Part shown: positions 1 to 64,000 of the stretch, piece by piece
How positions within the stretch are numbered: the stretch's first letter is position 1
Layout of the letters: each line of letters starts with the position of its first letter
Source of the DNA: an uncultured Desulfovibrionaceae bacterium
Lineage (GTDB): Bacteria > Desulfobacterota > Desulfovibrionia > Desulfovibrionales > Desulfovibrionaceae
NCBI GenBank assembly: GCA_944325195.1
Contig: CALUZB010000004.1
Span: 558,001 to 622,000, forward strand
Direction: 5' to 3'
DNA: 64,000 bases
Notes under the pieces: model-generated
Told to the model about the DNA's origin: nothing
The model's input: only the letters and a program-made list of their open reading frames with translations
The model's database searches: none
Position numbers and translations under genes: made by a program

Positions 1-162
1 CGGCAATCTGTCATTATAATACTTGCGGTAAAAGGACGACGATGCCGCCAAGGCGGCCGGATTTTCCCTGAACGGGTTCATCACCTCTATGCCATGCGGC
101 AAGGCCCCTGGAAACTGCAAGCTCTGGTTAAAAGCAATAACGGATTCCGCAAATGTCGGCAT
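1..162 (-). CDS. N-terminus of a DUF4918 / uracil-DNA glycosylase-like protein (partial)
   Basis: The gene runs off the left edge; 54 codons are visible, from an ATG at 160-162 reading leftwards without a stop. The peptide begins MPTFAESVIAFNQSL and continues through a 'MNPFRENPAAL' and 'FYRKYYND' stretch. This pattern resembles the start of the DUF4918 (SMUG2-like) branch of the uracil-DNA glycosylase superfamily, which removes uracil or deaminated bases from DNA. The catalytic motifs would lie beyond the edge and cannot be checked. A GGGTG sequence just upstream of the ATG could serve as ribosome binding site. It lies downstream of uspA on the same strand, separated by a hairpin. The family call rests on remembered similarity only. 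Confidence 0.6.
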   Translation of the reverse strand, partial: MPTFAESVIAFNQSLQFPGALPHGIEVMNPFRENPAALAASSSFYRKYYNDRLP

Positions 163-171
163 AGTTCACCC

Positions 172-194
172 AAGGGCGCCTGAGCGGCGCCCTT
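172..194 (-). terminator. Hairpin between uspA and the DUF4918 gene
   Basis: Two 9-base arms, AAGGGCGCC at 172-180 and its complement GGCGCCCTT at 186-194, flank a 5-base loop. On the minus strand the hairpin follows uspA and is followed by TTGGGTG, so the U-run is poor. It may be a weak or partial terminator that still allows read-through into the next gene. Confidence 0.55.
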
Positions 195-216
195 CCTTCA
201 CGGCATGATCTGACGA

Positions 217-657
217 TTAGTCAAATTCTTTTTTCTCCGGAACTAAAAGCACCGGCAGATTAGTGTTATGAATCACCGCATTGCTCACACTTCCCAGCAC
301 CAGACTGCCCAAGTTGCCCAAACCACGGGTTCCCATAATAATTACATCTGCACCCTGTTCGTCAGCGGCCTCGGCAAGAGTAGGCCCCTGACTGCCATAC
401 AGCACTAAAGTTTCCACCGGAATATGGGCTTGATCGAAATAAACACGACATTCTTTAAAAATTCTGTCCGCTTCCTCTTTCAAGTCCTCTTCCAAAACTT
501 CCAACGCGTGTCCCTGAATGCGCTGGGGTATAGGGTCATGGCAATGCGCCAAAATAACTTTTTTATTTCCCGCTTCCGCCATGCGAACCGCCGCCTGGCA
601 GGCAAGCTTGGAGTTATCTGAACCATCAACAGGAATAAACAGCTTGAGAAAAGACAT
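217..657 (-). CDS. Universal stress protein (UspA family)
   Basis: A 146-residue single-domain Usp protein, the usual length of the family. It begins LKLFIPVDGSDNSKLA, the typical first strand with the nucleotide-contacting Asp, and ends with the ATP-binding signature 'GTRGLGNLGSLVLGSVSNAV' followed by 'LPVLLVP'. The G-x2-G-x9-G-S pattern suggests an ATP-binding member rather than the non-binding UspA subgroup. Such proteins are cytoplasmic and accumulate under starvation, oxidative or energy stress; the exact role is usually unknown. A GGAGG box lies six bases before the ATG, so the start is well supported. It is transcribed leftwards, probably as its own unit. Confidence 0.93.
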   Translation of the reverse strand: MSFLKLFIPVDGSDNSKLACQAAVRMAEAGNKKVILAHCHDPIPQRIQGHALEVLEEDLKEEADRIFKECRVYFDQAHIPVETLVLYGSQGPTLAEAADEQGADVIIMGTRGLGNLGSLVLGSVSNAVIHNTNLPVLLVPEKKEFD

Positions 658-884
658 ACTTTACCTCCATTATCTGAATGAGCGCCTTAATTCCAGCGCA
701 CAGTTTTCTGGTTGGATCAGAGCAGACACAAACGTCCGGAACAGCCCGCGCCTGTCATCCTGAAAACAACTTTCAAGTTTTACGTTCCAAATAAGTTAAT
801 GCTTAAAGGCTGAAGACCATGCCTCATCCATACCAGATGTGTTTATGCGCCCCCGACATGGATACCGCAAACCAAGCCAAGACA

Positions 885-2495
885 TCAGACTATCCCGGAT
901 TTGTACAAAATTTCAGCTACCATATCTATCCGCTCCTGTTTAAACAGCAATCCTTTAAGAAACTGTTCACGGTGCTTGACAAAATCCGGATCCAATTCAA
1001 ATAAGCGCTGGCTTGCCCCCTTTAATAAGGTATGCTGCCCCAGTTGATAATAGACCAGAATTCTCAATACAGGGTCCCAAGCATTGGTGGGTACATTGAG
1101 CCGCAAAGTCTCTTTCAATGCCGCTTCATAATTACCCTTCCCGAAATGGTAGAAAAAAGGCACAATCCGATGATAGCCCGGCTGCACTGAATTCAATTTC
1201 GCAGCGTTTTCAATTAGTTCCAAGCCTCGCTCCAAATCAAATGCCAAAGCCATAAAAAAACCGGTCATACTTTGCGCATAAGGGGTGAGTTCTGGCATTT
1301 CAAGGATAATTTCCAACGCATCTTCCAATGGTTCGGGGCTGTGACGAGCAAATAAGCTGTGCGCAATTGCAATATGTCCGCCAACATAGTCGCGACTTTT
1401 GCTGACAGCCAGCTTAGCCAAATCCATCCCTATATCCAGATTGTTCTCAATAGCCCCTATAGCCTGCTGATAATCAGATGCGGCAATGCGCGATAGATAC
1501 GCCAAGAGCAATGGATTATGAGGATCTTGCTGTAAATTGCGTTCCAAAGCTTCTTTGGCACGCTCAAAATTGCCTTTATCCCAAGTGCCCTCCCACAGAC
1601 CATACAACAACGAAGCGCCATATGAGTCGATTTCCTCCTGAGGCAGATAGGTGGCTTCCTGCATCAACATGCGCGCTAAAACCCCAAAGCGGTCGGCAAG
1701 CTCAGCCCAGACTTTAGCGCTGATTTGATCCTGCAAGCTCAACAGGTCCAGCCCCTCCAGGGGAGCGTCGAACCTCTCAGTCCATATCCGACGCCGATTT
1801 GAAGCATCTGTAAGCGACACATATACTCTGAGCAAAGACTCTCTGCTCTGTACCCTCCCATGCAGAATAAACCTGGCTCGTGATTCCGCAGCCAGCTCAA
1901 CCACTTCAAAAGGGTCTGTTCCGCCCTCAGTGGCAATTGTTGGCGCAAACAACACGTCAAACAGCTCGCTGCAATCCATGCGCATAAGCAAATCTTCAGC
2001 GAATCCATATGTGAAGCTGGTTACTTCTTCAATATTACTGAAGTTATCAGGCGGAATGATTAGCAGAAGAGGCTTTTTATGCTTTGGCGAAGGTTGCGGA
2101 ACACCCCCTTTGCCTTTCACGGCTCTGCCCGGCACATTCTTCTTTGGCGCAGATTGAATATCAGGATTGCTTAAAAACAATGGGATATAATTTCCCAGCG
2201 GAATAGTGATAATTACTGGTTCGTTAGGATTGAGCAAGTAATAGCGTTCAAGCAGCTTGCGCAGCTTGCCCGCCTCTACCCGCACAATAGGGTCAAGCAA
2301 AGGATCGAACTTGGAGTTGCGCCCGAACACAGAAACAGCAATTGTATAAGCTTTTATTTCATTACCGCGTCCCGCCAGAGTTTCATCGACTACAAAAGTA
2401 AGAAATGCGCGAAGACGAGCTGAAGCGTCAAAGTCTTTGCTCTCTGTAATTCTTGCCAATTGGGCTCTGATTAATTCATGAGACAGCTCCATCAT
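885..2495 (-). CDS. Winged-helix / TolB-like / TPR regulatory protein
   Basis: A 536-residue protein in three parts. Residues ~1-110 carry the 'RLRAFLTFVVDETLAGRG' and 'FDPLLDPIVRVEAGKLRKLL' patterns of the predicted DNA-binding N-terminus found in proteins often labelled adenylate cyclase. Residues ~140-270 resemble the TolB/FlgO-like domain common in that group. The rest (~285-530) is helical with TPR-like repeats. No cyclase catalytic domain is present, so an adenylate-cyclase label would be wrong. The start is MM at 2495/2492 with only a weak GGCGGG upstream. A perfect 40-bp palindrome overlaps the predicted -35 box, suggesting autoregulation (inference). Its target genes are unknown; it lies divergent from the polyamine transporter region. 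Confidence 0.75.
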   Translation of the reverse strand: MMELSHELIRAQLARITESKDFDASARLRAFLTFVVDETLAGRGNEIKAYTIAVSVFGRNSKFDPLLDPIVRVEAGKLRKLLERYYLLNPNEPVIITIPLGNYIPLFLSNPDIQSAPKKNVPGRAVKGKGGVPQPSPKHKKPLLLIIPPDNFSNIEEVTSFTYGFAEDLLMRMDCSELFDVLFAPTIATEGGTDPFEVVELAAESRARFILHGRVQSRESLLRVYVSLTDASNRRRIWTERFDAPLEGLDLLSLQDQISAKVWAELADRFGVLARMLMQEATYLPQEEIDSYGASLLYGLWEGTWDKGNFERAKEALERNLQQDPHNPLLLAYLSRIAASDYQQAIGAIENNLDIGMDLAKLAVSKSRDYVGGHIAIAHSLFARHSPEPLEDALEIILEMPELTPYAQSMTGFFMALAFDLERGLELIENAAKLNSVQPGYHRIVPFFYHFGKGNYEAALKETLRLNVPTNAWDPVLRILVYYQLGQHTLLKGASQRLFELDPDFVKHREQFLKGLLFKQERIDMVAEILYKSGIV

Positions 2496-2514
2496 CCCGC
2501 CTATACCGAAAATC

Positions 2515-2543
2515 CTTATAGCTGCAATTCGCCAATAAGTAAA
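2515..2543 (-). promoter_or_regulatory. Predicted sigma70 promoter of the TPR regulator
   Basis: On the minus strand, a -35 TTTACT (2538-2543) and a -10 TATAAG (2515-2520) are separated by 17 bases. The predicted start lies about 13 bases before the ATG, giving a very short leader. The -35 box is inside the palindrome at 2536-2575. Confidence 0.5.
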
Positions 2544-2575
2544 CGTGATTAACAGTTGTTAATCACGTTTACTTA
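2536..2575. repeat. 40-bp inverted repeat (19-bp perfect arms), probable operator
   Basis: The left arm (2536-2554, TAAGTAAACGTGATTAACA) is the exact reverse complement of the right arm (2557-2575), with only GT between them. It has no U-run after it and lies between no converging genes, so a terminator is unlikely. It overlaps the -35 box of the neighbouring winged-helix gene, which is where a repressor or autoregulator would bind. The shorter unit GTTAATCAC/GTGATTAAC may be the half-site. Confidence 0.6.
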
Positions 2576-2692
2576 ACAGTAAATTGCTTCTCATATTGCA
2601 TAAGCCCATATATACACGAATTCACGCAGCATTGAAGCGGATAAAAAAGTTAGCTGATTGATAAGATTGAATTTCGTCTGGGCGTGGATTAA

Positions 2693-2897
2693 TTGCTCCG
2701 TATCGTCTCTAATTATATAGTTTTACGTGAGCACCCTTTAGCTACCCCAAAAGCGTATGGCATTGCTATACCCACCTCAATGCCGGGAAGCATATTTAAT
2801 GAACAGCCCCCAAGCCTCCTAGGGTTGTTCATCTAGGGCATAAATTATTCCCAGACAACCCCCGTAAAGGCCTGTGATTCCTCTCGCAGGCCTTTAC
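2693..2897 (+). ncRNA. Candidate structured RNA with its own promoter
   Basis: This gene-free stretch has a possible promoter (TTGCTC 2693-2698, 17 bases, TATAGT 2716-2721) followed by three separate stem-loops. GGCATTG/CAATGCC pair across 2759-2784. GAACAGCCC pairs with GGGTTGTTC, with one G-U, across 2801-2830. GTAAAGGCCTG/CAGGCCTTTAC pair across 2864-2897. The last stem could end a transcript, but there is no U-run after it. I compared it by eye with 6S, SRP and common riboswitch consensus sequences and recognised none. It may be a small RNA or simply folded intergenic DNA. Confidence 0.3.
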
Positions 2898-2939
2898 TTC
2901 CTATAAACGACCTCACTAAAACCGAAAATATAAAACTAC

Positions 2940-2968
2940 TTGCACTAATACTTAAAAAGTGGCATTAT
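2940..2968 (+). promoter_or_regulatory. Predicted sigma70 promoter upstream of the leader ORF and pot operon
   Basis: TTGCAC (2940-2945), a 17-base spacer and CATTAT (2963-2968), in an A/T-rich context. The predicted start near 2975 lies about 35 bases before the leader ORF at 3010 and about 410 bases before potA, leaving a long untranslated leader. Confidence 0.55.
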
Positions 2969-3009
2969 ATTCTCCCCGTAAGTTTTAGCGGTGTTATCCA
3001 GGGAGATTT

Positions 3010-3153
3010 ATGAGCTACTCACACCCACTGCTGCGTCATCCTTTTGTATTAAAGGCCGGACGCAGACTTAGAAATACTAAGCGTAAGCCGGCCTGCCGTG
3101 ATATGCAAAGCAGCGCCGACAGCGCTGCAGGCTTCAGTATTAACGCGCTCTAA
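3010..3153 (+). CDS. 47-residue basic leader ORF upstream of potABCD
   Basis: A short ORF with a good ribosome binding site (AGGGAG four bases before the ATG). It starts MSYSHPLLRHPFVLKAGRRL and is rich in Arg and Lys, with a basic central segment (RRLRNTKRKPACR), followed by a small neutral tail ending INAL. I recognise no family. Its stop codon lies inside the left arm of a strong stem-loop (3145-3197), so a ribosome terminating there would block that stem. That geometry, together with the basic composition and the polyamine transporter downstream, suggests a regulatory leader peptide acting by translation-dependent attenuation (inference). It could also be a random short ORF. Confidence 0.4.
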   Translation: MSYSHPLLRHPFVLKAGRRLRNTKRKPACRDMQSSADSAAGFSINAL

Positions 3154-3197
3154 GCCTGTTCTTCCTTCCTGCTCAGACGGCAACAGGCTTAGAGCGC
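3145..3197 (+). promoter_or_regulatory. Large stem-loop overlapping the leader ORF stop codon
   Basis: Perfect 16-bp arms, GCGCTCTAAGCCTGTT at 3145-3160 and its complement at 3182-3197, with a 21-base pyrimidine-rich loop. It is followed by TCTATTTG, a weak U-tract. The leader ORF stop (3151-3153) is inside the left arm. It may act as an attenuator or a processing site in the pot leader. Two smaller stems follow (TTGCCC/GGGCAA at 3294-3324 and CCGGC/GCCGG at 3338-3351), the second 37 bases before potA. Confidence 0.5.
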
Positions 3198-3387
3198 TCT
3201 ATTTGTGCTGAGGGTCCTGTTGCTTGGTTAGGAGCGATTTCATTCCTATCAAGCTGAATATGCATACTAACTGAAAAGTGTAGTTAAAGACGCTTGCCCT
3301 TATATATTCTGAATATTCGGGCAACTAACCAACACCGCCGGCAACAGCCGGAGAATCCTTGCGGCAGCAGTATGCAAAGGAATTGAT

Positions 3388-4503
3388 GTGGAATCAGAAT
3401 ACATTATTGAGTTAAAGAATATTTCCAAATATTTCGGAACCACCTGTGCTTTAAAAACAGTAGATCTTTCCATTCGGAACGGCGAATTCATTACCCTGCT
3501 TGGCCCTTCCGGCTGCGGGAAAACTACAATTTTGCGCTTAATTTCCGGCTTTGAACAGCCAAGCGGCGGCAATGTTCACATTGGTGGAGAACTGGTAAAC
3601 AATGTCCCCCCAGAGAAAAGGCACGTCAATACTGTTTTTCAAAATTACGCTCTTTTTCCCCACATGAATGTGTTTGACAACGTGGCATTCGGCTTAAAAA
3701 TGCAAAAAATGCCTAAATCGGAAATTAAGGAAAAGGTAATGCAGATGCTTTCCATTGTGGGGTTGCAGGATCTGGCAGGGCGTAAACCGGGCGAATTGTC
3801 AGGCGGACAACAGCAACGCGTAGCCATTGCCAGAGCGGTGGTGAACAATCCCTTGGTTTTGCTGTTGGATGAGCCGTTTTCCGCACTTGATTTCAAACTG
3901 CGCAAGCACATGCAGCTTGAAATCAAACATCTTCAACGCCGACTGGGTATCACTTTTGTATTTGTAACCCATGATCAGGAAGAAGCTTTGGCCATGAGCG
4001 ACCGGGTGGTGGTGATGAACCAAGGGTCAATTGAACAGATCGGCAGCCCGGTGGAAATTTATGAAGAACCTTCAAATATGTTTGTTGCCCAGTTTGTCGG
4101 TGACATCAACGTGCTCAAGGGCGAAATTCTAGAAACAATCACTTCGGATTTACCAGATTCCAACCACGCTTACCGGGCAGAAGTTGAAGGGCAGATATTT
4201 TCAGTGCATAGCGACCGCAAGTTTGAGAAAGGCGACAAAATCAACATCCTGCTCCGCCCTGAAGACTTGAAGCTTGAAGAGGAACATCTGGGGCAATCCC
4301 CGTTTCTGGCCGGTGAAATAATTGAAACCGTTTATAAAGGCGCGACCGTTGACATTGCCATTCGCCTGGACACCGGGCTTGAGCTGATCGCAGCCGAATT
4401 TTTTAATGAAGACGATGAAGACATTGACTATACACCGGGCGAGCGTGTGGCAGTAACCTGGATTAACGGCTGGGAAGTGGTGTTGCTTGATGAAGACGCG
4501 TAA
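3388..4503 (+). CDS. potA: Spermidine/putrescine ABC transporter, ATP-binding protein
   Basis: A 371-residue ATPase that powers polyamine import at the inner membrane. Walker A is 'GPSGCGKTT' (residues 39-47), the ABC signature is 'LSGGQQQR' near 137, Walker B is 'LLLDEP', and the switch His lies in 'FVFVTHDQEEA'. The C-terminal ~120 residues form the TOBE-type regulatory domain typical of PotA. Translation probably starts at GTG 3388, with AAAGG seven bases upstream. It is the first gene of potA-potB-potC-potD; its end overlaps potB by 14 bases, indicating translational coupling. The long structured leader upstream suggests extra control of the operon. Confidence 0.95.
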   Translation: MESEYIIELKNISKYFGTTCALKTVDLSIRNGEFITLLGPSGCGKTTILRLISGFEQPSGGNVHIGGELVNNVPPEKRHVNTVFQNYALFPHMNVFDNVAFGLKMQKMPKSEIKEKVMQMLSIVGLQDLAGRKPGELSGGQQQRVAIARAVVNNPLVLLLDEPFSALDFKLRKHMQLEIKHLQRRLGITFVFVTHDQEEALAMSDRVVVMNQGSIEQIGSPVEIYEEPSNMFVAQFVGDINVLKGEILETITSDLPDSNHAYRAEVEGQIFSVHSDRKFEKGDKINILLRPEDLKLEEEHLGQSPFLAGEIIETVYKGATVDIAIRLDTGLELIAAEFFNEDDEDIDYTPGERVAVTWINGWEVVLLDEDA

Positions 4504-5488
4504 CCCCCTGATCAGACTTTTCATATTGGCGGTGGCGATATGGCTGATTATTTTCGCCTTGATCCCTAATTTTTTTCTGCTGGCCATTTCATTTTTTGAA
4601 CCTGACAAGCATTCTTATGTTATTGCCGATTTTACCCTAAACAACTATGAACGCCTGATCACACCGTCGTTCATTACCATATTCACCGACTCGTTATGGC
4701 TGGCCATAACCGCTACTGCCATTTGCCTGCTGGCCGGTTATCCCTTCGCATATATCCTGGCCAGGGCCTCGGCGCGCTTCCGCCCCTGGCTGCTTTTGCT
4801 TATTGTAATTCCATTCTGGACCAGTTCATTGATTCGAACCTACGCTCTGATTAACATCTTGCAAAACAACGGCCTTCTCAGCAAACTGCTGGAATTTTTA
4901 CACCTCACCTCCGAGCCGGTATCATTTATGTACAGTGAGTTTGCTGTATTGATCGGACTGGCATACACAATGCTTCCATTCATGATTCTGCCCATATACG
5001 CTTCCGTTGAAAAACTGGATACAAGACTGATAGACGCCGCCAACGATCTGGGGGCGGGAAGTCTGAGAACTTTCTGGCATGTTATTCTCCCCCTGACCGC
5101 TCCCGGCATCATGTCGGGGTGTATACTGGTTTTTTTGCCGGCACTCACCTTATTCTATGTGCCGGATGTTTTGGGCGGCGGCAAAGGACAATTGCTTGGC
5201 AACTACATTCAAATGCAATTTACCAAACCAATTCCCGACTGGCCTTTAGGTGCGGCAACCAGCACAATTCTCACCTTGGTGCTTCTGCTTCTGGTATTGG
5301 GGTATAAATGGAGCCTTAAAGTAAGCTCCCAGCGCAGTGAGTTTGACAATGCAGATGACGACCGGGAACAAAAAATATCCTCCCGGTTCCAAGCAATCCC
5401 CCAAGCTCCCAAAATCTCCGGCTTAGGCGCCAGACTCATGCCGCGCAAACAACGCATAGCCGGCTCAGCTACAGAGGGGAACAAGTGA
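4490..5488 (+). CDS. potB: Spermidine/putrescine ABC transporter permease PotB
   Basis: An inner-membrane permease of about 332 residues with six predicted membrane helices, the first at roughly residues 9-29 (LFILAVAIWLIIFALIPNFF). The cytoplasmic EAA loop that docks the ATPase is 'DAANDLGAGSLRTFWHVILP' followed by LTAPG. The hydrophilic C-terminal tail (~45 residues, with QRSEFDNADDDREQ) is longer than usual. The ATG at 4490 is preferred to the TTG at 4487; it overlaps the end of potA. It forms the channel with PotC. Confidence 0.93.
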   Translation: MKTRNPLIRLFILAVAIWLIIFALIPNFFLLAISFFEPDKHSYVIADFTLNNYERLITPSFITIFTDSLWLAITATAICLLAGYPFAYILARASARFRPWLLLLIVIPFWTSSLIRTYALINILQNNGLLSKLLEFLHLTSEPVSFMYSEFAVLIGLAYTMLPFMILPIYASVEKLDTRLIDAANDLGAGSLRTFWHVILPLTAPGIMSGCILVFLPALTLFYVPDVLGGGKGQLLGNYIQMQFTKPIPDWPLGAATSTILTLVLLLLVLGYKWSLKVSSQRSEFDNADDDREQKISSRFQAIPQAPKISGLGARLMPRKQRIAGSATEGNK

Positions 5489-6264
5489 TGGCCCGCAAAT
5501 CCCAAACCCTTGGCTGGCTGTATTCTTTCATGGTGTATGTCTTCATGTATCTGCCGATTGTGGTGGTTATCATTTTCTCGTTCAATAAAGGGCGATTTGC
5601 CATCTGGACGGGTTTTGACCTCAAATGGTACAAACTGATGTTCGCCAACAAGGAAATTATCAATGCGGCGCTGAACTCTCTGTTTTTAGCAGTCAGTGCC
5701 TCCACGCTTGCAACTATTTTCGGCTCAATAATGGCGTTGGTGCTCACCCGCTACAGATTTATCGGCCGGCGCATTTTAAACGGCGGTGTTTATCTGCTTA
5801 CAATTTCCCCGGATATCGTAATGGGCATTTCCCTGCTGATCATCTTTATCCTGATTCAAATTCCGCTTGGCTTCACTACTCTGCTGATCAGTCATGTGGT
5901 CTTATGCACACCCTTTGTAGTGGTTACCCTTATGGGCCGCATTCAAAAACTTGATGAAGACTTGGTGGCCGCAGCCCGCGATTTAGGTGCCTCGGAAGTG
6001 CAGGCCTTCGTACAGGTGGTCTTTCCGCTATTGCTGCCCGCCATTGCAGCCGGCTGGCTGCTTTCCTTCACCTTGTCCATGGACGATGTGCTGATCAGCT
6101 TTTTTGTGCAGGGGTCAGGCTTTGAAATATTGCCGTTGCGCATTTATTCAATGGTCAAATTAGGAGTCAAGCCCGATATTAACGCGTTGTCAACAATAAT
6201 GTTTGTTGGCACGGTTATTTTGGTTTTGGCAGCACAGTTTTTACTTAAAACAAGGAGAAACTAA
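5488..6264 (+). CDS. potC: Spermidine/putrescine ABC transporter permease PotC
   Basis: The second permease, 258 residues and six predicted membrane segments, with the EAA loop 'AARDLGASEVQAFVQVVFPL'. The ATG at 5488 overlaps the potB stop (TGATG) and has AGGGG eight bases upstream. A GTG at 5485 would add one residue. PotC pairs with PotB in the membrane; the four-gene order matches the classic potABCD operon, and the tight overlaps argue for coupled translation. Confidence 0.94.
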   Translation: MARKSQTLGWLYSFMVYVFMYLPIVVVIIFSFNKGRFAIWTGFDLKWYKLMFANKEIINAALNSLFLAVSASTLATIFGSIMALVLTRYRFIGRRILNGGVYLLTISPDIVMGISLLIIFILIQIPLGFTTLLISHVVLCTPFVVVTLMGRIQKLDEDLVAAARDLGASEVQAFVQVVFPLLLPAIAAGWLLSFTLSMDDVLISFFVQGSGFEILPLRIYSMVKLGVKPDINALSTIMFVGTVILVLAAQFLLKTRRN

Positions 6265-7331
6265 TGAAAAAATGGGTATTGCCGCTTGTCTTTTCCATTC
6301 TCTGCAGTGGAGCGCAGGGATTACTTGCAAACCAGGCTCAGGCGGAAGAGGAAAAAATTTTAAATGTTTATGCATGGTCAGAATACCTGCCTCAAGAATC
6401 GCTCGAAGCGTTTGAAGACAAATACGGCATTAAAGTGGTTTATTCCACCTACGACTCCAACGAAGCAATGTACGCCAAACTGAAACTCCTGGACGGAAAG
6501 GGATATGATCTGGTTATCCCGTCCACCTATTTCATTGCACAAATGCGCGACGAAGGAATGCTTGCCAAAATAGATAAAACCAAGTTAAGCAACTTCAATC
6601 AAATAAAAAAGCATCTGATCGGGCTTGAATTCGATCCTGACAATGAATATTCCATTCCATATTTGTGGGGTTCTTCCGGTATTCAGGTCAACAAAAAATA
6701 TATCGATCCGGCCGGCATAACCAGTTGGGCCGATCTTGCCCGTCCGGAGTTCGCCGGAAGAATTCTGATGCCTGACGATATGCGCGATGCCTTGGGTATT
6801 GCTCTGCTCGCCCTAGGCTATTCAAGCAACACTACCAACGAAACTGAGATTAAAGCGGCTTACGAATGGTTAACCGCCCTCAAGCCGAATGTGCGCGTAT
6901 TTTCATCTAATAATTCCACCCAGCCGATGGCTGTGGAAGAAACTTGGATCGGCGCTATCTGGAACGGCGAGGCTTACCTGGCCTGGGAAGAAAACGACAA
7001 CCTTGAATTCATTTACCCCAAAGAAGGCGGTATTGTTTGGATTGACAGTTTTGTAATCCCAGCCGGCGCGGAACATCCTGAAAACGCTCATCTATTTATC
7101 GACTTTATGCTCAACGCCGAAAATGGCGCCCTGGCAGTTGATGAATTCAGATACTCCACGGCCAGTGAAGCGGCCCAAGCAGTATTGCCGCAAGAAATTC
7201 GGGACAGCCATATAATTTCACCCACATCTGAAGACCTGAAAGGATCTGAAATTACCCTGAATGTAGGGGAAGCCAACGCCATTTATGAAAAATACTGGGA
7301 AATGTTCCGCACAGGTACCAACATAGAATAA
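6264..7331 (+). CDS. potD: Periplasmic spermidine/putrescine-binding protein PotD
   Basis: A 355-residue periplasmic solute-binding protein. Residues ~1-27 form a Sec signal peptide (MKKWVLPLVFSILCSG...) with a likely cut after AQA. The mature protein begins LNVYAWSEYLPQE, the standard start of the PotD/PotF family; 'WGSSGIQVN' and 'NGEAYLAW' are further family landmarks lining the ligand cleft. The substrate, spermidine versus putrescine, cannot be told by eye. ATG 6264 overlaps the potC stop (TAATG) and has an AAGGAG site. It is the last gene of the operon and is followed by a perfect palindromic hairpin. Confidence 0.94.
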   Translation: MKKWVLPLVFSILCSGAQGLLANQAQAEEEKILNVYAWSEYLPQESLEAFEDKYGIKVVYSTYDSNEAMYAKLKLLDGKGYDLVIPSTYFIAQMRDEGMLAKIDKTKLSNFNQIKKHLIGLEFDPDNEYSIPYLWGSSGIQVNKKYIDPAGITSWADLARPEFAGRILMPDDMRDALGIALLALGYSSNTTNETEIKAAYEWLTALKPNVRVFSSNNSTQPMAVEETWIGAIWNGEAYLAWEENDNLEFIYPKEGGIVWIDSFVIPAGAEHPENAHLFIDFMLNAENGALAVDEFRYSTASEAAQAVLPQEIRDSHIISPTSEDLKGSEITLNVGEANAIYEKYWEMFRTGTNIE

Positions 7332-7338
7332 CCCCGGT

Positions 7339-7378
7339 CTCTGCAACCACCAACATTATAATGTTGGTGGTTGCAGAG
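7339..7378 (+). terminator. Terminator-like perfect 40-bp palindrome after potD
   Basis: The whole 40 bases are self-complementary; the left half is CTCTGCAACCACCAACATTA. It begins seven bases after the potD stop and is followed by CGGCCTGCTTTTC, so a short U-tract lies a few bases away. It probably ends the pot transcript. Confidence 0.7.
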
Positions 7379-7499
7379 CGGCCTGCTTTTCAGCGCCGCT
7401 TACTTAATATCTGCCCAACAACTAAGTTCTTCAGAAATCGATATCCCCCTTCAGCAAACCTCGTTGCTTCACTCTATTTGTCTTGGGCAATACGCTAAC

Positions 7500-7528
7500 T
7501 TGACAGGGTGATGCCTGATTGTTAATTT
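7500..7528 (+). promoter_or_regulatory. Predicted promoter of hrcA-grpE
   Basis: A consensus TTGACA (7500-7505), 17 bases, then TAATTT (7523-7528). No CIRCE element (TTAGCACTC-N9-GAGTGCTAA) is visible near it, so HrcA does not obviously repress its own operon here. Confidence 0.6.
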
Positions 7529-7624
7529 AATTGGCAAGAAATATAATTTTACCTGCAATTGCCTATTGCAGGTACTTTGATATTGGATATGCCTGAAAAG
7601 GCTCCGGCTTTAAATGGGTGTTCA

Positions 7625-8641
7625 ATGAGTCAACTCAGTTCACGCAACCTGAAAGTACTTGAAACTATTATAGACGAGTATATAGCGACGGCATTGCCTG
7701 TAAGCTCTAAGGCGGTCGCGCGGCATTCCAGCCTGGGTCTTTCTCCCGCCAGCATTCGCAACTGCATGGCGGAATTAACCGAGTTAGGTCTGCTGGAACA
7801 ACCACATACTTCTGCCGGCAGAATACCTACCAATCAGGCTTTCAGAATTTACATCGACAGTTTGCTCCAGTTACAACCACCCAATCAACAGACTATCACG
7901 TCCATATTCAAGCTCATAGATAATGAGGAGTTGGACATCAACGAAGTTTTCCGACGTGCAGCCGGAATCGTGGCTGAACATTGTCACCAGGTAAGCATGT
8001 TACTTACCCCGCAACGTAAAAGCTCCCGTTGGAGCGGGATCGGCTTTACTCCGGTCGGCAGTTGCAAAGTACTGGCTGTTCTGGCCCTGGAAGGCGGATT
8101 GATGGAAACCCGGCTGATCAATACAGGCACTGATTTCCACGCCGATGAACTGATCAGATTCGGAAACTATTTAAACGCCCACTTTAAAGGAATGACCCTT
8201 TTTACCGCCAGACAAGCCATTCTTAAGGAATTATCAAACGCCGGACGCCATTTGCAAGCCTTGACGCTTGGAGTTCAAACCGTTGACAGTGTGCATGAAG
8301 AACGCGAGTTGTTCGTAGATGGAACAAGCGCTATTTTTGAGCAGGTTGAGTTTGCAAATTTGAAATCTGCCCGGGAGATGTTCGCTTTTCTTGCAGAACG
8401 TAACCGACTTCTTGAACTTTTAGATGCAGCTTTAACCAACTCCAGTGTCCAAGTATCGTTTTACGATGAGTCAAACGGGTTGCCCGGCTGCAGTATGGTA
8501 AGCTCAACCTACGGTAATTCAAATACTGCGTGCGGCGTAGTGAGCATTCTTGGACCAAGCAGAATGAATTATTCTTTGGTTATGCCCGTTATCAGTTGTA
8601 TTTCCGGGGCCCTCACCCGGATTTTACAAGCCCGCGCTTAA
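7625..8641 (+). CDS. hrcA: Heat-inducible transcription repressor HrcA
   Basis: A repressor of about 338 residues. The N-terminal winged helix is clear: 'LKVLETIIDEYIATALPVSS' and 'SPASIRNCMAELTELGLLEQ', then the family hallmark 'PHTSAGRIPT'. The dimerisation domain follows. HrcA normally binds CIRCE operators ahead of groESL or dnaK, which lie outside this window. I chose ATG 7625 because it gives the usual start (SQLSSRNLKVLETI); the frame is open upstream to a TTG at 7559 and an ATG at 7589. It is co-oriented with grpE, 38 bases upstream. Confidence 0.92.
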   Translation: MSQLSSRNLKVLETIIDEYIATALPVSSKAVARHSSLGLSPASIRNCMAELTELGLLEQPHTSAGRIPTNQAFRIYIDSLLQLQPPNQQTITSIFKLIDNEELDINEVFRRAAGIVAEHCHQVSMLLTPQRKSSRWSGIGFTPVGSCKVLAVLALEGGLMETRLINTGTDFHADELIRFGNYLNAHFKGMTLFTARQAILKELSNAGRHLQALTLGVQTVDSVHEERELFVDGTSAIFEQVEFANLKSAREMFAFLAERNRLLELLDAALTNSSVQVSFYDESNGLPGCSMVSSTYGNSNTACGVVSILGPSRMNYSLVMPVISCISGALTRILQARA

Positions 8642-8679
8642 CTGAAATCAACCAGCAAAGACTTTCATGAGGAAACCTG

Positions 8680-9348
8680 ATGAGACACAAGAAAAACCCA
8701 TATATCGCCTATCAACTGCACAAACAGGGCGGCAATCTTTCCAACCACACAGAAGAACCTCCTTTGATGGATCAGGAAATACAGACGATGAATTCCAAAC
8801 CAGAGGGTTCTTCTCAGGTTGAGGACGGAGAAATCGATAAAAAAACCGGTCAGATTGAGACCGATGCGGAAGCCATAACATCAGTGAATATGGAGCAAAG
8901 CGCACAGGAAATTGATGTGGCCGCCCTGCAAGCAGCGCTTAATGATGAAAAGCTGCGCATGTTGGCGGAAATGGACAACTTTAAGAAGCGTATGCTTCGT
9001 GAAAAAGAAGAGCAGATCCGTTTCGCTGCTGAAGCAGTGCTTGCCGACCTTTTACCCTCACTGGATAATTTTGAACTGGCCCTTTCCTATGGCAAAACAA
9101 ATGAGGCCTGTCGGGAAATGTTACAAGGCCTGGAAATGACTCATAAATTATTACTGGACGCGTTAGCCGCCCACGGATTGGAAAGGGTTGGCCAAGTAGG
9201 TGAAGAATTCAATCCTGAAATTCATGAGGCCCTGACCAGAGAAAACCGTGATGATATGCCTCCCGGGCATGTAGCCCAGCTATTTCAGCCCGGCTACCGC
9301 CTGAAGGATCGCCTGTTACGCCCGGCTAAAGTTGTTGTAAGTTCTTAA
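8680..9348 (+). CDS. grpE: Nucleotide exchange factor GrpE
   Basis: A 222-residue co-chaperone that releases ADP from DnaK. The first ~80 residues are an acidic, low-complexity extension. The long-helix region follows ('EKLRMLAEMDNFKKRMLREK'), then the C-terminal beta domain with 'GLERVGQVGEEFNPEIHEAL' and 'GYRLKDRLLRPAKVVVS'. ATG 8680 has AGGAAA at good spacing; a later ATG (8767) lacks a site. It follows hrcA in one operon, but dnaK and dnaJ do not follow, so the chaperone itself must be encoded elsewhere. Confidence 0.95.
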   Translation: MRHKKNPYIAYQLHKQGGNLSNHTEEPPLMDQEIQTMNSKPEGSSQVEDGEIDKKTGQIETDAEAITSVNMEQSAQEIDVAALQAALNDEKLRMLAEMDNFKKRMLREKEEQIRFAAEAVLADLLPSLDNFELALSYGKTNEACREMLQGLEMTHKLLLDALAAHGLERVGQVGEEFNPEIHEALTRENRDDMPPGHVAQLFQPGYRLKDRLLRPAKVVVSS

Positions 9349-9373
9349 GCTGACTGCAAAATATTCATGCCGC

Positions 9374-9414
9374 AGGGCCGTTTGTTCAGTGAAGCCGCTC
9401 AAACAAACGGCCCT
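9374..9414 (+). terminator. Stem-loop after grpE
   Basis: Thirteen-base perfect arms (AGGGCCGTTTGTT at 9374-9386, complement at 9402-9414) lie 26 bases after the grpE stop. The tail TAAGTATT is not U-rich, so termination efficiency is uncertain. Confidence 0.55.
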
Positions 9415-9532
9415 TAAGTATTAACTCGCGCTGTACTTGATTGGGTTAAGCTTTTATCATGCGGGCGGCAGAAGTGACACTCTGCTACTTAATGCAATCA
9501 GAGTTTTAAACATGTTAAAGCTCTGTGAGTAA

Positions 9533-9580
9533 ATAAGCCCCCAGCAGAAAAATATGCTTGCTGCTGGCTTATACTTTTTT
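9533..9580 (+). terminator. Rho-independent terminator, plus strand
   Basis: A stem ATAAGCC...AGCAG pairs with CTGCTGGCTTAT, with a small C bulge (9533-9572), and is followed by T6 at 9575-9580. It ends rightward transcription from hrcA-grpE before the convergent gene at 9599. Confidence 0.7.
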
Positions 9581-9598
9581 ACATTTACGCCGGCATGG

Positions 9599-10465
9599 CT
9601 AGTATGACATCAAACGGGGTGGCGGACAAATCTTATTCAAATCGGAAAGCGGAAACGGGGGAGCCTTTCGGTTAATTCCTTTTGCCATTTCCGCCAGACA
9701 TTCGGCATATGCGGGGTCATGAACCTGATTATAACGCCCGCGCGAGTATATCCAGGCCAGACGCTCTAAACAGGGCAGACTTCCTGCCTCAGCGCCTTGA
9801 AACAGTGCGCGCAAAGCTTCTTTGTTACTTCCCATCTTAAACAAGTGGCGTGAATATGGCAAAGCTGCGTCACCACAGTCTGAATTCAGCGCCCGCTTAA
9901 GCCAACTCATTGCCGGATCTGTATTTCCACATCCCAGATAATACTTCCCCAATTCATACATGGCGCTTGGCGCTCCGCCGTTTGCAGCATTGAGCAAAAT
10001 GTCGGAAAGCGCGTTTTCCTTTGTGTAAGACTGTTCTTGCTTTTCCCATAAATAAAGTCTGTAAAGGGCTTCCGGACACCCCTGCCCGGCGGCCTTCTGA
10101 TAATAATTCAACGCCTCTTGCTTATAGCTCTCGTGATCGGGGTGAGCAGCATACAACTCCTCTGACATTGTACCTAAATCAACGTAAGCTCTTACGCTGC
10201 CGTTAGCTGCCGCCTCATCGTATTTCAGCTTGGCCGAGTCAAAATTCAGAGAAGTATCAATACCAAAGCGATAATTCTGGGCTTGCTTGAAATCTTCTTG
10301 TGCTTTCGCATTTCCAGCGGCGCATTGTTCCGAATAAATCATATATTGCTGGGCACAGCCTTTATGCGGCCAAGCTGAAATAACCAGGCAGAAAACAATT
10401 GAAACCAGCACTAAACGAAAACAAACCATATTAACCCAGAGAAATAGCAGGCTTTGCTTAAACAA
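9599..10465 (-). CDS. Exported Sel1-like (SLR/TPR) repeat protein
   Basis: A 288-residue protein with a hydrophobic N-terminal segment (residues ~8-30, ending near GCAQQ), probably a signal peptide, so likely periplasmic. The rest consists of Sel1-like repeats, recognisable as 'AYVDLGTMSEELY', 'ALNYYQKAAGQGCPEALYRL', 'APSAMYELGKYYLGCGN' and 'PAMSWLKRALNS'. Such repeats mediate protein-protein contacts; the partner is not evident. Several cysteines are spread through the repeats. It is a single gene converging on grpE; the specific function is unknown. Confidence 0.7.
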   Translation of the reverse strand: MFKQSLLFLWVNMVCFRLVLVSIVFCLVISAWPHKGCAQQYMIYSEQCAAGNAKAQEDFKQAQNYRFGIDTSLNFDSAKLKYDEAAANGSVRAYVDLGTMSEELYAAHPDHESYKQEALNYYQKAAGQGCPEALYRLYLWEKQEQSYTKENALSDILLNAANGGAPSAMYELGKYYLGCGNTDPAMSWLKRALNSDCGDAALPYSRHLFKMGSNKEALRALFQGAEAGSLPCLERLAWIYSRGRYNQVHDPAYAECLAEMAKGINRKAPPFPLSDLNKICPPPRLMSY

Positions 10466-10699
10466 GTTTAATCATTAACCGGATATGCTCAGATTCATAG
10501 CCGTCTGCAAGACACATTATGCGGGACACTTAGCCGGGGAGCGTGGTTTTAGGCTTGTTTACAGCAACATTTACCGCCGCGACAGGCTAGGCGCTGAATT
10601 CATTAGTAAATGACTTCTAGCATTCTTTGCTGAGTTTGCAAAGTGTGGACAGGCAACAAGCCATTGCAGCAGGTAAATGCCTGCAATCCCGCTCTGTGA

Positions 10700-11650
10700 T
10701 CAGGGAAATTCCGGTCTTAACCAGGTAAGCTCATGTTTATTATGAAAAAGATGTATCAGCTTGCCCCCGGGAATATTTCTGAAACGGTTCACACAATCAA
10801 AATCTGTTGCACCTTGAAATTTCAGAGTACAAATTATGTTTCCAGAGTATCCGGCATCCAGCCATTGCATTATTAAACGAAACAATCGCTCCGGGTAACA
10901 GATAACGTCAGAGCACAACCAATTGATTTGCCCGAAATCATGCGGACAAAGCCCGAATGCACTTCCACGCATATATTCCACGCCGGGCATAGCTGCTACA
11001 TTTTCTGCCAGAGGTGCCTTATCTACACTAACCACCCCAGCACCCAATGAGGCCAACACCCATGTCCAGCCCCCAGGGGAACTTCCTAAATCCAAGGCAA
11101 TGTCTCCCGCTCCCGGGAACTTACCGAGCAGAGTTAAGGCCTCCCAGAGCTTCAGATATGCCCGCCCGGGGGGATCTTGCTTATTCTCACGGAAAAGCAG
11201 TTCTCCATCGGCAAAACAGCTTGAACAAACAGGGCTGGCCAGCACCATATCTTCACGCCACAGCGTCCAGGCCCCCAATCGGCGAGAAGGGGGAATCTCC
11301 GGCAAGGGCGTGCCGAATTCCCATGGAATATTATCTTTAAGCTTTGGAAGCTTCTCCTGAATCAATAAAGAACGCCTGAAATACATTGTAGGGTGACAGG
11401 CCCAATTACGTTGCCGTGCTCTTAAACTTTTCACAACATGGTTGATTGAGGGGGCGGGGATAAATTCCGGTTCAAACCAGATATTTTGCGCCCAAGCAGG
11501 AATCATTTGAGCATTTAAATCTGCAGCGCGCTTACATAAAAACAGTCTTTCACGCTGCTCAAGCACTGCAATCCCCAAAGCGCGCAATTCAAACAGAAGC
11601 TCTTTTTCAAACCCCTTAGGGGCGATATAAACAATCAAAGATCCAGACAT
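10700..11650 (-). CDS. RlmM-like 23S rRNA 2'-O-ribose methyltransferase
   Basis: A protein of about 316 residues with a THUMP-like N-terminal half and a C-terminal Rossmann/FtsJ-type methyltransferase. The SAM site is 'ALDLGSSPGGWTWVLASLGA' near residue 190, followed by 'VVSVDKAPL'. The downstream 'WLCSDVICYPERLF' and 'NIICTLKFQG' supply the Asp and Lys expected of the K-D-K-E tetrad. The closest family I recall is RlmM (YgdE), which modifies C2498 of 23S rRNA. ATG 11650 is preferred over the TTG immediately before it. It lies downstream of mltD on the same strand but behind a terminator. Confidence 0.75.
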   Translation of the reverse strand: MSGSLIVYIAPKGFEKELLFELRALGIAVLEQRERLFLCKRAADLNAQMIPAWAQNIWFEPEFIPAPSINHVVKSLRARQRNWACHPTMYFRRSLLIQEKLPKLKDNIPWEFGTPLPEIPPSRRLGAWTLWREDMVLASPVCSSCFADGELLFRENKQDPPGRAYLKLWEALTLLGKFPGAGDIALDLGSSPGGWTWVLASLGAGVVSVDKAPLAENVAAMPGVEYMRGSAFGLCPHDFGQINWLCSDVICYPERLFRLIMQWLDAGYSGNIICTLKFQGATDFDCVNRFRNIPGGKLIHLFHNKHELTWLRPEFP

Positions 11651-11665
11651 CAATCCACAAAGAAA

Positions 11666-11684
11666 GACCCGGGGCTACCGGGTC
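11666..11684 (-). terminator. Rho-independent terminator of mltD
   Basis: Read on the minus strand, GACCCGG and CCGGGTC arms with a 5-base loop are followed by TTTCTTTG. It lies about 105 bases after the mltD stop and just before the rlmM-like start. Confidence 0.65.
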
Positions 11685-11789
11685 CTGAGTTTATAAGCAA
11701 TTGTATTATTCAGTAACAACATATCATCATACCGGAACATTCACCAGCCAAACATGGCTTGATGCTCTCTCCTTCAGCCTACCACCGGC

Positions 11790-13364
11790 TCAGGGAATTT
11801 TAATTTTCTGGCCCACTTTGATTTTGGATTTATCCGTCATTTTGTTCAACTCCAGCAAAGCCACCGGGTTGACATTGTGCTTGCGGGCTATACTCCACAT
11901 GGTGTCGCCGGACTGAACAGTATAGGTGCTGCGCGGGGTAACGACAGCTCTGTTTTTAGTGGCTCCGGTGGAAGCCTGCACTGTTCTGCTGCCGGGTATG
12001 TTCAGGCGTTGGCCTACTTTCAAGGTACTTTTTTCTTTAAGGTTATTAGCAGCGCACAAGGACTTGACCGAGGTGTTATGCTTACGCGCGATTTCATACA
12101 GGGTATCGCCGGATTGCACTTTATATACTCCGCCGGGAGCGCCTGCCGGGTTTGAGGCCCTGGCGGTTTGCACATTCCGCATATTTGAGCCGGGAATAAG
12201 AATGGTCTGCCCTACCCGCAAACGCTTGGGATCAAGCTTATTGACAGCCATTATCTCTTTAGAGGGTACGCCGCTCCTTTTGCTGATTTTTGCGACTGTA
12301 TCACCTTTACGTACAGTATATGGAGTCCAGCCGGCGTAGCTGCGGCTTTTATCTGATTTCAGATATGCCGTAGCCTTCTCCATTACGCTTTTCGGCAGAT
12401 GTACAGTAACACTGGAGCCTGGTGAGGTCGCCTGACGCTGTGGGGCCGGGTTTAACTCAACGAACTCGTTCCAACTTATTCCGGCCGCTTTAGCCAAACC
12501 ACGCAAGTCAGTGCCCCCGGCCACACTGATGTGCTCGGGTTCCGTCCATTTACTGAAATCAAGCCTTTGAAAACCAAGACGCTCCAGATTATTCATAATG
12601 CGCACAACCGCAATGAATTTTGGAACATACTTTCTGGTTTCCTCTTTGAGTTTGGTCTTACCGTCCAAACGGTCATTTAAATCGCACAGCTCAAAAAAGT
12701 CGCTGGCGCCCGTACCGTTCAGAGCCCGTCCGATTTTGCCCTCCCCGGCATTATACGCGGCCAACGCCAGATACCAGTCGTCAAACTCATCATAAAGCTT
12801 CAGCAAATACGCCGCTGCCGCCAAGGTGGATTTATAAGGATCGCGTCTTTCATCGATCCACCAATTTCGTTCCAATCCGTATAAATCTCCCGTTCCGGGC
12901 ATAAATTGCCACATACCTGTAGCTCCTGCCCGGGATACGGCATTGGGGTTAAAGCCGCTCTCTACTATTGCCAGATAAGCTACATCCTGGGGAATGCCCT
13001 TCTCTTCAAACACTTTTTTCACATATGGCAAATAGCGTTCGGCGCGCAATAAATAGCGTTCGAAATTATCCCGGCCACGGTGGGTGAAATATTTAAAATG
13101 CAACAGCACTTCCTGCTCATCCTTATCAGACAACCGGCCCAAAAAACCCGATTTGTAAGACATGGCGATCAATTCATTCCGGGAAAGCGGCTGGCCGTCG
13201 TCAGCAGGCAAATAAGGCAGAGGGGCGATTTCTTCCGGATCCCAGTCAGAACTGTAATCACCGCTGTTCGGACTTGTTTTGGCACAACCGCCGACAAGAA
13301 AGGACAGAAGAATGCTGGTCAGCAACAAATACAAAATAACACGATCAGATTTTTGATATTTCAT
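11790..13364 (-). CDS. mltD: Membrane-bound lytic murein transglycosylase D with three LysM domains
   Basis: A 524-residue lipoprotein; the signal ends at the lipobox LVGGC (Cys27), so it is likely anchored in the envelope. The SLT domain (~100-230) has the catalytic Glu in 'LAIVESGFNPNAVS', then 'GATGMWQFMPGTG' and 'ALAAYNAGEGKIGRAL'. Three LysM repeats follow: 'YTVRKGDTVAKISK', 'YKVQSGDTLYEIARKHN' and 'YTVQSGDTMWSIARKHN', which bind peptidoglycan. The enzyme cuts glycan strands with anhydro-muropeptide formation during cell-wall turnover. A GGTGAT site precedes the ATG. It appears to be monocistronic. Confidence 0.93.
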   Translation of the reverse strand: MKYQKSDRVILYLLLTSILLSFLVGGCAKTSPNSGDYSSDWDPEEIAPLPYLPADDGQPLSRNELIAMSYKSGFLGRLSDKDEQEVLLHFKYFTHRGRDNFERYLLRAERYLPYVKKVFEEKGIPQDVAYLAIVESGFNPNAVSRAGATGMWQFMPGTGDLYGLERNWWIDERRDPYKSTLAAAAYLLKLYDEFDDWYLALAAYNAGEGKIGRALNGTGASDFFELCDLNDRLDGKTKLKEETRKYVPKFIAVVRIMNNLERLGFQRLDFSKWTEPEHISVAGGTDLRGLAKAAGISWNEFVELNPAPQRQATSPGSSVTVHLPKSVMEKATAYLKSDKSRSYAGWTPYTVRKGDTVAKISKRSGVPSKEIMAVNKLDPKRLRVGQTILIPGSNMRNVQTARASNPAGAPGGVYKVQSGDTLYEIARKHNTSVKSLCAANNLKEKSTLKVGQRLNIPGSRTVQASTGATKNRAVVTPRSTYTVQSGDTMWSIARKHNVNPVALLELNKMTDKSKIKVGQKIKIP

Positions 13365-13665
13365 ATAATCACCGGAAAACCCTTACAGAGGGAAGGGTCA
13401 GCTCTGTTTCGTATGTGACAGACCTGATAAGGCTGTTCAATGCGGCCGGAATAAAAGGAAAAAGGCCTTGCAGCAAACGTCAGGCTTGGGATAAACTCCA
13501 CATGAAATTATAATGGCTATGTGCGGCAATAAGCCAAGTTAGGGGGCAGCCTACTAAAAAATACCGCTTAAGGCAAGGCAAAACCCTGTTCCTGCTTCAA
13601 ACGGAAGAAAAGCTGTGGGCTTGTGCTGCAATTAATGACAATTCATCTGACGGTTCGGAGCATCG
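13365..13665 (+). promoter_or_regulatory. Intergenic region with predicted promoter for the SpoU methyltransferase
   Basis: TTGGGA (13486-13491), 17 bases, TATAAT (13509-13514) gives a strong predicted promoter firing near 13521. That leaves about 145 bases of leader before the ATG at 13666, in which I see no clear fold or small gene. The divergent mltD promoter should also lie in this region but was not pinpointed. Confidence 0.55.
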
Positions 13666-14424
13666 ATGACAGAGCAAAGAAACAGCATTAAACCCTATCA
13701 AATCAGCGGCGTAAGGGGAGTGGTTGAACTTTTGGAGAAAAGCCCGGAAATGGTGGAACATGTTTACATTCGCAAAGACAGACATCACCCCTCTCTCTCC
13801 TATATCCTGGAACTTTGCCGCCGTTTGGGTGTTCGGTTCACCCTTATGGAACGATCCGGCATTGACCGGCTTCAGCCGGGCAATAACCAAGGGGTATTTG
13901 CCCGTTTGGGCGCAGTGCCATGGGTAGCCCTCGAAACCTTGCTGGGCATAGCCGCGCACTCCCCATTGCCCCTGATTCTTGCCCTTGACCAACTGCAGGA
14001 TCCGGGGAATGTGGGCACTTTGGCCCGCACCTTATACGCCTTGGGCGGTGCGGGGATAATTATGCCGAAACACAACAGCGCTTATCTCGGCCCGGACGCC
14101 ATGCGCGCATCAGCCGGAGCATTGCCGCTGCTTACAATCTCCCGGGTGACCAATTTGGGGCACAGCCTGCAAACAAGCTCACAGGCAGGATTTAGTGTGT
14201 ATGCAGCGGAATCAGACTCTAAAGGCGGAACAGATATTTTCACTATTCCACTTAAGCTGCCGGCCGTGCTGGTGCTCGGCAATGAGGAAAAAGGAGTAAG
14301 ACCCGGCGTATTGAAATATGCCGACCAACTGTTGCACATCCCCTTAAGACGTGATTTCGATTCATTAAATGTCGCCCAGGCCGGCGCGATACTTATGGCC
14401 CAATTTTCAGCAGCAGTTAAATAA
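13666..14424 (+). CDS. SpoU/TrmH-family RNA 2'-O-methyltransferase (RlmB-like)
   Basis: A 252-residue protein. The N-terminal ~70 residues resemble the substrate-binding domain ('ISGVRGVVELLEKSP'), with 'GNNQGVFARL' in the linker. The SpoU catalytic domain shows all three knot motifs: 'LALDQLQDPGNVGTLARTLY' (motif 1), 'LVLGNEEKGVRPGVL' (motif 2) and 'HIPLRRDFDSLNVAQAGAIL' (motif 3). These enzymes methylate a ribose in 23S rRNA or tRNA from SAM; RlmB (G2251) is the closest in layout, but the exact target is not provable by eye. The 3' end overlaps the convergent gene by eight bases. Confidence 0.85.
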   Translation: MTEQRNSIKPYQISGVRGVVELLEKSPEMVEHVYIRKDRHHPSLSYILELCRRLGVRFTLMERSGIDRLQPGNNQGVFARLGAVPWVALETLLGIAAHSPLPLILALDQLQDPGNVGTLARTLYALGGAGIIMPKHNSAYLGPDAMRASAGALPLLTISRVTNLGHSLQTSSQAGFSVYAAESDSKGGTDIFTIPLKLPAVLVLGNEEKGVRPGVLKYADQLLHIPLRRDFDSLNVAQAGAILMAQFSAAVK

Positions 14425-14950
14425 CCCTGAATTCAGCCTGAGGAGCCCGATCGCGGATAAAATCCAAAAACTGTTGTTCTTCCACCTGGTTTGCAAAACT
14501 TATTTCCGGGATAATCAGCACAGCCTCAGGCTCGATGAAAATGTAATAACAGCCTTGATTCCACACTGCCTTCTGCACATCAGAGTAAAGGTACTCCGCA
14601 CTCAGACTCCGGCCTGCATAGACCAGTTTGTCATTGAGCAGCTCGATCGCAAACTCACCGATAAATTCCCGACACTCGCTCCTGAAACGATACGCCTGTT
14701 TACGGATATTGCGCCTGAAACGAGCCGGAGTGGTCACTATCCAGTATATGCTGACCATTCCCGCAAATAAAAGCCAAAACCATTGGTATTCCGGAAGACG
14801 GTCAACGGCCACAAAGGCCGCTGCAGCCAACGGCAGGGGCGCCATTGCAGCCATCAATGTAATCGAGCGATAATATGTCGGAGCATGGGTTGCATAATAG
14901 ACATTGAAATCCACAAAATTCTTATCACTAACCTTTAGTTTGATCTGCAT
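14417..14950 (-). CDS. YcxB-like membrane protein of unknown function
   Basis: A protein of about 177 residues with two adjacent membrane segments (residues ~30-70, 'LMAAMAPLPLAAAAFVAV' and 'WFWLLFAGMVSIYWIV') and a C-terminal soluble domain of the YcxB type ('EYLYSDVQKAVWNQGCYYIF', 'VLIIPEISF'). ATG 14950 is chosen because the longer version would need a TTG start overlapping the helicase gene. No function is known for the family. It lies just downstream of the helicase gene, 23 bases away, so probably on the same transcript. Confidence 0.55.
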   Translation of the reverse strand: MQIKLKVSDKNFVDFNVYYATHAPTYYRSITLMAAMAPLPLAAAAFVAVDRLPEYQWFWLLFAGMVSIYWIVTTPARFRRNIRKQAYRFRSECREFIGEFAIELLNDKLVYAGRSLSAEYLYSDVQKAVWNQGCYYIFIEPEAVLIIPEISFANQVEEQQFLDFIRDRAPQAEFRVI

Positions 14951-14973
14951 ATAATTCTCTGATAACGCATGGA

Positions 14974-16692
14974 TTACAGCCAATCAACTCTGATCTTCCT
15001 GCCCCGGATCTGTATTTTGCTCATCAGGGCAACCACCTTATCCGCCCGGCTGCGCTCAATATCCACCAAGGCATATTCCTGCGTCAAATTAATTTTCCCG
15101 ATTTCTTTACCTGTTATACCCCCAAGATTGGTAATCATGCCTACCAAATCTCCAGGAGTGATGCCGGATTTTTTCCCTATGTTGAACAACAGGGAAACCA
15201 TATTCTGCTCACCTGATTTACGGTGATACCCGCCCGGCAATGCAAAAGGAGAACGACGCTCTCCTTTCCCCCGAGAGGCTGTGTTCGCCACAGTCGCTGC
15301 TTTAAAATGCGATCTTACTTCAGCAAATCGTCGCTTTTGCGGCTTCTGGTATGGCGCTTCATGCATGTCGTCCACATCATCAGCCCGATTTTCATCAAAC
15401 TCTCCCATCTGACTCACTAAAAGCAGCCGCAACAATGCTGCACTTACTCGCCTATAATCGCTCTCACCAAGCTTATCCAAACAACCTTCAAATGTTTGCC
15501 AATTTCTTGCCTGGCTCAGCTCTTCTTTCAATTTTTCCAGTTGCACTTCAGTTTTTGCTTCCAGCAGTTCGCGGAATGAAGGCAGTTTTGCCCTGACGAT
15601 CTCCGCTTTGGTAAAGCGCATAATATTCTGAAGCTTGTAATACTCCCTGCTGCTGATGATTGTTACGGCCCTTCCGGCGCGTCCCGCCCGTCCAGTACGC
15701 CCCACCCTGTGCACATAACTTTCATGGTCGAACGGCAGGTCAAAATTAATTACCAGGTCAACATCATCAACATCCAGACCGCGAGCGGCAACATCCGTTG
15801 CAATCAACACCCGCAGTTCCCCGGACCGGTAACGCCCCATAACCCGATCACGCTGCGACTGAGCCAGATCGCCATGCAGAGCGTCTGCCGCAATGCCTTT
15901 ATTCTGGGTAAACGCAGCAAGCTCATCCACCATTTTTTTGGTTGAGCAGAACACCAAGGCCTTACTGAACGGCTCCCACTCTAAAAGCCGCACCAAAGCA
16001 TCCAGTTTTCTGTAAGGACGAATTTCATAAAAACTCTGATTAATGGCAGCAACCGTCAAAGTAGGGCGCGCAATCTTTATTTCTTTTGGCTGGGCGAGGT
16101 ATTTGCAGCACAATTTGCGAATACTTTCCGGCATTGTTGCCGAAAAACAGGCGCGTTGTGCCTGTGGCGGCACCGCCTCAATAATTCCCTCAATTTCTTC
16201 CCGAAAGCCCATATTCAACATTTCATCGGCCTCATCGAGAACAAGACAGCTTACGCTGTTCAAACTTAAAGTCTGCCGACTCATATGATCTTTAATCCGC
16301 CCCGGGGTCCCCACCACAATCTGAACTCCGCGCTTCAATTCCTGAATTTGCCGGTCTATTGCTTGCCCACCGTATATTGCCACAATGCCCAATCCACTTA
16401 AATACTTCCCTAAGCGCTTAAGTTCTTCCGCAACCTGGATCGCCAGTTCACGGGTAGGACAAAGCACCAGCCCCTGCACCTTTTTTTCCTGTATGCCGAT
16501 CATCTGCAGCATGGGGATACCGAAAGCCGCCGTCTTTCCTGTGCCGGTTTGAGCCTGCCCGATAATATCCCGACCTTCCAACATAACTGCTATGGCCTGT
16601 TCCTGGATCTGGCTGGGCGCTTCAAAGCCCATATTCTTTACGGCTTCCAATATTTCCGGGCGCACAGGCATAGTGCTGAAATTTTTATACAT
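14974..16692 (-). CDS. deaD: ATP-dependent DEAD-box RNA helicase (DeaD/CsdA type)
   Basis: A 572-residue helicase. Q motif, motif I 'AQTGTGKTAAFG', Ia 'PTRELAIQ', II 'DEAD', III 'SAT', V 'ATDVAARGLD' and VI 'HRVGRTGRAGRAG' are all intact in residues ~1-370. A DbpA-type RNA-binding domain lies at the end ('LLFNIGKKSGITPGDLVGMI' ... 'GRKIRVDWL'), as in CsdA/DeaD. The role is ribosome assembly and unwinding of structured mRNA, often at low temperature. The linker (~430-500) is basic and disordered. It is the probable first gene of a two-gene unit with the YcxB-like gene. Confidence 0.93.
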   Translation of the reverse strand: MYKNFSTMPVRPEILEAVKNMGFEAPSQIQEQAIAVMLEGRDIIGQAQTGTGKTAAFGIPMLQMIGIQEKKVQGLVLCPTRELAIQVAEELKRLGKYLSGLGIVAIYGGQAIDRQIQELKRGVQIVVGTPGRIKDHMSRQTLSLNSVSCLVLDEADEMLNMGFREEIEGIIEAVPPQAQRACFSATMPESIRKLCCKYLAQPKEIKIARPTLTVAAINQSFYEIRPYRKLDALVRLLEWEPFSKALVFCSTKKMVDELAAFTQNKGIAADALHGDLAQSQRDRVMGRYRSGELRVLIATDVAARGLDVDDVDLVINFDLPFDHESYVHRVGRTGRAGRAGRAVTIISSREYYKLQNIMRFTKAEIVRAKLPSFRELLEAKTEVQLEKLKEELSQARNWQTFEGCLDKLGESDYRRVSAALLRLLLVSQMGEFDENRADDVDDMHEAPYQKPQKRRFAEVRSHFKAATVANTASRGKGERRSPFALPGGYHRKSGEQNMVSLLFNIGKKSGITPGDLVGMITNLGGITGKEIGKINLTQEYALVDIERSRADKVVALMSKIQIRGRKIRVDWL

Positions 16693-16855
16693 TATTATTC
16701 GCTCGTTATTTAGTTATATATTTAGGGTTAATTATGCGGTCACAGTTGCCGGCGCGCCCTTTGGTCGCTGCAAGCCACGCGCTATGCAAAGTATATTCCA
16801 AATGCCGGAAACTGCCATTATGCCCGCTTAAAGGCAAGAAAAATATCCAATCTGC

Positions 16856-16914
16856 TTAAGCTTGACTTCAATATGATTGACCCTTTATATTAACAAGTTT
16901 ATAGTCAAGCTTAA
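16856..16914. repeat. 12-bp inverted repeat flanking the glnS promoter
   Basis: TTAAGCTTGACT at 16856-16867 is exactly complementary to 16903-16914, 35 bases apart. The left arm contains the -35 box of the predicted glnS promoter and the right arm lies just after the predicted start site. This may be a pair of operator half-sites or a chance repeat. Confidence 0.45.
16862..16890 (+). promoter_or_regulatory. Predicted promoter of glnS
   Basis: TTGACT (16862-16867), 17 bases, TTATAT (16885-16890). The predicted transcription start is about 40 bases before the glnS ATG. Confidence 0.55.
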
Positions 16915-16935
16915 TTTAACTTTACCGAGGATGCC

Positions 16936-18627
16936 ATGTCTGACAACAAACCAGCGACTAAAGGACCGGATTTTATCCGAGCAATTATTGCGGAAGACAA
17001 CGCAAGCGGCAAGTATGGCGGAAGAGTTCACACCAGGTTTCCGCCTGAGCCGAATGGATATTTACATATTGGCCACGCCAAGTCCATCTGTTTAAATTTC
17101 GGAGTTGCTAAAGAGAATAACGGGAAATGCAATCTCCGCTTCGACGACACCAATCCGCTCAAAGAAGATGTGGAATATGTAGATTCGATTATGGAGGACG
17201 TGCGCTGGCTTGGATTTCAATGGGACGGACCGGTATATTATGCCTCTGACTATTTTGAGCAGCTCTATCAATTTGCCGAGCAACTGATTTTAGAAGGCAA
17301 GGCCTATGTTGATGAATTGAGCGCTGATGAAATTCGCAATCATCGCGGAACTTTAACCGAGCCCGGCATTGACAGCCCTTACCGTAATCGTCCCAAAGAA
17401 GAAAGCCTGGACTTATTCCGACGCATGCGTGCCGGCGAATTTGAAGACGGCAGCATGGTGTTGCGTGCAAAAATCAATATGGATTCTCCCAATCTGGTGA
17501 TGCGTGACCCCACCCTGTATCGCATTCGCCGGGCCCACCATCACCGCACAGGCGACGCTTGGTGCATCTACCCGATGTATGATTTCACACATTGTATTTC
17601 CGACTCTCTGGAGGGCATTACCCATTCATTATGCACCTTGGAATTCGTCAATAACCGCGAACTATACGATTGGACACTTGAAAATCTCAACCTCTATCGC
17701 TCTCATCAGTATGAGTTCGCCCGGCTTGGGCTTACCTACACTCTTTTATCAAAACGGGTGTTGATCCAATTAGTGCAGGAAGGCATTGTGTCTGGTTGGG
17801 ACGACCCTCGTATGCCTACTATTTGCGGCATACGCCGTCGCGGATATACGCCGGAGTCCATCAGAGATTTTTGCGAGCGCATCGGAGTGGCAAAAGCTGA
17901 CAGCATTGTTGACTGGGGCCTCTTGGAATTTTGCGTGCGCGAACACCTCAATGAAATCGCCCCAAGGGCTATGGGAGTGATTAATCCTCTGAAGCTGGTA
18001 ATAGATAATTATCCAGACAATCAGGTGGAAGAGTTCGAGATGCCTCTGCACCCTGAAAATGAAGCTCACGGCTCCCGTAAGGTACCATTTTCTAAGGTAT
18101 TGTACATTGAACAGGAAGACTTCAGGGAGAATCCACCCAAAAAGTATTTCCGCCTTTCCCCCGGCCAAGAAGTCCGCTTGCGCTATGCCTATTATGTAAC
18201 CTGTACAGATGTGGTTAAAGATGAAAATGGAAATGTACTTGAAGTGCATTGTACGTATGACCCGTCCACAAAAGGCGGCTGGTCTGAGGACGGACGTAAA
18301 GTTAAAGGTACACTGCATTGGGTTTCCGCTGAACATGCCGTACCGGCAGAAGTAAGACTGTACGATCATCTGTTCAGCAAAGAAAATCCATCCCAAGTGG
18401 AACCAGGCAAGACTTTCCGTGACAATCTTAACCCAAACTCATTAACCGTGCGCAATGCCTTCCTGGAACCGTATCTGGCCACGCTAAAGCCTGGAGATAA
18501 GGTTCAGTTCGAGCGCTTGGGTTATTTTTGCATGGATCCGGACTCTACAACGCAAAAACCTGTGTTTAACCGAACTGTAGGCCTGCGGGATTCCTGGGCT
18601 AAAATTGAAACAAAGAATCAGGCATGA
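16936..18627 (+). CDS. glnS: Glutaminyl-tRNA synthetase
   Basis: A 563-residue class I synthetase that charges tRNA-Gln with glutamine. The N-terminal '[19 protein letters not shown]' carries the HIGH motif and 'LLSKR' is the KMSKS equivalent. '[16 protein letters not shown]' and '[13 protein letters not shown]' are typical GlnRS stretches, and the C-terminal half is the two-barrel anticodon-binding domain. The length is normal for bacterial GlnRS. GAGG precedes ATG 16936. The stop overlaps the next gene's ATG (ATGA), so the two are probably co-transcribed although functionally unrelated. Confidence 0.96.
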
Positions 18628-19619
18628 ATATTCTAATTACCGGCGCTGCCGGATTTATAGGTTACCACCTCTGCTCACGTCTGCTGGAACAGGGGCATAT
18701 GGTATTAGGCATTGACAACCTGAATGACTACTATGCCCCTCAGTTAAAGCTGGACCGCCTGGCCCTGCTGACAAGTCCCAACTTCACTTTCATTAAAATG
18801 AACCTTGAGGACACAGCTGACTATATAAAACTTGAACAATTTCAACCACATACCGTAATTCATCTGGCAGCCCAAGCGGGTGTTCGCGCCAGCATTACCA
18901 ACCCGTCTGCCTATATTCAATCAAACCTTGTAGGGTTCGGAAACATTCTGGAGTTCTGCAGATACAATCGGGTTAAACATCTAATTTACGCCTCTTCCAG
19001 TTCTGTATATGGGCTTAACACCAAACTACCTTTTTGCGAATCTGACTCTGTGGACCACCCGGCAAGCCTTTATGCAGCCACCAAAAGAGCCAATGAGTTA
19101 ATGGCCCATACATACAGCCATTTATACGAACTACCAACCACAGGGTTACGCTTTTTTACTGTGTATGGCCCCTGGGGCAGACCGGACATGGCGTTATTTA
19201 AATTCACAGACGCCATTGTCAATAATCGCTCTATTGATATTTATAACAATGGCAACATGGAGCGAGATTTCACCTATATAGATGATATCATTGATGGACT
19301 TATACCATTACTGAAAAATATTCCGAATTCCGATCCCAGCTGGAAAGGTGGACTCGCAGATACAAGCTCTGCTCCCTATCGAATATTTAACATCGGCAAT
19401 AATCAAGCTGAGAAACTGGAAGAACTGATTTCTATTTTAGAAGAGACTTTAGGCAAAAAAGCTATTCGCAACTACCTCCCCATGCAACCTGGTGATGTAA
19501 TTTCCACATGCGCCAATATCGACAATTTATCCAAGCTCACCGGGTTTCACCCCAAAACGACTATCAACGAAGGCATACCCATTTTCGTCAATTGGTATAA
19601 GCAATACTACAAGATATAA
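18624..19619 (+). CDS. UDP-glucuronate 4-epimerase-like NAD-dependent epimerase
   Basis: A 331-residue short-chain dehydrogenase/reductase of the extended type. The NAD-binding motif '[15 protein letters not shown]' lies at the N-terminus, and 'SSSSVYG' with catalytic 'YAATK' (YxxxK) lies mid-protein. '[14 protein letters not shown]' and '[20 protein letters not shown]' are highly typical of UDP-glucuronate/UDP-glucose 4-epimerases (GAE/LspL/CapJ). The expected product is UDP-galacturonate for lipopolysaccharide or capsule. Its ATG overlaps the glnS stop by four bases. A distant functional link to the heptose kinase at 21.4 kb (LPS core) is possible. Confidence 0.88.
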
Positions 19620-19662
19620 TTGTGCTTGACTAATTCTTGTTTCAGGATTACCGATAGCTTAA

Positions 19663-19678
19663 TGTTTCACGTGAAACA
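19663..19678. promoter_or_regulatory. parS: parS centromere site
   Basis: TGTTTCACGTGAAACA is a perfect 16-bp palindrome identical to the consensus bacterial parS. It lies 18 bases before the parA start, inside its leader, and the palindrome extends by one more pair to 19662-19679. ParB is known to bind such sites and spread as a CTP-dependent clamp. It is the only full match I found in the window. Confidence 0.95.
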
Positions 19679-19695
19679 TCTAACTCGGAGGTCCT

Positions 19696-20466
19696 GTGAC
19701 AAGAATAATCGCTGTAGCAAATCAAAAGGGTGGGGTAGGAAAAACAACAACCTCTATCAACTTTGCCGCTTCACTTGCAGTTATGGAGAAGCGTGTACTT
19801 CTGGTAGACTGTGATCCGCAAGCCAACAGTACCAGTGGGCTTGGGCTTGATGTATTGGATATCAAGGACAACTTATACACTGTTTTCTTCGATCCGGAGA
19901 GAGCTGCGGAAGCTGTAGTCCAAACCGGAACCCCTTACCTATCGGTATTGCCGTCAACAACCGATCTGGTTGCTGTTGAGCTGGAATTGGTAGATAAAAT
20001 GGGCAGAGAGTTCTATCTGTCTGAAGTGCTTCAAAAACTGGAAGCACATTTCGACTACATAATTTTAGACTGTCCACCTTCACTGGGATTGATTACATTA
20101 AACGCATTATGCGCCGCCCGTGAACTTATAGTCCCGTTACAGTGTGAGTTTTTTGCTTTGGAAGGGATTGTGAAATTACTCCAAACCTATGAGCAAGTAA
20201 AAAAAAGGTTAAACCCAAAACTCACCTTAACCGGCGTATTGTTGACGATGTATGACGTCAGAAACAGACTCTCCCGACAAGTTAAAAATGAAGTGCGCAA
20301 GTGTTTTCCAGACCATCTTTTTGAAACCGTCGTGCCGCGGAACGTGCGCTTATCGGAAGCGCCCAGCCATGGTCGTTCAGTAATCCACTATGATATAAAA
20401 TCCAAAGGCGCTGAAGCCTATTTAGCATTGGCCAAAGAAGTCGTTCTTCGACGCCCCCGCGCATAA
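19696..20466 (+). CDS. parA: Chromosome-partitioning ATPase ParA (Soj)
   Basis: A 256-residue Walker-type ATPase. The deviant Walker A 'KGGVGKTTTSINFAA' includes the signature Lys, with 'LLVDCDPQANST' (A') and 'YIILDCPPSLGLITLNAL' (Walker B) following. It forms ATP-dependent gradients on the nucleoid that move ParB-parS complexes. The GTG start at 19696 has an excellent GGAGG five bases before it. It lies directly upstream of parB (18-bp gap), and a parS site sits in its leader, which may let ParB affect its transcription. Confidence 0.96.
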   Translation: MTRIIAVANQKGGVGKTTTSINFAASLAVMEKRVLLVDCDPQANSTSGLGLDVLDIKDNLYTVFFDPERAAEAVVQTGTPYLSVLPSTTDLVAVELELVDKMGREFYLSEVLQKLEAHFDYIILDCPPSLGLITLNALCAARELIVPLQCEFFALEGIVKLLQTYEQVKKRLNPKLTLTGVLLTMYDVRNRLSRQVKNEVRKCFPDHLFETVVPRNVRLSEAPSHGRSVIHYDIKSKGAEAYLALAKEVVLRRPRA

Positions 20467-20484
20467 ATTTCCAGGGAGATTAAG

Positions 20485-21399
20485 ATGGCAAAACCCGAAA
20501 GAGGTTTAGGAAGAGGACTTGATGCCTTATTTGGCGGAGTGAGTGAAACCAAGTCAGCCTCACCGGAAAATCATCTGCTTATTGAAGAAATAATACCAAA
20601 CAGATCACAACCTCGAAAATCATTTGATGAAAGTTCTTTAGCCGAGTTAGCAGAATCCATTCGGCATGAGGGTGTACTCCAGCCTTTGCTGGTAAGACAA
20701 CTGCCGAACGGGGCTTATGAGATTGTTGCGGGAGAAAGGAGATGGCGTGCTGCTCAATTAGCTGGACTAAAAGAAGTTCCGGTTATTATTAAACATTTGA
20801 CAGATGAGCAGGCTCTGGCAATAGCTTTAATCGAGAACTTGCAACGCGAAGATCTCAACCCTATGGAAGAAGCTTTGGGCTTTAAAGAATTGCGGGATAA
20901 ATTCTCTTTAAGTCAAAATGAAATAGCAGAAAAAGTCGGAAAGAGTCGATCGGCCATTGCCAATACGCTGCGTCTTTTGCAACTTCCTCCCCTGATTCAA
21001 GAGGATATCGCCAACAATAAAATCACTCAAGGGCATGCCCGTCCACTAATCGGCATTGAAGATGAGTCTGCGCTTAGAGTAATCCGTGAAGCCATTTTAG
21101 CAAAGGATCCAAGTGTGCGGGAAGTAGAATCATGGGTTTCCGCATGGAAGGAGCAGGGAATTCTCCCTGATAGCCAATCTGACTTGCCTGTAAAGAAAAT
21201 CCCCAGAGGAAAACAGGAAATTGATCCGGCCTTCCCGGCTCTTGAATCGCAACTCAGGGAACATTTAGGGATAAAAGCCACACTGCGCGGCAACCTGGAG
21301 CGGGGCAGTCTGAAACTATCTTTCGCATCTAAATCAGAATTGCTTAACTTACTGAAAACCCTTGGGTTAACCCTTGTTGACAATCAAAGCTATGAATAA
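20485..21399 (+). CDS. parB: Chromosome-partitioning protein ParB (Spo0J)
   Basis: A 304-residue ParB. The start 'PERGLGRGLDALFGG' is the standard ParA-interacting N-terminus. The CTPase/ParB domain has 'IIPNRSQPRKSFDESSLAEL' and 'YEIVAGERRWRAAQLAGLKE' (GERRxR). The helix-turn-helix that recognises parS is 'LSQNEIAEKVGKSRSAIANT'. The C-terminal ~50 residues match the dimerisation domain. It forms parABS with the upstream gene and site. Its end overlaps the next ATG by eight bases. Confidence 0.96.
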   Translation: MAKPERGLGRGLDALFGGVSETKSASPENHLLIEEIIPNRSQPRKSFDESSLAELAESIRHEGVLQPLLVRQLPNGAYEIVAGERRWRAAQLAGLKEVPVIIKHLTDEQALAIALIENLQREDLNPMEEALGFKELRDKFSLSQNEIAEKVGKSRSAIANTLRLLQLPPLIQEDIANNKITQGHARPLIGIEDESALRVIREAILAKDPSVREVESWVSAWKEQGILPDSQSDLPVKKIPRGKQEIDPAFPALESQLREHLGIKATLRGNLERGSLKLSFASKSELLNLLKTLGLTLVDNQSYE

Positions 21400-22408
21400 A
21401 AATTATTCTGCCGATGAGTTAATAGCTTTTGCGGAAAGATTATCCGGTAAGAAAGTGTTGGTGTACGGCGATATTATGCTTGACCGCTACCTGCATGGCG
21501 ATGCAAACAGGATTTCGCCCGAAGCTCCCGTGCCGGTTGTACATATTGAGTCACTCAAACAAATGATGGGAGGGGCCGGAAACGTAGCGAGAAACATCCA
21601 TTCGTTGGGGGGTGCAGTATCACTCGTTTCGGTGTGTGGGAATGACCATGCGGGAGATATCTTGGAAGAAATGTGCGATGACCTGAAAATCGACGCACGG
21701 CTGATCCGTAATCCCGATAGAAAAACAATCACCAAGAACAGAATCATCGCCAGACACCAACAAATACTACGCTATGATGAAGAAGACCTCTCTCCACTGA
21801 CAGAACACTTGCAAAAACAAATAAACCAAACATTGTTCCCGCTGCTTGCAGAATTTGACGTACTCCTAATCTCAGATTATGGCAAAGGACTGATCAACAA
21901 GCGCTTTATTAAAAGCCTTAAACAGAAAATCCAAGCTAATGACATAAATATAAAATTGATCATAGACCCTAAAACCCCTAACTATCCCCTATATAATAGT
22001 GCTTTTCTACTAACGCCCAATGCTAAGGAGACATCGGAAGCAACCGGACTTCCGGTGAGAAACCGGGCTGAAATAAAGACTGCAGGGCTCTATCTGAAGA
22101 AAGAGCTTAGGCTGGAAAATCTCCTTACAACTCTGGGAGCACAAGGTATGGCTCTTTTTGATTCTGAAGGGATCTGGCATATCCCCACAGTGGCCAAAGA
22201 TGTTTTTGATGTTACCGGCGCAGGAGACACAGTAATAGCTGTAAGCAGTTTGTGTTTGGCTGCCGGAATTCCGCTTTTGCCAGCATGTATAATCGCCAAT
22301 TATGCAGCCGGGATTGTCGTAGGTGAAGTGGGAGCCGCCTCTGTAACACCATATGATTTAACAAAGGCGTTGCAGAAACACGAAAGCTCCCTTGTTTCGG
22401 CATGGTAA
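21392..22408 (+). CDS. D-glycero-beta-D-manno-heptose-7-phosphate kinase (HldE kinase domain)
   Basis: A PfkB-family sugar kinase of about 338 residues. It begins 'LSGKKVLVYGDIMLDRYLHG', then 'RISPEAPVPVVHI' and 'GGAGNVARNIHSLGG', with the catalytic signature 'DVTGAGDTVIAVSSLCLA' near the end. It matches the N-terminal half of HldE (RfaE domain I). No nucleotidyltransferase half follows, so the second activity must be a separate gene elsewhere. It phosphorylates heptose-7-phosphate on the way to ADP-heptose for LPS inner core. ATG 21392 overlaps the parB stop; an upstream TTG is less likely. Confidence 0.9.
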   Translation: MNKNYSADELIAFAERLSGKKVLVYGDIMLDRYLHGDANRISPEAPVPVVHIESLKQMMGGAGNVARNIHSLGGAVSLVSVCGNDHAGDILEEMCDDLKIDARLIRNPDRKTITKNRIIARHQQILRYDEEDLSPLTEHLQKQINQTLFPLLAEFDVLLISDYGKGLINKRFIKSLKQKIQANDINIKLIIDPKTPNYPLYNSAFLLTPNAKETSEATGLPVRNRAEIKTAGLYLKKELRLENLLTTLGAQGMALFDSEGIWHIPTVAKDVFDVTGAGDTVIAVSSLCLAAGIPLLPACIIANYAAGIVVGEVGAASVTPYDLTKALQKHESSLVSAW

Positions 22409-22914
22409 ATTTAATAAGTGACCGTAACCTAATTCAACCTACTGGAGATGAGTATATAAGCTTTAACTTCTCCAGAAAATCTACAGAATAGCTTCCGGAT
22501 ACCAGGTAATAGTGTGAGGACGAAACACAACAATCCTATTCAGAAGCAACAGATTATTAACCACAGGGGACTTCTTGCCTGGGAAAAGCCCCCTGTGGAC
22601 TTGTATCACATACCGGGACTGGTTTAATAACGATTAAGATCTCTGCATTTCTGACAGGTGTAGCCCCGACTTTCAAGTAACTTTACAGATTTATGGTGGC
22701 TAATAGCGTAGCTAATATCGGTGCATATATACGGCTCATTCGCCCTTAAGGCCAAACCCCAATAAAGTTGCATAGCTGAATCAGAGAACACTGAAATCAA
22801 CCTAAGCCGTAATATGAATTTTTACTGGACTTTCTTCGTCGGTTGATAAGTCTCAAGAAATTCCACATGTGGCACTAACAGTGCGCTACAGCCTATACCT
22901 ATTAGCCAATCCTA
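22409..22914. other. 506-bp intergenic region with two stem-loops
   Basis: I see no convincing gene. CTGGAGA/TCTCCAG arms pair across 22442-22475 soon after the kinase gene, and CCACAGGGG/CCCCTGTGG pair across 22561-22598 followed by ACTTGTATC. Either could terminate the parAB-kinase transcript, but neither has a proper U-run. The remaining ~300 bases up to the convergent lipoprotein gene show nothing I can name. Confidence 0.4.
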
Positions 22915-23376
22915 TTACTGCAGCCGTACCCGAGTAGATCCGTCGAAAGCGCTCAACACCCTGACCCTGTCGCCAACAGCCAGAATTTCGGCACTGTCAA
23001 TCTGCTGAACTACTACTATGGTTTTGCCGCTGTCCAACTCCACCATAATTTCCTGAGCATCTTTAGTTTTTAAAGCCTTCTCAATTCCAGTACCCGCCAA
23101 GGCCCCAACCAAAGCCCCTCCGGCGATTGCAAAAATACGTCCGCTCCCACCGCCTATGCCGGAGCCGAGAATGCCGCCCACAACTCCGCCACTCAATAAG
23201 CCCAGTCCTTCCGGATCATCTTCTATTTTAGCGTCATTAAGCTGAGTAATCACCCCCAACTCCACCGTCATCGCCTCTCTGGTCTGACTACTGCTGTACG
23301 AAGAACCAGTTTGCGATGCACATGCATTCAAAAACAGCATAAAAACTAACCACAGAACAGATAAATGTTTACTCAT
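22915..23376 (-). CDS. Glycine-zipper outer-membrane lipoprotein (SlyB / 17-kDa antigen-like)
   Basis: A 153-residue lipoprotein; the signal sequence ends at the lipobox LNAC (Cys19). The centre is a glycine zipper ('LLSGGVVGGILGSGIGGGSG' and 'AIAGGALVGALAGTGIEKAL') that packs in or against the outer membrane. The C-terminal part ('DAQEIMVELDSGKTIVVVQQ', 'VGDRVRVLSAFDGSTRVRLQ') is the small beta domain seen in SlyB/PcpL-type proteins. The role is probably envelope integrity; the precise function is unknown. It stands alone on the minus strand, convergent with the kinase gene. Confidence 0.82.
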   Translation of the reverse strand: MSKHLSVLWLVFMLFLNACASQTGSSYSSSQTREAMTVELGVITQLNDAKIEDDPEGLGLLSGGVVGGILGSGIGGGSGRIFAIAGGALVGALAGTGIEKALKTKDAQEIMVELDSGKTIVVVQQIDSAEILAVGDRVRVLSAFDGSTRVRLQ

Positions 23377-23618
23377 AGCGCCTCCCGCTTAATCAATCTA
23401 TAGTATAAACAGGTGAATTAACCGGCTCCCGCCGTTTTTAATCCTGACTGCCTCTGTACTTCACACTGTCCAACCATCTAACTATATAAAAATCATGTTC
23501 CGGTTGCAATGTCGGATAAAAACAGTTTATTAAATCAGAGCCAGATGTTAAATGAAAGGAAAAGTAACTGCAGTTACCAAAAAATTACTGTCGCATATAC
23601 TAAAAACCATACAATAAC

Positions 23619-25031
23619 ATGTCTGACCACATATCAATCATTCACGCCGCAGATCTGCATCTGGGCGCACCCTTTAAAGGAATTGCTCAAGGCGAAGGCG
23701 GATTTCCAGCCGATATCAAAAAACGGTTGCTCAAAGCAACAGCAGACTCATGGAGCCGGTTAATAAACCTGTGCCTTGTGGAAAAACCACTCGCTTTATT
23801 GTTGGCCGGCGATTTGTATAACCCGGAAGGAAACGGATTGAGTAGTTTGAATTTATTACAAGACGGGTTCACCAGACTGACGGCGGCAGGGATAGCCGTA
23901 CTGGTCGTACATGGCAATCATGATCCTGCAGAAATCATCCCGCCCTGGTCATGGCCAGAAAACGTGTATATTTTTGATTCCCAAAAAACAAGCAGTATTC
24001 CGATTAACTGTAAACACAACCAAGCCGCCATCGGCCCGGCATTTGATCAGCATACTGCATCTGAAATTGACTTTACGCACTGTAAACTGGTAGTACACGG
24101 CTTAAGTCATCAGCATGACCGGGTCAGCGACAATTTAGCACAAAAGGTCGCAAAGCACTCCCTAGCAGTAAGGGAAATGATTCCGACAGGTATTCCATGC
24201 GTAGGGTTGGTTCACTGCGCAGTGGGAGAAAAGGCTTCAAAGGGGGAAATGCCTTACGCTCCATGCACTATAAGCGACTTAAGGGAAGGTGGTCTGGATT
24301 ATTGGGCCTTGGGGCATATCCATAAAAGAAATCTGGTAGCTGACAAGCCTGTCGCATATTACAGTGGAAACCTGCAGGGATTGCATATTAAAGAAACAGG
24401 CCCCAAAGGCTGTTTGCAGGTATGGTTTGATCCACTGAAAAATGCCGGGGTGAAATTTCACTGCCTGGCTCCACTGGAATGGCTCAACATAAATTTTGAA
24501 GTAAAGCAAAACAGCTCCATTGACCAGCTACAGGCAGAGTTACTCAAGGAAATCAAAGCCAGATTTAATGAAAGACGATTAGCTAAGGTTGAAGGCCTTA
24601 TTATCAGACTTATCCTTACAGGGCGCAGCAATATGCATAGCTGGCTACACAAAAATGCAAGCCAATTACAGGCCGAGCTACAAGCCCAACTGCCCAATAA
24701 TTCGGAGTTTGTCTGGATTAAGGATATGCTGATTGAAACTGCTCCCATGGCTGATGTTAACCAATTAATGGCAGCCAATACTCTTTTAGGGGAGGTGTTG
24801 CGGGAAATTTCAAAAGCAGAACATATGGATGAAGCAATGTTGAAACAATTGCTGTTAAACACACCGCAAACACCACTTGGACATTTATATGAATCAGGCT
24901 TGCTGAAAAAACTGGGACTGAGCGCTCCTGATTATCAGGAGCTCAAATTATTACTGCAAGAAGCAACCCTGAATTGCCTGGATCTGCTTCACGACAATAA
25001 AGAAAATCCGTCCGATTTACCAGAATACTAG
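23619..25031 (+). CDS. YhaO-like metallophosphoesterase (SbcD/Mre11-type nuclease)
   Basis: A 470-residue calcineurin-like phosphoesterase. Metal-binding motifs are 'IHAADLHLGAPF' (D-x-H), 'LLLAGDLYN' (GD), 'LVVHGNHDPAE' (GNHD) and 'WALGHIHKRN' (GHxH). The layout matches YhaO-type partners of SMC-like ATPases rather than compact SbcD. The C-terminal ~200 residues are helical and may contact the ATPase. It is expected to act on DNA ends in repair. The ribosome binding site is weak. The downstream yhaN-like gene follows after 29 bases, consistent with one operon and one complex. Confidence 0.87.
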   Translation: MSDHISIIHAADLHLGAPFKGIAQGEGGFPADIKKRLLKATADSWSRLINLCLVEKPLALLLAGDLYNPEGNGLSSLNLLQDGFTRLTAAGIAVLVVHGNHDPAEIIPPWSWPENVYIFDSQKTSSIPINCKHNQAAIGPAFDQHTASEIDFTHCKLVVHGLSHQHDRVSDNLAQKVAKHSLAVREMIPTGIPCVGLVHCAVGEKASKGEMPYAPCTISDLREGGLDYWALGHIHKRNLVADKPVAYYSGNLQGLHIKETGPKGCLQVWFDPLKNAGVKFHCLAPLEWLNINFEVKQNSSIDQLQAELLKEIKARFNERRLAKVEGLIIRLILTGRSNMHSWLHKNASQLQAELQAQLPNNSEFVWIKDMLIETAPMADVNQLMAANTLLGEVLREISKAEHMDEAMLKQLLLNTPQTPLGHLYESGLLKKLGLSAPDYQELKLLLQEATLNCLDLLHDNKENPSDLPEY

Positions 25032-25060
25032 ATTTTAATCTTATACCAGTACCAGAATCT

Positions 25061-27922
25061 ATGCGAATTCAACATGTCAAAATCAATGGGTTCGGATTAT
25101 TCCGGGATTTTTCAATTAATAACCTAAGCCCGGGATTAAATATAATTATAGGAGAGAATGAGGCCGGAAAAAGCACCTGCCTGGAATTTATCCGCACCTG
25201 TTTGTTCGGCTACCCAATCGGAAAAGGCAGCCGCACAAAACCAAAGCATCCGATCCCCGCCGGCTCCAAAGGCGGTGGAGAACTTACGTTAAGCCTGGAA
25301 AATGGAACTGTCTGGACACTCTTCTGGCAACCCAAATCCAAAGCAGGCTTACATAAGCTTTTTGAGCTGAATGAAGAAAAATTCACCCCTATCGACATAA
25401 AAGAATACCAACACCTTATAGAGAACACATCACGTGAATTTTTTGAAGCTGTATATGGATTTTCTCTGGAGCAACTGCAAACCCTGAACAGCTTAAAAGA
25501 TGACGCCAGAGTAAGTGACCTGCTGTATGGAGCCGGCATGGGATTGGGGAACATTTCATTGCCGCTGGTACTACGTGAGCTGAGAGAGAAACAAATGGAT
25601 GGAATATGGCTGGAACGCGGCCAGAAGCCTCTGTTGAACGGATTAATTTCAAAACTGACTGACCTGGAACAAAAAATCAGCGCCAAACAGGAGCATTGGT
25701 CCAGGTACAGTGCATTACAGGCTGAATTAGCTGCACATAAAGAACAAAGCCACTGTTACGAAAAAGAACTTCAAACCAGAATGGATAACATAAATCTCCT
25801 GAAAGAATTGATCCGTTTAAAAACACAACTTGCGGACTACTCCGTCCTGGAAACAAGTTATTCAAAACTTTGCGACTGCCAAATTACACCTGGGGCAACC
25901 CGATTATTCATGGAAAAAAGCTTGGAAAGCATATTGAACCAAGAAGCAATAAAACAAAAACTTCAGTCCAAGTTAAACCAAATCAGCACGGAACAGACAG
26001 AAATAATTGAAAGACTCTCAAGCTCCACTGCAACCCCGATAATCAATACCTACAAAGATGAAATAAAAAGCCTTCAGGAACAGAAAGGGCAGTATCAAGT
26101 ACTGATTGAAGAAAAAAAAGCAATAATCCTGCAACTCCAAACAATTACAACAGATTTGTTTGTCCAGCAATTATTCCCGCCGGAAACTCCCATAAACAGC
26201 ACTGCGTTAGAAGAACAGGCAAGCAGGCTTAAAAATGCCTGGCGGGAATTATCCAGGCTGATGTCAGCATGGCGGATACTTTCGCAGGAGTACACCGCCA
26301 ACGACATAAATAAACAAAACAGCGGATTTAAGACCAGACGTTTCAGTGTAAGCAACCCCACAATATTTGCGCTGCTGTTTGGAGCAAGCGCAGCCCTGAC
26401 AGTGCTCATCTACAACAGTGCAGGTCTGCAGTGGCTCTGGGCAATATCAGGATTATTCTTATGCGGCTTGATGCTGTTACTGGTTAAGTCCATTAAAAAC
26501 AAAAAATTTACAAAAATTCAAGCTGATTATATTCAAAAATCAGAAGAATTACTATTAAAAATCAAACCGTGTGCAATTGAGCTTAAAGAACTATTGGCGC
26601 ATTTCTCCATCAACCTTCCTGATATGAATGCGCATGCCCAAGCATGGGCTGTGGCAATAGAAGAGCTTGTCCCGGAAGTTGTTTTAAAAATTGAACATTC
26701 TCTTGCATTGCTGGATGAACTGCCTGGGCTTATCACAAAGTTACAGGAAACAGAAAAAAGAATTTCAATTTTGGATAAAGCAAGCAAAAATGTACTGCTC
26801 AAAATTGAGCATACAGTTCCTGATCTCAAGCAAAATCAATCAAATCAAAACTCATTTATCGCTGATCTCGATAAGCTCACTACTTGGTTAAATAAAGCTC
26901 TGACTGAACAAATGCTGGATGAGAAATTAAAGGGGCAATTGGAACAACTTGCCAAACAACAGCAGGAAACAATCAACCAGCTTAAAAATTCAGAAGAAGT
27001 CTGCGCCCGACATTTGGAGCAAGCCGGAGTCAACTCGCTGGAGGCTCTCAAAAACCTGTACCACACCTGGACTGAACAAAAAAAACTTAAGCAAGAACTT
27101 AATATAAGCAAACAGAAAATAGAAACAGCAACAGAAGACCTGCTGCATCTTGAACGACAGGCTGAAAACATACTACCTCAAGAAGTGAATAACAGTACAG
27201 CTCTGATCCAATGGCTGCAAACAACTTCAGACGATGCCTTGAATGCAGCATTAACAGAAAACAATCATCTGCTGTCGCAAAATCTGGCAAAGCAGCAAGA
27301 GCTTGCTGCAAAAACTGGAGCGTTGCAGCAAGAAGCAAATTCACTGCTTTCCGAATCGGAACTCGCTGCCATGACCTTAGAACGGGAATCCTTGCTGGAA
27401 GAAGCCAGACAGCTGGCGCGGAAATGGTCAGTTGCCGCGTTAACCAAATATTTCCTGGAAAAAGCAAAACGGCAATATGAATCTGAACACCAAACTGCAG
27501 TAATGCAAAAAGCAAGTTTCATCTTCAGCAAAATCACCAACTACAGCTATAAAGGCTTGGACCCGGCCGGAGATGAAAACAGTTTCGCAGTACTGAGCAA
27601 TGAGGGTGAAAGCCGCTTGCCACAAGAGCTTTCAAGGGGCACAAGCGAGCAGCTTTACCTTGCTTTGCGTCTGGCTGTAATTGAACACCGCAGCCAAAGT
27701 GCTGAGCCGCTACCAATCATTTTGGATGATGCCCTGGTGAATTTCGACCCACGCCGATTACGCAACGCAATGGATGCAATTCTCGCTCTTGCCACAAATC
27801 ACCAGATACTTTATTTTACTTGTCAGCCCCATATTGGACATGAATTTATTGCTCAAGCCGACAAACTGGGAATTTTCGGAAAACAATATTCTCTGCAAAA
27901 GGGGATTATAACTCCGGCCTGA
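25061..27922 (+). CDS. YhaN-like SMC/Rad50-type ATPase with internal membrane segments
   Basis: A 953-residue ATPase. The N-terminus begins 'MRIQHVKINGFGLFRDFSIN' with Walker A 'GENEAGKST'. Two long coiled-coil stretches follow, and the C-terminus has the signature 'LSRGTSEQLYLALRLAVIEH' and Walker B 'PIILDDALVNFD'. In the middle (~430-475) are two hydrophobic segments, 'ALLFGASAALTVLIYNS' and 'WLWAISGLFLCGLMLLLV', suggesting membrane attachment, as I recall for B. subtilis YhaN. With the YhaO-like nuclease it resembles an SbcCD/Rad50-Mre11 complex for DNA end processing. Confidence 0.87.
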   Translation: MRIQHVKINGFGLFRDFSINNLSPGLNIIIGENEAGKSTCLEFIRTCLFGYPIGKGSRTKPKHPIPAGSKGGGELTLSLENGTVWTLFWQPKSKAGLHKLFELNEEKFTPIDIKEYQHLIENTSREFFEAVYGFSLEQLQTLNSLKDDARVSDLLYGAGMGLGNISLPLVLRELREKQMDGIWLERGQKPLLNGLISKLTDLEQKISAKQEHWSRYSALQAELAAHKEQSHCYEKELQTRMDNINLLKELIRLKTQLADYSVLETSYSKLCDCQITPGATRLFMEKSLESILNQEAIKQKLQSKLNQISTEQTEIIERLSSSTATPIINTYKDEIKSLQEQKGQYQVLIEEKKAIILQLQTITTDLFVQQLFPPETPINSTALEEQASRLKNAWRELSRLMSAWRILSQEYTANDINKQNSGFKTRRFSVSNPTIFALLFGASAALTVLIYNSAGLQWLWAISGLFLCGLMLLLVKSIKNKKFTKIQADYIQKSEELLLKIKPCAIELKELLAHFSINLPDMNAHAQAWAVAIEELVPEVVLKIEHSLALLDELPGLITKLQETEKRISILDKASKNVLLKIEHTVPDLKQNQSNQNSFIADLDKLTTWLNKALTEQMLDEKLKGQLEQLAKQQQETINQLKNSEEVCARHLEQAGVNSLEALKNLYHTWTEQKKLKQELNISKQKIETATEDLLHLERQAENILPQEVNNSTALIQWLQTTSDDALNAALTENNHLLSQNLAKQQELAAKTGALQQEANSLLSESELAAMTLERESLLEEARQLARKWSVAALTKYFLEKAKRQYESEHQTAVMQKASFIFSKITNYSYKGLDPAGDENSFAVLSNEGESRLPQELSRGTSEQLYLALRLAVIEHRSQSAEPLPIILDDALVNFDPRRLRNAMDAILALATNHQILYFTCQPHIGHEFIAQADKLGIFGKQYSLQKGIITPA

Positions 27923-27976
27923 CAATAAGACGAACACCTTGCAAGCCTAGTATAGTTAATCAAGGATAAATCAATT

Positions 27977-28579
27977 ATGGAAGAAGTGTTAATCAAGCGC
28001 GCATTGATTAGCGTGACCAATAAAACCGGTATCGTTGAATTCGCTCAGTTCTTAACAGACAATAAAGTTGAAATCATATCCACTGGCGGAACAGAAAAGT
28101 TATTGAGAGAAGCCGGCTTGCCGGTTAAAAAAGTAAGCGAACTTACCGGCTTTCCGGAAATACTGAATGGTCGGGTAAAAACATTGCACCCCTATATCCA
28201 TGCTGGAATACTGGCCGACAAGGATAATCAGGAGCACATGGCAACACTGGCTGATTTAAATATTATACCGTTTGACTGTCTGTGCGTAAATTTATACAAT
28301 TTTGGAAAAGCCGCCCAAGAAGGGCTGAAGTTGAAAGACGCCGTAGAGCAGATTGATATTGGAGGTCCCTGCATGTTGCGGGCCGCAGCTAAAAATTACC
28401 ACTCCATTCTGGTTATACCAGGTCCTGAACACTACGAACCGGTAAAAGAAGCTCTGCAAGCCAATGAAATGAAAGCAACCCTGAATATGCGCAGAAAACT
28501 TGCAGCCATAACCTTTGATGAAACATCTGACTACGATCGCACCATAGCCGACTATCTTGCGTTTCCAAAGGATGAATAG
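27977..28579 (+). CDS. purH: IMP cyclohydrolase (single-domain PurH)
   Basis: A 200-residue protein matching only the N-terminal cyclohydrolase (MGS-like) domain of bifunctional PurH: 'RALISVTNKTGIVEFAQFL', 'EIISTGGTEKLLREAGLPV', 'ILNGRVKTLHPYIHAGILA' and 'IDIGGPCMLRAAAKNY'. It closes FAICAR to IMP, the last step of purine synthesis. The AICAR transformylase half is absent, and the ORF ends cleanly rather than being truncated. A separate transformylase must exist elsewhere. This split arrangement is, as I recall, usual in Desulfovibrio relatives. AAGGA precedes the ATG. Confidence 0.92.
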   Translation: MEEVLIKRALISVTNKTGIVEFAQFLTDNKVEIISTGGTEKLLREAGLPVKKVSELTGFPEILNGRVKTLHPYIHAGILADKDNQEHMATLADLNIIPFDCLCVNLYNFGKAAQEGLKLKDAVEQIDIGGPCMLRAAAKNYHSILVIPGPEHYEPVKEALQANEMKATLNMRRKLAAITFDETSDYDRTIADYLAFPKDE

Positions 28580-28591
28580 CATAGGTAGATC

Positions 28592-29074
28592 ATGAGCCAA
28601 GTAGAAAAAGAAACCGACTCTGCCGAAATGCACCAGGAAGTGCTGGACCGGTTCACAGGTATGCTGAGCAATGTTAATTTTAATGCTCAACTGACAATCC
28701 TTGGAATTGGACGTCTTCAATTTTCGCGTCGCAAATCAGCACTAAAAGAACTACGGGCCATGTATGTGGGACTGTGGAAGCTCGCATTGAATCGATCATT
28801 CCCAGACAAAAGCATTGAGCTGTTTGAAAAGTTTCTTGACCCCGGTGAAGTGCACAGCAAGAAAAAACGTATCAAGTTAGAAGCTTTCAGAGAATTGTGC
28901 AAAGAGTATGTGAAAATTTTAGAGGTTGAGGGAGATACCAACTTCATCAATGTTGCCATTCTGCTCTGCCAGCACTTGGGACGTACTACCCAACAGGATT
29001 TAAGAGCCATTTCTCTACAACTTGCACTTGATATGCGTTCAATGTACCACCATATTTTTGAACGGTTAATCTGA
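28592..29074 (+). CDS. Conserved-looking hypothetical protein between purH and the acyltransferase
   Basis: A 160-residue soluble, highly charged, mostly helical protein with no signal peptide or membrane helix. I do not recognise a family. Landmarks are 'QLTILGIGRLQFSRRKSALK', 'MYVGLWKLALNRSFPDKSIE' and a C-terminal 'LGRTTQQDLRAISLQLALDM'. It starts 12 bases after purH, and its TGA overlaps the next ATG (TGATG), so it belongs to a translationally coupled purH-unknown-acyltransferase unit. Codon use looks like its neighbours. No function is proposed. Confidence 0.7.
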   Translation: MSQVEKETDSAEMHQEVLDRFTGMLSNVNFNAQLTILGIGRLQFSRRKSALKELRAMYVGLWKLALNRSFPDKSIELFEKFLDPGEVHSKKKRIKLEAFRELCKEYVKILEVEGDTNFINVAILLCQHLGRTTQQDLRAISLQLALDMRSMYHHIFERLI

Positions 29075-29721
29075 TGAATGATCTGCCCTGCTCTAATTTA
29101 ACTCTGCCACTTGTACTGATTGGGGGGGGCGGCCACTGCCAATCCTGCATAGATGTCCTGGAAGCTGCCGGTGGATTTGAAATAAAAGCTGTTGTAGATA
29201 AACCGGAAATGCTTGGAAAACAAATTTCAGGCTACCAAATTAACCATACTGATGAAGACCTGCCCGAACTTCTTGCCAAATATCAAAATACCCTGCTCTG
29301 CATGGGGCAAATAAAGTCTTCAGAACCCCGCCGCAGTTTATTTGAAAAGATTAAAGCACTGGGAGGAAATCTGATCACTCCTGTTTCTCCCCTTGCCTAT
29401 GTATCCCCAACAGCCCAATTGGGAGCAGGCACAATTGTCATGCACCATGCCCTGATCAATGCGGGAGCTCAAGTCGGATTCGGCTGTATCATTAACAGCA
29501 AAGCTCTGTTGGAGCATGGAGTGAAGGTTGAAAAACTCTGCCATATTTCAACAGGAGCCATCGTTAATGGGGGCAGTTTTATCGGCGAAGGCTGTTTCAT
29601 AGGCAGTGGGGCTGTAATTGCACATGGGATAACAGTAGGCCCTGGTTCAATAATAGGAGCCGGAGCCGTTGTTTTAAGCGACGTCCCTGAAGGGCATATT
29701 GTCCGGGATATCTGGAGATAA
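29074..29721 (+). CDS. NeuD/PglD-like sugar O-acyltransferase
   Basis: A 215-residue protein of the sialic-acid/bacillosamine acetyltransferase family. A small N-terminal Rossmann-like domain begins 'PLVLIGGGGHCQSCIDVLEA', the usual G-GGH loop. The C-terminal left-handed beta-helix is built of hexapeptide repeats ('SPTAQLGAGTIVMHHALINA', 'IGEGCFIGSGAVIAHG', 'VGPGSIIGAGAVVLSDVPEG'). It is expected to acetylate a UDP-sugar amine or hydroxyl for surface glycans. The GGGGH loop is encoded across eight consecutive G bases (29122-29129), a possible slippage site. The ATG overlaps the upstream stop. Confidence 0.87.
   Translation: MNDLPCSNLTLPLVLIGGGGHCQSCIDVLEAAGGFEIKAVVDKPEMLGKQISGYQINHTDEDLPELLAKYQNTLLCMGQIKSSEPRRSLFEKIKALGGNLITPVSPLAYVSPTAQLGAGTIVMHHALINAGAQVGFGCIINSKALLEHGVKVEKLCHISTGAIVNGGSFIGEGCFIGSGAVIAHGITVGPGSIIGAGAVVLSDVPEGHIVRDIWR
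29122..29129 (+). repeat. Poly-G tract (8 G) in the acyltransferase gene
   Basis: Eight G in a row encode part of the conserved IGGGGH loop, 48 bases into the gene, and are in frame as sequenced. A one-base change would truncate the protein at its start. The residues themselves demand G-rich codons, so this could be coincidental. Confidence 0.8.
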
Positions 29722-29881
29722 GTAACTTCAACGAGATATTTCTGCTCATATCCGACAAAATAACTTGAAAAAGTCGCCCCCAATTAAGTGGCTATAAAGC
29801 CCACTTGCTATTTCCATAATCTAAAGTTTGCTTTTCAAAAATTAGTTCAATTCATGGAAGACTAACAATCTGTAATTAGAT

Positions 29882-29910
29882 TTGATTTAGATTTTATTCC
29901 GGCTTATTAT
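29882..29910 (+). promoter_or_regulatory. Predicted promoter of the rhodanese gene
   Basis: TTGATT (29882-29887), 17 bases, TATTAT (29905-29910), with a predicted start about 25 bases before the rhodanese ATG. The upstream region is A/T-rich. Confidence 0.55.
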
Positions 29911-29941
29911 GTCTGATAAGCAATAATATACGAGGTAACTA

Positions 29942-30277
29942 ATGAGAGATCTAACAGCTTCAGAAGCTCAAAATTTGATCAAACAGCAAAATAACCAAAA
30001 CTTTTACATCCTGGATGTACGCACACTTGACGAATTCAACAAAGGACACATTCCCGGCGCCATCTTGGAAACTTATGGACCGGATTTTCAATCAAACATA
30101 CAGACATTTAATAAAAATGCAGTTTATTTAATTTATTGCCACAGCGGGGCGCGCAGTATGAATGCAGCTCGTGAAATGAGTCAACTTGGCTTCAAAAACT
30201 TAAATATGCTTTCAGGAGGGATTATTGCGTGGAATATTGAAGGACTTCCAGTATCAACCCCAACTGTAACAGATTAA
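29942..30277 (+). CDS. Single-domain rhodanese (sulfurtransferase)
   Basis: A 111-residue cytoplasmic rhodanese. The family signature 'FYILDVRTLDEFNKGHIPGA' and the active-site loop 'IYCHSGARSMNAAREM', with catalytic Cys, are intact, followed by 'LSGGIIAWNIEGLPV'. It carries sulfur as a persulfide on the Cys. The six-residue loop (CHSGAR) fits a sulfurtransferase rather than a phosphatase. It converges on a TtuA/Ncs6-like tRNA thiolase gene 59 bases away; a functional link as sulfur donor is possible but unproven. An ACGAGGT site precedes the ATG. Confidence 0.93.
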   Translation: MRDLTASEAQNLIKQQNNQNFYILDVRTLDEFNKGHIPGAILETYGPDFQSNIQTFNKNAVYLIYCHSGARSMNAAREMSQLGFKNLNMLSGGIIAWNIEGLPVSTPTVTD

Positions 30278-30336
30278 TCTTCTATATTCATGCACTATAT
30301 CCGCTCAAATAATAAGCTATAAAAACGATGCGCGCG

Positions 30337-31269
30337 TTAAAAATCCAGTTCAGCCTTACCTGATTCTTCAGATTGCGACATTGCTTCCCGTATCCTGCAA
30401 ACTCCACACACAATGCTGGAAGTTGGATAGCCGCAAACTTTACAAGGAACCAAAGGAGCACCGGATAAATCTTCCTCTCTGGAAAAAGCAGTACGCCCGT
30501 TTTTAAGGAAACCCAAATAGAAATCGAGTTTGCGTCCCGGCATTTCCTCTTCTAAATTTGCCCACAACTTTTTGTAATAAGTAAAAGTGGCCCCAGGACT
30601 ATAAGGACAAGGGGCCCAATGCCAATCAATCCCTTTCAGAAAAGCATAGTTGGCAGTTTCAAATTCACTTAACCGATACAACGGTTTTACTTTAGCTGCA
30701 AATCCGCCGCTTGCCGGCAAATAAGGCCCCTGATCGGAAAGATAGGAGATATCCCAACGCAAAATATTACTGAACAAACGTGCAATTTCATCATCGAGAT
30801 TATGCCCGGTTGCCAAAACGGTATAGCCGCCATCCAGTGCCGCTTTATTGAAAAAATAACGTTTTATTTTTCCGCAAGCCGAGCAGACCGGACGCCGCAA
30901 ACGCTTTTTAACATCAGGAATAGCAAGGCCTTCCTCAGCCATATCCCGCACAATTAAATTCAAACCATGCCGGCTGCAAAATGCCTCCACAATTGCCCTT
31001 GCCTGCGCCGACGATCCGGGGATTGCAAGATCAATATGCAAACCGGTAACATTGTAACCCAGTTCATGTAAAATCAGCATTAGAGCAAGAGAATCTTTTC
31101 CACCGGATAAAGCCACCAGAATTTTATCTTCAAAAGTAAAAAGCTTGGCCCGTCTAATTCCTTTTTCAACCTGCCGTGTAAAAAATGCTAAAAAACAGTG
31201 CTCACAAAAACCAGCGGTATGGCTGGGCAATGCAACAACAGCCTGTGCTTTACAAGTCGTACATTTCAT
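30337..31269 (-). CDS. TtuA/Ncs6-like tRNA-thiolation ATP pyrophosphatase
   Basis: A 310-residue N-type PP-loop protein. The N-terminal zinc finger has 'KCTTC' and 'CEHC', the PP-loop is 'ILVALSGGKDSLALML', and the C-terminal zinc finger has 'CKVCGYPTSS' and 'CGVC'. Between them 'RRPVCSACGKIKRYFF' and 'WAPCPYSPG' supply the three cysteines that bind a catalytic [4Fe-4S] cluster in TtuA-type enzymes. It is expected to activate a tRNA uridine with ATP and insert sulfur (2-thiouridine). It could be a relative with another tRNA position as target. It is followed by a convergent rhodanese and preceded by an EamA permease gene nine bases away. Confidence 0.85.
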   Translation of the reverse strand: MKCTTCKAQAVVALPSHTAGFCEHCFLAFFTRQVEKGIRRAKLFTFEDKILVALSGGKDSLALMLILHELGYNVTGLHIDLAIPGSSAQARAIVEAFCSRHGLNLIVRDMAEEGLAIPDVKKRLRRPVCSACGKIKRYFFNKAALDGGYTVLATGHNLDDEIARLFSNILRWDISYLSDQGPYLPASGGFAAKVKPLYRLSEFETANYAFLKGIDWHWAPCPYSPGATFTYYKKLWANLEEEMPGRKLDFYLGFLKNGRTAFSREEDLSGAPLVPCKVCGYPTSSIVCGVCRIREAMSQSEESGKAELDF

Positions 31270-31278
31270 AAAAAACCT

Positions 31279-32136
31279 TTAGGTATCCCGTTTAGCTGAT
31301 TTAAGACCACTTACAACAACTCCTATAACCACCAGCACACCACCCAAAACAGCAATTACAGGCAATCGCTCCCCGGCCAATCTTCCAAAAATTCCAGCCC
31401 AGATAGGTTCTCCTGAATAGATTATAGTTGCCCTGGTGGGAGAAACAGTTTTTTGCGCCCAGTTCATCACAAACTGAACCAAAGCGCTTATAGCGCCAAG
31501 AAGCACAGCAGAAAAAATCAACAACCCGGAAAACTGAGGAACAGGTTCATCGACAATCGGTATGAATGCAAAAGATAAAACAGATGTTACTGCCACTTGA
31601 ACAATGCAAACCCTGCGCACACTGATTTTTCCTGCAAAAAAGCTGATCAGAACAATTTCCCAAGCCATGACCAGTGCGCCTATAAAAGTTGCGAGTTCTC
31701 CCTTGCCAAACCCGGGCGAAATATTATCAGGACCTGCCAGTAAAATAAGCCCGATAAACGCAAAACAAATCCCGATCCAGGCGAAAAAAGGTGGTGCCTT
31801 GCGCATCATCAGCCATTGAACAAGCGGCACTGCCGGCACATAAAATGCGGTAATAAATCCGGATTTGCTTGCTGAAATATACTGCAAGCCATACGTTTGT
31901 AAGACATATCCAATAAACAAGGTTCCGCCGATAAGCGAACCGGCTATTAATTCTGTCTTGGTTATTTTGGGAATACTTTTAAACGATATCAGCAATAAGA
32001 TTAAAGTAGCGACGGCAAACCTGAATCCAACAAAAAACAACGGTCCCGAAACGCTGACCGCATTGCGTACAAGCAAAAAAGTAAGGCCCCAGATAATCGT
32101 TATCCCGACCAGTGCCAATTCGCGACGATTTAACAT
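31279..32136 (-). CDS. EamA-family (DMT) permease
   Basis: A 285-residue integral membrane protein with ten predicted helices arranged as two EamA repeats. The first repeat starts 'RRELALVGITIIWGLTFLLV' and the second starts near 'GKGELATFIGALVMAWEIVL'. 'YSGEPIWAGIFGRLAGERLP' matches the usual end of the second repeat. Such permeases export metabolites or amino acids at the inner membrane; the substrate cannot be predicted. It lies directly upstream of the TtuA-like gene on the same strand. Confidence 0.9.
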   Translation of the reverse strand: MLNRRELALVGITIIWGLTFLLVRNAVSVSGPLFFVGFRFAVATLILLLISFKSIPKITKTELIAGSLIGGTLFIGYVLQTYGLQYISASKSGFITAFYVPAVPLVQWLMMRKAPPFFAWIGICFAFIGLILLAGPDNISPGFGKGELATFIGALVMAWEIVLISFFAGKISVRRVCIVQVAVTSVLSFAFIPIVDEPVPQFSGLLIFSAVLLGAISALVQFVMNWAQKTVSPTRATIIYSGEPIWAGIFGRLAGERLPVIAVLGGVLVVIGVVVSGLKSAKRDT

Positions 32137-32294
32137 ATCAGCAATTCCAGCAATTACCAGTGTCAGTGAATTAATAAGTTAAACTGCTTACAGTGCACAA
32201 TGCCAACTAGTTTACTGGCGAAATATTCATGGATGGAGTTATGCCCACAACAAAAATTTGAAGCGGGTTATGAAACAGAAAACCGGCTGAAACT

Positions 32295-32319
32295 AAAAAG
32301 GGAGCAGATATCTGCTCCC
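32295..32319 (-). terminator. Rho-independent terminator of ychJ
   Basis: A perfect 20-base palindrome, GGGAGCAGATATCTGCTCCC (32300-32319), is followed on the minus strand by TTTTTAG. It lies 23 bases after the ychJ stop. Confidence 0.8.
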
Positions 32320-32342
32320 TCATAAGTTAGTATGAGCAGCTG

Positions 32343-32831
32343 CTAAACTCCGCAACACTTTTTGAATTTTTTACCGCTTCCGCACGGACAGGGATCATTG
32401 CGGCCAACTTTAGGACTTTCACGCCGATAAGTGACATGACCTTCCACTTCTCCGTCAAGGTAATACCATTGTCCGTTTTCTTTAATAAATGTGGCTTTTT
32501 CCTTATGGCTTTGTGGATAGTTATGAATGCTGTACTTAGCAACAAACTCCACATACCCCTTATCGCCTTCTTCAGAACTGTTCAAAATGTCCAAACCATT
32601 CCAAGAAACGTCGTTCTGAATTTGATTATACTTTTCCTGATCGGATTCTTTTTCCTCACCCCGAATACTTTCATGCAAACTATCTATCAGAAATTTACCG
32701 GCTGCTTTAGCATGGGCGCTGTAACGGGCGCGCATCAGAGCCTCTGGAGAAGGTGCAGCCTTTTCTCCGGCAATAATCGGGCCACAGCACTGATCATAGT
32801 CTTTTCCGGACTGGCACGGGCACTTTTCCAT
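32343..32831 (-). CDS. YchJ-family SEC-C metal-binding protein
   Basis: A 162-residue soluble protein with a SEC-C zinc motif at each end: '[14 protein letters not shown]' at the N-terminus and '[17 protein letters not shown]' at the C-terminus. The core '[15 protein letters not shown]' and '[12 protein letters not shown]' are typical of the YchJ/UPF0225 family with an NTF2-like fold. The biological role is unknown; SEC-C motifs elsewhere bind zinc and contact SecB or ribosomes. It has its own terminator, and its promoter should lie in the dnaA upstream region, since the two genes diverge. Confidence 0.9.
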
Positions 32832-33202
32832 AAAAACTCCTTTAAGCTTAATAATCGCAATTACCTGAATTATGTTCCAGCTACAAACAAGTTAACACTA
32901 AAAGAAAACGGTTAATTTGTACCTTAATTTATCCTGACGAACAATAATTTTTTTACTGAAGCACCTGAAACAGCAAGTTCTATCGCCGCGCATGAAACAA
33001 GTTTCTCCTTGTCCAAAAAGAGCAATTCTGATACAAAAACAATACATGAGGCAACTGCTTATCGTTGCAATCACTTGTTTTTCAAGCTCCATTACAATCG
33101 CTGGTCAAGTGATTGTAAAAATATAAGCCGAGAAAAGATCGTTAACATGACCAGTCATTCTCTATAAAACCGACTGAGTCTCTTTTCCATTCGGATTTCC
33201 AT
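32832..33202. other. Divergent ychJ-dnaA region, possible part of the replication origin
   Basis: This is 371 bases of A/T-rich DNA between divergent genes. CAATCACTTG (33068-33077) is repeated inverted as CAAGTGATTG (33106-33115). I found no exact DnaA box (TTATNCACA) here. Being next to dnaA and at a switch in gene orientation, it is a candidate for origin elements, but the sequence evidence is weak. No small gene was seen. Confidence 0.35.
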
Positions 33203-34555
33203 GTGCTTAAACAAACCTTGCTTAATTATCTCAATCACCACTATTCTGCTAAATTCGTCAAGCAATGGTTTGAACCTATTTTAATCACCAGGCCAAAGCT
33301 TGAGCATAAATCAGCGCCGATAAGCACAAGCAGCCCTGAAGAACTTTCAGAGCAGGAAGAACTAATCCGGGTGGTTTTTCCGCATAAACTGTTCGGCCAA
33401 TGTTTTATGATTCATGCCCGTAACGATTTTGAGCAAGCTGCTGCCCAATGCTTGGGAAAGCAGACAAAAGTTGAATACGTATTTGATCAAATAAATCAGG
33501 TCCAAACTTTTATCAATCCTGAATATAAAAAAAACAGGCATAGCAAAAGTTCTCCGTTTTCATTCGCTTCATTTATCGGTGTGGGCGATAACCACTTTGC
33601 TTTAGAAACAGCTCAGGGCATAGCCCGCGGAAACATTGAGCCTGATATTTTTAATCCATTTTGTTTATGTGGTAAAACTGGCTGCGGTAAAACTCATCTT
33701 CTGTTTGCACTTGCCCGGGAATTAAAAGAACAACGCAACCAAACAGTGTTTATGAGTACACCGAAAGAGTTGATTGACATTTACCGCCACACTGGTTCAA
33801 ATTATCTGACAAGGCAAAAAATTTTAGAAAATCACGCGTTTATTTTAGATGACCTCCAGCAAATCAAGAATAAAGTTGATTTACAGGATGAACTGGTAAT
33901 ATTGTTTGACCATTTTTATACCCAAGGAAAAACAGTGGTCTTTGGAATAAACTGCCGGCCTGATCAGTTGGATGGATTAATCTTTCCTTTGCTGACCCGT
34001 TTGCAACGGGGCGTGTGTGCAAGCTTAAACCAGCCGGATCTGGAATTGCGCTCTATATTTATACGTAACAAAGCCAAAAATTGCGGCTTACCGTTGAACG
34101 AAAAACAAGTTCTTAACTTGGCAACCCAATTTACTTCATTGCGAAAGCTGGAAGGCTTGATTAACCGGGCAACTGCATTCAGTTACGCTCAAGGCAAAAA
34201 ACTGTCCAATCGCGATTTTGAAAAAATAATCAGAGAAGCTGGCGGAATATCCCTATCTGAAGTAACATCGCAAGCAATAATCAATATTTGTAGTGAAAGT
34301 TTAAACGTCTCAATTACAGATATCATTGGCAGCAAACGCTCTAAAGAAATCAGCCTGGCAAGACAGATAGCCATGTACCTGTGTCGTGATATTCTTGGCT
34401 CATCTTACCCTGAACTCGGCAATATTTTCGGTGGTAAAGACCAAAGCACAGCAATGTATTCCGTCAAAAAAATTGAACAAATAATGAATGTTAACAAAGA
34501 TACTCACAAACTGGTTACAAGCTTGAAATCAAAATGCCTTGGAGTGAGAATATAA
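33203..34555 (+). CDS. dnaA: Chromosomal replication initiator DnaA
   Basis: A 450-residue initiator. Domain I is at the N-terminus ('LLNYLNHHYSAKFVKQWFEP'), followed by a short linker. The AAA+ domain has Walker A 'CGKTGCGKTHLLFALA' and Walker B 'HAFILDDLQQI', then sensor 'LLTRLQRGV'. Domain IV ends with 'SLARQIAMYLCRDI' and the signature region 'IFGGKDQSTAMYSVKKIEQI'. The usual D-H-S/T-T contact motif reads D-Q-S-T here, so the DNA-contacting His is Gln. The start is GTG 33203 with a poor binding site. It heads the dnaA-dnaN-gyrB-gyrA cluster. Confidence 0.95.
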   Translation: MLKQTLLNYLNHHYSAKFVKQWFEPILITRPKLEHKSAPISTSSPEELSEQEELIRVVFPHKLFGQCFMIHARNDFEQAAAQCLGKQTKVEYVFDQINQVQTFINPEYKKNRHSKSSPFSFASFIGVGDNHFALETAQGIARGNIEPDIFNPFCLCGKTGCGKTHLLFALARELKEQRNQTVFMSTPKELIDIYRHTGSNYLTRQKILENHAFILDDLQQIKNKVDLQDELVILFDHFYTQGKTVVFGINCRPDQLDGLIFPLLTRLQRGVCASLNQPDLELRSIFIRNKAKNCGLPLNEKQVLNLATQFTSLRKLEGLINRATAFSYAQGKKLSNRDFEKIIREAGGISLSEVTSQAIINICSESLNVSITDIIGSKRSKEISLARQIAMYLCRDILGSSYPELGNIFGGKDQSTAMYSVKKIEQIMNVNKDTHKLVTSLKSKCLGVRI

Positions 34556-34645
34556 TTTTCAATCCAGTCGTTAATAACATTGCCTACAAAAGGCATACTG
34601 TTGATTGTTATTATTTTTTACAATAAACAAAGGGAGTTAAATAGA

Positions 34646-34654
34646 TTATTCACA
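34646..34654 (+). promoter_or_regulatory. DnaA box between dnaA and dnaN
   Basis: TTATTCACA matches the TTATNCACA consensus and lies 36 bases before dnaN in A/T-rich DNA. It may be part of an origin or serve DnaA control of dnaN. It is the only exact match I saw near dnaA. Confidence 0.6.
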
Positions 34655-34689
34655 AAGTATAACTCTCTACAAAACAACAGAGTAATATT

Positions 34690-38240
<3,551 letters not shown>

Positions 38241-38368
38241 TACTATAATAATCCATGTCCCTAATTCGTTACTTTGCAGTAAATTGAAAATCGATCCTCT
38301 ATCAGATGATTCGGAATTGATATCAAGCAATTAAGTTTGGGAATGCAGCCTGAAGTTAGGAGTCGCCA

Positions 38369-40807
38369 GTGGCAAATAAGGTCAGTATTGAGCAAGAGTT
38401 AAAAAAGTCTTATCTGGAATATTCGCTGTCAGTCATTATCGGCCGCGCAATTCCTGATGTGCGGGATGGTCTTAAGCCGGTACATCGCAGAATTTTGTTT
38501 GCTCAGCATGAGTTGGGCAACACCTGGAACCGCGCTCATAAAAAGTCCGCCCGCGTTGTTGGTGACGTTATCGGTAAATACCACCCTCATGGTGACCAGG
38601 CTGTATATGATGCCTTAGTGCGCATGGCTCAAGATTTTTCCATGCGTGATCCGCTTGCGGATGGTCAGGGCAATTTTGGCTCTATAGACGGCGACTCAGC
38701 CGCTGCTATGCGCTACACTGAAGTGCGCATGTCTCGTCTGGCTTCAGAATTCTTGAATGATATTGAAAAGAATACTGTTGACTTCAGACCTAACTACGAC
38801 AACACATTGGAAGAACCATCCGTTCTTCCCACCAAAATTCCCAATCTTTTACTTAACGGCTCATCAGGCATTGCAGTAGGAATGGCAACTAATATACCGC
38901 CGCATAACCTTGGCGAGTTGTGCGATGGATTAATTGAACTGATTGATAATCCTTACTGTTCTGTTGATGATTTAATGGAGCATATCAAGGGACCGGATTT
39001 ACCCACCTATGGGTTCATTCACGCGGGAAGCGGTTTGCGGGAGGCTTATACAACTGGTCGCGGCTCAATTAAAATGCGCGGTAAGGTTGAGTTGGAAGAA
39101 CGTAAAAAGGGTGCTCAGGCTATCGTGATCAGAGAAATTCCCTATGCTCTGAATAAATCAATGCTTGTTGAAAAAATCGCTCATCTGGTCAATGAGCGTA
39201 AACTAGATGGCGTTTTGGACTTGCGGGATGAGTCGGATCGTAACGGTATCAGAATTGTTCTTGATCTTAAACGCGGCACAGTACCTGATTTGATTATTAA
39301 TGCCCTCTATAAATATACTCCCCTGGAAAGTTATTTCGGCATCAATATGATGGCTGTTGTGGGCAATCGCCCACATTTACTGAGTCTTAAAGATGTACTT
39401 GTACACTTTATTGATCACAGACGTGAAGTTGTAACCAGACGCACAATATTTGATCTTGAAAAATCAGAGGCCAGAGCGCATATTCTGGAAGGTTTGCGAA
39501 TTGCCATTGACAATATAGACGAAGTTGTTGCTTTAATTCGCGGTTCCAAAACTCCGCCGGAAGCAAAGGAAAAACTGATTGCGCGTTTTGAATTTTCAGA
39601 TGTACAGGCTCAGGCTATTCTTGACATGCGCTTGCAGCGACTGACCAATCTGGAGCACGAGAAACTGCTTGAGGAATATAACGATTTAATTGAAAAGATT
39701 AAATACTACCGTTCTATTCTTGATGATAAAAACGTGTTGATGGGTGTTATTCGTGATGAAACAATTCAAATAAAAGAACAATTTTCAACCCCACGCCGCA
39801 CGGAGATTGTGATTGGCGAGATGGATGATATTGATACTGAAGATTTAATCCCTGATGAAGATGTGGTTGTCACCTTGTCTCGTCGCGGATATATCAAACG
39901 TACCCTGCTTGAACATTATCAACAGCAGCGTCGCGGCGGGCGTGGAGTAGCCGGCGTGCACACCATGGAAGAAGATTATGTTCAAAATTTCTTCTCAGCC
40001 AGCAATCATCAGTATTTGCTTTTGTTCACTAATAAAGGGCGCATGCACCAAATGAAAGTGCACAAAGTTCCTGAAGGCAGTCGCACAGCGCGCGGCGTAC
40101 ATATAGCCAATCTCATGCCTTTGGATTCTGACGAGTGGGTAAGCACTGCCCTGGTAGTTCGCGATTTCACTGAAGACCGTTTCTTCTTATTTGTAACAAA
40201 GCAAGGCATGATAAAACGTTCAGCATCATCCTTATATCAACGCTCGCGTAGAACCGGGATTATTGCGGTATCCTTACGGGAAGATGATGAACTTATAGCA
40301 GTGCGTGAAGTTGATGATGCGAGTTCTGTAATTCTGACCACTGCCCAAGGAATGGCCATTCACTTCCCCTGTAAGGATGTGCGTCCCATGGGGCGTTCAG
40401 CATCCGGAGTGAAAGGTATAGCCTTGCGTCCGGAAGATACTGTGGTTGCTTGTGTAACTACTTTGGCAAATGATAATCCGGAAATTATGACTGTATCCAA
40501 ATTCGGTTTCGGTAAACGCAGCAAACTTGAGCTTTATCGGATGCAAAGCAGGGGTGGACGCGGGATTATCAACTTTAAGGTTACCCCTAAAACAGGTCCT
40601 GTAATCAGATCACTGCCGGTGTGCGACGATGACGGTTTGGTTTTATTGACTTCTGATAATAAGATTATCCGGATCAGTATTGAAGAAGTGCGCACAGTGG
40701 GACGCGCCACCCAAGGAGTACGCCTGGTACGTTTGGATGACGGCGGTTACGTAATTGGCGTGGACTCGATAAATGAACGCGATGAATTAGTAACCGGCGT
40801 AAATTAG
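38369..40807 (+). CDS. gyrA: DNA gyrase subunit A
   Basis: An 812-residue gyrase A. The cleavage domain has the catalytic Tyr in '[12 protein letters not shown]'. The quinolone-resistance region reads '[20 protein letters not shown]', so the position of E. coli Ser83 is Gln, while Asp87 is retained. The C-terminal beta-pinwheel carries the GyrA box '[11 protein letters not shown]', which marks gyrase rather than topoisomerase IV. The start is GTG 38369 with TTAGGAG at good spacing. It forms the A2B2 enzyme with the upstream gyrB product. Confidence 0.97.
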
Positions 40808-41034
40808 TTGGATAGGCCTCTGTAAGTCTTGTTGGTTAGATTTATTGGAGCCTGCCGGCGGACAAAAAGTTATTTGCTGAATGACTTTTAACGCCGAGCT
40901 GACAGAGCCGGACGCGGCAGCAACGTCGTCTGTGAATGACCAGAATACGTTTTTCTGCAAAGTATCTTCATAACAGTCTGCAAGCTGATTTATGAAAAGA
41001 GTTGCAGGAAACTTTGCAATTCTATGGTGATAAT

Positions 41035-41826
41035 GTGAATATAAAGCTTTTATCATCGATATTGCTGATGATGCTCAATTTAACTGTTTTAAGCGGTTGT
41101 TCCGAGCAAAAGGCGGAAGACAGCTATCTTGATGAGGCCCGGGTTGCTTTTGCTAATAAAGAGTTCCTAGAAGCAGAGAAACTGTATGAACGTTATTTGC
41201 GCCAGGTGCCTGAAGGAGACGACCGTTTGGAAGCATGGGAACGGGTAGTCTATATAGCAATAAATATCCGGCGTGATGAGGGGTTAGCTGCTGATATTTA
41301 TGAAGCAATGGCTCTGGAGTACGGCGATCGCCCTGCTCAACTGCAAGATATAATGATGCGCCTTGCAGATATCTATGAAGTGAACTTCCGTTGGCAAAGA
41401 GCATACAGTGCTTGGCAACGTTTGCTGATGATTCCGGGGTTGAGTTTGGAGAGGCAAGCCGCCGCTCATTTGCATCTTGCCAAAATCTATCAAAGCAATA
41501 GCGATTACCCCAATGCAATACGCCATTTAGAAGACTGTCTTGCCCTGGAACTTCCTGCACCTGTAAAAGCAGAAGCTTTATACAGACTTTCCATGGCATA
41601 TGCCGATCAGGGAGAAACTGCACTGGCTGAAGAAAAATTGTTGGAACTGACCACTATGCAGGATGCTCCGAATAACATTCAGGTTCAAGGCCTGTTTATG
41701 CTTGGCGATCTTATGGAAGAACAGGGAAAGTTTAAAGAAGCTCTAGAGCTGTTTAAATCCATTGAAAATACCTATCCAAATGCCCAGGCAGTGGAAGTCA
41801 GAATTAACAGTCTGGAATCGCGTTAA
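41035..41826 (+). CDS. TPR-repeat lipoprotein downstream of gyrA
   Basis: A lipoprotein of about 263 residues. I start it at GTG 41035, giving a short signal peptide (NIKLLSSILLMMLNLTV) ending in the lipobox LSGC; the longer TTG start (41002) would add a non-signal extension. TPR-like helical pairs follow: 'FANKEFLEAEKLYERYLRQV', 'AAAHLHLAKIYQSNSDYPNA', 'ALYRLSMAYADQGETALAEE' and 'MLGDLMEEQGKFKEALELFK'. It is probably tethered in the envelope and mediates protein contacts. A TPR gene after gyrA is, as I recall, a conserved arrangement in Desulfovibrio. The function is unknown. Confidence 0.75.
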   Translation: MNIKLLSSILLMMLNLTVLSGCSEQKAEDSYLDEARVAFANKEFLEAEKLYERYLRQVPEGDDRLEAWERVVYIAINIRRDEGLAADIYEAMALEYGDRPAQLQDIMMRLADIYEVNFRWQRAYSAWQRLLMIPGLSLERQAAAHLHLAKIYQSNSDYPNAIRHLEDCLALELPAPVKAEALYRLSMAYADQGETALAEEKLLELTTMQDAPNNIQVQGLFMLGDLMEEQGKFKEALELFKSIENTYPNAQAVEVRINSLESR

Positions 41827-41925
41827 TTCTGTGTTCAATAAAGCTTAAATGGACAGATATATAAGAGGTTAAGTTGATGAAATGATAACATAATCAAAAA
41901 TCTGGCTCAATTATTTTTTGATAAT

Positions 41926-41961
41926 AAAAGTGGCGAAAAGGTATACCTTTTCGCCACTTTT
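41926..41961 (+). terminator. 36-bp palindromic terminator after the gyrA-TPR unit
   Basis: A perfect palindrome whose left half is AAAAGTGGCGAAAAGGTA; its own 3' end provides T4, followed by GTATT. It is a strong candidate terminator for the dnaA-gyrA-TPR cluster. Its core CGAAAAGGTATAC recurs at 42049-42061. Confidence 0.75.
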
Positions 41962-42046
41962 GTATTCCTAAGTCTTTGTTTTTTAATAACAGATAAATTC
42001 CTAGATTTCAAGTCTAAATCGAATATTTCCTAAGCCACTCTCTCCA

Positions 42047-42070
42047 GACGAAAAGGTATACTTTTTTGTC
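42047..42070 (+). terminator. Second hairpin sharing the CGAAAAGGTATAC core
   Basis: GACGAAAAG (42047-42055) pairs with TTTTTTGTC (42062-42070), with two G-U pairs, across a six-base loop. It repeats 13 bases of the terminator core 115 bases upstream and precedes the glycan locus. It could be a duplicated terminator that insulates the locus. Confidence 0.45.
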
Positions 42071-42132
42071 GATTTATATTGGTTGAATATAAATATCAGT
42101 ATTTTTATAACAGGATATATTTCAGAAAAAAA

Positions 42133-43339
42133 ATGAATTTAATTAAAATAATATGGAAGAAAAGTCCAAATTATATCAAAATGATATTTTTGCATATCTT
42201 GTGCTTTGTACGTCTGACTAAACGTAAAGAAGAAAAGACAGTCCCCACTGACGCGCCTGTATATATTTTCGGTTGTTTTCAGGCAGGGGGGGGGATTGTC
42301 GCGTTCTGCTGAATTATATGCGCAGCAACTTAAGAAAGCTCATCCCAACTGCATTCTGGTTGATACAACCAGAGAGTTGATGCTGGATGTCAGAAATTCC
42401 ATAACTGACGGTTCTATTCGTTTTGTAAGAGATATTATCAATGATTTTGGAACTGGAACCATTATTATTCACCACAATCCACCTGGTTTGCAGTGGTTGT
42501 TGTGTCGATTGGGTAGACAATTTCTTTATCACAAACGAATAGTTGCATACTTGGTATGGGAGTTGGAGGATCTCCCTTCCATTTGGAAGCATAGCCTACG
42601 CTTTGTTGACTGTGTGGAAACTCCAAGTACTTTTTCATATACGGCAATTGCGAGGAATACGCATAAAAGTGTCCTTGTACAACCACATCATGTGCCTGAT
42701 CCGTGCGGAGTAAAACAGGTATATTGTGTTGATGGCAAACTACGCTGTCTTTTTATATTTGATTTGGGCTCGCTCTGTTCCCGCAAAAACCCGGAAGCGG
42801 TCATTGAGGCATTTGTAAGCGCTTTCGCACCGGATGAGGGCTTACTTACAATAAAGATAGGTCAGCACATAACATATGCTCAAGATTTTGAGCGTGTTCA
42901 ACAACTAGCGGCCGGGCATCCCCATATCCGCCTGCTTACTGACTGGCTGGATGATAAGGCTCTGCACCGACTTTATCTTGAGCATGATGTTTATCCGTCA
43001 CTGCATCGCTCTGAAGGGTATGGACTGACCATCCGGGAGGCCCTGTTGCGCAAACTATATGTTGTAGCTACTGCATGGTCGGGAAATATGGATTTCATGA
43101 AAGGAGGGTTGGTTTGCCCGGTACCTTATAAATTGATACCGGTTGACAGGAAATATGCTGTCTTCAACGGTGTACCTCATGCCCGTTGGGCAGATCCGGA
43201 AATTCCGGCTGCAGCGGAAATTTTGCGGAAATTGCGGCGGCGTCTGTTCAATGGGGCTGTTGAGCTGGAAAAAGAGCATGATGTATTTGATGATGTTGTG
43301 TCGCCAGGCAAAGACGAACTGCAGAGGAGGTTTGCGTGA
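42133..43339 (+). CDS. Phase-variable GT-B glycosyltransferase, out of frame as sequenced
   Basis: The ATG at 42133 opens a frame (MNLIKIIWKKSPNYIK ... VYIFGCFQAGGG) that runs into nine G (42286-42294) and then stops at 42310-42312. The rest of the enzyme continues from 42296 in another frame. Removing one G gives a continuous ~401-residue protein with the junction FGCFQAGGGLSRSAELYAQQ, a normal GT-B N-terminus. The C-terminal half has 'LFIFDLGSLCSRKNPEAVIE' and 'YPSLHRSEGYGLTIREALL', the GT4-type donor-binding region with the conserved Glu. As sequenced the gene is probably OFF; 8 or 11 G would turn it ON. It is the first gene of the glycan locus. Confidence 0.85.
42286..42294 (+). repeat. 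Poly-G tract (9 G), likely phase-variation switch
   Basis: Nine consecutive G at codon 52 of the first glycosyltransferase gene. The downstream frame is offset by exactly one base, which is the pattern of a slipped-strand contingency locus. Confidence 0.85.
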
Positions 43340-45150
43340 ACACTCTCAGGCTGCTTTTTGCCGATTTCAAACGAATAAAGAGTGTATTGCCGGTCAGTTT
43401 GCGCCACTCAATTTCATGGCTGTTTATCGCCATGATTTTTTTGGGTGTTGTGGAGTTGTTAAGTATTATAGCTTTGACCGGTTTTTTCACTGTAGTAAAT
43501 GCGCCGGCCCAGGCAGTTTCCTCTAAATACGCTCAGAAGCTTTTGGATTGGCTGCCTTGGATTGAACCTGTATTTAGTGATCATCGCCGTCTTATTCTTT
43601 GGTCCTGCCTGCTTCCCATAGGGTTTATTGTGGGGAAAAATGCTTTTTCCGCCCTAGTGGCATGGCGTTCGGCTATCCTTGGCGAAAGGGTGGCTGCCTA
43701 TATAGGAATGAGCGCCATACGTTGTTTTTTGTATATGCCGTATAGCCAACATCTTACTGCTCAAGGCAGCCAGGCTCTTACCTGCATGCAGTGGCGGTTT
43801 AATTTAGGGCAATTGCTGCTCAACCTTATGCAGGCTTACAGCAACATTATTATTGTGAGCCTGCTGTTTTGCGGGCTGGCGCTTTATGAACCCGGCGTAA
43901 CCTTGTTTGGGGTAGCCTTCATGATAACCGCTTCCTGGACTGTATATTGCTTGTTACGCAAGCGGGTTGACCGGGCGTCTGAAACCGTGACCAGCGCTCA
44001 GCAAACAGAGAACTCAGCGAGCATAATCGCTATCAACGGGGTGAGGGAACTGCTTATTTATCAGCGGCAGCCCGCCTTTCTTGAGGAGATTGCGCGACAT
44101 ATGCGGGCCGGTATGCGGCCGCGCTCCTTTATAAATATCAGCCCAAACATACCAGCATGGGTGTTGGAATCCAGCGGTTTTTTTCTGATCTGGCTGGCCA
44201 TTTTTCTGCTGATTCATCTGAAAGATGCAAGTTTTACCGATATTACCACTACTGTAGCCATGCTTGTGCTTACGGCATGGCGCGTGCTGCCCTCGCTTAA
44301 CCGGGTGCTGGGAGCTACAGTTAATATCCGTGGTTTGCGACCCTCCGCCCTCTACTGCCTTGATTATTTTGAAAAGCTGAGCGCTGTTACGCCGGAAATT
44401 GCGGTTAAACCTGACCCTGATTTTAAAATCAACGGAGAGATCGTCTTTGAGCGGGTATCCTATCGTTATCCTGGCGCCGTATGCAATGCCCTCAGCAATA
44501 TCAATTGTCGTATCCCGCTTGGAGCCACTGTAGGTCTGGTAGGCCGTTCCGGTGCTGGTAAAAGTACTTTTATCAATATTCTGTGCGGGCTTCTGGAGCC
44601 AACTGAAGGCCGTCTGCTGGTGAATGGTCAACCCATGACATCTGCCGAATTGGCGGCCTACCGCAAGCAGTTGGGTTATGTTCCCCAAACGCCGTATCTG
44701 TTTTCCGGCACGGTGGCCCAGAACGTGGCTTTCAGCGAATGGGGCTCAGCCCCTGACATGGAAAGAGTGCGCCGCGCCTGTTGTGAGGCAGCCATTGATT
44801 TTCTGGGGCAGGATTGCGTGGAAGTGAACAGAACTGCAAGTGGGTTTTCTGGCGGGCAGATGCAGCGTATCTCCATTGCCAGAGCGCTTTACGTGAAACC
44901 GGCTCTGCTCATTTTTGATGAGGCAACCAGCGCGCTGGATCAGGCCAGCGAAGCAGCGGTGCAGGACGCCCTGCTTCATAACAAAGGCAAGCGCATCAGC
45001 GTAATTGCCGCTCACCGCTTGAGTACGCTGGAGGTGTGCGACACTGTACTTTGGCTGGAGGCCGGTACAATAAAGTATGCTGGAGATTACAGTAAAACAA
45101 TATCCGCATACAGAAAATCTATGGAGGATATCCTGTCAGATGAAGCATAG
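43336..45150 (+). CDS. ABC-type glycan flippase/exporter (PglK/MsbA-like)
   Basis: A 604-residue half-transporter: six membrane helices in residues ~30-320 followed by an ATPase domain. Walker A is 'VGLVGRSGAGKSTFINIL', the signature is 'FSGGQMQRISIARALY' and Walker B is 'LLIFDEATSALD'. The gene sits between a glycosyltransferase and GDP-sugar genes, so its likely substrate is a lipid-linked oligosaccharide flipped across the inner membrane (inference from context). The GTG start at 43336 overlaps the glycosyltransferase stop and has a strong GGAGG. Its end overlaps manC by 11 bases. Confidence 0.88.
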   Translation: MNTLRLLFADFKRIKSVLPVSLRHSISWLFIAMIFLGVVELLSIIALTGFFTVVNAPAQAVSSKYAQKLLDWLPWIEPVFSDHRRLILWSCLLPIGFIVGKNAFSALVAWRSAILGERVAAYIGMSAIRCFLYMPYSQHLTAQGSQALTCMQWRFNLGQLLLNLMQAYSNIIIVSLLFCGLALYEPGVTLFGVAFMITASWTVYCLLRKRVDRASETVTSAQQTENSASIIAINGVRELLIYQRQPAFLEEIARHMRAGMRPRSFINISPNIPAWVLESSGFFLIWLAIFLLIHLKDASFTDITTTVAMLVLTAWRVLPSLNRVLGATVNIRGLRPSALYCLDYFEKLSAVTPEIAVKPDPDFKINGEIVFERVSYRYPGAVCNALSNINCRIPLGATVGLVGRSGAGKSTFINILCGLLEPTEGRLLVNGQPMTSAELAAYRKQLGYVPQTPYLFSGTVAQNVAFSEWGSAPDMERVRRACCEAAIDFLGQDCVEVNRTASGFSGGQMQRISIARALYVKPALLIFDEATSALDQASEAAVQDALLHNKGKRISVIAAHRLSTLEVCDTVLWLEAGTIKYAGDYSKTISAYRKSMEDILSDEA

Positions 45151-46567
45151 CCCAGTTATATATCCTACAATCCTTTGTGGGGGAAGCGGAACAAGACTAT
45201 GGCCGCTTTCCCGCTACATGCACCCCAAACAGTTCATTGATATCGGCGGGGGAAAAAGCCTGTTCAGGGAGACTGTTATCCGCGCTGCCAGCTTGTATGC
45301 CGCCGGTGATATTTTCGTTGTCTGTAATAATGAGCATTCCTTCTACGTTAACAAATTTCTTTCAGAATGCCCGCTGCAAGGCCGGATTATTCTGGAGCCG
45401 GTTCCCAGGAACACGGCTCCCGCAATAGCGCTGGCCGCGCTGGCCGCTCTGGACAGAGCGGAAGGCAACAGCCCATTGTTACTTGTAATGCCGTCTGACC
45501 ATGCGATTGACGATGTAAATGCGTTCTCTGAAGGGGTAAAGCGCGCCGCCTGTTTGGCGGAGCAAGGCTATATTGCCACTTTCGGGGTTATTCCTGCCGG
45601 GCCTGAACCGGGATTTGGCTATATCAAGCAGGGAGACCCTATAGGAGAAACCGGTCATCTTGTGGCCCGATTTATAGAAAAACCGGATAGTACGCAGGCA
45701 AACGCCATGCTTGCTGAGGGCGGGTACCTGTGGAACAGCGGTATGTTTTTGCTGGATGCAGGGGTCTACCTTGAAGAGTTGAAAACCTATGCGCCGGATA
45801 TTTATGCCCGTTGTTCCGAAGCATGGAGTTTAAGACGGGAAGAGGGAGTGTTCATATGTCCGGATAAAGACGTTTTTATCCGCTCACCGGCTTTATCCAT
45901 TGACTACGCTGTCATGGAATATACCCGGCGGGCTGCTGTGTGCCCTTTAGATGCAAACTGGCGGGATATGGGATCTTGGGAAGCCTTCTATCAGGCTGGG
46001 AATAAAGACGCGCACGGCAATGTCTGCATTGGAGATATCCTGCCGGAAAACGTGGAGAACTGTTATCTGCACAGCACGCACCGACTCATTGCCGCCTCAG
46101 ACATAAAAGATCTTGTTGTAGTTGAGACACAAGACGCCCTTCTGATTGTCCCTCGCAACTCTGCCCAGAATGTGAAAGGAATTGTCGAGAAACTTAAATC
46201 AACCCGGCGCCGGGAATACAGACAGCATCAGCTTGTTCACAGGCCTTGGGGCAATTATGAATCACTTGCCGTTGGAGCTTATTTTCAGATTAAACGCATT
46301 ACTGTTAACCCCGGAGCGCAACTGTCGCTACAAAAGCACTACCACCGGGCAGAGCATTGGGTTGTGGTAAGCGGCACGGCGGAAATAACTAACGGTAAGG
46401 AAACACAGCTTTATACGGAAAATCAGTCTACATATATCCCCTTAGGAACTGTACACAGGTTGAAAAATCCAGGCCGGATTCCCCTTGTGGTTATTGAAAT
46501 TCAATTCGGTGCCTACCTTGGCGAAGACGATATTGTGCGCCTTGAGGATATTTATGGGCGTGCGTAA
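45140..46567 (+). CDS. manC: Mannose-1-phosphate guanylyltransferase / mannose-6-phosphate isomerase
   Basis: A type II bifunctional enzyme of about 475 residues. The N-terminal nucleotidyltransferase shows 'PTILCGGSGTRLWPLSRYMH' and 'PKQF', then 'LLLVMPSDHAI' and 'RFIEKPD'. The C-terminal cupin isomerase has 'VHRPWGNYESL', 'QLSLQKHYHRAEHWVVVSGT' and 'YIPLGTVHRLKNPGRIPL'. It makes GDP-mannose, the substrate of the next gene product. ATG 45140 is chosen because the protein then begins with the conserved motif; an upstream TTG would add 21 residues. It overlaps the flippase gene. Confidence 0.95.
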   Translation: MKHSPVIYPTILCGGSGTRLWPLSRYMHPKQFIDIGGGKSLFRETVIRAASLYAAGDIFVVCNNEHSFYVNKFLSECPLQGRIILEPVPRNTAPAIALAALAALDRAEGNSPLLLVMPSDHAIDDVNAFSEGVKRAACLAEQGYIATFGVIPAGPEPGFGYIKQGDPIGETGHLVARFIEKPDSTQANAMLAEGGYLWNSGMFLLDAGVYLEELKTYAPDIYARCSEAWSLRREEGVFICPDKDVFIRSPALSIDYAVMEYTRRAAVCPLDANWRDMGSWEAFYQAGNKDAHGNVCIGDILPENVENCYLHSTHRLIAASDIKDLVVVETQDALLIVPRNSAQNVKGIVEKLKSTRRREYRQHQLVHRPWGNYESLAVGAYFQIKRITVNPGAQLSLQKHYHRAEHWVVVSGTAEITNGKETQLYTENQSTYIPLGTVHRLKNPGRIPLVVIEIQFGAYLGEDDIVRLEDIYGRA

Positions 46568-46595
46568 GAACAAATAAACTTTAAGGAAAATTGTT

Positions 46596-47630
46596 GTGAA
46601 AACAGCTTTGATTACTGGAATTACAGGACAGGACGGTTCTTATCTTGCGGATTTGCTCCTTGGAAAAGGCTATACTGTTTACGGGGCTTATCGCCGTACC
46701 AGTACACTGAACTTCTGGCGCATTGAAGAGTTGGGTATCATAAACGATCCTAAGCTGCATTTAGTTGAGCATGATCTGATGGATTTCAGCAGCAGCATAC
46801 GCATGTTGGAAAATGCGCAACCGGATGAAGTCTATAATCTTGCAGCTCAGAGTTTTGTGGGGATCAGCTTCAAACAACCTGAACTGACAACCTCTGTAAC
46901 TGGAATTGGTGCTTTATATCTTTTAGAGGCTATTCGCTTGGTTAATCCAGCCATCCGATTTTATCAGGCCAGCACCTCAGAGATGTTCGGCAAGGTGCAG
47001 GAAGTGCCGCAGACGGAGTTGACACCGTTTTATCCGAGAAGCCCCTATGGCATAGCCAAACTGTATGCCCACTGGCTGACCATCAATTATCGTGAAAGTT
47101 ACGATATTTTCGGCTGTTGCGGGGTGTTATTTAACCATGAATCTCCTTTGCGCGGGGTTGAGTTCGTGACTCGTAAAATTACTGAGGCGTTTGCCAGGAT
47201 TAAGCTTGGACTACAGGAATATCTGGAACTGGGCAATCTCAATGCTATTCGTGATTGGGGTTTTGCCAGGGACTACGTTGATGGAATGTGGCGGATGTTG
47301 CAACAGAATAAGCCGGACACTTATGTTCTAGCTACTGGCAGAGCACATAGCGTTAGGGATTTCGTCAATCTGGCTGCTAATTGTATCGGGATGGAGCTGG
47401 ATTGGAGGGGTGAGGGAGAAAATGAAGTTGGGGTTGATAAGGCGACTGGCATTGTCCGTGTGCGGATCAACCCCAAATTCTATCGCCCGACCGAAGTGGA
47501 TATGTTAATCGGCAATCCTGAAAAAGCAAGGCGTGAACTCGACTGGAAGTCTTCAATAACCCTTGAAGAGCTGTGCAGAATGATGGTTGAGGCTGATCTT
47601 TCCAGAATAGCTCCCACATATAAGGTATAA
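46596..47630 (+). CDS. gmd: GDP-mannose 4,6-dehydratase
   Basis: A 344-residue extended SDR enzyme. The N-terminus '[20 protein letters not shown]' followed by '[11 protein letters not shown]' is the classic Gmd start. The catalytic triad region is '[20 protein letters not shown]' and '[20 protein letters not shown]' (YxxxK), and '[12 protein letters not shown]' is the family hallmark. It converts GDP-mannose to GDP-4-keto-6-deoxymannose, the precursor of GDP-fucose, GDP-rhamnose, GDP-perosamine and others. GTG 46596 is preceded by AAGGA. It follows manC, and an Fcl-like gene lies downstream. Confidence 0.96.
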
Positions 47631-47632
47631 AT

Positions 47633-48925
47633 ATGAAAGCTCTCCGTCGGTTGGTATATAGTGTATTTGATGCCTTTCCCATCTTACTCCGGCTGAGTGC
47701 CTTTATTCTATTTAGGTTGGACCCGCTGCCCAGATTGAGGCGTAAATATGCGAAACCAGGGGGGGCTTTGCCGAGGAGAAGGCAGCTCCTGCTTGATATC
47801 AGCAGATTGGCTGAATACGATGCGAAGACTGGCATTCAGCGCGTAGTGCGCAGCATTTCGCATGAACTTATTTACCATCCGCCGGAAGGGTATGCTGTAT
47901 ATTTTGTCCGCTCGTCAGATACGAAGGATTGCTATGTTTATGCTCATCATGCGGCGTTAAATATTTTCGGGTATGACGACGGGCTGAAAGAGGATGCAGT
48001 AGTCCGTTATTCGGAAGGAGATATCTTTATTGGGTTGGATTTATCATGGTTAACAATTCCGCTTGGAAGATATTTTCTGAAAGACGTACGGAATTTGGGC
48101 GTCAGAATATACTTTTGTGTATATGATTTGATTCCTGTTCAGTATCCGGAATATTCCCATATCGGCTCTAAAATCTGGTTCTATTATTGGCTTGACACCA
48201 TAACTGGGTTTGACGGGGCACTTTGCATCTCAAAAAGCACTGCTGACGCGCTGAAGAATTGGATGTCGAAAAACTGCCCGGAACGCTTGGAAAAGCTGAA
48301 AATCTCCTGGTTCCATCTGGGGTGCGATATTCAGCAGTCAGTTCCAACCACGGGCTTGCCCCAGGATTCGGAATTTTTTCTTGCTCATATGGGGAAAGCG
48401 CCTTCGGTTCTCGTAGTCAGCACTATCGAGCCGAGAAAGGGATATGGGCAGATTCTGGCGGCATTTGAATACTTGTGGGAAGAGGGCATCAACGTTAATT
48501 TATTTATAGTTGGAGTGACTGGCTGGAAAGTTGGTGCTTTAATAAAAAAAATCAGCAATCATCCTGAAAACGGAAGGCGTTTGTTTAAGCTGGAAAAGGT
48601 TTCAGATGAGTTTTTGGAAAGACTTTATGATAAGGCTGCCGCAGTGCTAATGGCTTCTGAAGCTGAAGGGTTCGGCCTTGCTGTTGTGGAGGGAGCTATG
48701 CACGGCAAGCCGCTCATTCTCAGAGATATTCCTGTTTTCAGAGAAATTGCTGGCGATAATGCTTTCTATTTCAAGGGACACGACCCCGCTGCTCTAGCCT
48801 GTGCTATTAAGGGTTGGCTTTTGCTCTACCGGAACAACAGCGAGCCGTCATCTGAAAATATAAACATTTTAACTTGGAAAGAAAGCGCAAATATGTTGAT
48901 GAAAAATATCTTAAACCAGAATTGA
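47633..48925 (+). CDS. GT4-family glycosyltransferase
   Basis: A 430-residue GT-B enzyme. After a basic N-terminal extension, 'RRQLLLDISRLAEYDAKTGI' begins the catalytic fold, a start typical of mannosyl- or fucosyl-transferases in O-antigen loci. The donor-binding half has 'VLVVSTIEPRKGYGQILAAF' and 'AAVLMASEAEGFGLAVVEGA' with the conserved E-x7-E. The linkage made cannot be told. It begins three bases after gmd's stop. A seven-G tract (47759-47765) in the codons for KPGGAL is in frame as sequenced. Confidence 0.88.
   Translation: MKALRRLVYSVFDAFPILLRLSAFILFRLDPLPRLRRKYAKPGGALPRRRQLLLDISRLAEYDAKTGIQRVVRSISHELIYHPPEGYAVYFVRSSDTKDCYVYAHHAALNIFGYDDGLKEDAVVRYSEGDIFIGLDLSWLTIPLGRYFLKDVRNLGVRIYFCVYDLIPVQYPEYSHIGSKIWFYYWLDTITGFDGALCISKSTADALKNWMSKNCPERLEKLKISWFHLGCDIQQSVPTTGLPQDSEFFLAHMGKAPSVLVVSTIEPRKGYGQILAAFEYLWEEGINVNLFIVGVTGWKVGALIKKISNHPENGRRLFKLEKVSDEFLERLYDKAAAVLMASEAEGFGLAVVEGAMHGKPLILRDIPVFREIAGDNAFYFKGHDPAALACAIKGWLLLYRNNSEPSSENINILTWKESANMLMKNILNQN
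47759..47765 (+). repeat. Poly-G tract (7 G) in a glycosyltransferase gene
   Basis: Seven G near codon 43 of the GT4 gene, in frame. It is shorter than typical contingency tracts but lies in the same locus as the 9-G and 11-G tracts. Confidence 0.8.
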
Positions 48926-48935
48926 GGGTGCCGTC

Positions 48936-49874
48936 ATGTTTGTTAAAAATGCTAGAATTCTTATAACTGGAGCCGGTGGGCTGTTGGGTCATGGAATCAT
49001 CCAGGCATTGAATTGGCTGGGCAGAGAAGACCTGAGGCTTCTCTGCCCGTCAAGGCAGGAAATGGACTGCCTTGAGTATGCCTCTGTTGAAAAGTTTTTT
49101 CAGGAAAACTCTCCGGACTATGTTATTCATCTGGCGGCCGGTGTATTTGGATTAAAGGGGAACCTTGATAACCAGCTGGGCATTCTTTCGAAGAATTCCA
49201 TTATCAATCATAACATATTGGTGAATTCCGCAAAAATCCCTGTGAAGAAAATTTTTTTTGCCGGAAGCGTCGCCTCCTACTCCTTTCCATATGCCATATT
49301 GCCCTTAAAAGAGGAACATCTTCTGGATTCTTATCCGCACTGGGGCGAATTCGGATACGCAATGTCAAAAATACATGCACTTGCTTATCTGAAAATTTTG
49401 GAAAATGACTATTCTATACCGTATACCTACGCCTTGTTTACAAATTTATACGGACCGTATGACAGATTCAACAAAGAAAACGGGCATGTTATCCCAAGCC
49501 TTATCTGCAAGGCAATCAGCGCGGTAAAGGAAAATAGACCCCTGCCGGTATGGGGCACCCCCGGGACTACAAGAGATTTCCTACACAGCCATGATGCAGG
49601 AATAGCGGCAATATTGGCTTTTCGCAAGTTTGACGGAATAATCAACATTGCAAGTGGAACGGAAGTGAAGATGGAACGGCTTGCAAGAGTTGTGGCTGAT
49701 AATTTCGGATTGAAAGATATAGAGTGGCAGGTAAGTCGGCCTGTAGGAATTCCTCGGCGTTCGGTGGATATCGGCAGGTTGAAGAATCTTGGGTTTGAGC
49801 CGCAGTATGATCTGGAAACGGGAATTGCGGATACCGTCGCTTGGGTTAATAATAATCCGAACCTTCGGACATAA
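48936..49874 (+). CDS. GDP-L-fucose synthase-like NAD(P)-dependent epimerase/reductase
   Basis: A 312-residue SDR protein. 'ARILITGAGGLLGHGIIQAL' is the nucleotide-binding start, 'VIHLAAGVFGLKGN' resembles the Fcl/WcaG family, 'FAGSVASYSFP' and 'YAMSKIHAL' supply the catalytic Ser and YxxxK, and 'TNLYGPYDRFNKENGHVIPS' is a strong Fcl-like stretch. With Gmd two genes upstream it would produce GDP-L-fucose or a related 6-deoxyhexose. It is more divergent than typical Fcl, so another 4-keto-sugar reductase is possible. A GAGGG site precedes the ATG. Confidence 0.78.
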   Translation: MFVKNARILITGAGGLLGHGIIQALNWLGREDLRLLCPSRQEMDCLEYASVEKFFQENSPDYVIHLAAGVFGLKGNLDNQLGILSKNSIINHNILVNSAKIPVKKIFFAGSVASYSFPYAILPLKEEHLLDSYPHWGEFGYAMSKIHALAYLKILENDYSIPYTYALFTNLYGPYDRFNKENGHVIPSLICKAISAVKENRPLPVWGTPGTTRDFLHSHDAGIAAILAFRKFDGIINIASGTEVKMERLARVVADNFGLKDIEWQVSRPVGIPRRSVDIGRLKNLGFEPQYDLETGIADTVAWVNNNPNLRT

Positions 49875-49893
49875 ATTCTGAAGAGGTGAAAGG

Positions 49894-51111
49894 ATGAAAA
49901 AAATAGGGATCGTAAGCAGCTTCAGCGATACATGCGGGAATGCATCTTATACCAGAGCGCTGGCCGCAGGGCTTTTTCGGCGTGGGTATGAAGTAAAGAT
50001 ATTTGATCTGCGGCAGGATTTGATGCAGGGCAGAGGGAGGTATCTGAAAAGGCTGGGAGACAACCTGATATCTGAGATAACTGAAGAGGTAAAGCAATGT
50101 GATGCTGTGAATATCCAATGGGAGTACGGCCTGTTTGGATGCACTCATAGCGACATAAAAAACAGGATCCTGAAACTTCTGAAACACCTGAACAAAAATT
50201 TATCCGTTACTCTTCATCGTGTGGACACATACTGTGATGTAAAGGAGCCCTTGAAAAAGTTGGTTCGAGGGCGCGTGGTTAATGCTCTTAGAGGTTTTAA
50301 GGAACAGTACCACCTCTACAGACGGATTGGCCTGACCGGGGAGATTTTGGCTCAGATAAGCGAGAAAAAAGGAAAGGCTATTGTCCACAGCAATAAAGAT
50401 TATTATTCAGCGCTTTCTTTCGGATGTAATGACAAGAGCGATATTATCGTGCATCCCCTGTGTTTTTATGAACACCATACCAGAAATGAGAATGACCTCA
50501 GCGTTAAAAGGTCTCTTCTGGAGAGGTATAGATTGAGCAATGATTCTATTATCATCGGGCTTTTCGGCTTTATCACGAAATATAAAAATTATGAAACAGC
50601 CTTGCGCGCATTGGCTCTGCTTCCTGATATTTATAAAATTATTATTGTAGGCGGGCAGCATCCAGTCGGAATCGCTACAGAGCCAAACGGAGCGGACTAT
50701 ATCAGGAAATTGAATGGCCTGATTCGCAGTCTGAACCTGTGGGGCCGGGTCATTTATTGCGGAGTGCCGGAAACTGATGATGAGATGGTCAGTTATATCC
50801 GTCTATGTGATCATGTTGTTCTTCCTTACAATGAGGTCGGGCAGGGGGGGTCAGGTATTGCCGCTGTCGCCCTTGAAAACAATCTTAACGTGCATCTGGC
50901 AAGAAACTACTGCTTTCTTGAGTTGAAAAAGTTTTTCAATGATTCATTTAAAATGTTTGATATTTCCAATGAAGTGGAGCTGATGCAGAACATTATTTCT
51001 TTAGAGCAGAGTCCGGCTACGGTCCAGCCGGAATGGTCATACAATATAGAAACAAACATTAACACATATTTAATATCCATGAGGTTGACAGATGACAAAG
51101 AAAAAAGCTGA
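49894..51111 (+). CDS. GT-B glycosyltransferase
   Basis: A 405-residue glycosyltransferase. It begins 'KIGIVSSFSDTCGNASYTRA' and has the donor-site region 'IIGLFGFITKYKNYETALRA' followed by 'HVVLPYNEVGQGGSGIAAVA'. It probably belongs to GT4 or a relative; the acceptor is unknown. Seven G (50844-50850) encode the QGGS stretch and are in frame here; a one-base slip would remove the C-terminal quarter. AGGTGAAAGG precedes the ATG. Its end overlaps the methyltransferase start by 20 bases. Confidence 0.82.
   Translation: MKKIGIVSSFSDTCGNASYTRALAAGLFRRGYEVKIFDLRQDLMQGRGRYLKRLGDNLISEITEEVKQCDAVNIQWEYGLFGCTHSDIKNRILKLLKHLNKNLSVTLHRVDTYCDVKEPLKKLVRGRVVNALRGFKEQYHLYRRIGLTGEILAQISEKKGKAIVHSNKDYYSALSFGCNDKSDIIVHPLCFYEHHTRNENDLSVKRSLLERYRLSNDSIIIGLFGFITKYKNYETALRALALLPDIYKIIIVGGQHPVGIATEPNGADYIRKLNGLIRSLNLWGRVIYCGVPETDDEMVSYIRLCDHVVLPYNEVGQGGSGIAAVALENNLNVHLARNYCFLELKKFFNDSFKMFDISNEVELMQNIISLEQSPATVQPEWSYNIETNINTYLISMRLTDDKEKS
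50844..50850 (+). repeat. Poly-G tract (7 G) in the second intact glycosyltransferase gene
   Basis: Seven G within the codons for GQGGSG, near residue 318, in frame as sequenced. Confidence 0.8.
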
Positions 51112-51862
51112 TTTCATGACGAGAGAAGAAATTCTGATCAGAGATTTGCCGCTGGATGGCCCTGGTCTGGAAATTGCCCCTTTGTTTAGGCCGACCCTGG
51201 AACGCAACCGCTACGATATTTATTATTGCGATTGCTGTCCAGCTGAAGAAAGTCGTAAAAAGCATAAAGGATACGACCATGAAGATATTGTGGATATTGA
51301 CTTTATCTGGACTCCCGGGACAAGGCTGTGTGATGCAGCACCGAAGGGGATTAAGTTTAATTATGTGATTGCCAGCCATGTCATTGAGCATGTCCCAGAT
51401 CCTGTAGGGTTTATACTGGACATCTTCGAAGCTATGCGGGGGGGGGGGATACTCTCGCTCGCAGTACCGGATAAGAGAAAGTGTTATGATTATTTCCGAA
51501 GAGAAACTGATGTTGCGCAACTGGTGCATAATTTTATGAATAAAATCACAATACCCAGCACCGAACAGATATTTGATTTTCTGACCAATAACATTGATAC
51601 CAGCTATAATCAGCCTTGGCTAACAGGCGAAAAATTTGAGGAATGCAAGCGCTGCTATACGGATGAGCAGGCTCTCAGCTTTTGCAGGCATGTATTGCTA
51701 ACCGGGCAATATTTAGATGTCCACTGTTCTGTGTTTACTCCAGATGGATTTTTCAAAAACTTCAGCAAGATTATTGAGCTTGGGATTATAAGTAACGCCA
51801 AGATTCATGAACCGTACAGCGGAGACGGGGAATTTTTCTGTAAGATAGAAAAGACAGCGTAA
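51092..51862 (+). CDS. SAM-dependent methyltransferase of the glycan locus
   Basis: A 256-residue class I methyltransferase. 'GPGLEIAPLFRP' is motif I, 'DIVDIDFIW' follows, and 'YVIASHVIEHVPDPVGFILD' then 'IFEAMRGGGILSLAVPDKR' is the typical motif IV-V region. It resembles enzymes that modify sugars in capsule and O-antigen loci; the exact substrate is unknown. The RGGG turn is encoded through 11 consecutive G (51438-51448), in frame as sequenced, so the gene appears to be ON. It overlaps the upstream glycosyltransferase by 20 bases. Confidence 0.83.
   Translation: MTKKKADFMTREEILIRDLPLDGPGLEIAPLFRPTLERNRYDIYYCDCCPAEESRKKHKGYDHEDIVDIDFIWTPGTRLCDAAPKGIKFNYVIASHVIEHVPDPVGFILDIFEAMRGGGILSLAVPDKRKCYDYFRRETDVAQLVHNFMNKITIPSTEQIFDFLTNNIDTSYNQPWLTGEKFEECKRCYTDEQALSFCRHVLLTGQYLDVHCSVFTPDGFFKNFSKIIELGIISNAKIHEPYSGDGEFFCKIEKTA
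51438..51448 (+). repeat. Poly-G tract (11 G) in the methyltransferase gene
   Basis: Eleven consecutive G, the longest homopolymer seen in the window, encode MRGGG near codon 116. In-frame lengths would be 8, 11 or 14; any other length truncates the enzyme before its C-terminal half. Confidence 0.9.
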
Positions 51863-51935
51863 CTTCAAATGCTTTGAGAGTAATGCCAGAAGACTGCTCA
51901 TTTCTCGATTTTTCTCCGGCAGTATCGTATTGAGA

Positions 51936-52106
51936 ATGCGTGGTATCTTAAGTATTCTTGAAATTAACCTTGGTCGAATGGCCCTGCGCCATAATTTTAT
52001 TTGGTTGGATCTGGCTAGGGTGCTGTTGATTTTCCTGGTTGTTTATGCCCATTTTTGCAGCGTTGGAGGTTTTGTGTGGGATTTCCCCGGATTTGTTGGG
52101 GGATGA
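51936..52106 (+). pseudogene. N-terminal remnant of an acyltransferase-3 protein
   Basis: A 56-codon fragment ending at TGA 52104-52106. 'RHNFIWLDLARVLLIFLVVY' followed by AHF resembles the first membrane helix and catalytic-His region of AT3/OafA-type O-acyltransferases. The rest of the gene (about 300 residues) is missing, and a transposase remnant starts at the next codon, so the gene was probably disrupted by an insertion. It would have been the last, glycan-acetylating gene of the locus. Confidence 0.65.
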
Positions 52107-52451
52107 TGTTCACCTTCATCAGCAGATTGCAAACAGGTAGTCGCCCTGATTGATGGCTTTTGCGCCCAGTATTTTTTGGCGGATCGTGGTTATGATACCG
52201 ATGAGATACTTGATCAATCCCTGGAACGGGGAATAACGCCTGTTATCCCTCTTCGGAAGAACCGAAAAGAGCAGCGTAAGTATGATAAAGAGCTTTATCA
52301 AGCTCGGCATCTGATAGAAAATGCCTTTCGCCATTTGAAAGAATGGCGAGGAATTGCGACGAGATATGCTGAAAATACGCTATCATTCCTTGCCCTATTC
52401 ATATTAGGTGCATTCTTCTTTGGGCTTCAATCTCGTGACTACACACCCTAG
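52107..52451 (+). mobile_element. Remnant of an IS5-family transposase gene
   Basis: The 114-codon open stretch from 52107 encodes the C-terminal part of an IS5-type DDE transposase: 'CKQVVALIDGFCAQYFLADR', 'GYDTDEILDQSLERGITPVI', 'KYDKELYQARHLIENAFRHL' and 'KEWRGIATRYAENTLSFLAL'. The second Asp (ADRGYD) and the Glu (ENAF) of the catalytic triad are present; the N-terminal half with the first Asp is gone. No clear terminal inverted repeats were found, so it is a dead fragment. Confidence 0.85.
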
Positions 52452-52833
52452 ACGCAAGCTCATTCAAGGGGGGGACGCTGTCTTGCGCTCGGAGTTGGTG
52501 CCCTGTCTTTATGGGTAGGCTCTATGGGCTGGAAGGCAAAATTCCTTTGTGGTCTGAGACATCGGCCTTTAGGCCAAATAGAGCCTCACTCCGCGCCTTT
52601 TGGGCGGGAGATTAAACGGGGTGGAAGCTTGGAAGGGGATACAATCCCGCCCAAGCGTAAGTCGCAAGCGCCTTCCGGGCTTTGCTACTGCATTGATGGT
52701 TTGAGACCGCCCCCTTCAGGGGGAAAGAAACAGTTGACAAATCGGCTTTGCCGATGGAATCATTTGCAGTAACCCATTACAGTAAACAGCTTATAAATAA
52801 ATTACGATCAGTTTAATTTGGACTGGTGTTGTT
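52452..52833. other. Intergenic region with degenerate, hairpin-rich sequence
   Basis: This is 382 bases with no convincing gene; an 82-codon open frame (52524-52772) is low-complexity and lacks family features. It contains a 7-G run (52468-52474), a CCCCC-TTCA-GGGGG hairpin near 52713 and TCGGCTTTGCCGA near 52743. It is probably leftover DNA from the insertion or deletion event next to it. Confidence 0.45.
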
Positions 52834-53469
52834 TTAATTCGTAATGATTTCTGAGTCGGCTGGGGGCGTGTATATTTTCCCTTGCACCAGAAGAAAATTT
52901 ATTACTTTATTAATGCCGCTGCTGTTTTCTGCGACTTCAACAATTTGTTTTGCATCACTTTCAGCCTCCACCACGCCCAATAATACAACATGACCGGAGT
53001 ACACTTCTGTATCAACCCAACTGGAGCTGATGCCCGGTTCAAGGATCAAATTAACTCTTAAGGCGCAGGCAGCGGCAAAATCTCCCAGCAAACTACCTGA
53101 ATTCAGTGGGAAGAAACAATAGTCAAGGCTGAGCACTCCTTCTTCCTGCAATGTAAATCGCACTGCCGGCTCTTTAAAGTCCTCAGGCGGATCGCCCACT
53201 AAAAATACCCGTCCTTGATAGACATAAACATTCAGGAAAAATCCTTCCTTGGCTCGTAATTGCATCAATTTTTGCTTGATGCGCAATTGCAGATCGGTGT
53301 CGGCCGCCATATCTCCAATGGTGCGCTGATCCACGGCTGCTTCATAGCCGAAATGGGCAATGGTCGGCACTACGTCCACGGCTGAACTGGGAATCAACAA
53401 TGCACAACCGGCAAGTTCACTAACTGATAAAAAGCCGGATAAAATGATTATTGCCAGGTTGCGCCTCAT
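52834..53469 (-). CDS. BON-domain lipoprotein
   Basis: A 211-residue lipoprotein with lipobox LAGC after a 21-residue signal. Two BON-like domains follow: 'DTDLQLRIKQKLMQLRAKEG' with 'LNVYVYQGRVFLVGDPPE', and 'VDTEVYSGHVVLLGVVEAES' with 'AKQIVEVAENSSGINKVINF'. This layout resembles DolP/OsmY-type envelope proteins that bind anionic phospholipids and help maintain the outer membrane. Its ATG overlaps the larC stop by four bases, so it is translationally coupled to an apparently unrelated gene. Confidence 0.82.
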   Translation of the reverse strand: MRRNLAIIILSGFLSVSELAGCALLIPSSAVDVVPTIAHFGYEAAVDQRTIGDMAADTDLQLRIKQKLMQLRAKEGFFLNVYVYQGRVFLVGDPPEDFKEPAVRFTLQEEGVLSLDYCFFPLNSGSLLGDFAAACALRVNLILEPGISSSWVDTEVYSGHVVLLGVVEAESDAKQIVEVAENSSGINKVINFLLVQGKIYTPPADSEIITN

Positions 53470-54626
53470 TTATTGCTTTTCCGGAATCCCCTGGTTTTTA
53501 GTTCCAGAACAGTTGTCATATTATCTGAAGCCGCTTGATTCAGGGCCTCAAACTCTGGTTTAATGAATTCCTTGCCGGCAAGTGTATAAGTTTTCGCTTG
53601 AAGCGGCGTCGAAATGCCGTCCATTTGAACTTCTGATTCATCCCGGGGCAAGATCCGACGGGCCTCTTTTCTTCTGCGGATGCCCAAGGTATGTGTTTCC
53701 ATAAAGAAAACATTTTCCAGATGCTCAAGATTGTTTTCCAAACAGATAACCCGCAATAATCCGCCGGGGCGTCCTTTTTTCGTTATTCCGGGCATAAACA
53801 GTACGTCCAATGCCCCTTCGCTCATCAATCTGTTTAAAGCATGTCCCAGCTCTTCCCCGCTTAAATGGTCAATGTGGCTTTCCAATATCCAGACCCATTC
53901 CAGGTCATGGCTGATTTCGGGTTGGGTTTCAAGCAAATATGCGCGCATACCCAACCCCTTGGGATTAGTGCCGAAAGCCAAGGTATGGCGAATAAGCCTG
54001 CCTTTCGGGAAAGGGATAAAATCATCAACAATACAATCAAGCAGAAGCGCTCCGGTGGGAGTGATGATTTCCCAATCGGATTTTACCCCGCTGATAGGTT
54101 TATTTTCAAGTAAACGCAAGGTAGCCGGGGCCGGCAGACTGATTGTGCCGTGGCAGGTTTCCGCTGTGCCCTCAAACCAGGGAACCGGCCCGGCCAATAC
54201 CTGCTCAATACCCAGCTCATTCATGCCCCAGAAAGCGCCGGCCACATCTATAATTGTATCTACTCCCCCCACCTCATGAAAATGAACCTGGTCAAGGGGA
54301 ATGCCGTGCGCTAAAGCTTCAGCCTCAGCTAAACGCAATAAGGCGTGGCGAATATGGGCCCATACCTGGTCGGACAGGTTAAGACTTTTAACAGCTTCAA
54401 ACATTTCTTCCAGGTGACGCAAAGGCTGAGGAGATGATTCTTCAATATCCAAACCTAATCCCATAAAATGGTTGCGGGTGATGTGCCTGGAGCGCAAGCC
54501 TGTAATTAAGCCTACTTGCTTTAATTTTTCTTCAAAGGGGCTGAGATCGAGCCCTAACCCACATAAAGCGGCCAGAAACATATCGCCGGAAATGCCGTTT
54601 TCCAAATCTAGATACAATGTTTTCAT
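53466..54626 (-). CDS. larC: LarC nickel-insertion protein (nickel-pincer cofactor synthesis)
   Basis: A 386-residue protein that begins 'TLYLDLENGISGDMFLAALC', the hallmark of LarC (formerly DUF111). 'HGIPLDQVHFHEVGGVDTII' and 'IITPTGALLLDCIVDDF' are further landmarks, with the His cluster probably binding nickel. LarC inserts Ni into the pyridinium bisthiocarboxylate cofactor using CTP. In some lactobacilli the gene is split by a programmed frameshift, but here it is one continuous ORF. larB and larE are not in this window. NikR at 60.2 kb is another nickel-related gene, but not adjacent. Confidence 0.9.
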   Translation of the reverse strand: MKTLYLDLENGISGDMFLAALCGLGLDLSPFEEKLKQVGLITGLRSRHITRNHFMGLGLDIEESSPQPLRHLEEMFEAVKSLNLSDQVWAHIRHALLRLAEAEALAHGIPLDQVHFHEVGGVDTIIDVAGAFWGMNELGIEQVLAGPVPWFEGTAETCHGTISLPAPATLRLLENKPISGVKSDWEIITPTGALLLDCIVDDFIPFPKGRLIRHTLAFGTNPKGLGMRAYLLETQPEISHDLEWVWILESHIDHLSGEELGHALNRLMSEGALDVLFMPGITKKGRPGGLLRVICLENNLEHLENVFFMETHTLGIRRRKEARRILPRDESEVQMDGISTPLQAKTYTLAGKEFIKPEFEALNQAASDNMTTVLELKTRGFRKSNK

Positions 54627-54659
54627 TTAATCGCGTTCCATTACAAGCTGGTTGCCTGG

Positions 54660-55529
54660 TTAATAAATTTTGCGTTTTGAAAAGCCGCTGCCCAAGACAT
54701 TAAATGTATTTTCCACAATAACAAAGGCTTGCTGGTCAATGGAAAATACTGCTTCTTCCAAACGTTTGATTTGATAATTGTGAATAACTGTTAAAATCAC
54801 CGTACGCTCCTGCCCGGTAAATCCACCCTTACCGGGAAGTAAGGTCACGCCCCGGTTAAGGTCATCCATAATTTTATCGGCAATGGCCTTGGCATGAGGC
54901 GAAATAATCATTGCTACCTTGCGTTCATTGAATAACGAAGCCACATACTCCATTGTTTGGGTGGAGATGAACATTGCGATGATTGAATAGAGGATATTAT
55001 CCAAAGGCAGAATGGAAAATCCGAGCAGGAACAGAATAAAATTATAGCTGAAGTTTACCTGCCCTACTCTGGTTCCGAATTTCTGGTGCATGGCAATGGC
55101 CAGAATGGAAACTCCTCCGTCGCTGCCTTGCGAACGCAAGGTTACGCCGGCGCCGATGCCGTTGATGGCGCCGCCGGCAACCGCTGCCAGTAAGGGATCT
55201 GTGATTGGAATTGTAGGCCATGGAATGAATTGCACGGTGAGCGCTGTAGCTGCAATTGCATATATTGAATAAAGGAAAAAACGGCGGCTTACCATAAAAT
55301 ATGCAATCAGCCCAACGGGAATGCAGGCCAAAGCGTACCAGAATGCCGGACTGCCCATGCCGGTTGCATAATATATTAACATACCGGTGCCAAAGATACC
55401 GCTGACCATGAAGTCGTGATGGACAAATATGCCCATAACTGCAACAGACATCAGTAATGAACCGGCGGTGATTAAAACCAGATTGTATAAAACTTGTTTA
55501 ACCTGGCCTTGTTCCTGATAAATTTTCAT
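54660..55529 (-). CDS. YitT-family membrane protein
   Basis: A 289-residue protein with about five or six hydrophobic helices in the first ~200 residues (DUF161), such as 'LVLITAGSLLMSVAVMGIFV', and a C-terminal soluble DUF2179 domain ('VAMIISPHAKAIADKIMDDL', 'RTVILTVIHNYQIKRLEEAV'). 'GVTLRSQGSDGGVSILAIAM' is a conserved family segment. The transport or signalling role is not established. It lies 33 bases upstream of larC on the same strand and may share its transcript. Confidence 0.9.
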   Translation of the reverse strand: MKIYQEQGQVKQVLYNLVLITAGSLLMSVAVMGIFVHHDFMVSGIFGTGMLIYYATGMGSPAFWYALACIPVGLIAYFMVSRRFFLYSIYAIAATALTVQFIPWPTIPITDPLLAAVAGGAINGIGAGVTLRSQGSDGGVSILAIAMHQKFGTRVGQVNFSYNFILFLLGFSILPLDNILYSIIAMFISTQTMEYVASLFNERKVAMIISPHAKAIADKIMDDLNRGVTLLPGKGGFTGQERTVILTVIHNYQIKRLEEAVFSIDQQAFVIVENTFNVLGSGFSKRKIY

Positions 55530-55737
55530 ATCGCCTCCAAATGCAACGGCGTTATGCTTTCAGCCTATTCAGACCATTGAATAATAGCAGAAAAGCAGAG
55601 TATATATAACCCCTCAAATAAAGTAATTTCCAGGCTCACTTGAATTTTATATGACTAATGATTATACTTTTTACCGTTTGTTGGCTGGTTGATCATCAAA
55701 CCGAAATCAGTTTAATTGTTGTTCAGGAGAGCAAGCA

Positions 55738-56055
55738 GTGCCTGAGGTTACATATAATTCCAAGACATTTGAAGTGGATGAAGACGGGTTCTTGTGCAAT
55801 TTTGAAGATTGGGGTCCGGAATGGATTGAATATGTGCAAAAAAGCGAAGGTATTACCGAAATATTGGAGGCGCATCACCAGATAATCAAATTTCTGCAGG
55901 AGTATTATCAGAAAAATGGAATAGCGCCTATGGTTCGTGCAATTTGTAAAAATACAGGGTTTAAGCTTAAGGAAATTTATGACTTGTTTCCTTCCGGCCC
56001 CGGCAAAGGCGCCTGCCGCATGGCTGGCTTGCCCAAGCCCACCGGCTGTGTTTGA
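55738..56055 (+). CDS. dsrC: DsrC sulfur-carrier protein
   Basis: A 105-residue TusE/DsrC protein. 'FEVDEDGFLCNFEDWGPEWI', 'NGIAPMVRAICKNTGFKLKE' and the C-terminal 'FPSGPGKGACRMAGLPKPTG' are all present. Both redox cysteines, Cys93 and the penultimate Cys104, are kept, so it is a true DsrC rather than a TusE paralogue with one Cys. In sulfate reducers it binds sulfite-derived sulfur at DsrAB as a trisulfide and passes electrons via DsrMKJOP. The start is GTG 55738 with AGGAG. No dsrAB lies nearby, as usual for Desulfovibrio. Confidence 0.96.
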   Translation: MPEVTYNSKTFEVDEDGFLCNFEDWGPEWIEYVQKSEGITEILEAHHQIIKFLQEYYQKNGIAPMVRAICKNTGFKLKEIYDLFPSGPGKGACRMAGLPKPTGCV

Positions 56056-56105
56056 TCGGCTGGTTTTAGTCTTTGGAAGTCAGATTAAGCCTTAGTGGTG
56101 TTTTT

Positions 56106-56861
56106 ATGTCTTTGAGCTGTTTTTTACGTCGTGCGCCTGCGTTGGCATTAATGAATCTGCTGTTATGCTTTTTTCTGTATGGCTGTGCTGCTACCCAAAT
56201 TGCTTTGGAAAAAAAGGATCTTAAAGTCGAAACCCAAATGTCTGATACCATTTTTCTGGATATCAGCAATCAAGATGACAAAACGGTATTTCTGGATATT
56301 CGCAACACCTCTGATAAAGACATTGATGTCACGCCATATATTGCTGAGCACTTGGAAGACAAGGATTATACTCTTGTGACCGATCCGAGAGACGCCTTCT
56401 ATATTGTCCAGGCCAATGTGCTTTATGTGGGAATGGCCGATCCTTCCGCTCTAAGAGAGTCTGTTTTTCAGGGCTGGGGTGGAATAGCCGGAGGCGCTGC
56501 CGCAGGTGCAGCTGTTTCTGAAATTGCTCAAAGTAAAACCCTGGAAGGGGCTTCAGTGGGTGGCATTGTAGGCGGTTTTGCGGAAATTCTTAGCGGTTCG
56601 GTAACCAAAGATGTTACTTATACAATTATGACCGATGTTCAGATTTTCGAGCGTTCTCCACATCCTGTAACCCAAACCAGACAGGCGCAATTAAAGCAAG
56701 GCAAGGACGTCTCCATTTTACAGAGCTCTTCTCATATTACCGACAGGTACATCTATCAAACCAGGATAGCTTCCTCGGCTAACCAGGTTAATTTGGAATT
56801 TGAAGATGCTTTGCCGCCTTTAATGGAGGGTATCGGGCGTTCCATTGCCGGAATTTTTTAA
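56106..56861 (+). CDS. TraT-like outer-membrane lipoprotein
   Basis: A lipoprotein of about 251 residues; the hydrophobic N-terminus ends at the lipobox LYGC. 'KTVFLDIRNTSDKDIDV' and 'YIVQANVLYVGMAD' match the TraT complement-resistance family, and a glycine-zipper segment follows ('WGGIAGGAAAGAAVSEIAQS', 'SVGGIVGGFAEILSG'). On conjugative plasmids TraT gives surface exclusion and serum resistance; this chromosomal copy has no tra genes around it. I take ATG 56106; the frame is open upstream to a TTG (56073), and ATG 56151 is also possible. Confidence 0.82.
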   Translation: MSLSCFLRRAPALALMNLLLCFFLYGCAATQIALEKKDLKVETQMSDTIFLDISNQDDKTVFLDIRNTSDKDIDVTPYIAEHLEDKDYTLVTDPRDAFYIVQANVLYVGMADPSALRESVFQGWGGIAGGAAAGAAVSEIAQSKTLEGASVGGIVGGFAEILSGSVTKDVTYTIMTDVQIFERSPHPVTQTRQAQLKQGKDVSILQSSSHITDRYIYQTRIASSANQVNLEFEDALPPLMEGIGRSIAGIF

Positions 56862-57218
56862 GCCATCCGGCTTCTTCCATACTCCGGATATTGCAATGAG
56901 AAGCCCCTAAGCAGAGACGGCGGTATAGATTTTACATAAAGCAGTTTTAATAGTGCTGTGTTTAAGCCGGATAAAGTTTTCGTTCCTGACAGCACAGGCT
57001 GAAATTTAAGGGGACGCGGTTATGCTTGGTTTAGTTTTTGCAACACACATGTAGTCTGTTTCTTTCCGGGATTGTTTACCGCAGGTTTGACTTCAGGATT
57101 GGTTATGATGTAGCCAACTCAGACAAGCATTTTTTCTGCTGAGCGTCGCTGGGTGTATAGCAGCATCTTGCGGCGCTTTTTTGTGCAGTAACGGCCGCTT
57201 TTCGGAAGGGAGGCGGCA
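56862..57218 (+). terminator. Intergenic region with a rho-independent terminator at 57142-57182
   Basis: AGCGTCGC (57142-57149) pairs with GCGGCGCT (57170-57177), with one G-U pair, and runs into seven T. It is 36 bases before the acyltransferase ATG, an unusual place for a terminator, so it may be an attenuator in that gene's leader or the end of a short transcript. The preceding ~280 bases show no gene. Confidence 0.6.
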
Positions 57219-59218
57219 ATGAATAAGCCTGCAGACAGACTTAATTACCGTCCGGACATAGATGGTCTGCGCGCCTTGGCTGTAGGCTTTGTTGTCCTGT
57301 ACCACGCCTTTCCCGCTTCATTCAGCGGCGGGTTTATCGGGGTGGACATATTTTTTGTGATTTCGGGTTTTCTGATCGGCGGGATCATTCTGCGGGGGTT
57401 GTCCACTAACAGTTTCAGCCTATTGCATTTTTATTCCCGGCGGATTTTGCGGATTTTCCCGGCGCTGATCCTGGTATTATGCACAGTGTTGCTTGCCGGG
57501 CATATTCTGCTTTTCCCTGATGAATATCGGGCGCTTGGCAAGCATACAGCAAGCGGGGCCGGATTTATTGCCAATCTGGTCTACTGGTCCGAGGTCGGTT
57601 ACTGGGATGTAAGCGCTAAGTTGAAACCTCTGCTGCACCTTTGGAGTTTGGGGGTTGAGGAGCAGTTTTACATCGTCGCCCCACTGCTGCTGCTTACAGC
57701 CTGGAAAAAGAAATACCGGCTCTTGACTATAATTGTTTTATTGCTGCTTGCTTCCTTGGCCCTGAATCTGCATTTTTATCGCCGGGATCCGGCGTTGGAT
57801 TTTTATGCGCCGCTTACCCGTTTCTGGGAAATTTTCATTGGGGTCGGTCTGGCCGCTCTGAAGGAATACGCTGGGCGAATGGGCGCGGTCTGGCTGAAAT
57901 TGGATTACGGCCTTGCCAAGGTGCTGCGAACGGACGCGGTTCCGAGTGATGGAAGTTATGCGCGTAACCTGCTTTCCTTGCTTGGGCTGGGGGTTGCCTT
58001 GTGGTTGGCTTGTGCGCCTGCCGTGTGGATGAGAATTTCCCCGGCCATCGGGCTTTGTGGCCGACTATTGGGGCTTTGCTGATTATTGCGGCTGGTCCGC
58101 ACAGTTGGTTGAACCGGCGGCTTTTTTCCAACAAACTTGCAGTGGGCACAGGTCTGATCAGTTATCCGTTGTATCTGTGGCACTGGCCGTTGCTCTCCTA
58201 TGCGACTATTTTGGGTGGTGAGTATGCCGGTGTATGGGAATGGCGGCTTATTCGCCTGTTCTGCGTGCTGATAGCTTTGGTGTTGGCGGCAGCAACCTAT
58301 TTTCTGGTTGAGCGCCCTATTCGTTTTGGACCGGGAAACAAAAAGCTTAAGACTTGTGCTTTGATTTTACTGATGTCTGCTGTTGCAGGGCTGGGGCTGT
58401 ATGTATTTGAACGTGGTACACCAATGCTTTCAAACAATTTTCAGGAACAACTGGATGCGTTGAATCTCCCCCCCATATAAAGATGACAGCATCAATATGA
58501 TTCAAATGCCTATGCTCTACCCTGTGCACGTTACCAGGATGCTGAATCGGACAGAACTGTAGCTGTTATTGGCGACAGTCACGCGTTTGCAGCTTTTCCC
58601 GGTATATCTGAAAAAAATAAAGCTCTTGGTCTGAATACTGTTTTATTAGGAATTAGCCATAATTTTGCTGAAAATGATCAGTTACTTGTGCTCAACACCC
58701 TGAAAAGCAGGCAGGATATCTCTTGTATTTTTGTTTTATTCCGCGGAGAGGGTTACCTTACCGGAAGGGATCTTGATTGGGGTGGCGGTCATAACTTCTG
58801 GGGGGATGCCCCGAGAGGAAAATTCAAACCTTTCTTGCAAAATATTGTTGATGAGATGAACAGCGTAGGGAAGCAGGTTTATATTGTCAGCGAAACCCCG
58901 GTCTTCCCATGGCAGCCGCGCGATTTTATCCATCGCCCGTTTAGTTTTAACTCACAGGAAACCCCTTCTGTCTTACTTAAAGATGATGTATATAAGCATC
59001 AAAAAGAATATCTGGATATGCTGGCAGAAATTAAGGGCGCGGAAATCATCAACGGCATGGATGCTCTTTGCCCCAACGGCGAATACCCGATGTTTGACAC
59101 AAACAGAATGCCGCTGTACTTTGATGATGACCATCTTTCTGTTTACGGCAGCCACTATCTGGTTAAAAATCTGCTGGAACCGTATTTAATTGGTATTGCC
59201 GGACAGGCGGAGCAGTAA
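57219..59218 (+). pseudogene. Frameshifted OafA-type acyltransferase (AT3-SGNH)
   Basis: Pieces in two frames together make a normal ~660-residue O-acyltransferase. 57219-58082 has 'YRPDIDGLRALAVGFVVLYH', 'GGFIGVDIFFVISGFLI' and 'LKPLLHLWSLGVEEQFYIVA'. About 58001-58480 continues one frame away with 'AVGTGLISYPLYLWHWPLLS'. About 58500-59218 holds the SGNH hydrolase part with 'VAVIGDSHAFAAF' and 'YFDDDHLSVYGSHYL'. At least one base is missing near 57990-58020 (a G5 run is nearby). One extra C in a C7 run (58468-58474) and one lost base near 58498 would explain the second break. GGAGG precedes ATG 57219. It is either a decaying gene or contains sequencing errors. Confidence 0.85.
58468..58474 (+). 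repeat. Poly-C tract (7 C) at a frame break
   Basis: Seven C at the point where the acyltransferase frame is lost. Six C would continue as LPPYKDDSIN, but a second shift about 25 bases later is still needed to join the SGNH half. Confidence 0.75.
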
Positions 59219-59343
59219 CTTGTTGATTGCTCTCAGAGATTTCCCCATGCTTACTGAATAATGATTTCATATGTTATACTGGAGTTGCATTAAAGTATTT
59301 CGCCGTCTCGCAGCCTGGATTGCTGTTCAGGGTGTGTTCCGGC

Positions 59344-60120
59344 TTAGTCTTTGCTGTGCTCAATGCAGGCGTATGCGTTATGCGCATGAATTGACTCATG
59401 ACTTTCCACTTCCACCTTGAACCAAATGACTGCCGGGTGGTTGAGCAGGGCCAGCCCGACATTGCGTACCACGTCTTCCACAAAAGCGGGATTGGCAAAT
59501 GCTGTTTCAGTAACGTATTTTTCATCTTCGCGCTTCAGCAAAGGATAAACCGGGCTGGAGCCGGCAGCTTCTGCAATATCGATGAATTCTTCCAGCCACA
59601 CGAATTTGCACAGCCGCACAGCTATACGCAAATCCGCACGTTGGCTATGAGCTCCTTCCTCGCTGATCGCCTTTGAACATGGGCAAACAGTCATTACAGG
59701 TACTTTAATTTCCAAAAGGAATTTGGGTTTGTCGCTTGTGTCCATTTCACCCACAAGTCTGCATGTATAACCCATCAGAGTTTTGACTTTAGTTACAGGC
59801 GACACTTTATTTAAGAAATAAATAAAACGGAACTCGATGTGCGCCTTTTCAGCTTCAAGCCGGTTTTTCACATCTTTAAGCAGATTTTTCATACTCTGAT
59901 AGGAAAGCTCTTCTTGCCAGTTTTCCAGCGCTTCCACAAATCTGCTCATGTGCGAGCCGCGCCAATGGGCAGGCAAATCCACAGTTAAGTCCACCTCAGC
60001 TACGCTATGTTGCGAGCCGTTCAGCTTATCACTGACCACTATGGGCAGGGTAAGCCCTTTCACGCCCACCTGGTCAATAGGCAGAGCAACTAAAGAAGGA
60101 GTGCTTTGTATGTCTTTCAT
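59344..60120 (-). CDS. folE2: GTP cyclohydrolase FolE2
   Basis: A 258-residue type IB GTP cyclohydrolase. '[12 protein letters not shown]' near the start, 'GTHMSRF'-like '[15 protein letters not shown]', the conserved Cys in '[20 protein letters not shown]' and the C-terminal '[14 protein letters not shown]' with '[17 protein letters not shown]' are typical. It converts GTP to dihydroneopterin triphosphate for folate or queuosine. FolE2 can use metals other than zinc and is often expressed under zinc limitation. AAGGA precedes the ATG. It lies 108 bases downstream of nikR on the same strand. Confidence 0.95.
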
Positions 60121-60228
60121 TCCAAATCCTTGCAGTAGCGAATACTGCGCTCGGTCAGTCTGATAATGTTTGAATCAGTTATTGCTGCCATTGTGTGAAA
60201 TTCCTTTAAGCCGGCGTGTTTCAAGAGC

Positions 60229-60648
60229 TCACGGTAGGTCTTTGCCCGTGCTGCTGATGACCAACTGGCCGGTTTTAACTCCTTTTATTGTCAGCAGCTT
60301 GTTGGCTAAGGCCCGCAAATGTCTGGCTTCCCCCTTAAGCGCCAGTACCTCCAGGCAATTGTCGTGATCAAGGTGCACATGCAGAGTAGTGATTATCAGG
60401 TCATGGTATTCATGCTGTTCTTCTGTGAGGCGTTGAGCGAGATCACTTTTGTGATGATCAAACACCATTGTCAGAGTGCCGGCTACAATCGAACAATCCT
60501 GCTCCCAGCGGTCTTCCACCAGAGCTGCACGAATCAGATCGCGGATTGCCTCAGAACGGTTTGGACTGCCCCGCTTTTCGCACAGCGAGTCAAACTGACG
60601 GAGCAACTCATCGTCAAGTGATATTCCAAAACGAATGGTTTGAGCCAT
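60229..60648 (-). CDS. nikR: Nickel-responsive transcriptional regulator NikR
   Basis: A 139-residue repressor. The N-terminal ribbon-helix-helix is '[20 protein letters not shown]' then '[15 protein letters not shown]'. The C-terminal ACT-like domain carries the high-affinity Ni site: His79, His90, His92 and Cys98 (E. coli His76, His87, His89, Cys95), in '[19 protein letters not shown]'. It represses nickel uptake genes when Ni is plentiful. No nik transport genes lie in this window. The ATG is good, preceded by GAGG at nine bases; an A/T-rich possible -10 (TATTAT) is upstream. Confidence 0.96.
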
Positions 60649-60800
60649 GATTTAATCCTCACTTTGCGCACATATAATATGGCTGCTCTGTGTTCTTGCC
60701 TGATAGTGTTCCGGCCCCTTGCCTTTCCGCCATTAGTTCGGGCTGGCTTACAAGCGGCCAAAGCCGCCGAGCCAGCTTCCCGTCCGGCAAAGTTTGCTGA

Positions 60801-61571
60801 TCAGAACTGATTTCTCACCAATTCCCAGATCTGGATATCGGCGGGGGCGGCGTCTGTATCCGGCAGTCGCGCTTTTCTTCTGGCGATTATTGATGCCCGC
60901 CAGCCGCTTTCCCGCATTATCCCAACGAATTCAGGATAAATGCCCCGTCCCGGCTCTGCAATCCAGACTTTTCCTGTAGGCTTAAGACAATGATTCACCA
61001 GCCGTGCTATCGGACGCATAAACCGTCGCTCATACATGATGTCTCCAGCCCAAATCCGGTCAAATGCGCCGGGCTTGAAACAAATGTTTCTCCAGTCGGC
61101 GGCAAGGCAGTACAGGTTCCCTGATGAGCCTTTGGTTCGGGCAATGTTCAGGCGGCTGTTTTTCGCTGTATAATACAAAGCAAGCGGCTCATAGTCCATA
61201 GCCACTACTTTTCCGCCGGCGGCAACCCCTGCAAGAGCGGAAAGCCCTAATCCACAGCCCAACTCCAAACAGAGTTTGTTTTTGAGCGGTGCACAAAGCA
61301 ACCATTCGGCAAGGCCTATTCCGGCCGGCCAGACTTCCGTCCAGTATGGTATGCGTTCATCTTCATCAAAATCCTGTACCAACTCGTCCAATTCAATTTC
61401 AAGAGCATTTTTCAGTCTTCGCCGCCCTTTTCCTGTTGCGCCGGCACAATCAGCCTCGTTTGCCAGCCTGTTCCATAATTCTTCCAGGCTGGCCGGGCGT
61501 TCTATCAGCCAGATTTGCTGCAATAATGGTATGGACAGGCAAAGCTTACTGCTACGAATGGTATTTTGCAT
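60801..61571 (-). CDS. Methyltransf_16-type protein methyltransferase
   Basis: A 256-residue class I methyltransferase. 'PYWTEVWPAGIGLAEWLLCA', the SAM loop 'CLELGCGLGLSALAGVAAGG', 'VVAMDYEPLALYYTAKNSRL' and the DxxY-type 'IWAGDIMYERRFMRPIARLV' match the Methyltransf_16 / ETFB-lysine-methyltransferase group. These usually methylate Lys on proteins; the target here is unknown. It diverges from gpsA with a 90-base gap that must hold both promoters. Confidence 0.8.
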   Translation of the reverse strand: MQNTIRSSKLCLSIPLLQQIWLIERPASLEELWNRLANEADCAGATGKGRRRLKNALEIELDELVQDFDEDERIPYWTEVWPAGIGLAEWLLCAPLKNKLCLELGCGLGLSALAGVAAGGKVVAMDYEPLALYYTAKNSRLNIARTKGSSGNLYCLAADWRNICFKPGAFDRIWAGDIMYERRFMRPIARLVNHCLKPTGKVWIAEPGRGIYPEFVGIMRESGWRASIIARRKARLPDTDAAPADIQIWELVRNQF

Positions 61572-61661
61572 GGGCTTTGTTTTAAAATATTTCCGTATAA
61601 ACGCAAGCCCGTTGAAAGCGGGACTTTATTTTCACATTGATATGGGCTATGAAATTGAGTT

Positions 61662-62663
61662 ATGAAGATTTCAAAAATAACGGTTATCGGCGGGGGAAGC
61701 TGGGGTACAGCGCTTGGCGCATTGCTTGCCAAGAAAGGCTATGTTGTTGAAATGTTTTTGCGTGATCCGGCTTTAGCTGAAACCATTAACCGCAGCCGGG
61801 AAAACCACCGTTATCTGCCCGGGTTAAAGTTGCCGGAAAACCTTGCGGCAAGTACGGATGCTGACGATGCACTGTCCGGTTCAGAGCTTATCGTTTGGGC
61901 TATTCCGTGTCAGGCCAGCCGTCAGGTCATGCGGGAACTGCGCCACTGTCTCCCCGATAATCCTATAATCATTTCAGCGACCAAAGGTATAGAAGCAGCC
62001 AATTTGCGTCGCATGGAAGAACTGGTGCAAGAAGAGCTGCATGGGCTGGAAGCTTGTTATGGTGTGATTTCCGGTCCGTCATTCGCCAGGGAAGTAATGG
62101 AGGGCATGCCGACTGCTGTTGTGTTGGCTTGCAGGAATTCCGAGCTCTGCCGTCTCTTGCAGGATGTGTTTGCAACCCGCTGTTTCCGGACTTACGCAAG
62201 TCTTGATGTGGTAGGGGTGGAATTAGGCGGTGCGGTGAAAAACGTAATTGCTATAGCCGCTGGGTTGATAGACGGCCTCGGGCTTGGCCATAATAGTATG
62301 GCCGCTTTGATTACCCGTGGGCTGGCTGAAATATCCCGGCTGGGTATCGCAATGGGCGCAGCGGAGCAAACTTTTCTTGGTCTGTCCGGAGTAGGCGACT
62401 TGGTGTTGACCTGCACTGGCGGATTATCCAGAAACAGGCATGTTGGCTTTGAACTGGGCAAAGGCCGTAAGCTTGCGGCTATTATTAAAGATATGAACAT
62501 GGTGGCGGAGGGGGTGAAAACAGCGGTGGCTGTGCAGGAACTCTCCCGCAAAAATAAGGTGGATATGCCGATTACCAACGCGGTTTGCCAGGTTCTGTCT
62601 GGTGTAGTCACTCCTGAAGAGGTTGTTCATCTGTTGATGACCCGCGCCTTGAAAATGGAATGA
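61662..62663 (+). CDS. gpsA: NAD(P)-dependent glycerol-3-phosphate dehydrogenase
   Basis: A 333-residue enzyme. The dinucleotide-binding start is 'TVIGGGSWGTALGALLAKKG', then 'WAIPCQASRQVMREL', 'SATKGIEAANL' and 'VISGPSFAREVMEGMPTAVV'. The catalytic Lys lies in 'VVGVELGGAVKNVIAIAAGL', and the C-terminal domain has 'LSGVGDLVLTCTGGLSRNRH'. It reduces dihydroxyacetone phosphate to sn-glycerol-3-phosphate for phospholipids, in the cytoplasm. The length is standard. The binding site is weak. A bulged stem AGCCCC/GGGGCT (62681-62717) may terminate it. Confidence 0.97.
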   Translation: MKISKITVIGGGSWGTALGALLAKKGYVVEMFLRDPALAETINRSRENHRYLPGLKLPENLAASTDADDALSGSELIVWAIPCQASRQVMRELRHCLPDNPIIISATKGIEAANLRRMEELVQEELHGLEACYGVISGPSFAREVMEGMPTAVVLACRNSELCRLLQDVFATRCFRTYASLDVVGVELGGAVKNVIAIAAGLIDGLGLGHNSMAALITRGLAEISRLGIAMGAAEQTFLGLSGVGDLVLTCTGGLSRNRHVGFELGKGRKLAAIIKDMNMVAEGVKTAVAVQELSRKNKVDMPITNAVCQVLSGVVTPEEVVHLLMTRALKME

Positions 62664-62932
62664 ACCTCGTTATTAGTTTTAGCCCCGCATATTTAGTCTT
62701 TAAGGCGTTATGGGGCTTGAAAACGGTCATTTTATTTGAATTAATTAGAAATTCAGTGCTTAGGATGTTGTGCTCACTTGAAGCCTTCAAGGCTGTTTAA
62801 AAAAAGTATGAAAAAATGTTTGACAAGATACGAGAAATCGGGCAAATACATATTTCCAGAACGGTTGGTCCAAACAATTGAATGAGCAGAATAAATCTTG
62901 ATTGCTCAAAATCTGGAAATTACCGGTTTTGT

Positions 62933-63008
<76 letters not shown>

Positions 63009-63020
63009 TTTTGAAAAGTG

Positions 63021-63048
63021 AAGGGCTTAGAGTAATCTAAGCCCTTTT
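63021..63048 (+). terminator. Rho-independent terminator of tRNA-Ala
   Basis: AAGGGCTTAGA and its exact complement TCTAAGCCCTT flank GTAA, ending in a four-T run (63045-63048). It starts 12 bases after the tRNA. Confidence 0.9.
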
Positions 63049-63428
63049 ATATCATTTTGGCCATGTTGCTGCCGTGTCCTGTATGTCCTTTGGTTTAAGG
63101 GGCTGACTTGAGAGCGCGCCGGGCAATATTTTCAGGCTCGGCTAGGGGTGTTTCCTCCAGGGGTTGGAGAACCTTATGCTCTTGGGTAAAGTTGGACGTT
63201 CAATAGTTATTTGCTTAAATTTTTGGTGTACTTCCGGTTAAGCGGGATAGGTACGTCTTTCTATAGTGATCTATAAGGGCTAATGGGGAATTGTCGTCTA
63301 TCCCTACAGGCGTATGCAGAATTGTTGTAATGAGGGGTAAAACATACCATGCATCGCAATAATGTATTGGGTAAATCCGGTTCATTAAATAGAAATCTAA
63401 GCAGTGCCGTTCTGGCGCGTTATTTGCA
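63049..63428. other. Gene-free region before the AC repeat
   Basis: About 380 bases with no gene that I can support. TCTATAGTGATCTATA near 63261 is a short imperfect symmetry. The region should contain upstream control sequence for the chemoreceptor gene, but no clear promoter or operator was identified. Confidence 0.4.
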
Positions 63429-63457
63429 ACACACACACACACACACACACACACACA
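63429..63457. repeat. (AC)14 dinucleotide repeat upstream of the chemoreceptor
   Basis: Fourteen perfect AC units plus a final A. A TATAAT hexamer at 63483-63488 lies 25 bases downstream, with no good -35 at the usual distance, so the repeat sits at or just upstream of the -35 zone of a possible promoter. The chemoreceptor ATG is at 63613. Confidence 0.95.
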
Positions 63458-63612
63458 TTCTCTTTCTTACATTTTTTTCGGAATATAATTTCAGTATTTG
63501 TTTAGCCGGGTGTGGGCAACCAAGTTCGGTTGTTTGTCGCGCCTGGAATGGAACAGCTTAATGGCGTAGTGCTTTCTGCTGTGTTTTTAACACATCACAT
63601 TAGGGGGTAATT

Positions 63613-64000
63613 ATGCTCTGGTCAAATCTCAATATGAAGAAAAAAATGGTTCTGGTTTTTGGCGGTCTGATTGTTTTCTTTTGTGGGGCAATGCTTGTAC
63701 TTACGTTTATCTTGCGGGATGTTGTCGAGCGCTCTGAAGCTGTTTTGGAAAAGACTCAATACACAGCTAATATAACGGCTCGTGAAGTGGATCATCTTAA
63801 GTGGACGGAAGAGCTCATTAGCTTTATCGAGCAAAATGGTGAAGTTCCCCTTGCCGTTCAGGCGGACCATACAAAATGCGCTTTTGGTAAATGGTTTATG
63901 GGGGATGGGAGAGATGAACTGGAGAGGCTGGTGCCCAGTGTACGCGCTCAGTTCAGTAGAATGGAAGAGCCTCACCGTAAATTGCATAACAGCGCCCCTG
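63613..64000 (+). CDS. Methyl-accepting chemotaxis protein-like, CZB zinc-binding sensor (partial)
   Basis: The gene runs off the right edge; 129 codons are visible. AGGGGG precedes the ATG. After a short basic start (MLWSNLNMKKKM) comes a membrane helix ('VLVFGGLIVFFCGAMLVLTF'). A domain then follows with 'HLKWTEELISFIEQ', 'DHTKCAFGKWFMG' and 'EPHRKLHNSA', which is the CZB pattern (His, H/C-x-FGKW, H-x3-H) that binds zinc. Placed after the first helix, the CZB domain would be periplasmic, as in many Desulfovibrio chemoreceptors. The HAMP and signalling domains would lie beyond the edge, so the MCP label is an inference. Confidence 0.8.
   Translation, partial: MLWSNLNMKKKMVLVFGGLIVFFCGAMLVLTFILRDVVERSEAVLEKTQYTANITAREVDHLKWTEELISFIEQNGEVPLAVQADHTKCAFGKWFMGDGRDELERLVPSVRAQFSRMEEPHRKLHNSAP

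Follow-up and report, generated by a model that had tools for sequence, protein, structure and literature searches.

A glycan operon of an uncultured Desulfovibrionaceae bacterium with a putative invertible promoter and two long G tracts

Poly-G contingency genes of Campylobacter include SAM-dependent methyltransferases (PhasomeIt, PMC6321876), and the methyltransferase of the HS:19 capsule cluster has a poly-G/C tract (PMC8743553). In Bacteroides fragilis, the tyrosine recombinase Tsr19 inverts a promoter in front of a large-capsule glycosyltransferase (PMC3090145), and the pili of Bifidobacterium breve are under control of a G11 slippage switch whose length varies within a culture (PMC9187656); in that species, mixed lengths were found though the reference shows one. 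Our literature search for Desulfovibrio together with homopolymeric phase variation returned only a Campylobacter genome comparison. The window analysed in this work, 64,000 nucleotides from an uncultured Desulfovibrionaceae bacterium (genome G000) whose gene order suggests a Desulfovibrio-like organism, has a GDP-mannose-type glycan operon with a glycosyltransferase gene (GT1) at its head and a methyltransferase gene (MT) at its end. Its genes and the two longest G tracts are, in window positions:

42133..43339, + strand: GT1 glycosyltransferase, first gene of the operon, with a +1 frameshift at its G9 tract (Glycos_transf_1, E 1.3e-5; 71% to the orthologue in G001, a genome of the same genus)
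42286..42294, + strand: G9 tract of GT1, which leaves the gene out of frame in silico (orthologue L225/L226 intact at that place)
43336..45150, + strand: ABC transporter, best NCBIfam match of the PglK/MsbA type, below cut-off (79% to G001)
45077..46567, + strand: mannose-1-phosphate guanylyltransferase / mannose-6-phosphate isomerase (TIGR01479, 623 bits)
46596..47630, + strand: GDP-mannose 4,6-dehydratase (TIGR01472, 471 bits)
47633..48925, + strand: GT4-type glycosyltransferase, G7 run at 47759
48936..49874, + strand: NAD-dependent epimerase, GDP-fucose-synthase-like
49894..51111, + strand: second glycosyltransferase, G7 run at 50844
51092..51862, + strand: MT, class I SAM methyltransferase of 256 aa that closes the operon and is in frame with 11 G (Pfam Methyltransf_23; 96 homologues)
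51438..51448, + strand: G11 tract, encoding R116 (part)-G117-G118-G119 of MT

Genes outside this set show features of their own. Right behind MT lies a truncated Acyl_transf_3 fragment (51975-52451) followed by an apparent transposase remnant, and an OafA-like acyltransferase gene (Acyl_transf_3 plus SGNH; 57219-59218) is split into three frames, with a C7 run (58468-58474) adjoining its second break. A G8 run (29122-29129) sits in a NeuD-like acetyltransferase within a glycine-rich IGGGGH motif, where Gly codons are expected.

Two G tracts in the first and last genes

Run counts and the open reading frame (51092-51862) agree with the initial annotation, which had seen an 11-G tract at 51438-51448, in frame and the longest homopolymer of the window. 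The tract has exactly 11 G and is read ATG CGG GGG GGG GGG ATA (M-R-G-G-G-I); after it in length come G9 at 42286 and G8 at 29122, and A or T runs of at least 9 do not occur within the window. Surface-modifying genes with an intragenic tract of at least 7 G include MT (G11) and GT1 (G9). In silico, 8, 11 and 14 G leave MT frames open over 255, 256 and 257 aa and the remaining lengths between 6 and 15 G run into a stop at 125-149 aa, so over this range a one-base change moves MT from full-length to truncated. The view that 8, 11 and 14 G would all give full-length protein therefore stands as far as open frames go, but not for the turn that the tract encodes, since this is free of gaps in all 96 homologues and only 11 G retains the family spacing, 8 and 14 G subtracting or adding one residue. 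Because turn length is constant across the family, G11 is probably the sole normal ON length of MT. The homopolymer length itself may be an assembly error.

MT matches Pfam Methyltransf_23 with 31.3 bits, above the cut-off of 27, and has weak matches only among solved structures; NCBIfam offered no family for it, the phage collection no match, and a single-protein search of genome contigs no relatives. A profile search of genome contigs gave 80 loci, and the alignment at the tract site comprises 80 homologues from named genomes plus 16 from relatives and plasmids (n=96). With the Methyltransf_23 match and the neighbouring glycan genes, the initial assignment as a methyltransferase in a glycan operon is borne out; judging by this neighbourhood, MT would methylate the glycan. 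Residue 119 is Gly in 94/96 homologues and residue 118 in 58/96, and residue 117 is Gly in 0/96, being mostly P, D or E. Within the matched gene region, G runs stay at 6 or below in every homologue (0/96 above 6), and the tract neither recurs nor shows conservation among them, recurrence being typical, albeit not strictly defining, of contingency genes. In this comparison of homologues at the Gly residues of the tract, which had been suggested, the tract is unique to the MT of the window.

How far the tract exceeds chance was judged from the decay of G-run numbers with length, measured in 2.08 Mb (84%) of the genome and scaled to its 2.48 Mb in 27 contigs. Expected are about 8-11, 2-3 and 0.4-0.6 G runs of at least 9, 10 and 11 in the 2.08 Mb, and 2-3 runs of at least 10 and about 0.5-0.8 of at least 11 in the 2.48 Mb; observed in the whole genome are 21, 10 and 4. 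Two of these last four, G13 (end of L044, G000 C1) and G22 (end of L060, G000 C20), were set aside as likely poly-G sequencing artefacts owing to their location at contig ends. G-tract numbers across the genome are near chance with a mild excess at 10 and above, in part made up of such contig-end artefacts. Tract length alone is accordingly weak evidence, and 11 G by itself is only mildly unexpected for this genome. Among ORFs of at least 250 aa in 84% of the genome, which hold 306 Gly-Gly-Gly tripeptides, MT is the sole case of three consecutive GGG codons. Synonymous resampling of 17 window genes produced a run of at least 11 in 34 of 2000 trials (1.7%), and with the codon use of the window, R-G-G-G would be spelled CGG GGG GGG GGG with a probability of about 1.4e-3. 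The genome has mutS and mutL (MutS, MutL), in which it is unlike poly-G-rich Campylobacter, and no G tract is common to an orthologous site in G000 and G001. With both repair proteins present and one genome per species covered, switching of MT by poly-G slippage is plausible but unproven.

At the other end of the operon, 8 G in silico give a GT1 of 401 aa and the 9 G of the assembly give 59 aa. The G001 orthologue, assembled over two contigs that share 141 identical bases, is full length and reads A-G-G-G-L-S-R-S via GGC GGG GGG TTG at this site, a frame equivalent to G8 in the window; its longest G tract there is G6. Compared with this orthologue in another species, the assembly frame differs by +1, and with the intact gene as reference we concur with the previous notion that the first glycosyltransferase is OFF by frame. 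Downstream of the tract, identity to G001 is 71%, with pN 0.165 and pS 0.79. A mis-called start was rejected on the grounds that homology to G001 extends over the N-terminal as well as the downstream part and that the downstream frame is conserved. For the same reasons the assembly does contain a frameshift in GT1, which would be either recent or an assembly error.

An inverted-repeat element upstream of GT1

Upstream of GT1, the window has an element with these parts:

41932..41955, no strand: left inverted repeat GGCGAAAAGGTATACCTTTTCGCC of the putative invertible promoter
41983..42011, - strand: promoter-like TTGAAA-17-TATTAA with TG extension, a consensus match facing away from GT1 (presumed OFF)
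42047..42070, no strand: right inverted repeat GACGAAAAGGTATACTTTTTTGTC, 115 bp from start to start

Both repeats are near-palindromes and flank what, by consensus match only, is an extended -10 promoter; TTGAAA-17-TATTAA is the strongest promoter-like match inside the element. Set against each other, the two repeats show 4 mismatches in inverted and 4 in direct orientation, the symmetric core being uninformative. Further copies occur in the genome (G000 C3:95494-95632, C10:48262-48400 and C25:12281-12417, with spacings of 115, 115 and 113), and in G001 the element is also found upstream of GT1, with a spacing of 114. A gapped pattern of the repeat pair matched in 11 of 288 family genomes (G000, G001, G101, G105, G137, G145, G148, G223, G225, G226, G227) while the reversed pattern, run as a control, matched 3 times in 2 genomes. 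Among the 25 elements from these 11 genomes, all pairs with asymmetric cores have them in inverted order (GT...AC etc.), with one partial exception (G000 C10); symmetric cores, the window's own included, are uninformative.

In the sister genus g54, about 20 bp separate the element from the tyrosine-recombinase genes that follow it (Pfam Phage_integrase), and adjacent genes of this kind allowed us to orient paralogous copies for comparison. Inner segments of G223_C53 and G223_C140 reach 91% identity only if one of them is inverted, and their gene-side flanks are colinear at 93% identity; likewise, those of G226_C4 and G226_C9 are 95% identical only if inverted, with colinear flanks of 86% identity. 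Homologous elements in G223 and G226 thus occur in both orientations, these being paralogues at loci other than that of the window. Since paralogous inner segments match only when flipped while the gene-side flanks stay colinear, there is strong sequence evidence that this type of element undergoes inversion.

Elements are found upstream of autotransporter genes (L274, L277), and the G000 copies on C3 and C25 precede a GT4-flippase-GT2 operon and a sulfatase-domain (EptA-like) gene, respectively. By consensus matches, the promoter points toward the operon at G000 C3 and away at C25, in G001 and in the window. The fourth element of the genome (L239, G000 C10:48262-48400) lies near a contig end without a clear target gene, and its inner segment matches the window copy best in inverted orientation. 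Pairs of AAAARGYNNRCYTTT about 115 bp apart may serve as a compact, searchable signature of switchable surface operons in the family.

As for the recombinase, 84% of the genome was searched and holds one tyrosine recombinase of the family (C3:36269-37375) and no other close members. Between it and a lipoprotein-like gene lie two perfect inverted repeats of 25 nt, spaced by 159 bp, and because these repeats differ from those of the window, the enzyme may not be cognate to the latter. This locus (L336, 16269-17375 and 17434-17617, i.e. G000 C3:36269-37617), with the recombinase and its repeats before the lipoprotein-like gene, which has a poly-Gly stretch, is probably a second, different inverton. 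In other genera, the GT1 homologues L200 (G115) and L201 (G110) have a tyrosine recombinase of the same family just upstream and inverted repeat pairs nearby, 123 and 117 nt apart.

Switch states, rival readings and known systems

Our findings may best be explained by an invertible promoter and slippage switches at G9 and G11 that act on one envelope-glycan operon, a model which we hold with middling confidence. The first switch would be the promoter in front of GT1, which a tyrosine recombinase would flip at the two inverted repeats and which, facing away in the assembly, would leave the operon OFF. Slippage by one G in either direction within G9 would determine whether GT1 is made (ON at G8) and within G11 whether methylation of the glycan takes place (11 G being ON); both tracts are probable further switches. 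In other words, promoter inversion is probably how the operon switches, the G tracts may add second switches, and the putative invertible promoter is a stronger sign of operon phase variation than the poly-G tract. That the promoter (all-or-nothing) and the G tracts in GT1 (backbone) and MT (decoration) are three independent stochastic switches, in a lineage with mismatch-repair genes, is an option we put forward tentatively. If true, site-specific inversion and replication slippage would meet on one operon and provide several heritable glycan states per strain.

Since the putative promoter faces away, the whole operon is probably silent in the assembly, with GT1 OFF by frame as well, and MT would be in frame yet probably not transcribed; an internal promoter may drive MT. 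For this reason, MT ON while GT1 is OFF, which the initial annotation had taken for one of several combinatorial glycan states, is not a demonstrated state.

A reading that we take quite seriously, though we would not call it probable, accepts the invertible promoter and sees both tracts as unselected, the glycine turn having gained G11 by chance and GT1 its frameshift by ordinary mutation or assembly error. It draws on the 0.5-0.8 runs of at least 11 G expected against 2 found outside contig ends, on the presence of MutS and MutL, on MT homologues and a G001 GT1 without long tracts, so that the tracts are not conserved, and on a nearby surface gene that has two breaks and no obvious switch. 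It is harder to reconcile with two long tracts in one surface-gene operon, of which one is out of frame by exactly one G, and with a G11 that demands a residue used by no homologue. This same residue speaks against the idea that the tract is maintained since the protein requires Gly-Gly-Gly at the turn: while Gly119 and, in 58 homologues, Gly118 fit such a need, Gly117 is absent from all 96 and the all-G spelling has a chance of only about 1.4e-3 under window codon use, which makes this account very improbable indeed.

Inversion itself would be dispensed with if the paired dyads were operators of a regulator, about 11 helical turns apart. Near-palindromic sites and a spacing that is strongly conserved in the genome (113-115 bp) would suit such operators, but in nearly all pairs the two sites carry their asymmetric cores in opposite orientation, paralogues have flipped inner segments next to a colinear gene side, and the neighbour genes in the sister genus are tyrosine recombinases. 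Given the inverted cores and flipped inner segments, we have put the operator interpretation aside as unlikely.

Among known systems, Campylobacter resembles the window in having intragenic poly-G of at least 7 in a surface-modifying enzyme and frame switching by one G (here in silico), and methyltransferases and glycosyltransferases are its typical carriers. Unlike in Campylobacter, tracts are few in the window's genome, MutS and MutL are present, homologues are tract-free, and length variation is putative. So the proposed parallel with its capsule methyltransferases extends to mechanism rather than to relatedness. With B. breve, the window shares a G11-type tract on whose length the frame in a surface operon depends; gene type and phylum are different, and switching is experimental there and proposed from sequence here. 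As in B. fragilis, inverted repeats surround a promoter, the glycan operon starts with a glycosyltransferase, the assembly has the presumed OFF orientation and the recombinase family is the same, albeit repeat sequence and lineage differ, the window repeats are near-palindromic, and inversion as well as a cognate recombinase are putative. Taken together, the window seems to combine features of poly-G methyltransferases from Campylobacter with those of promoter inversion in B. fragilis.
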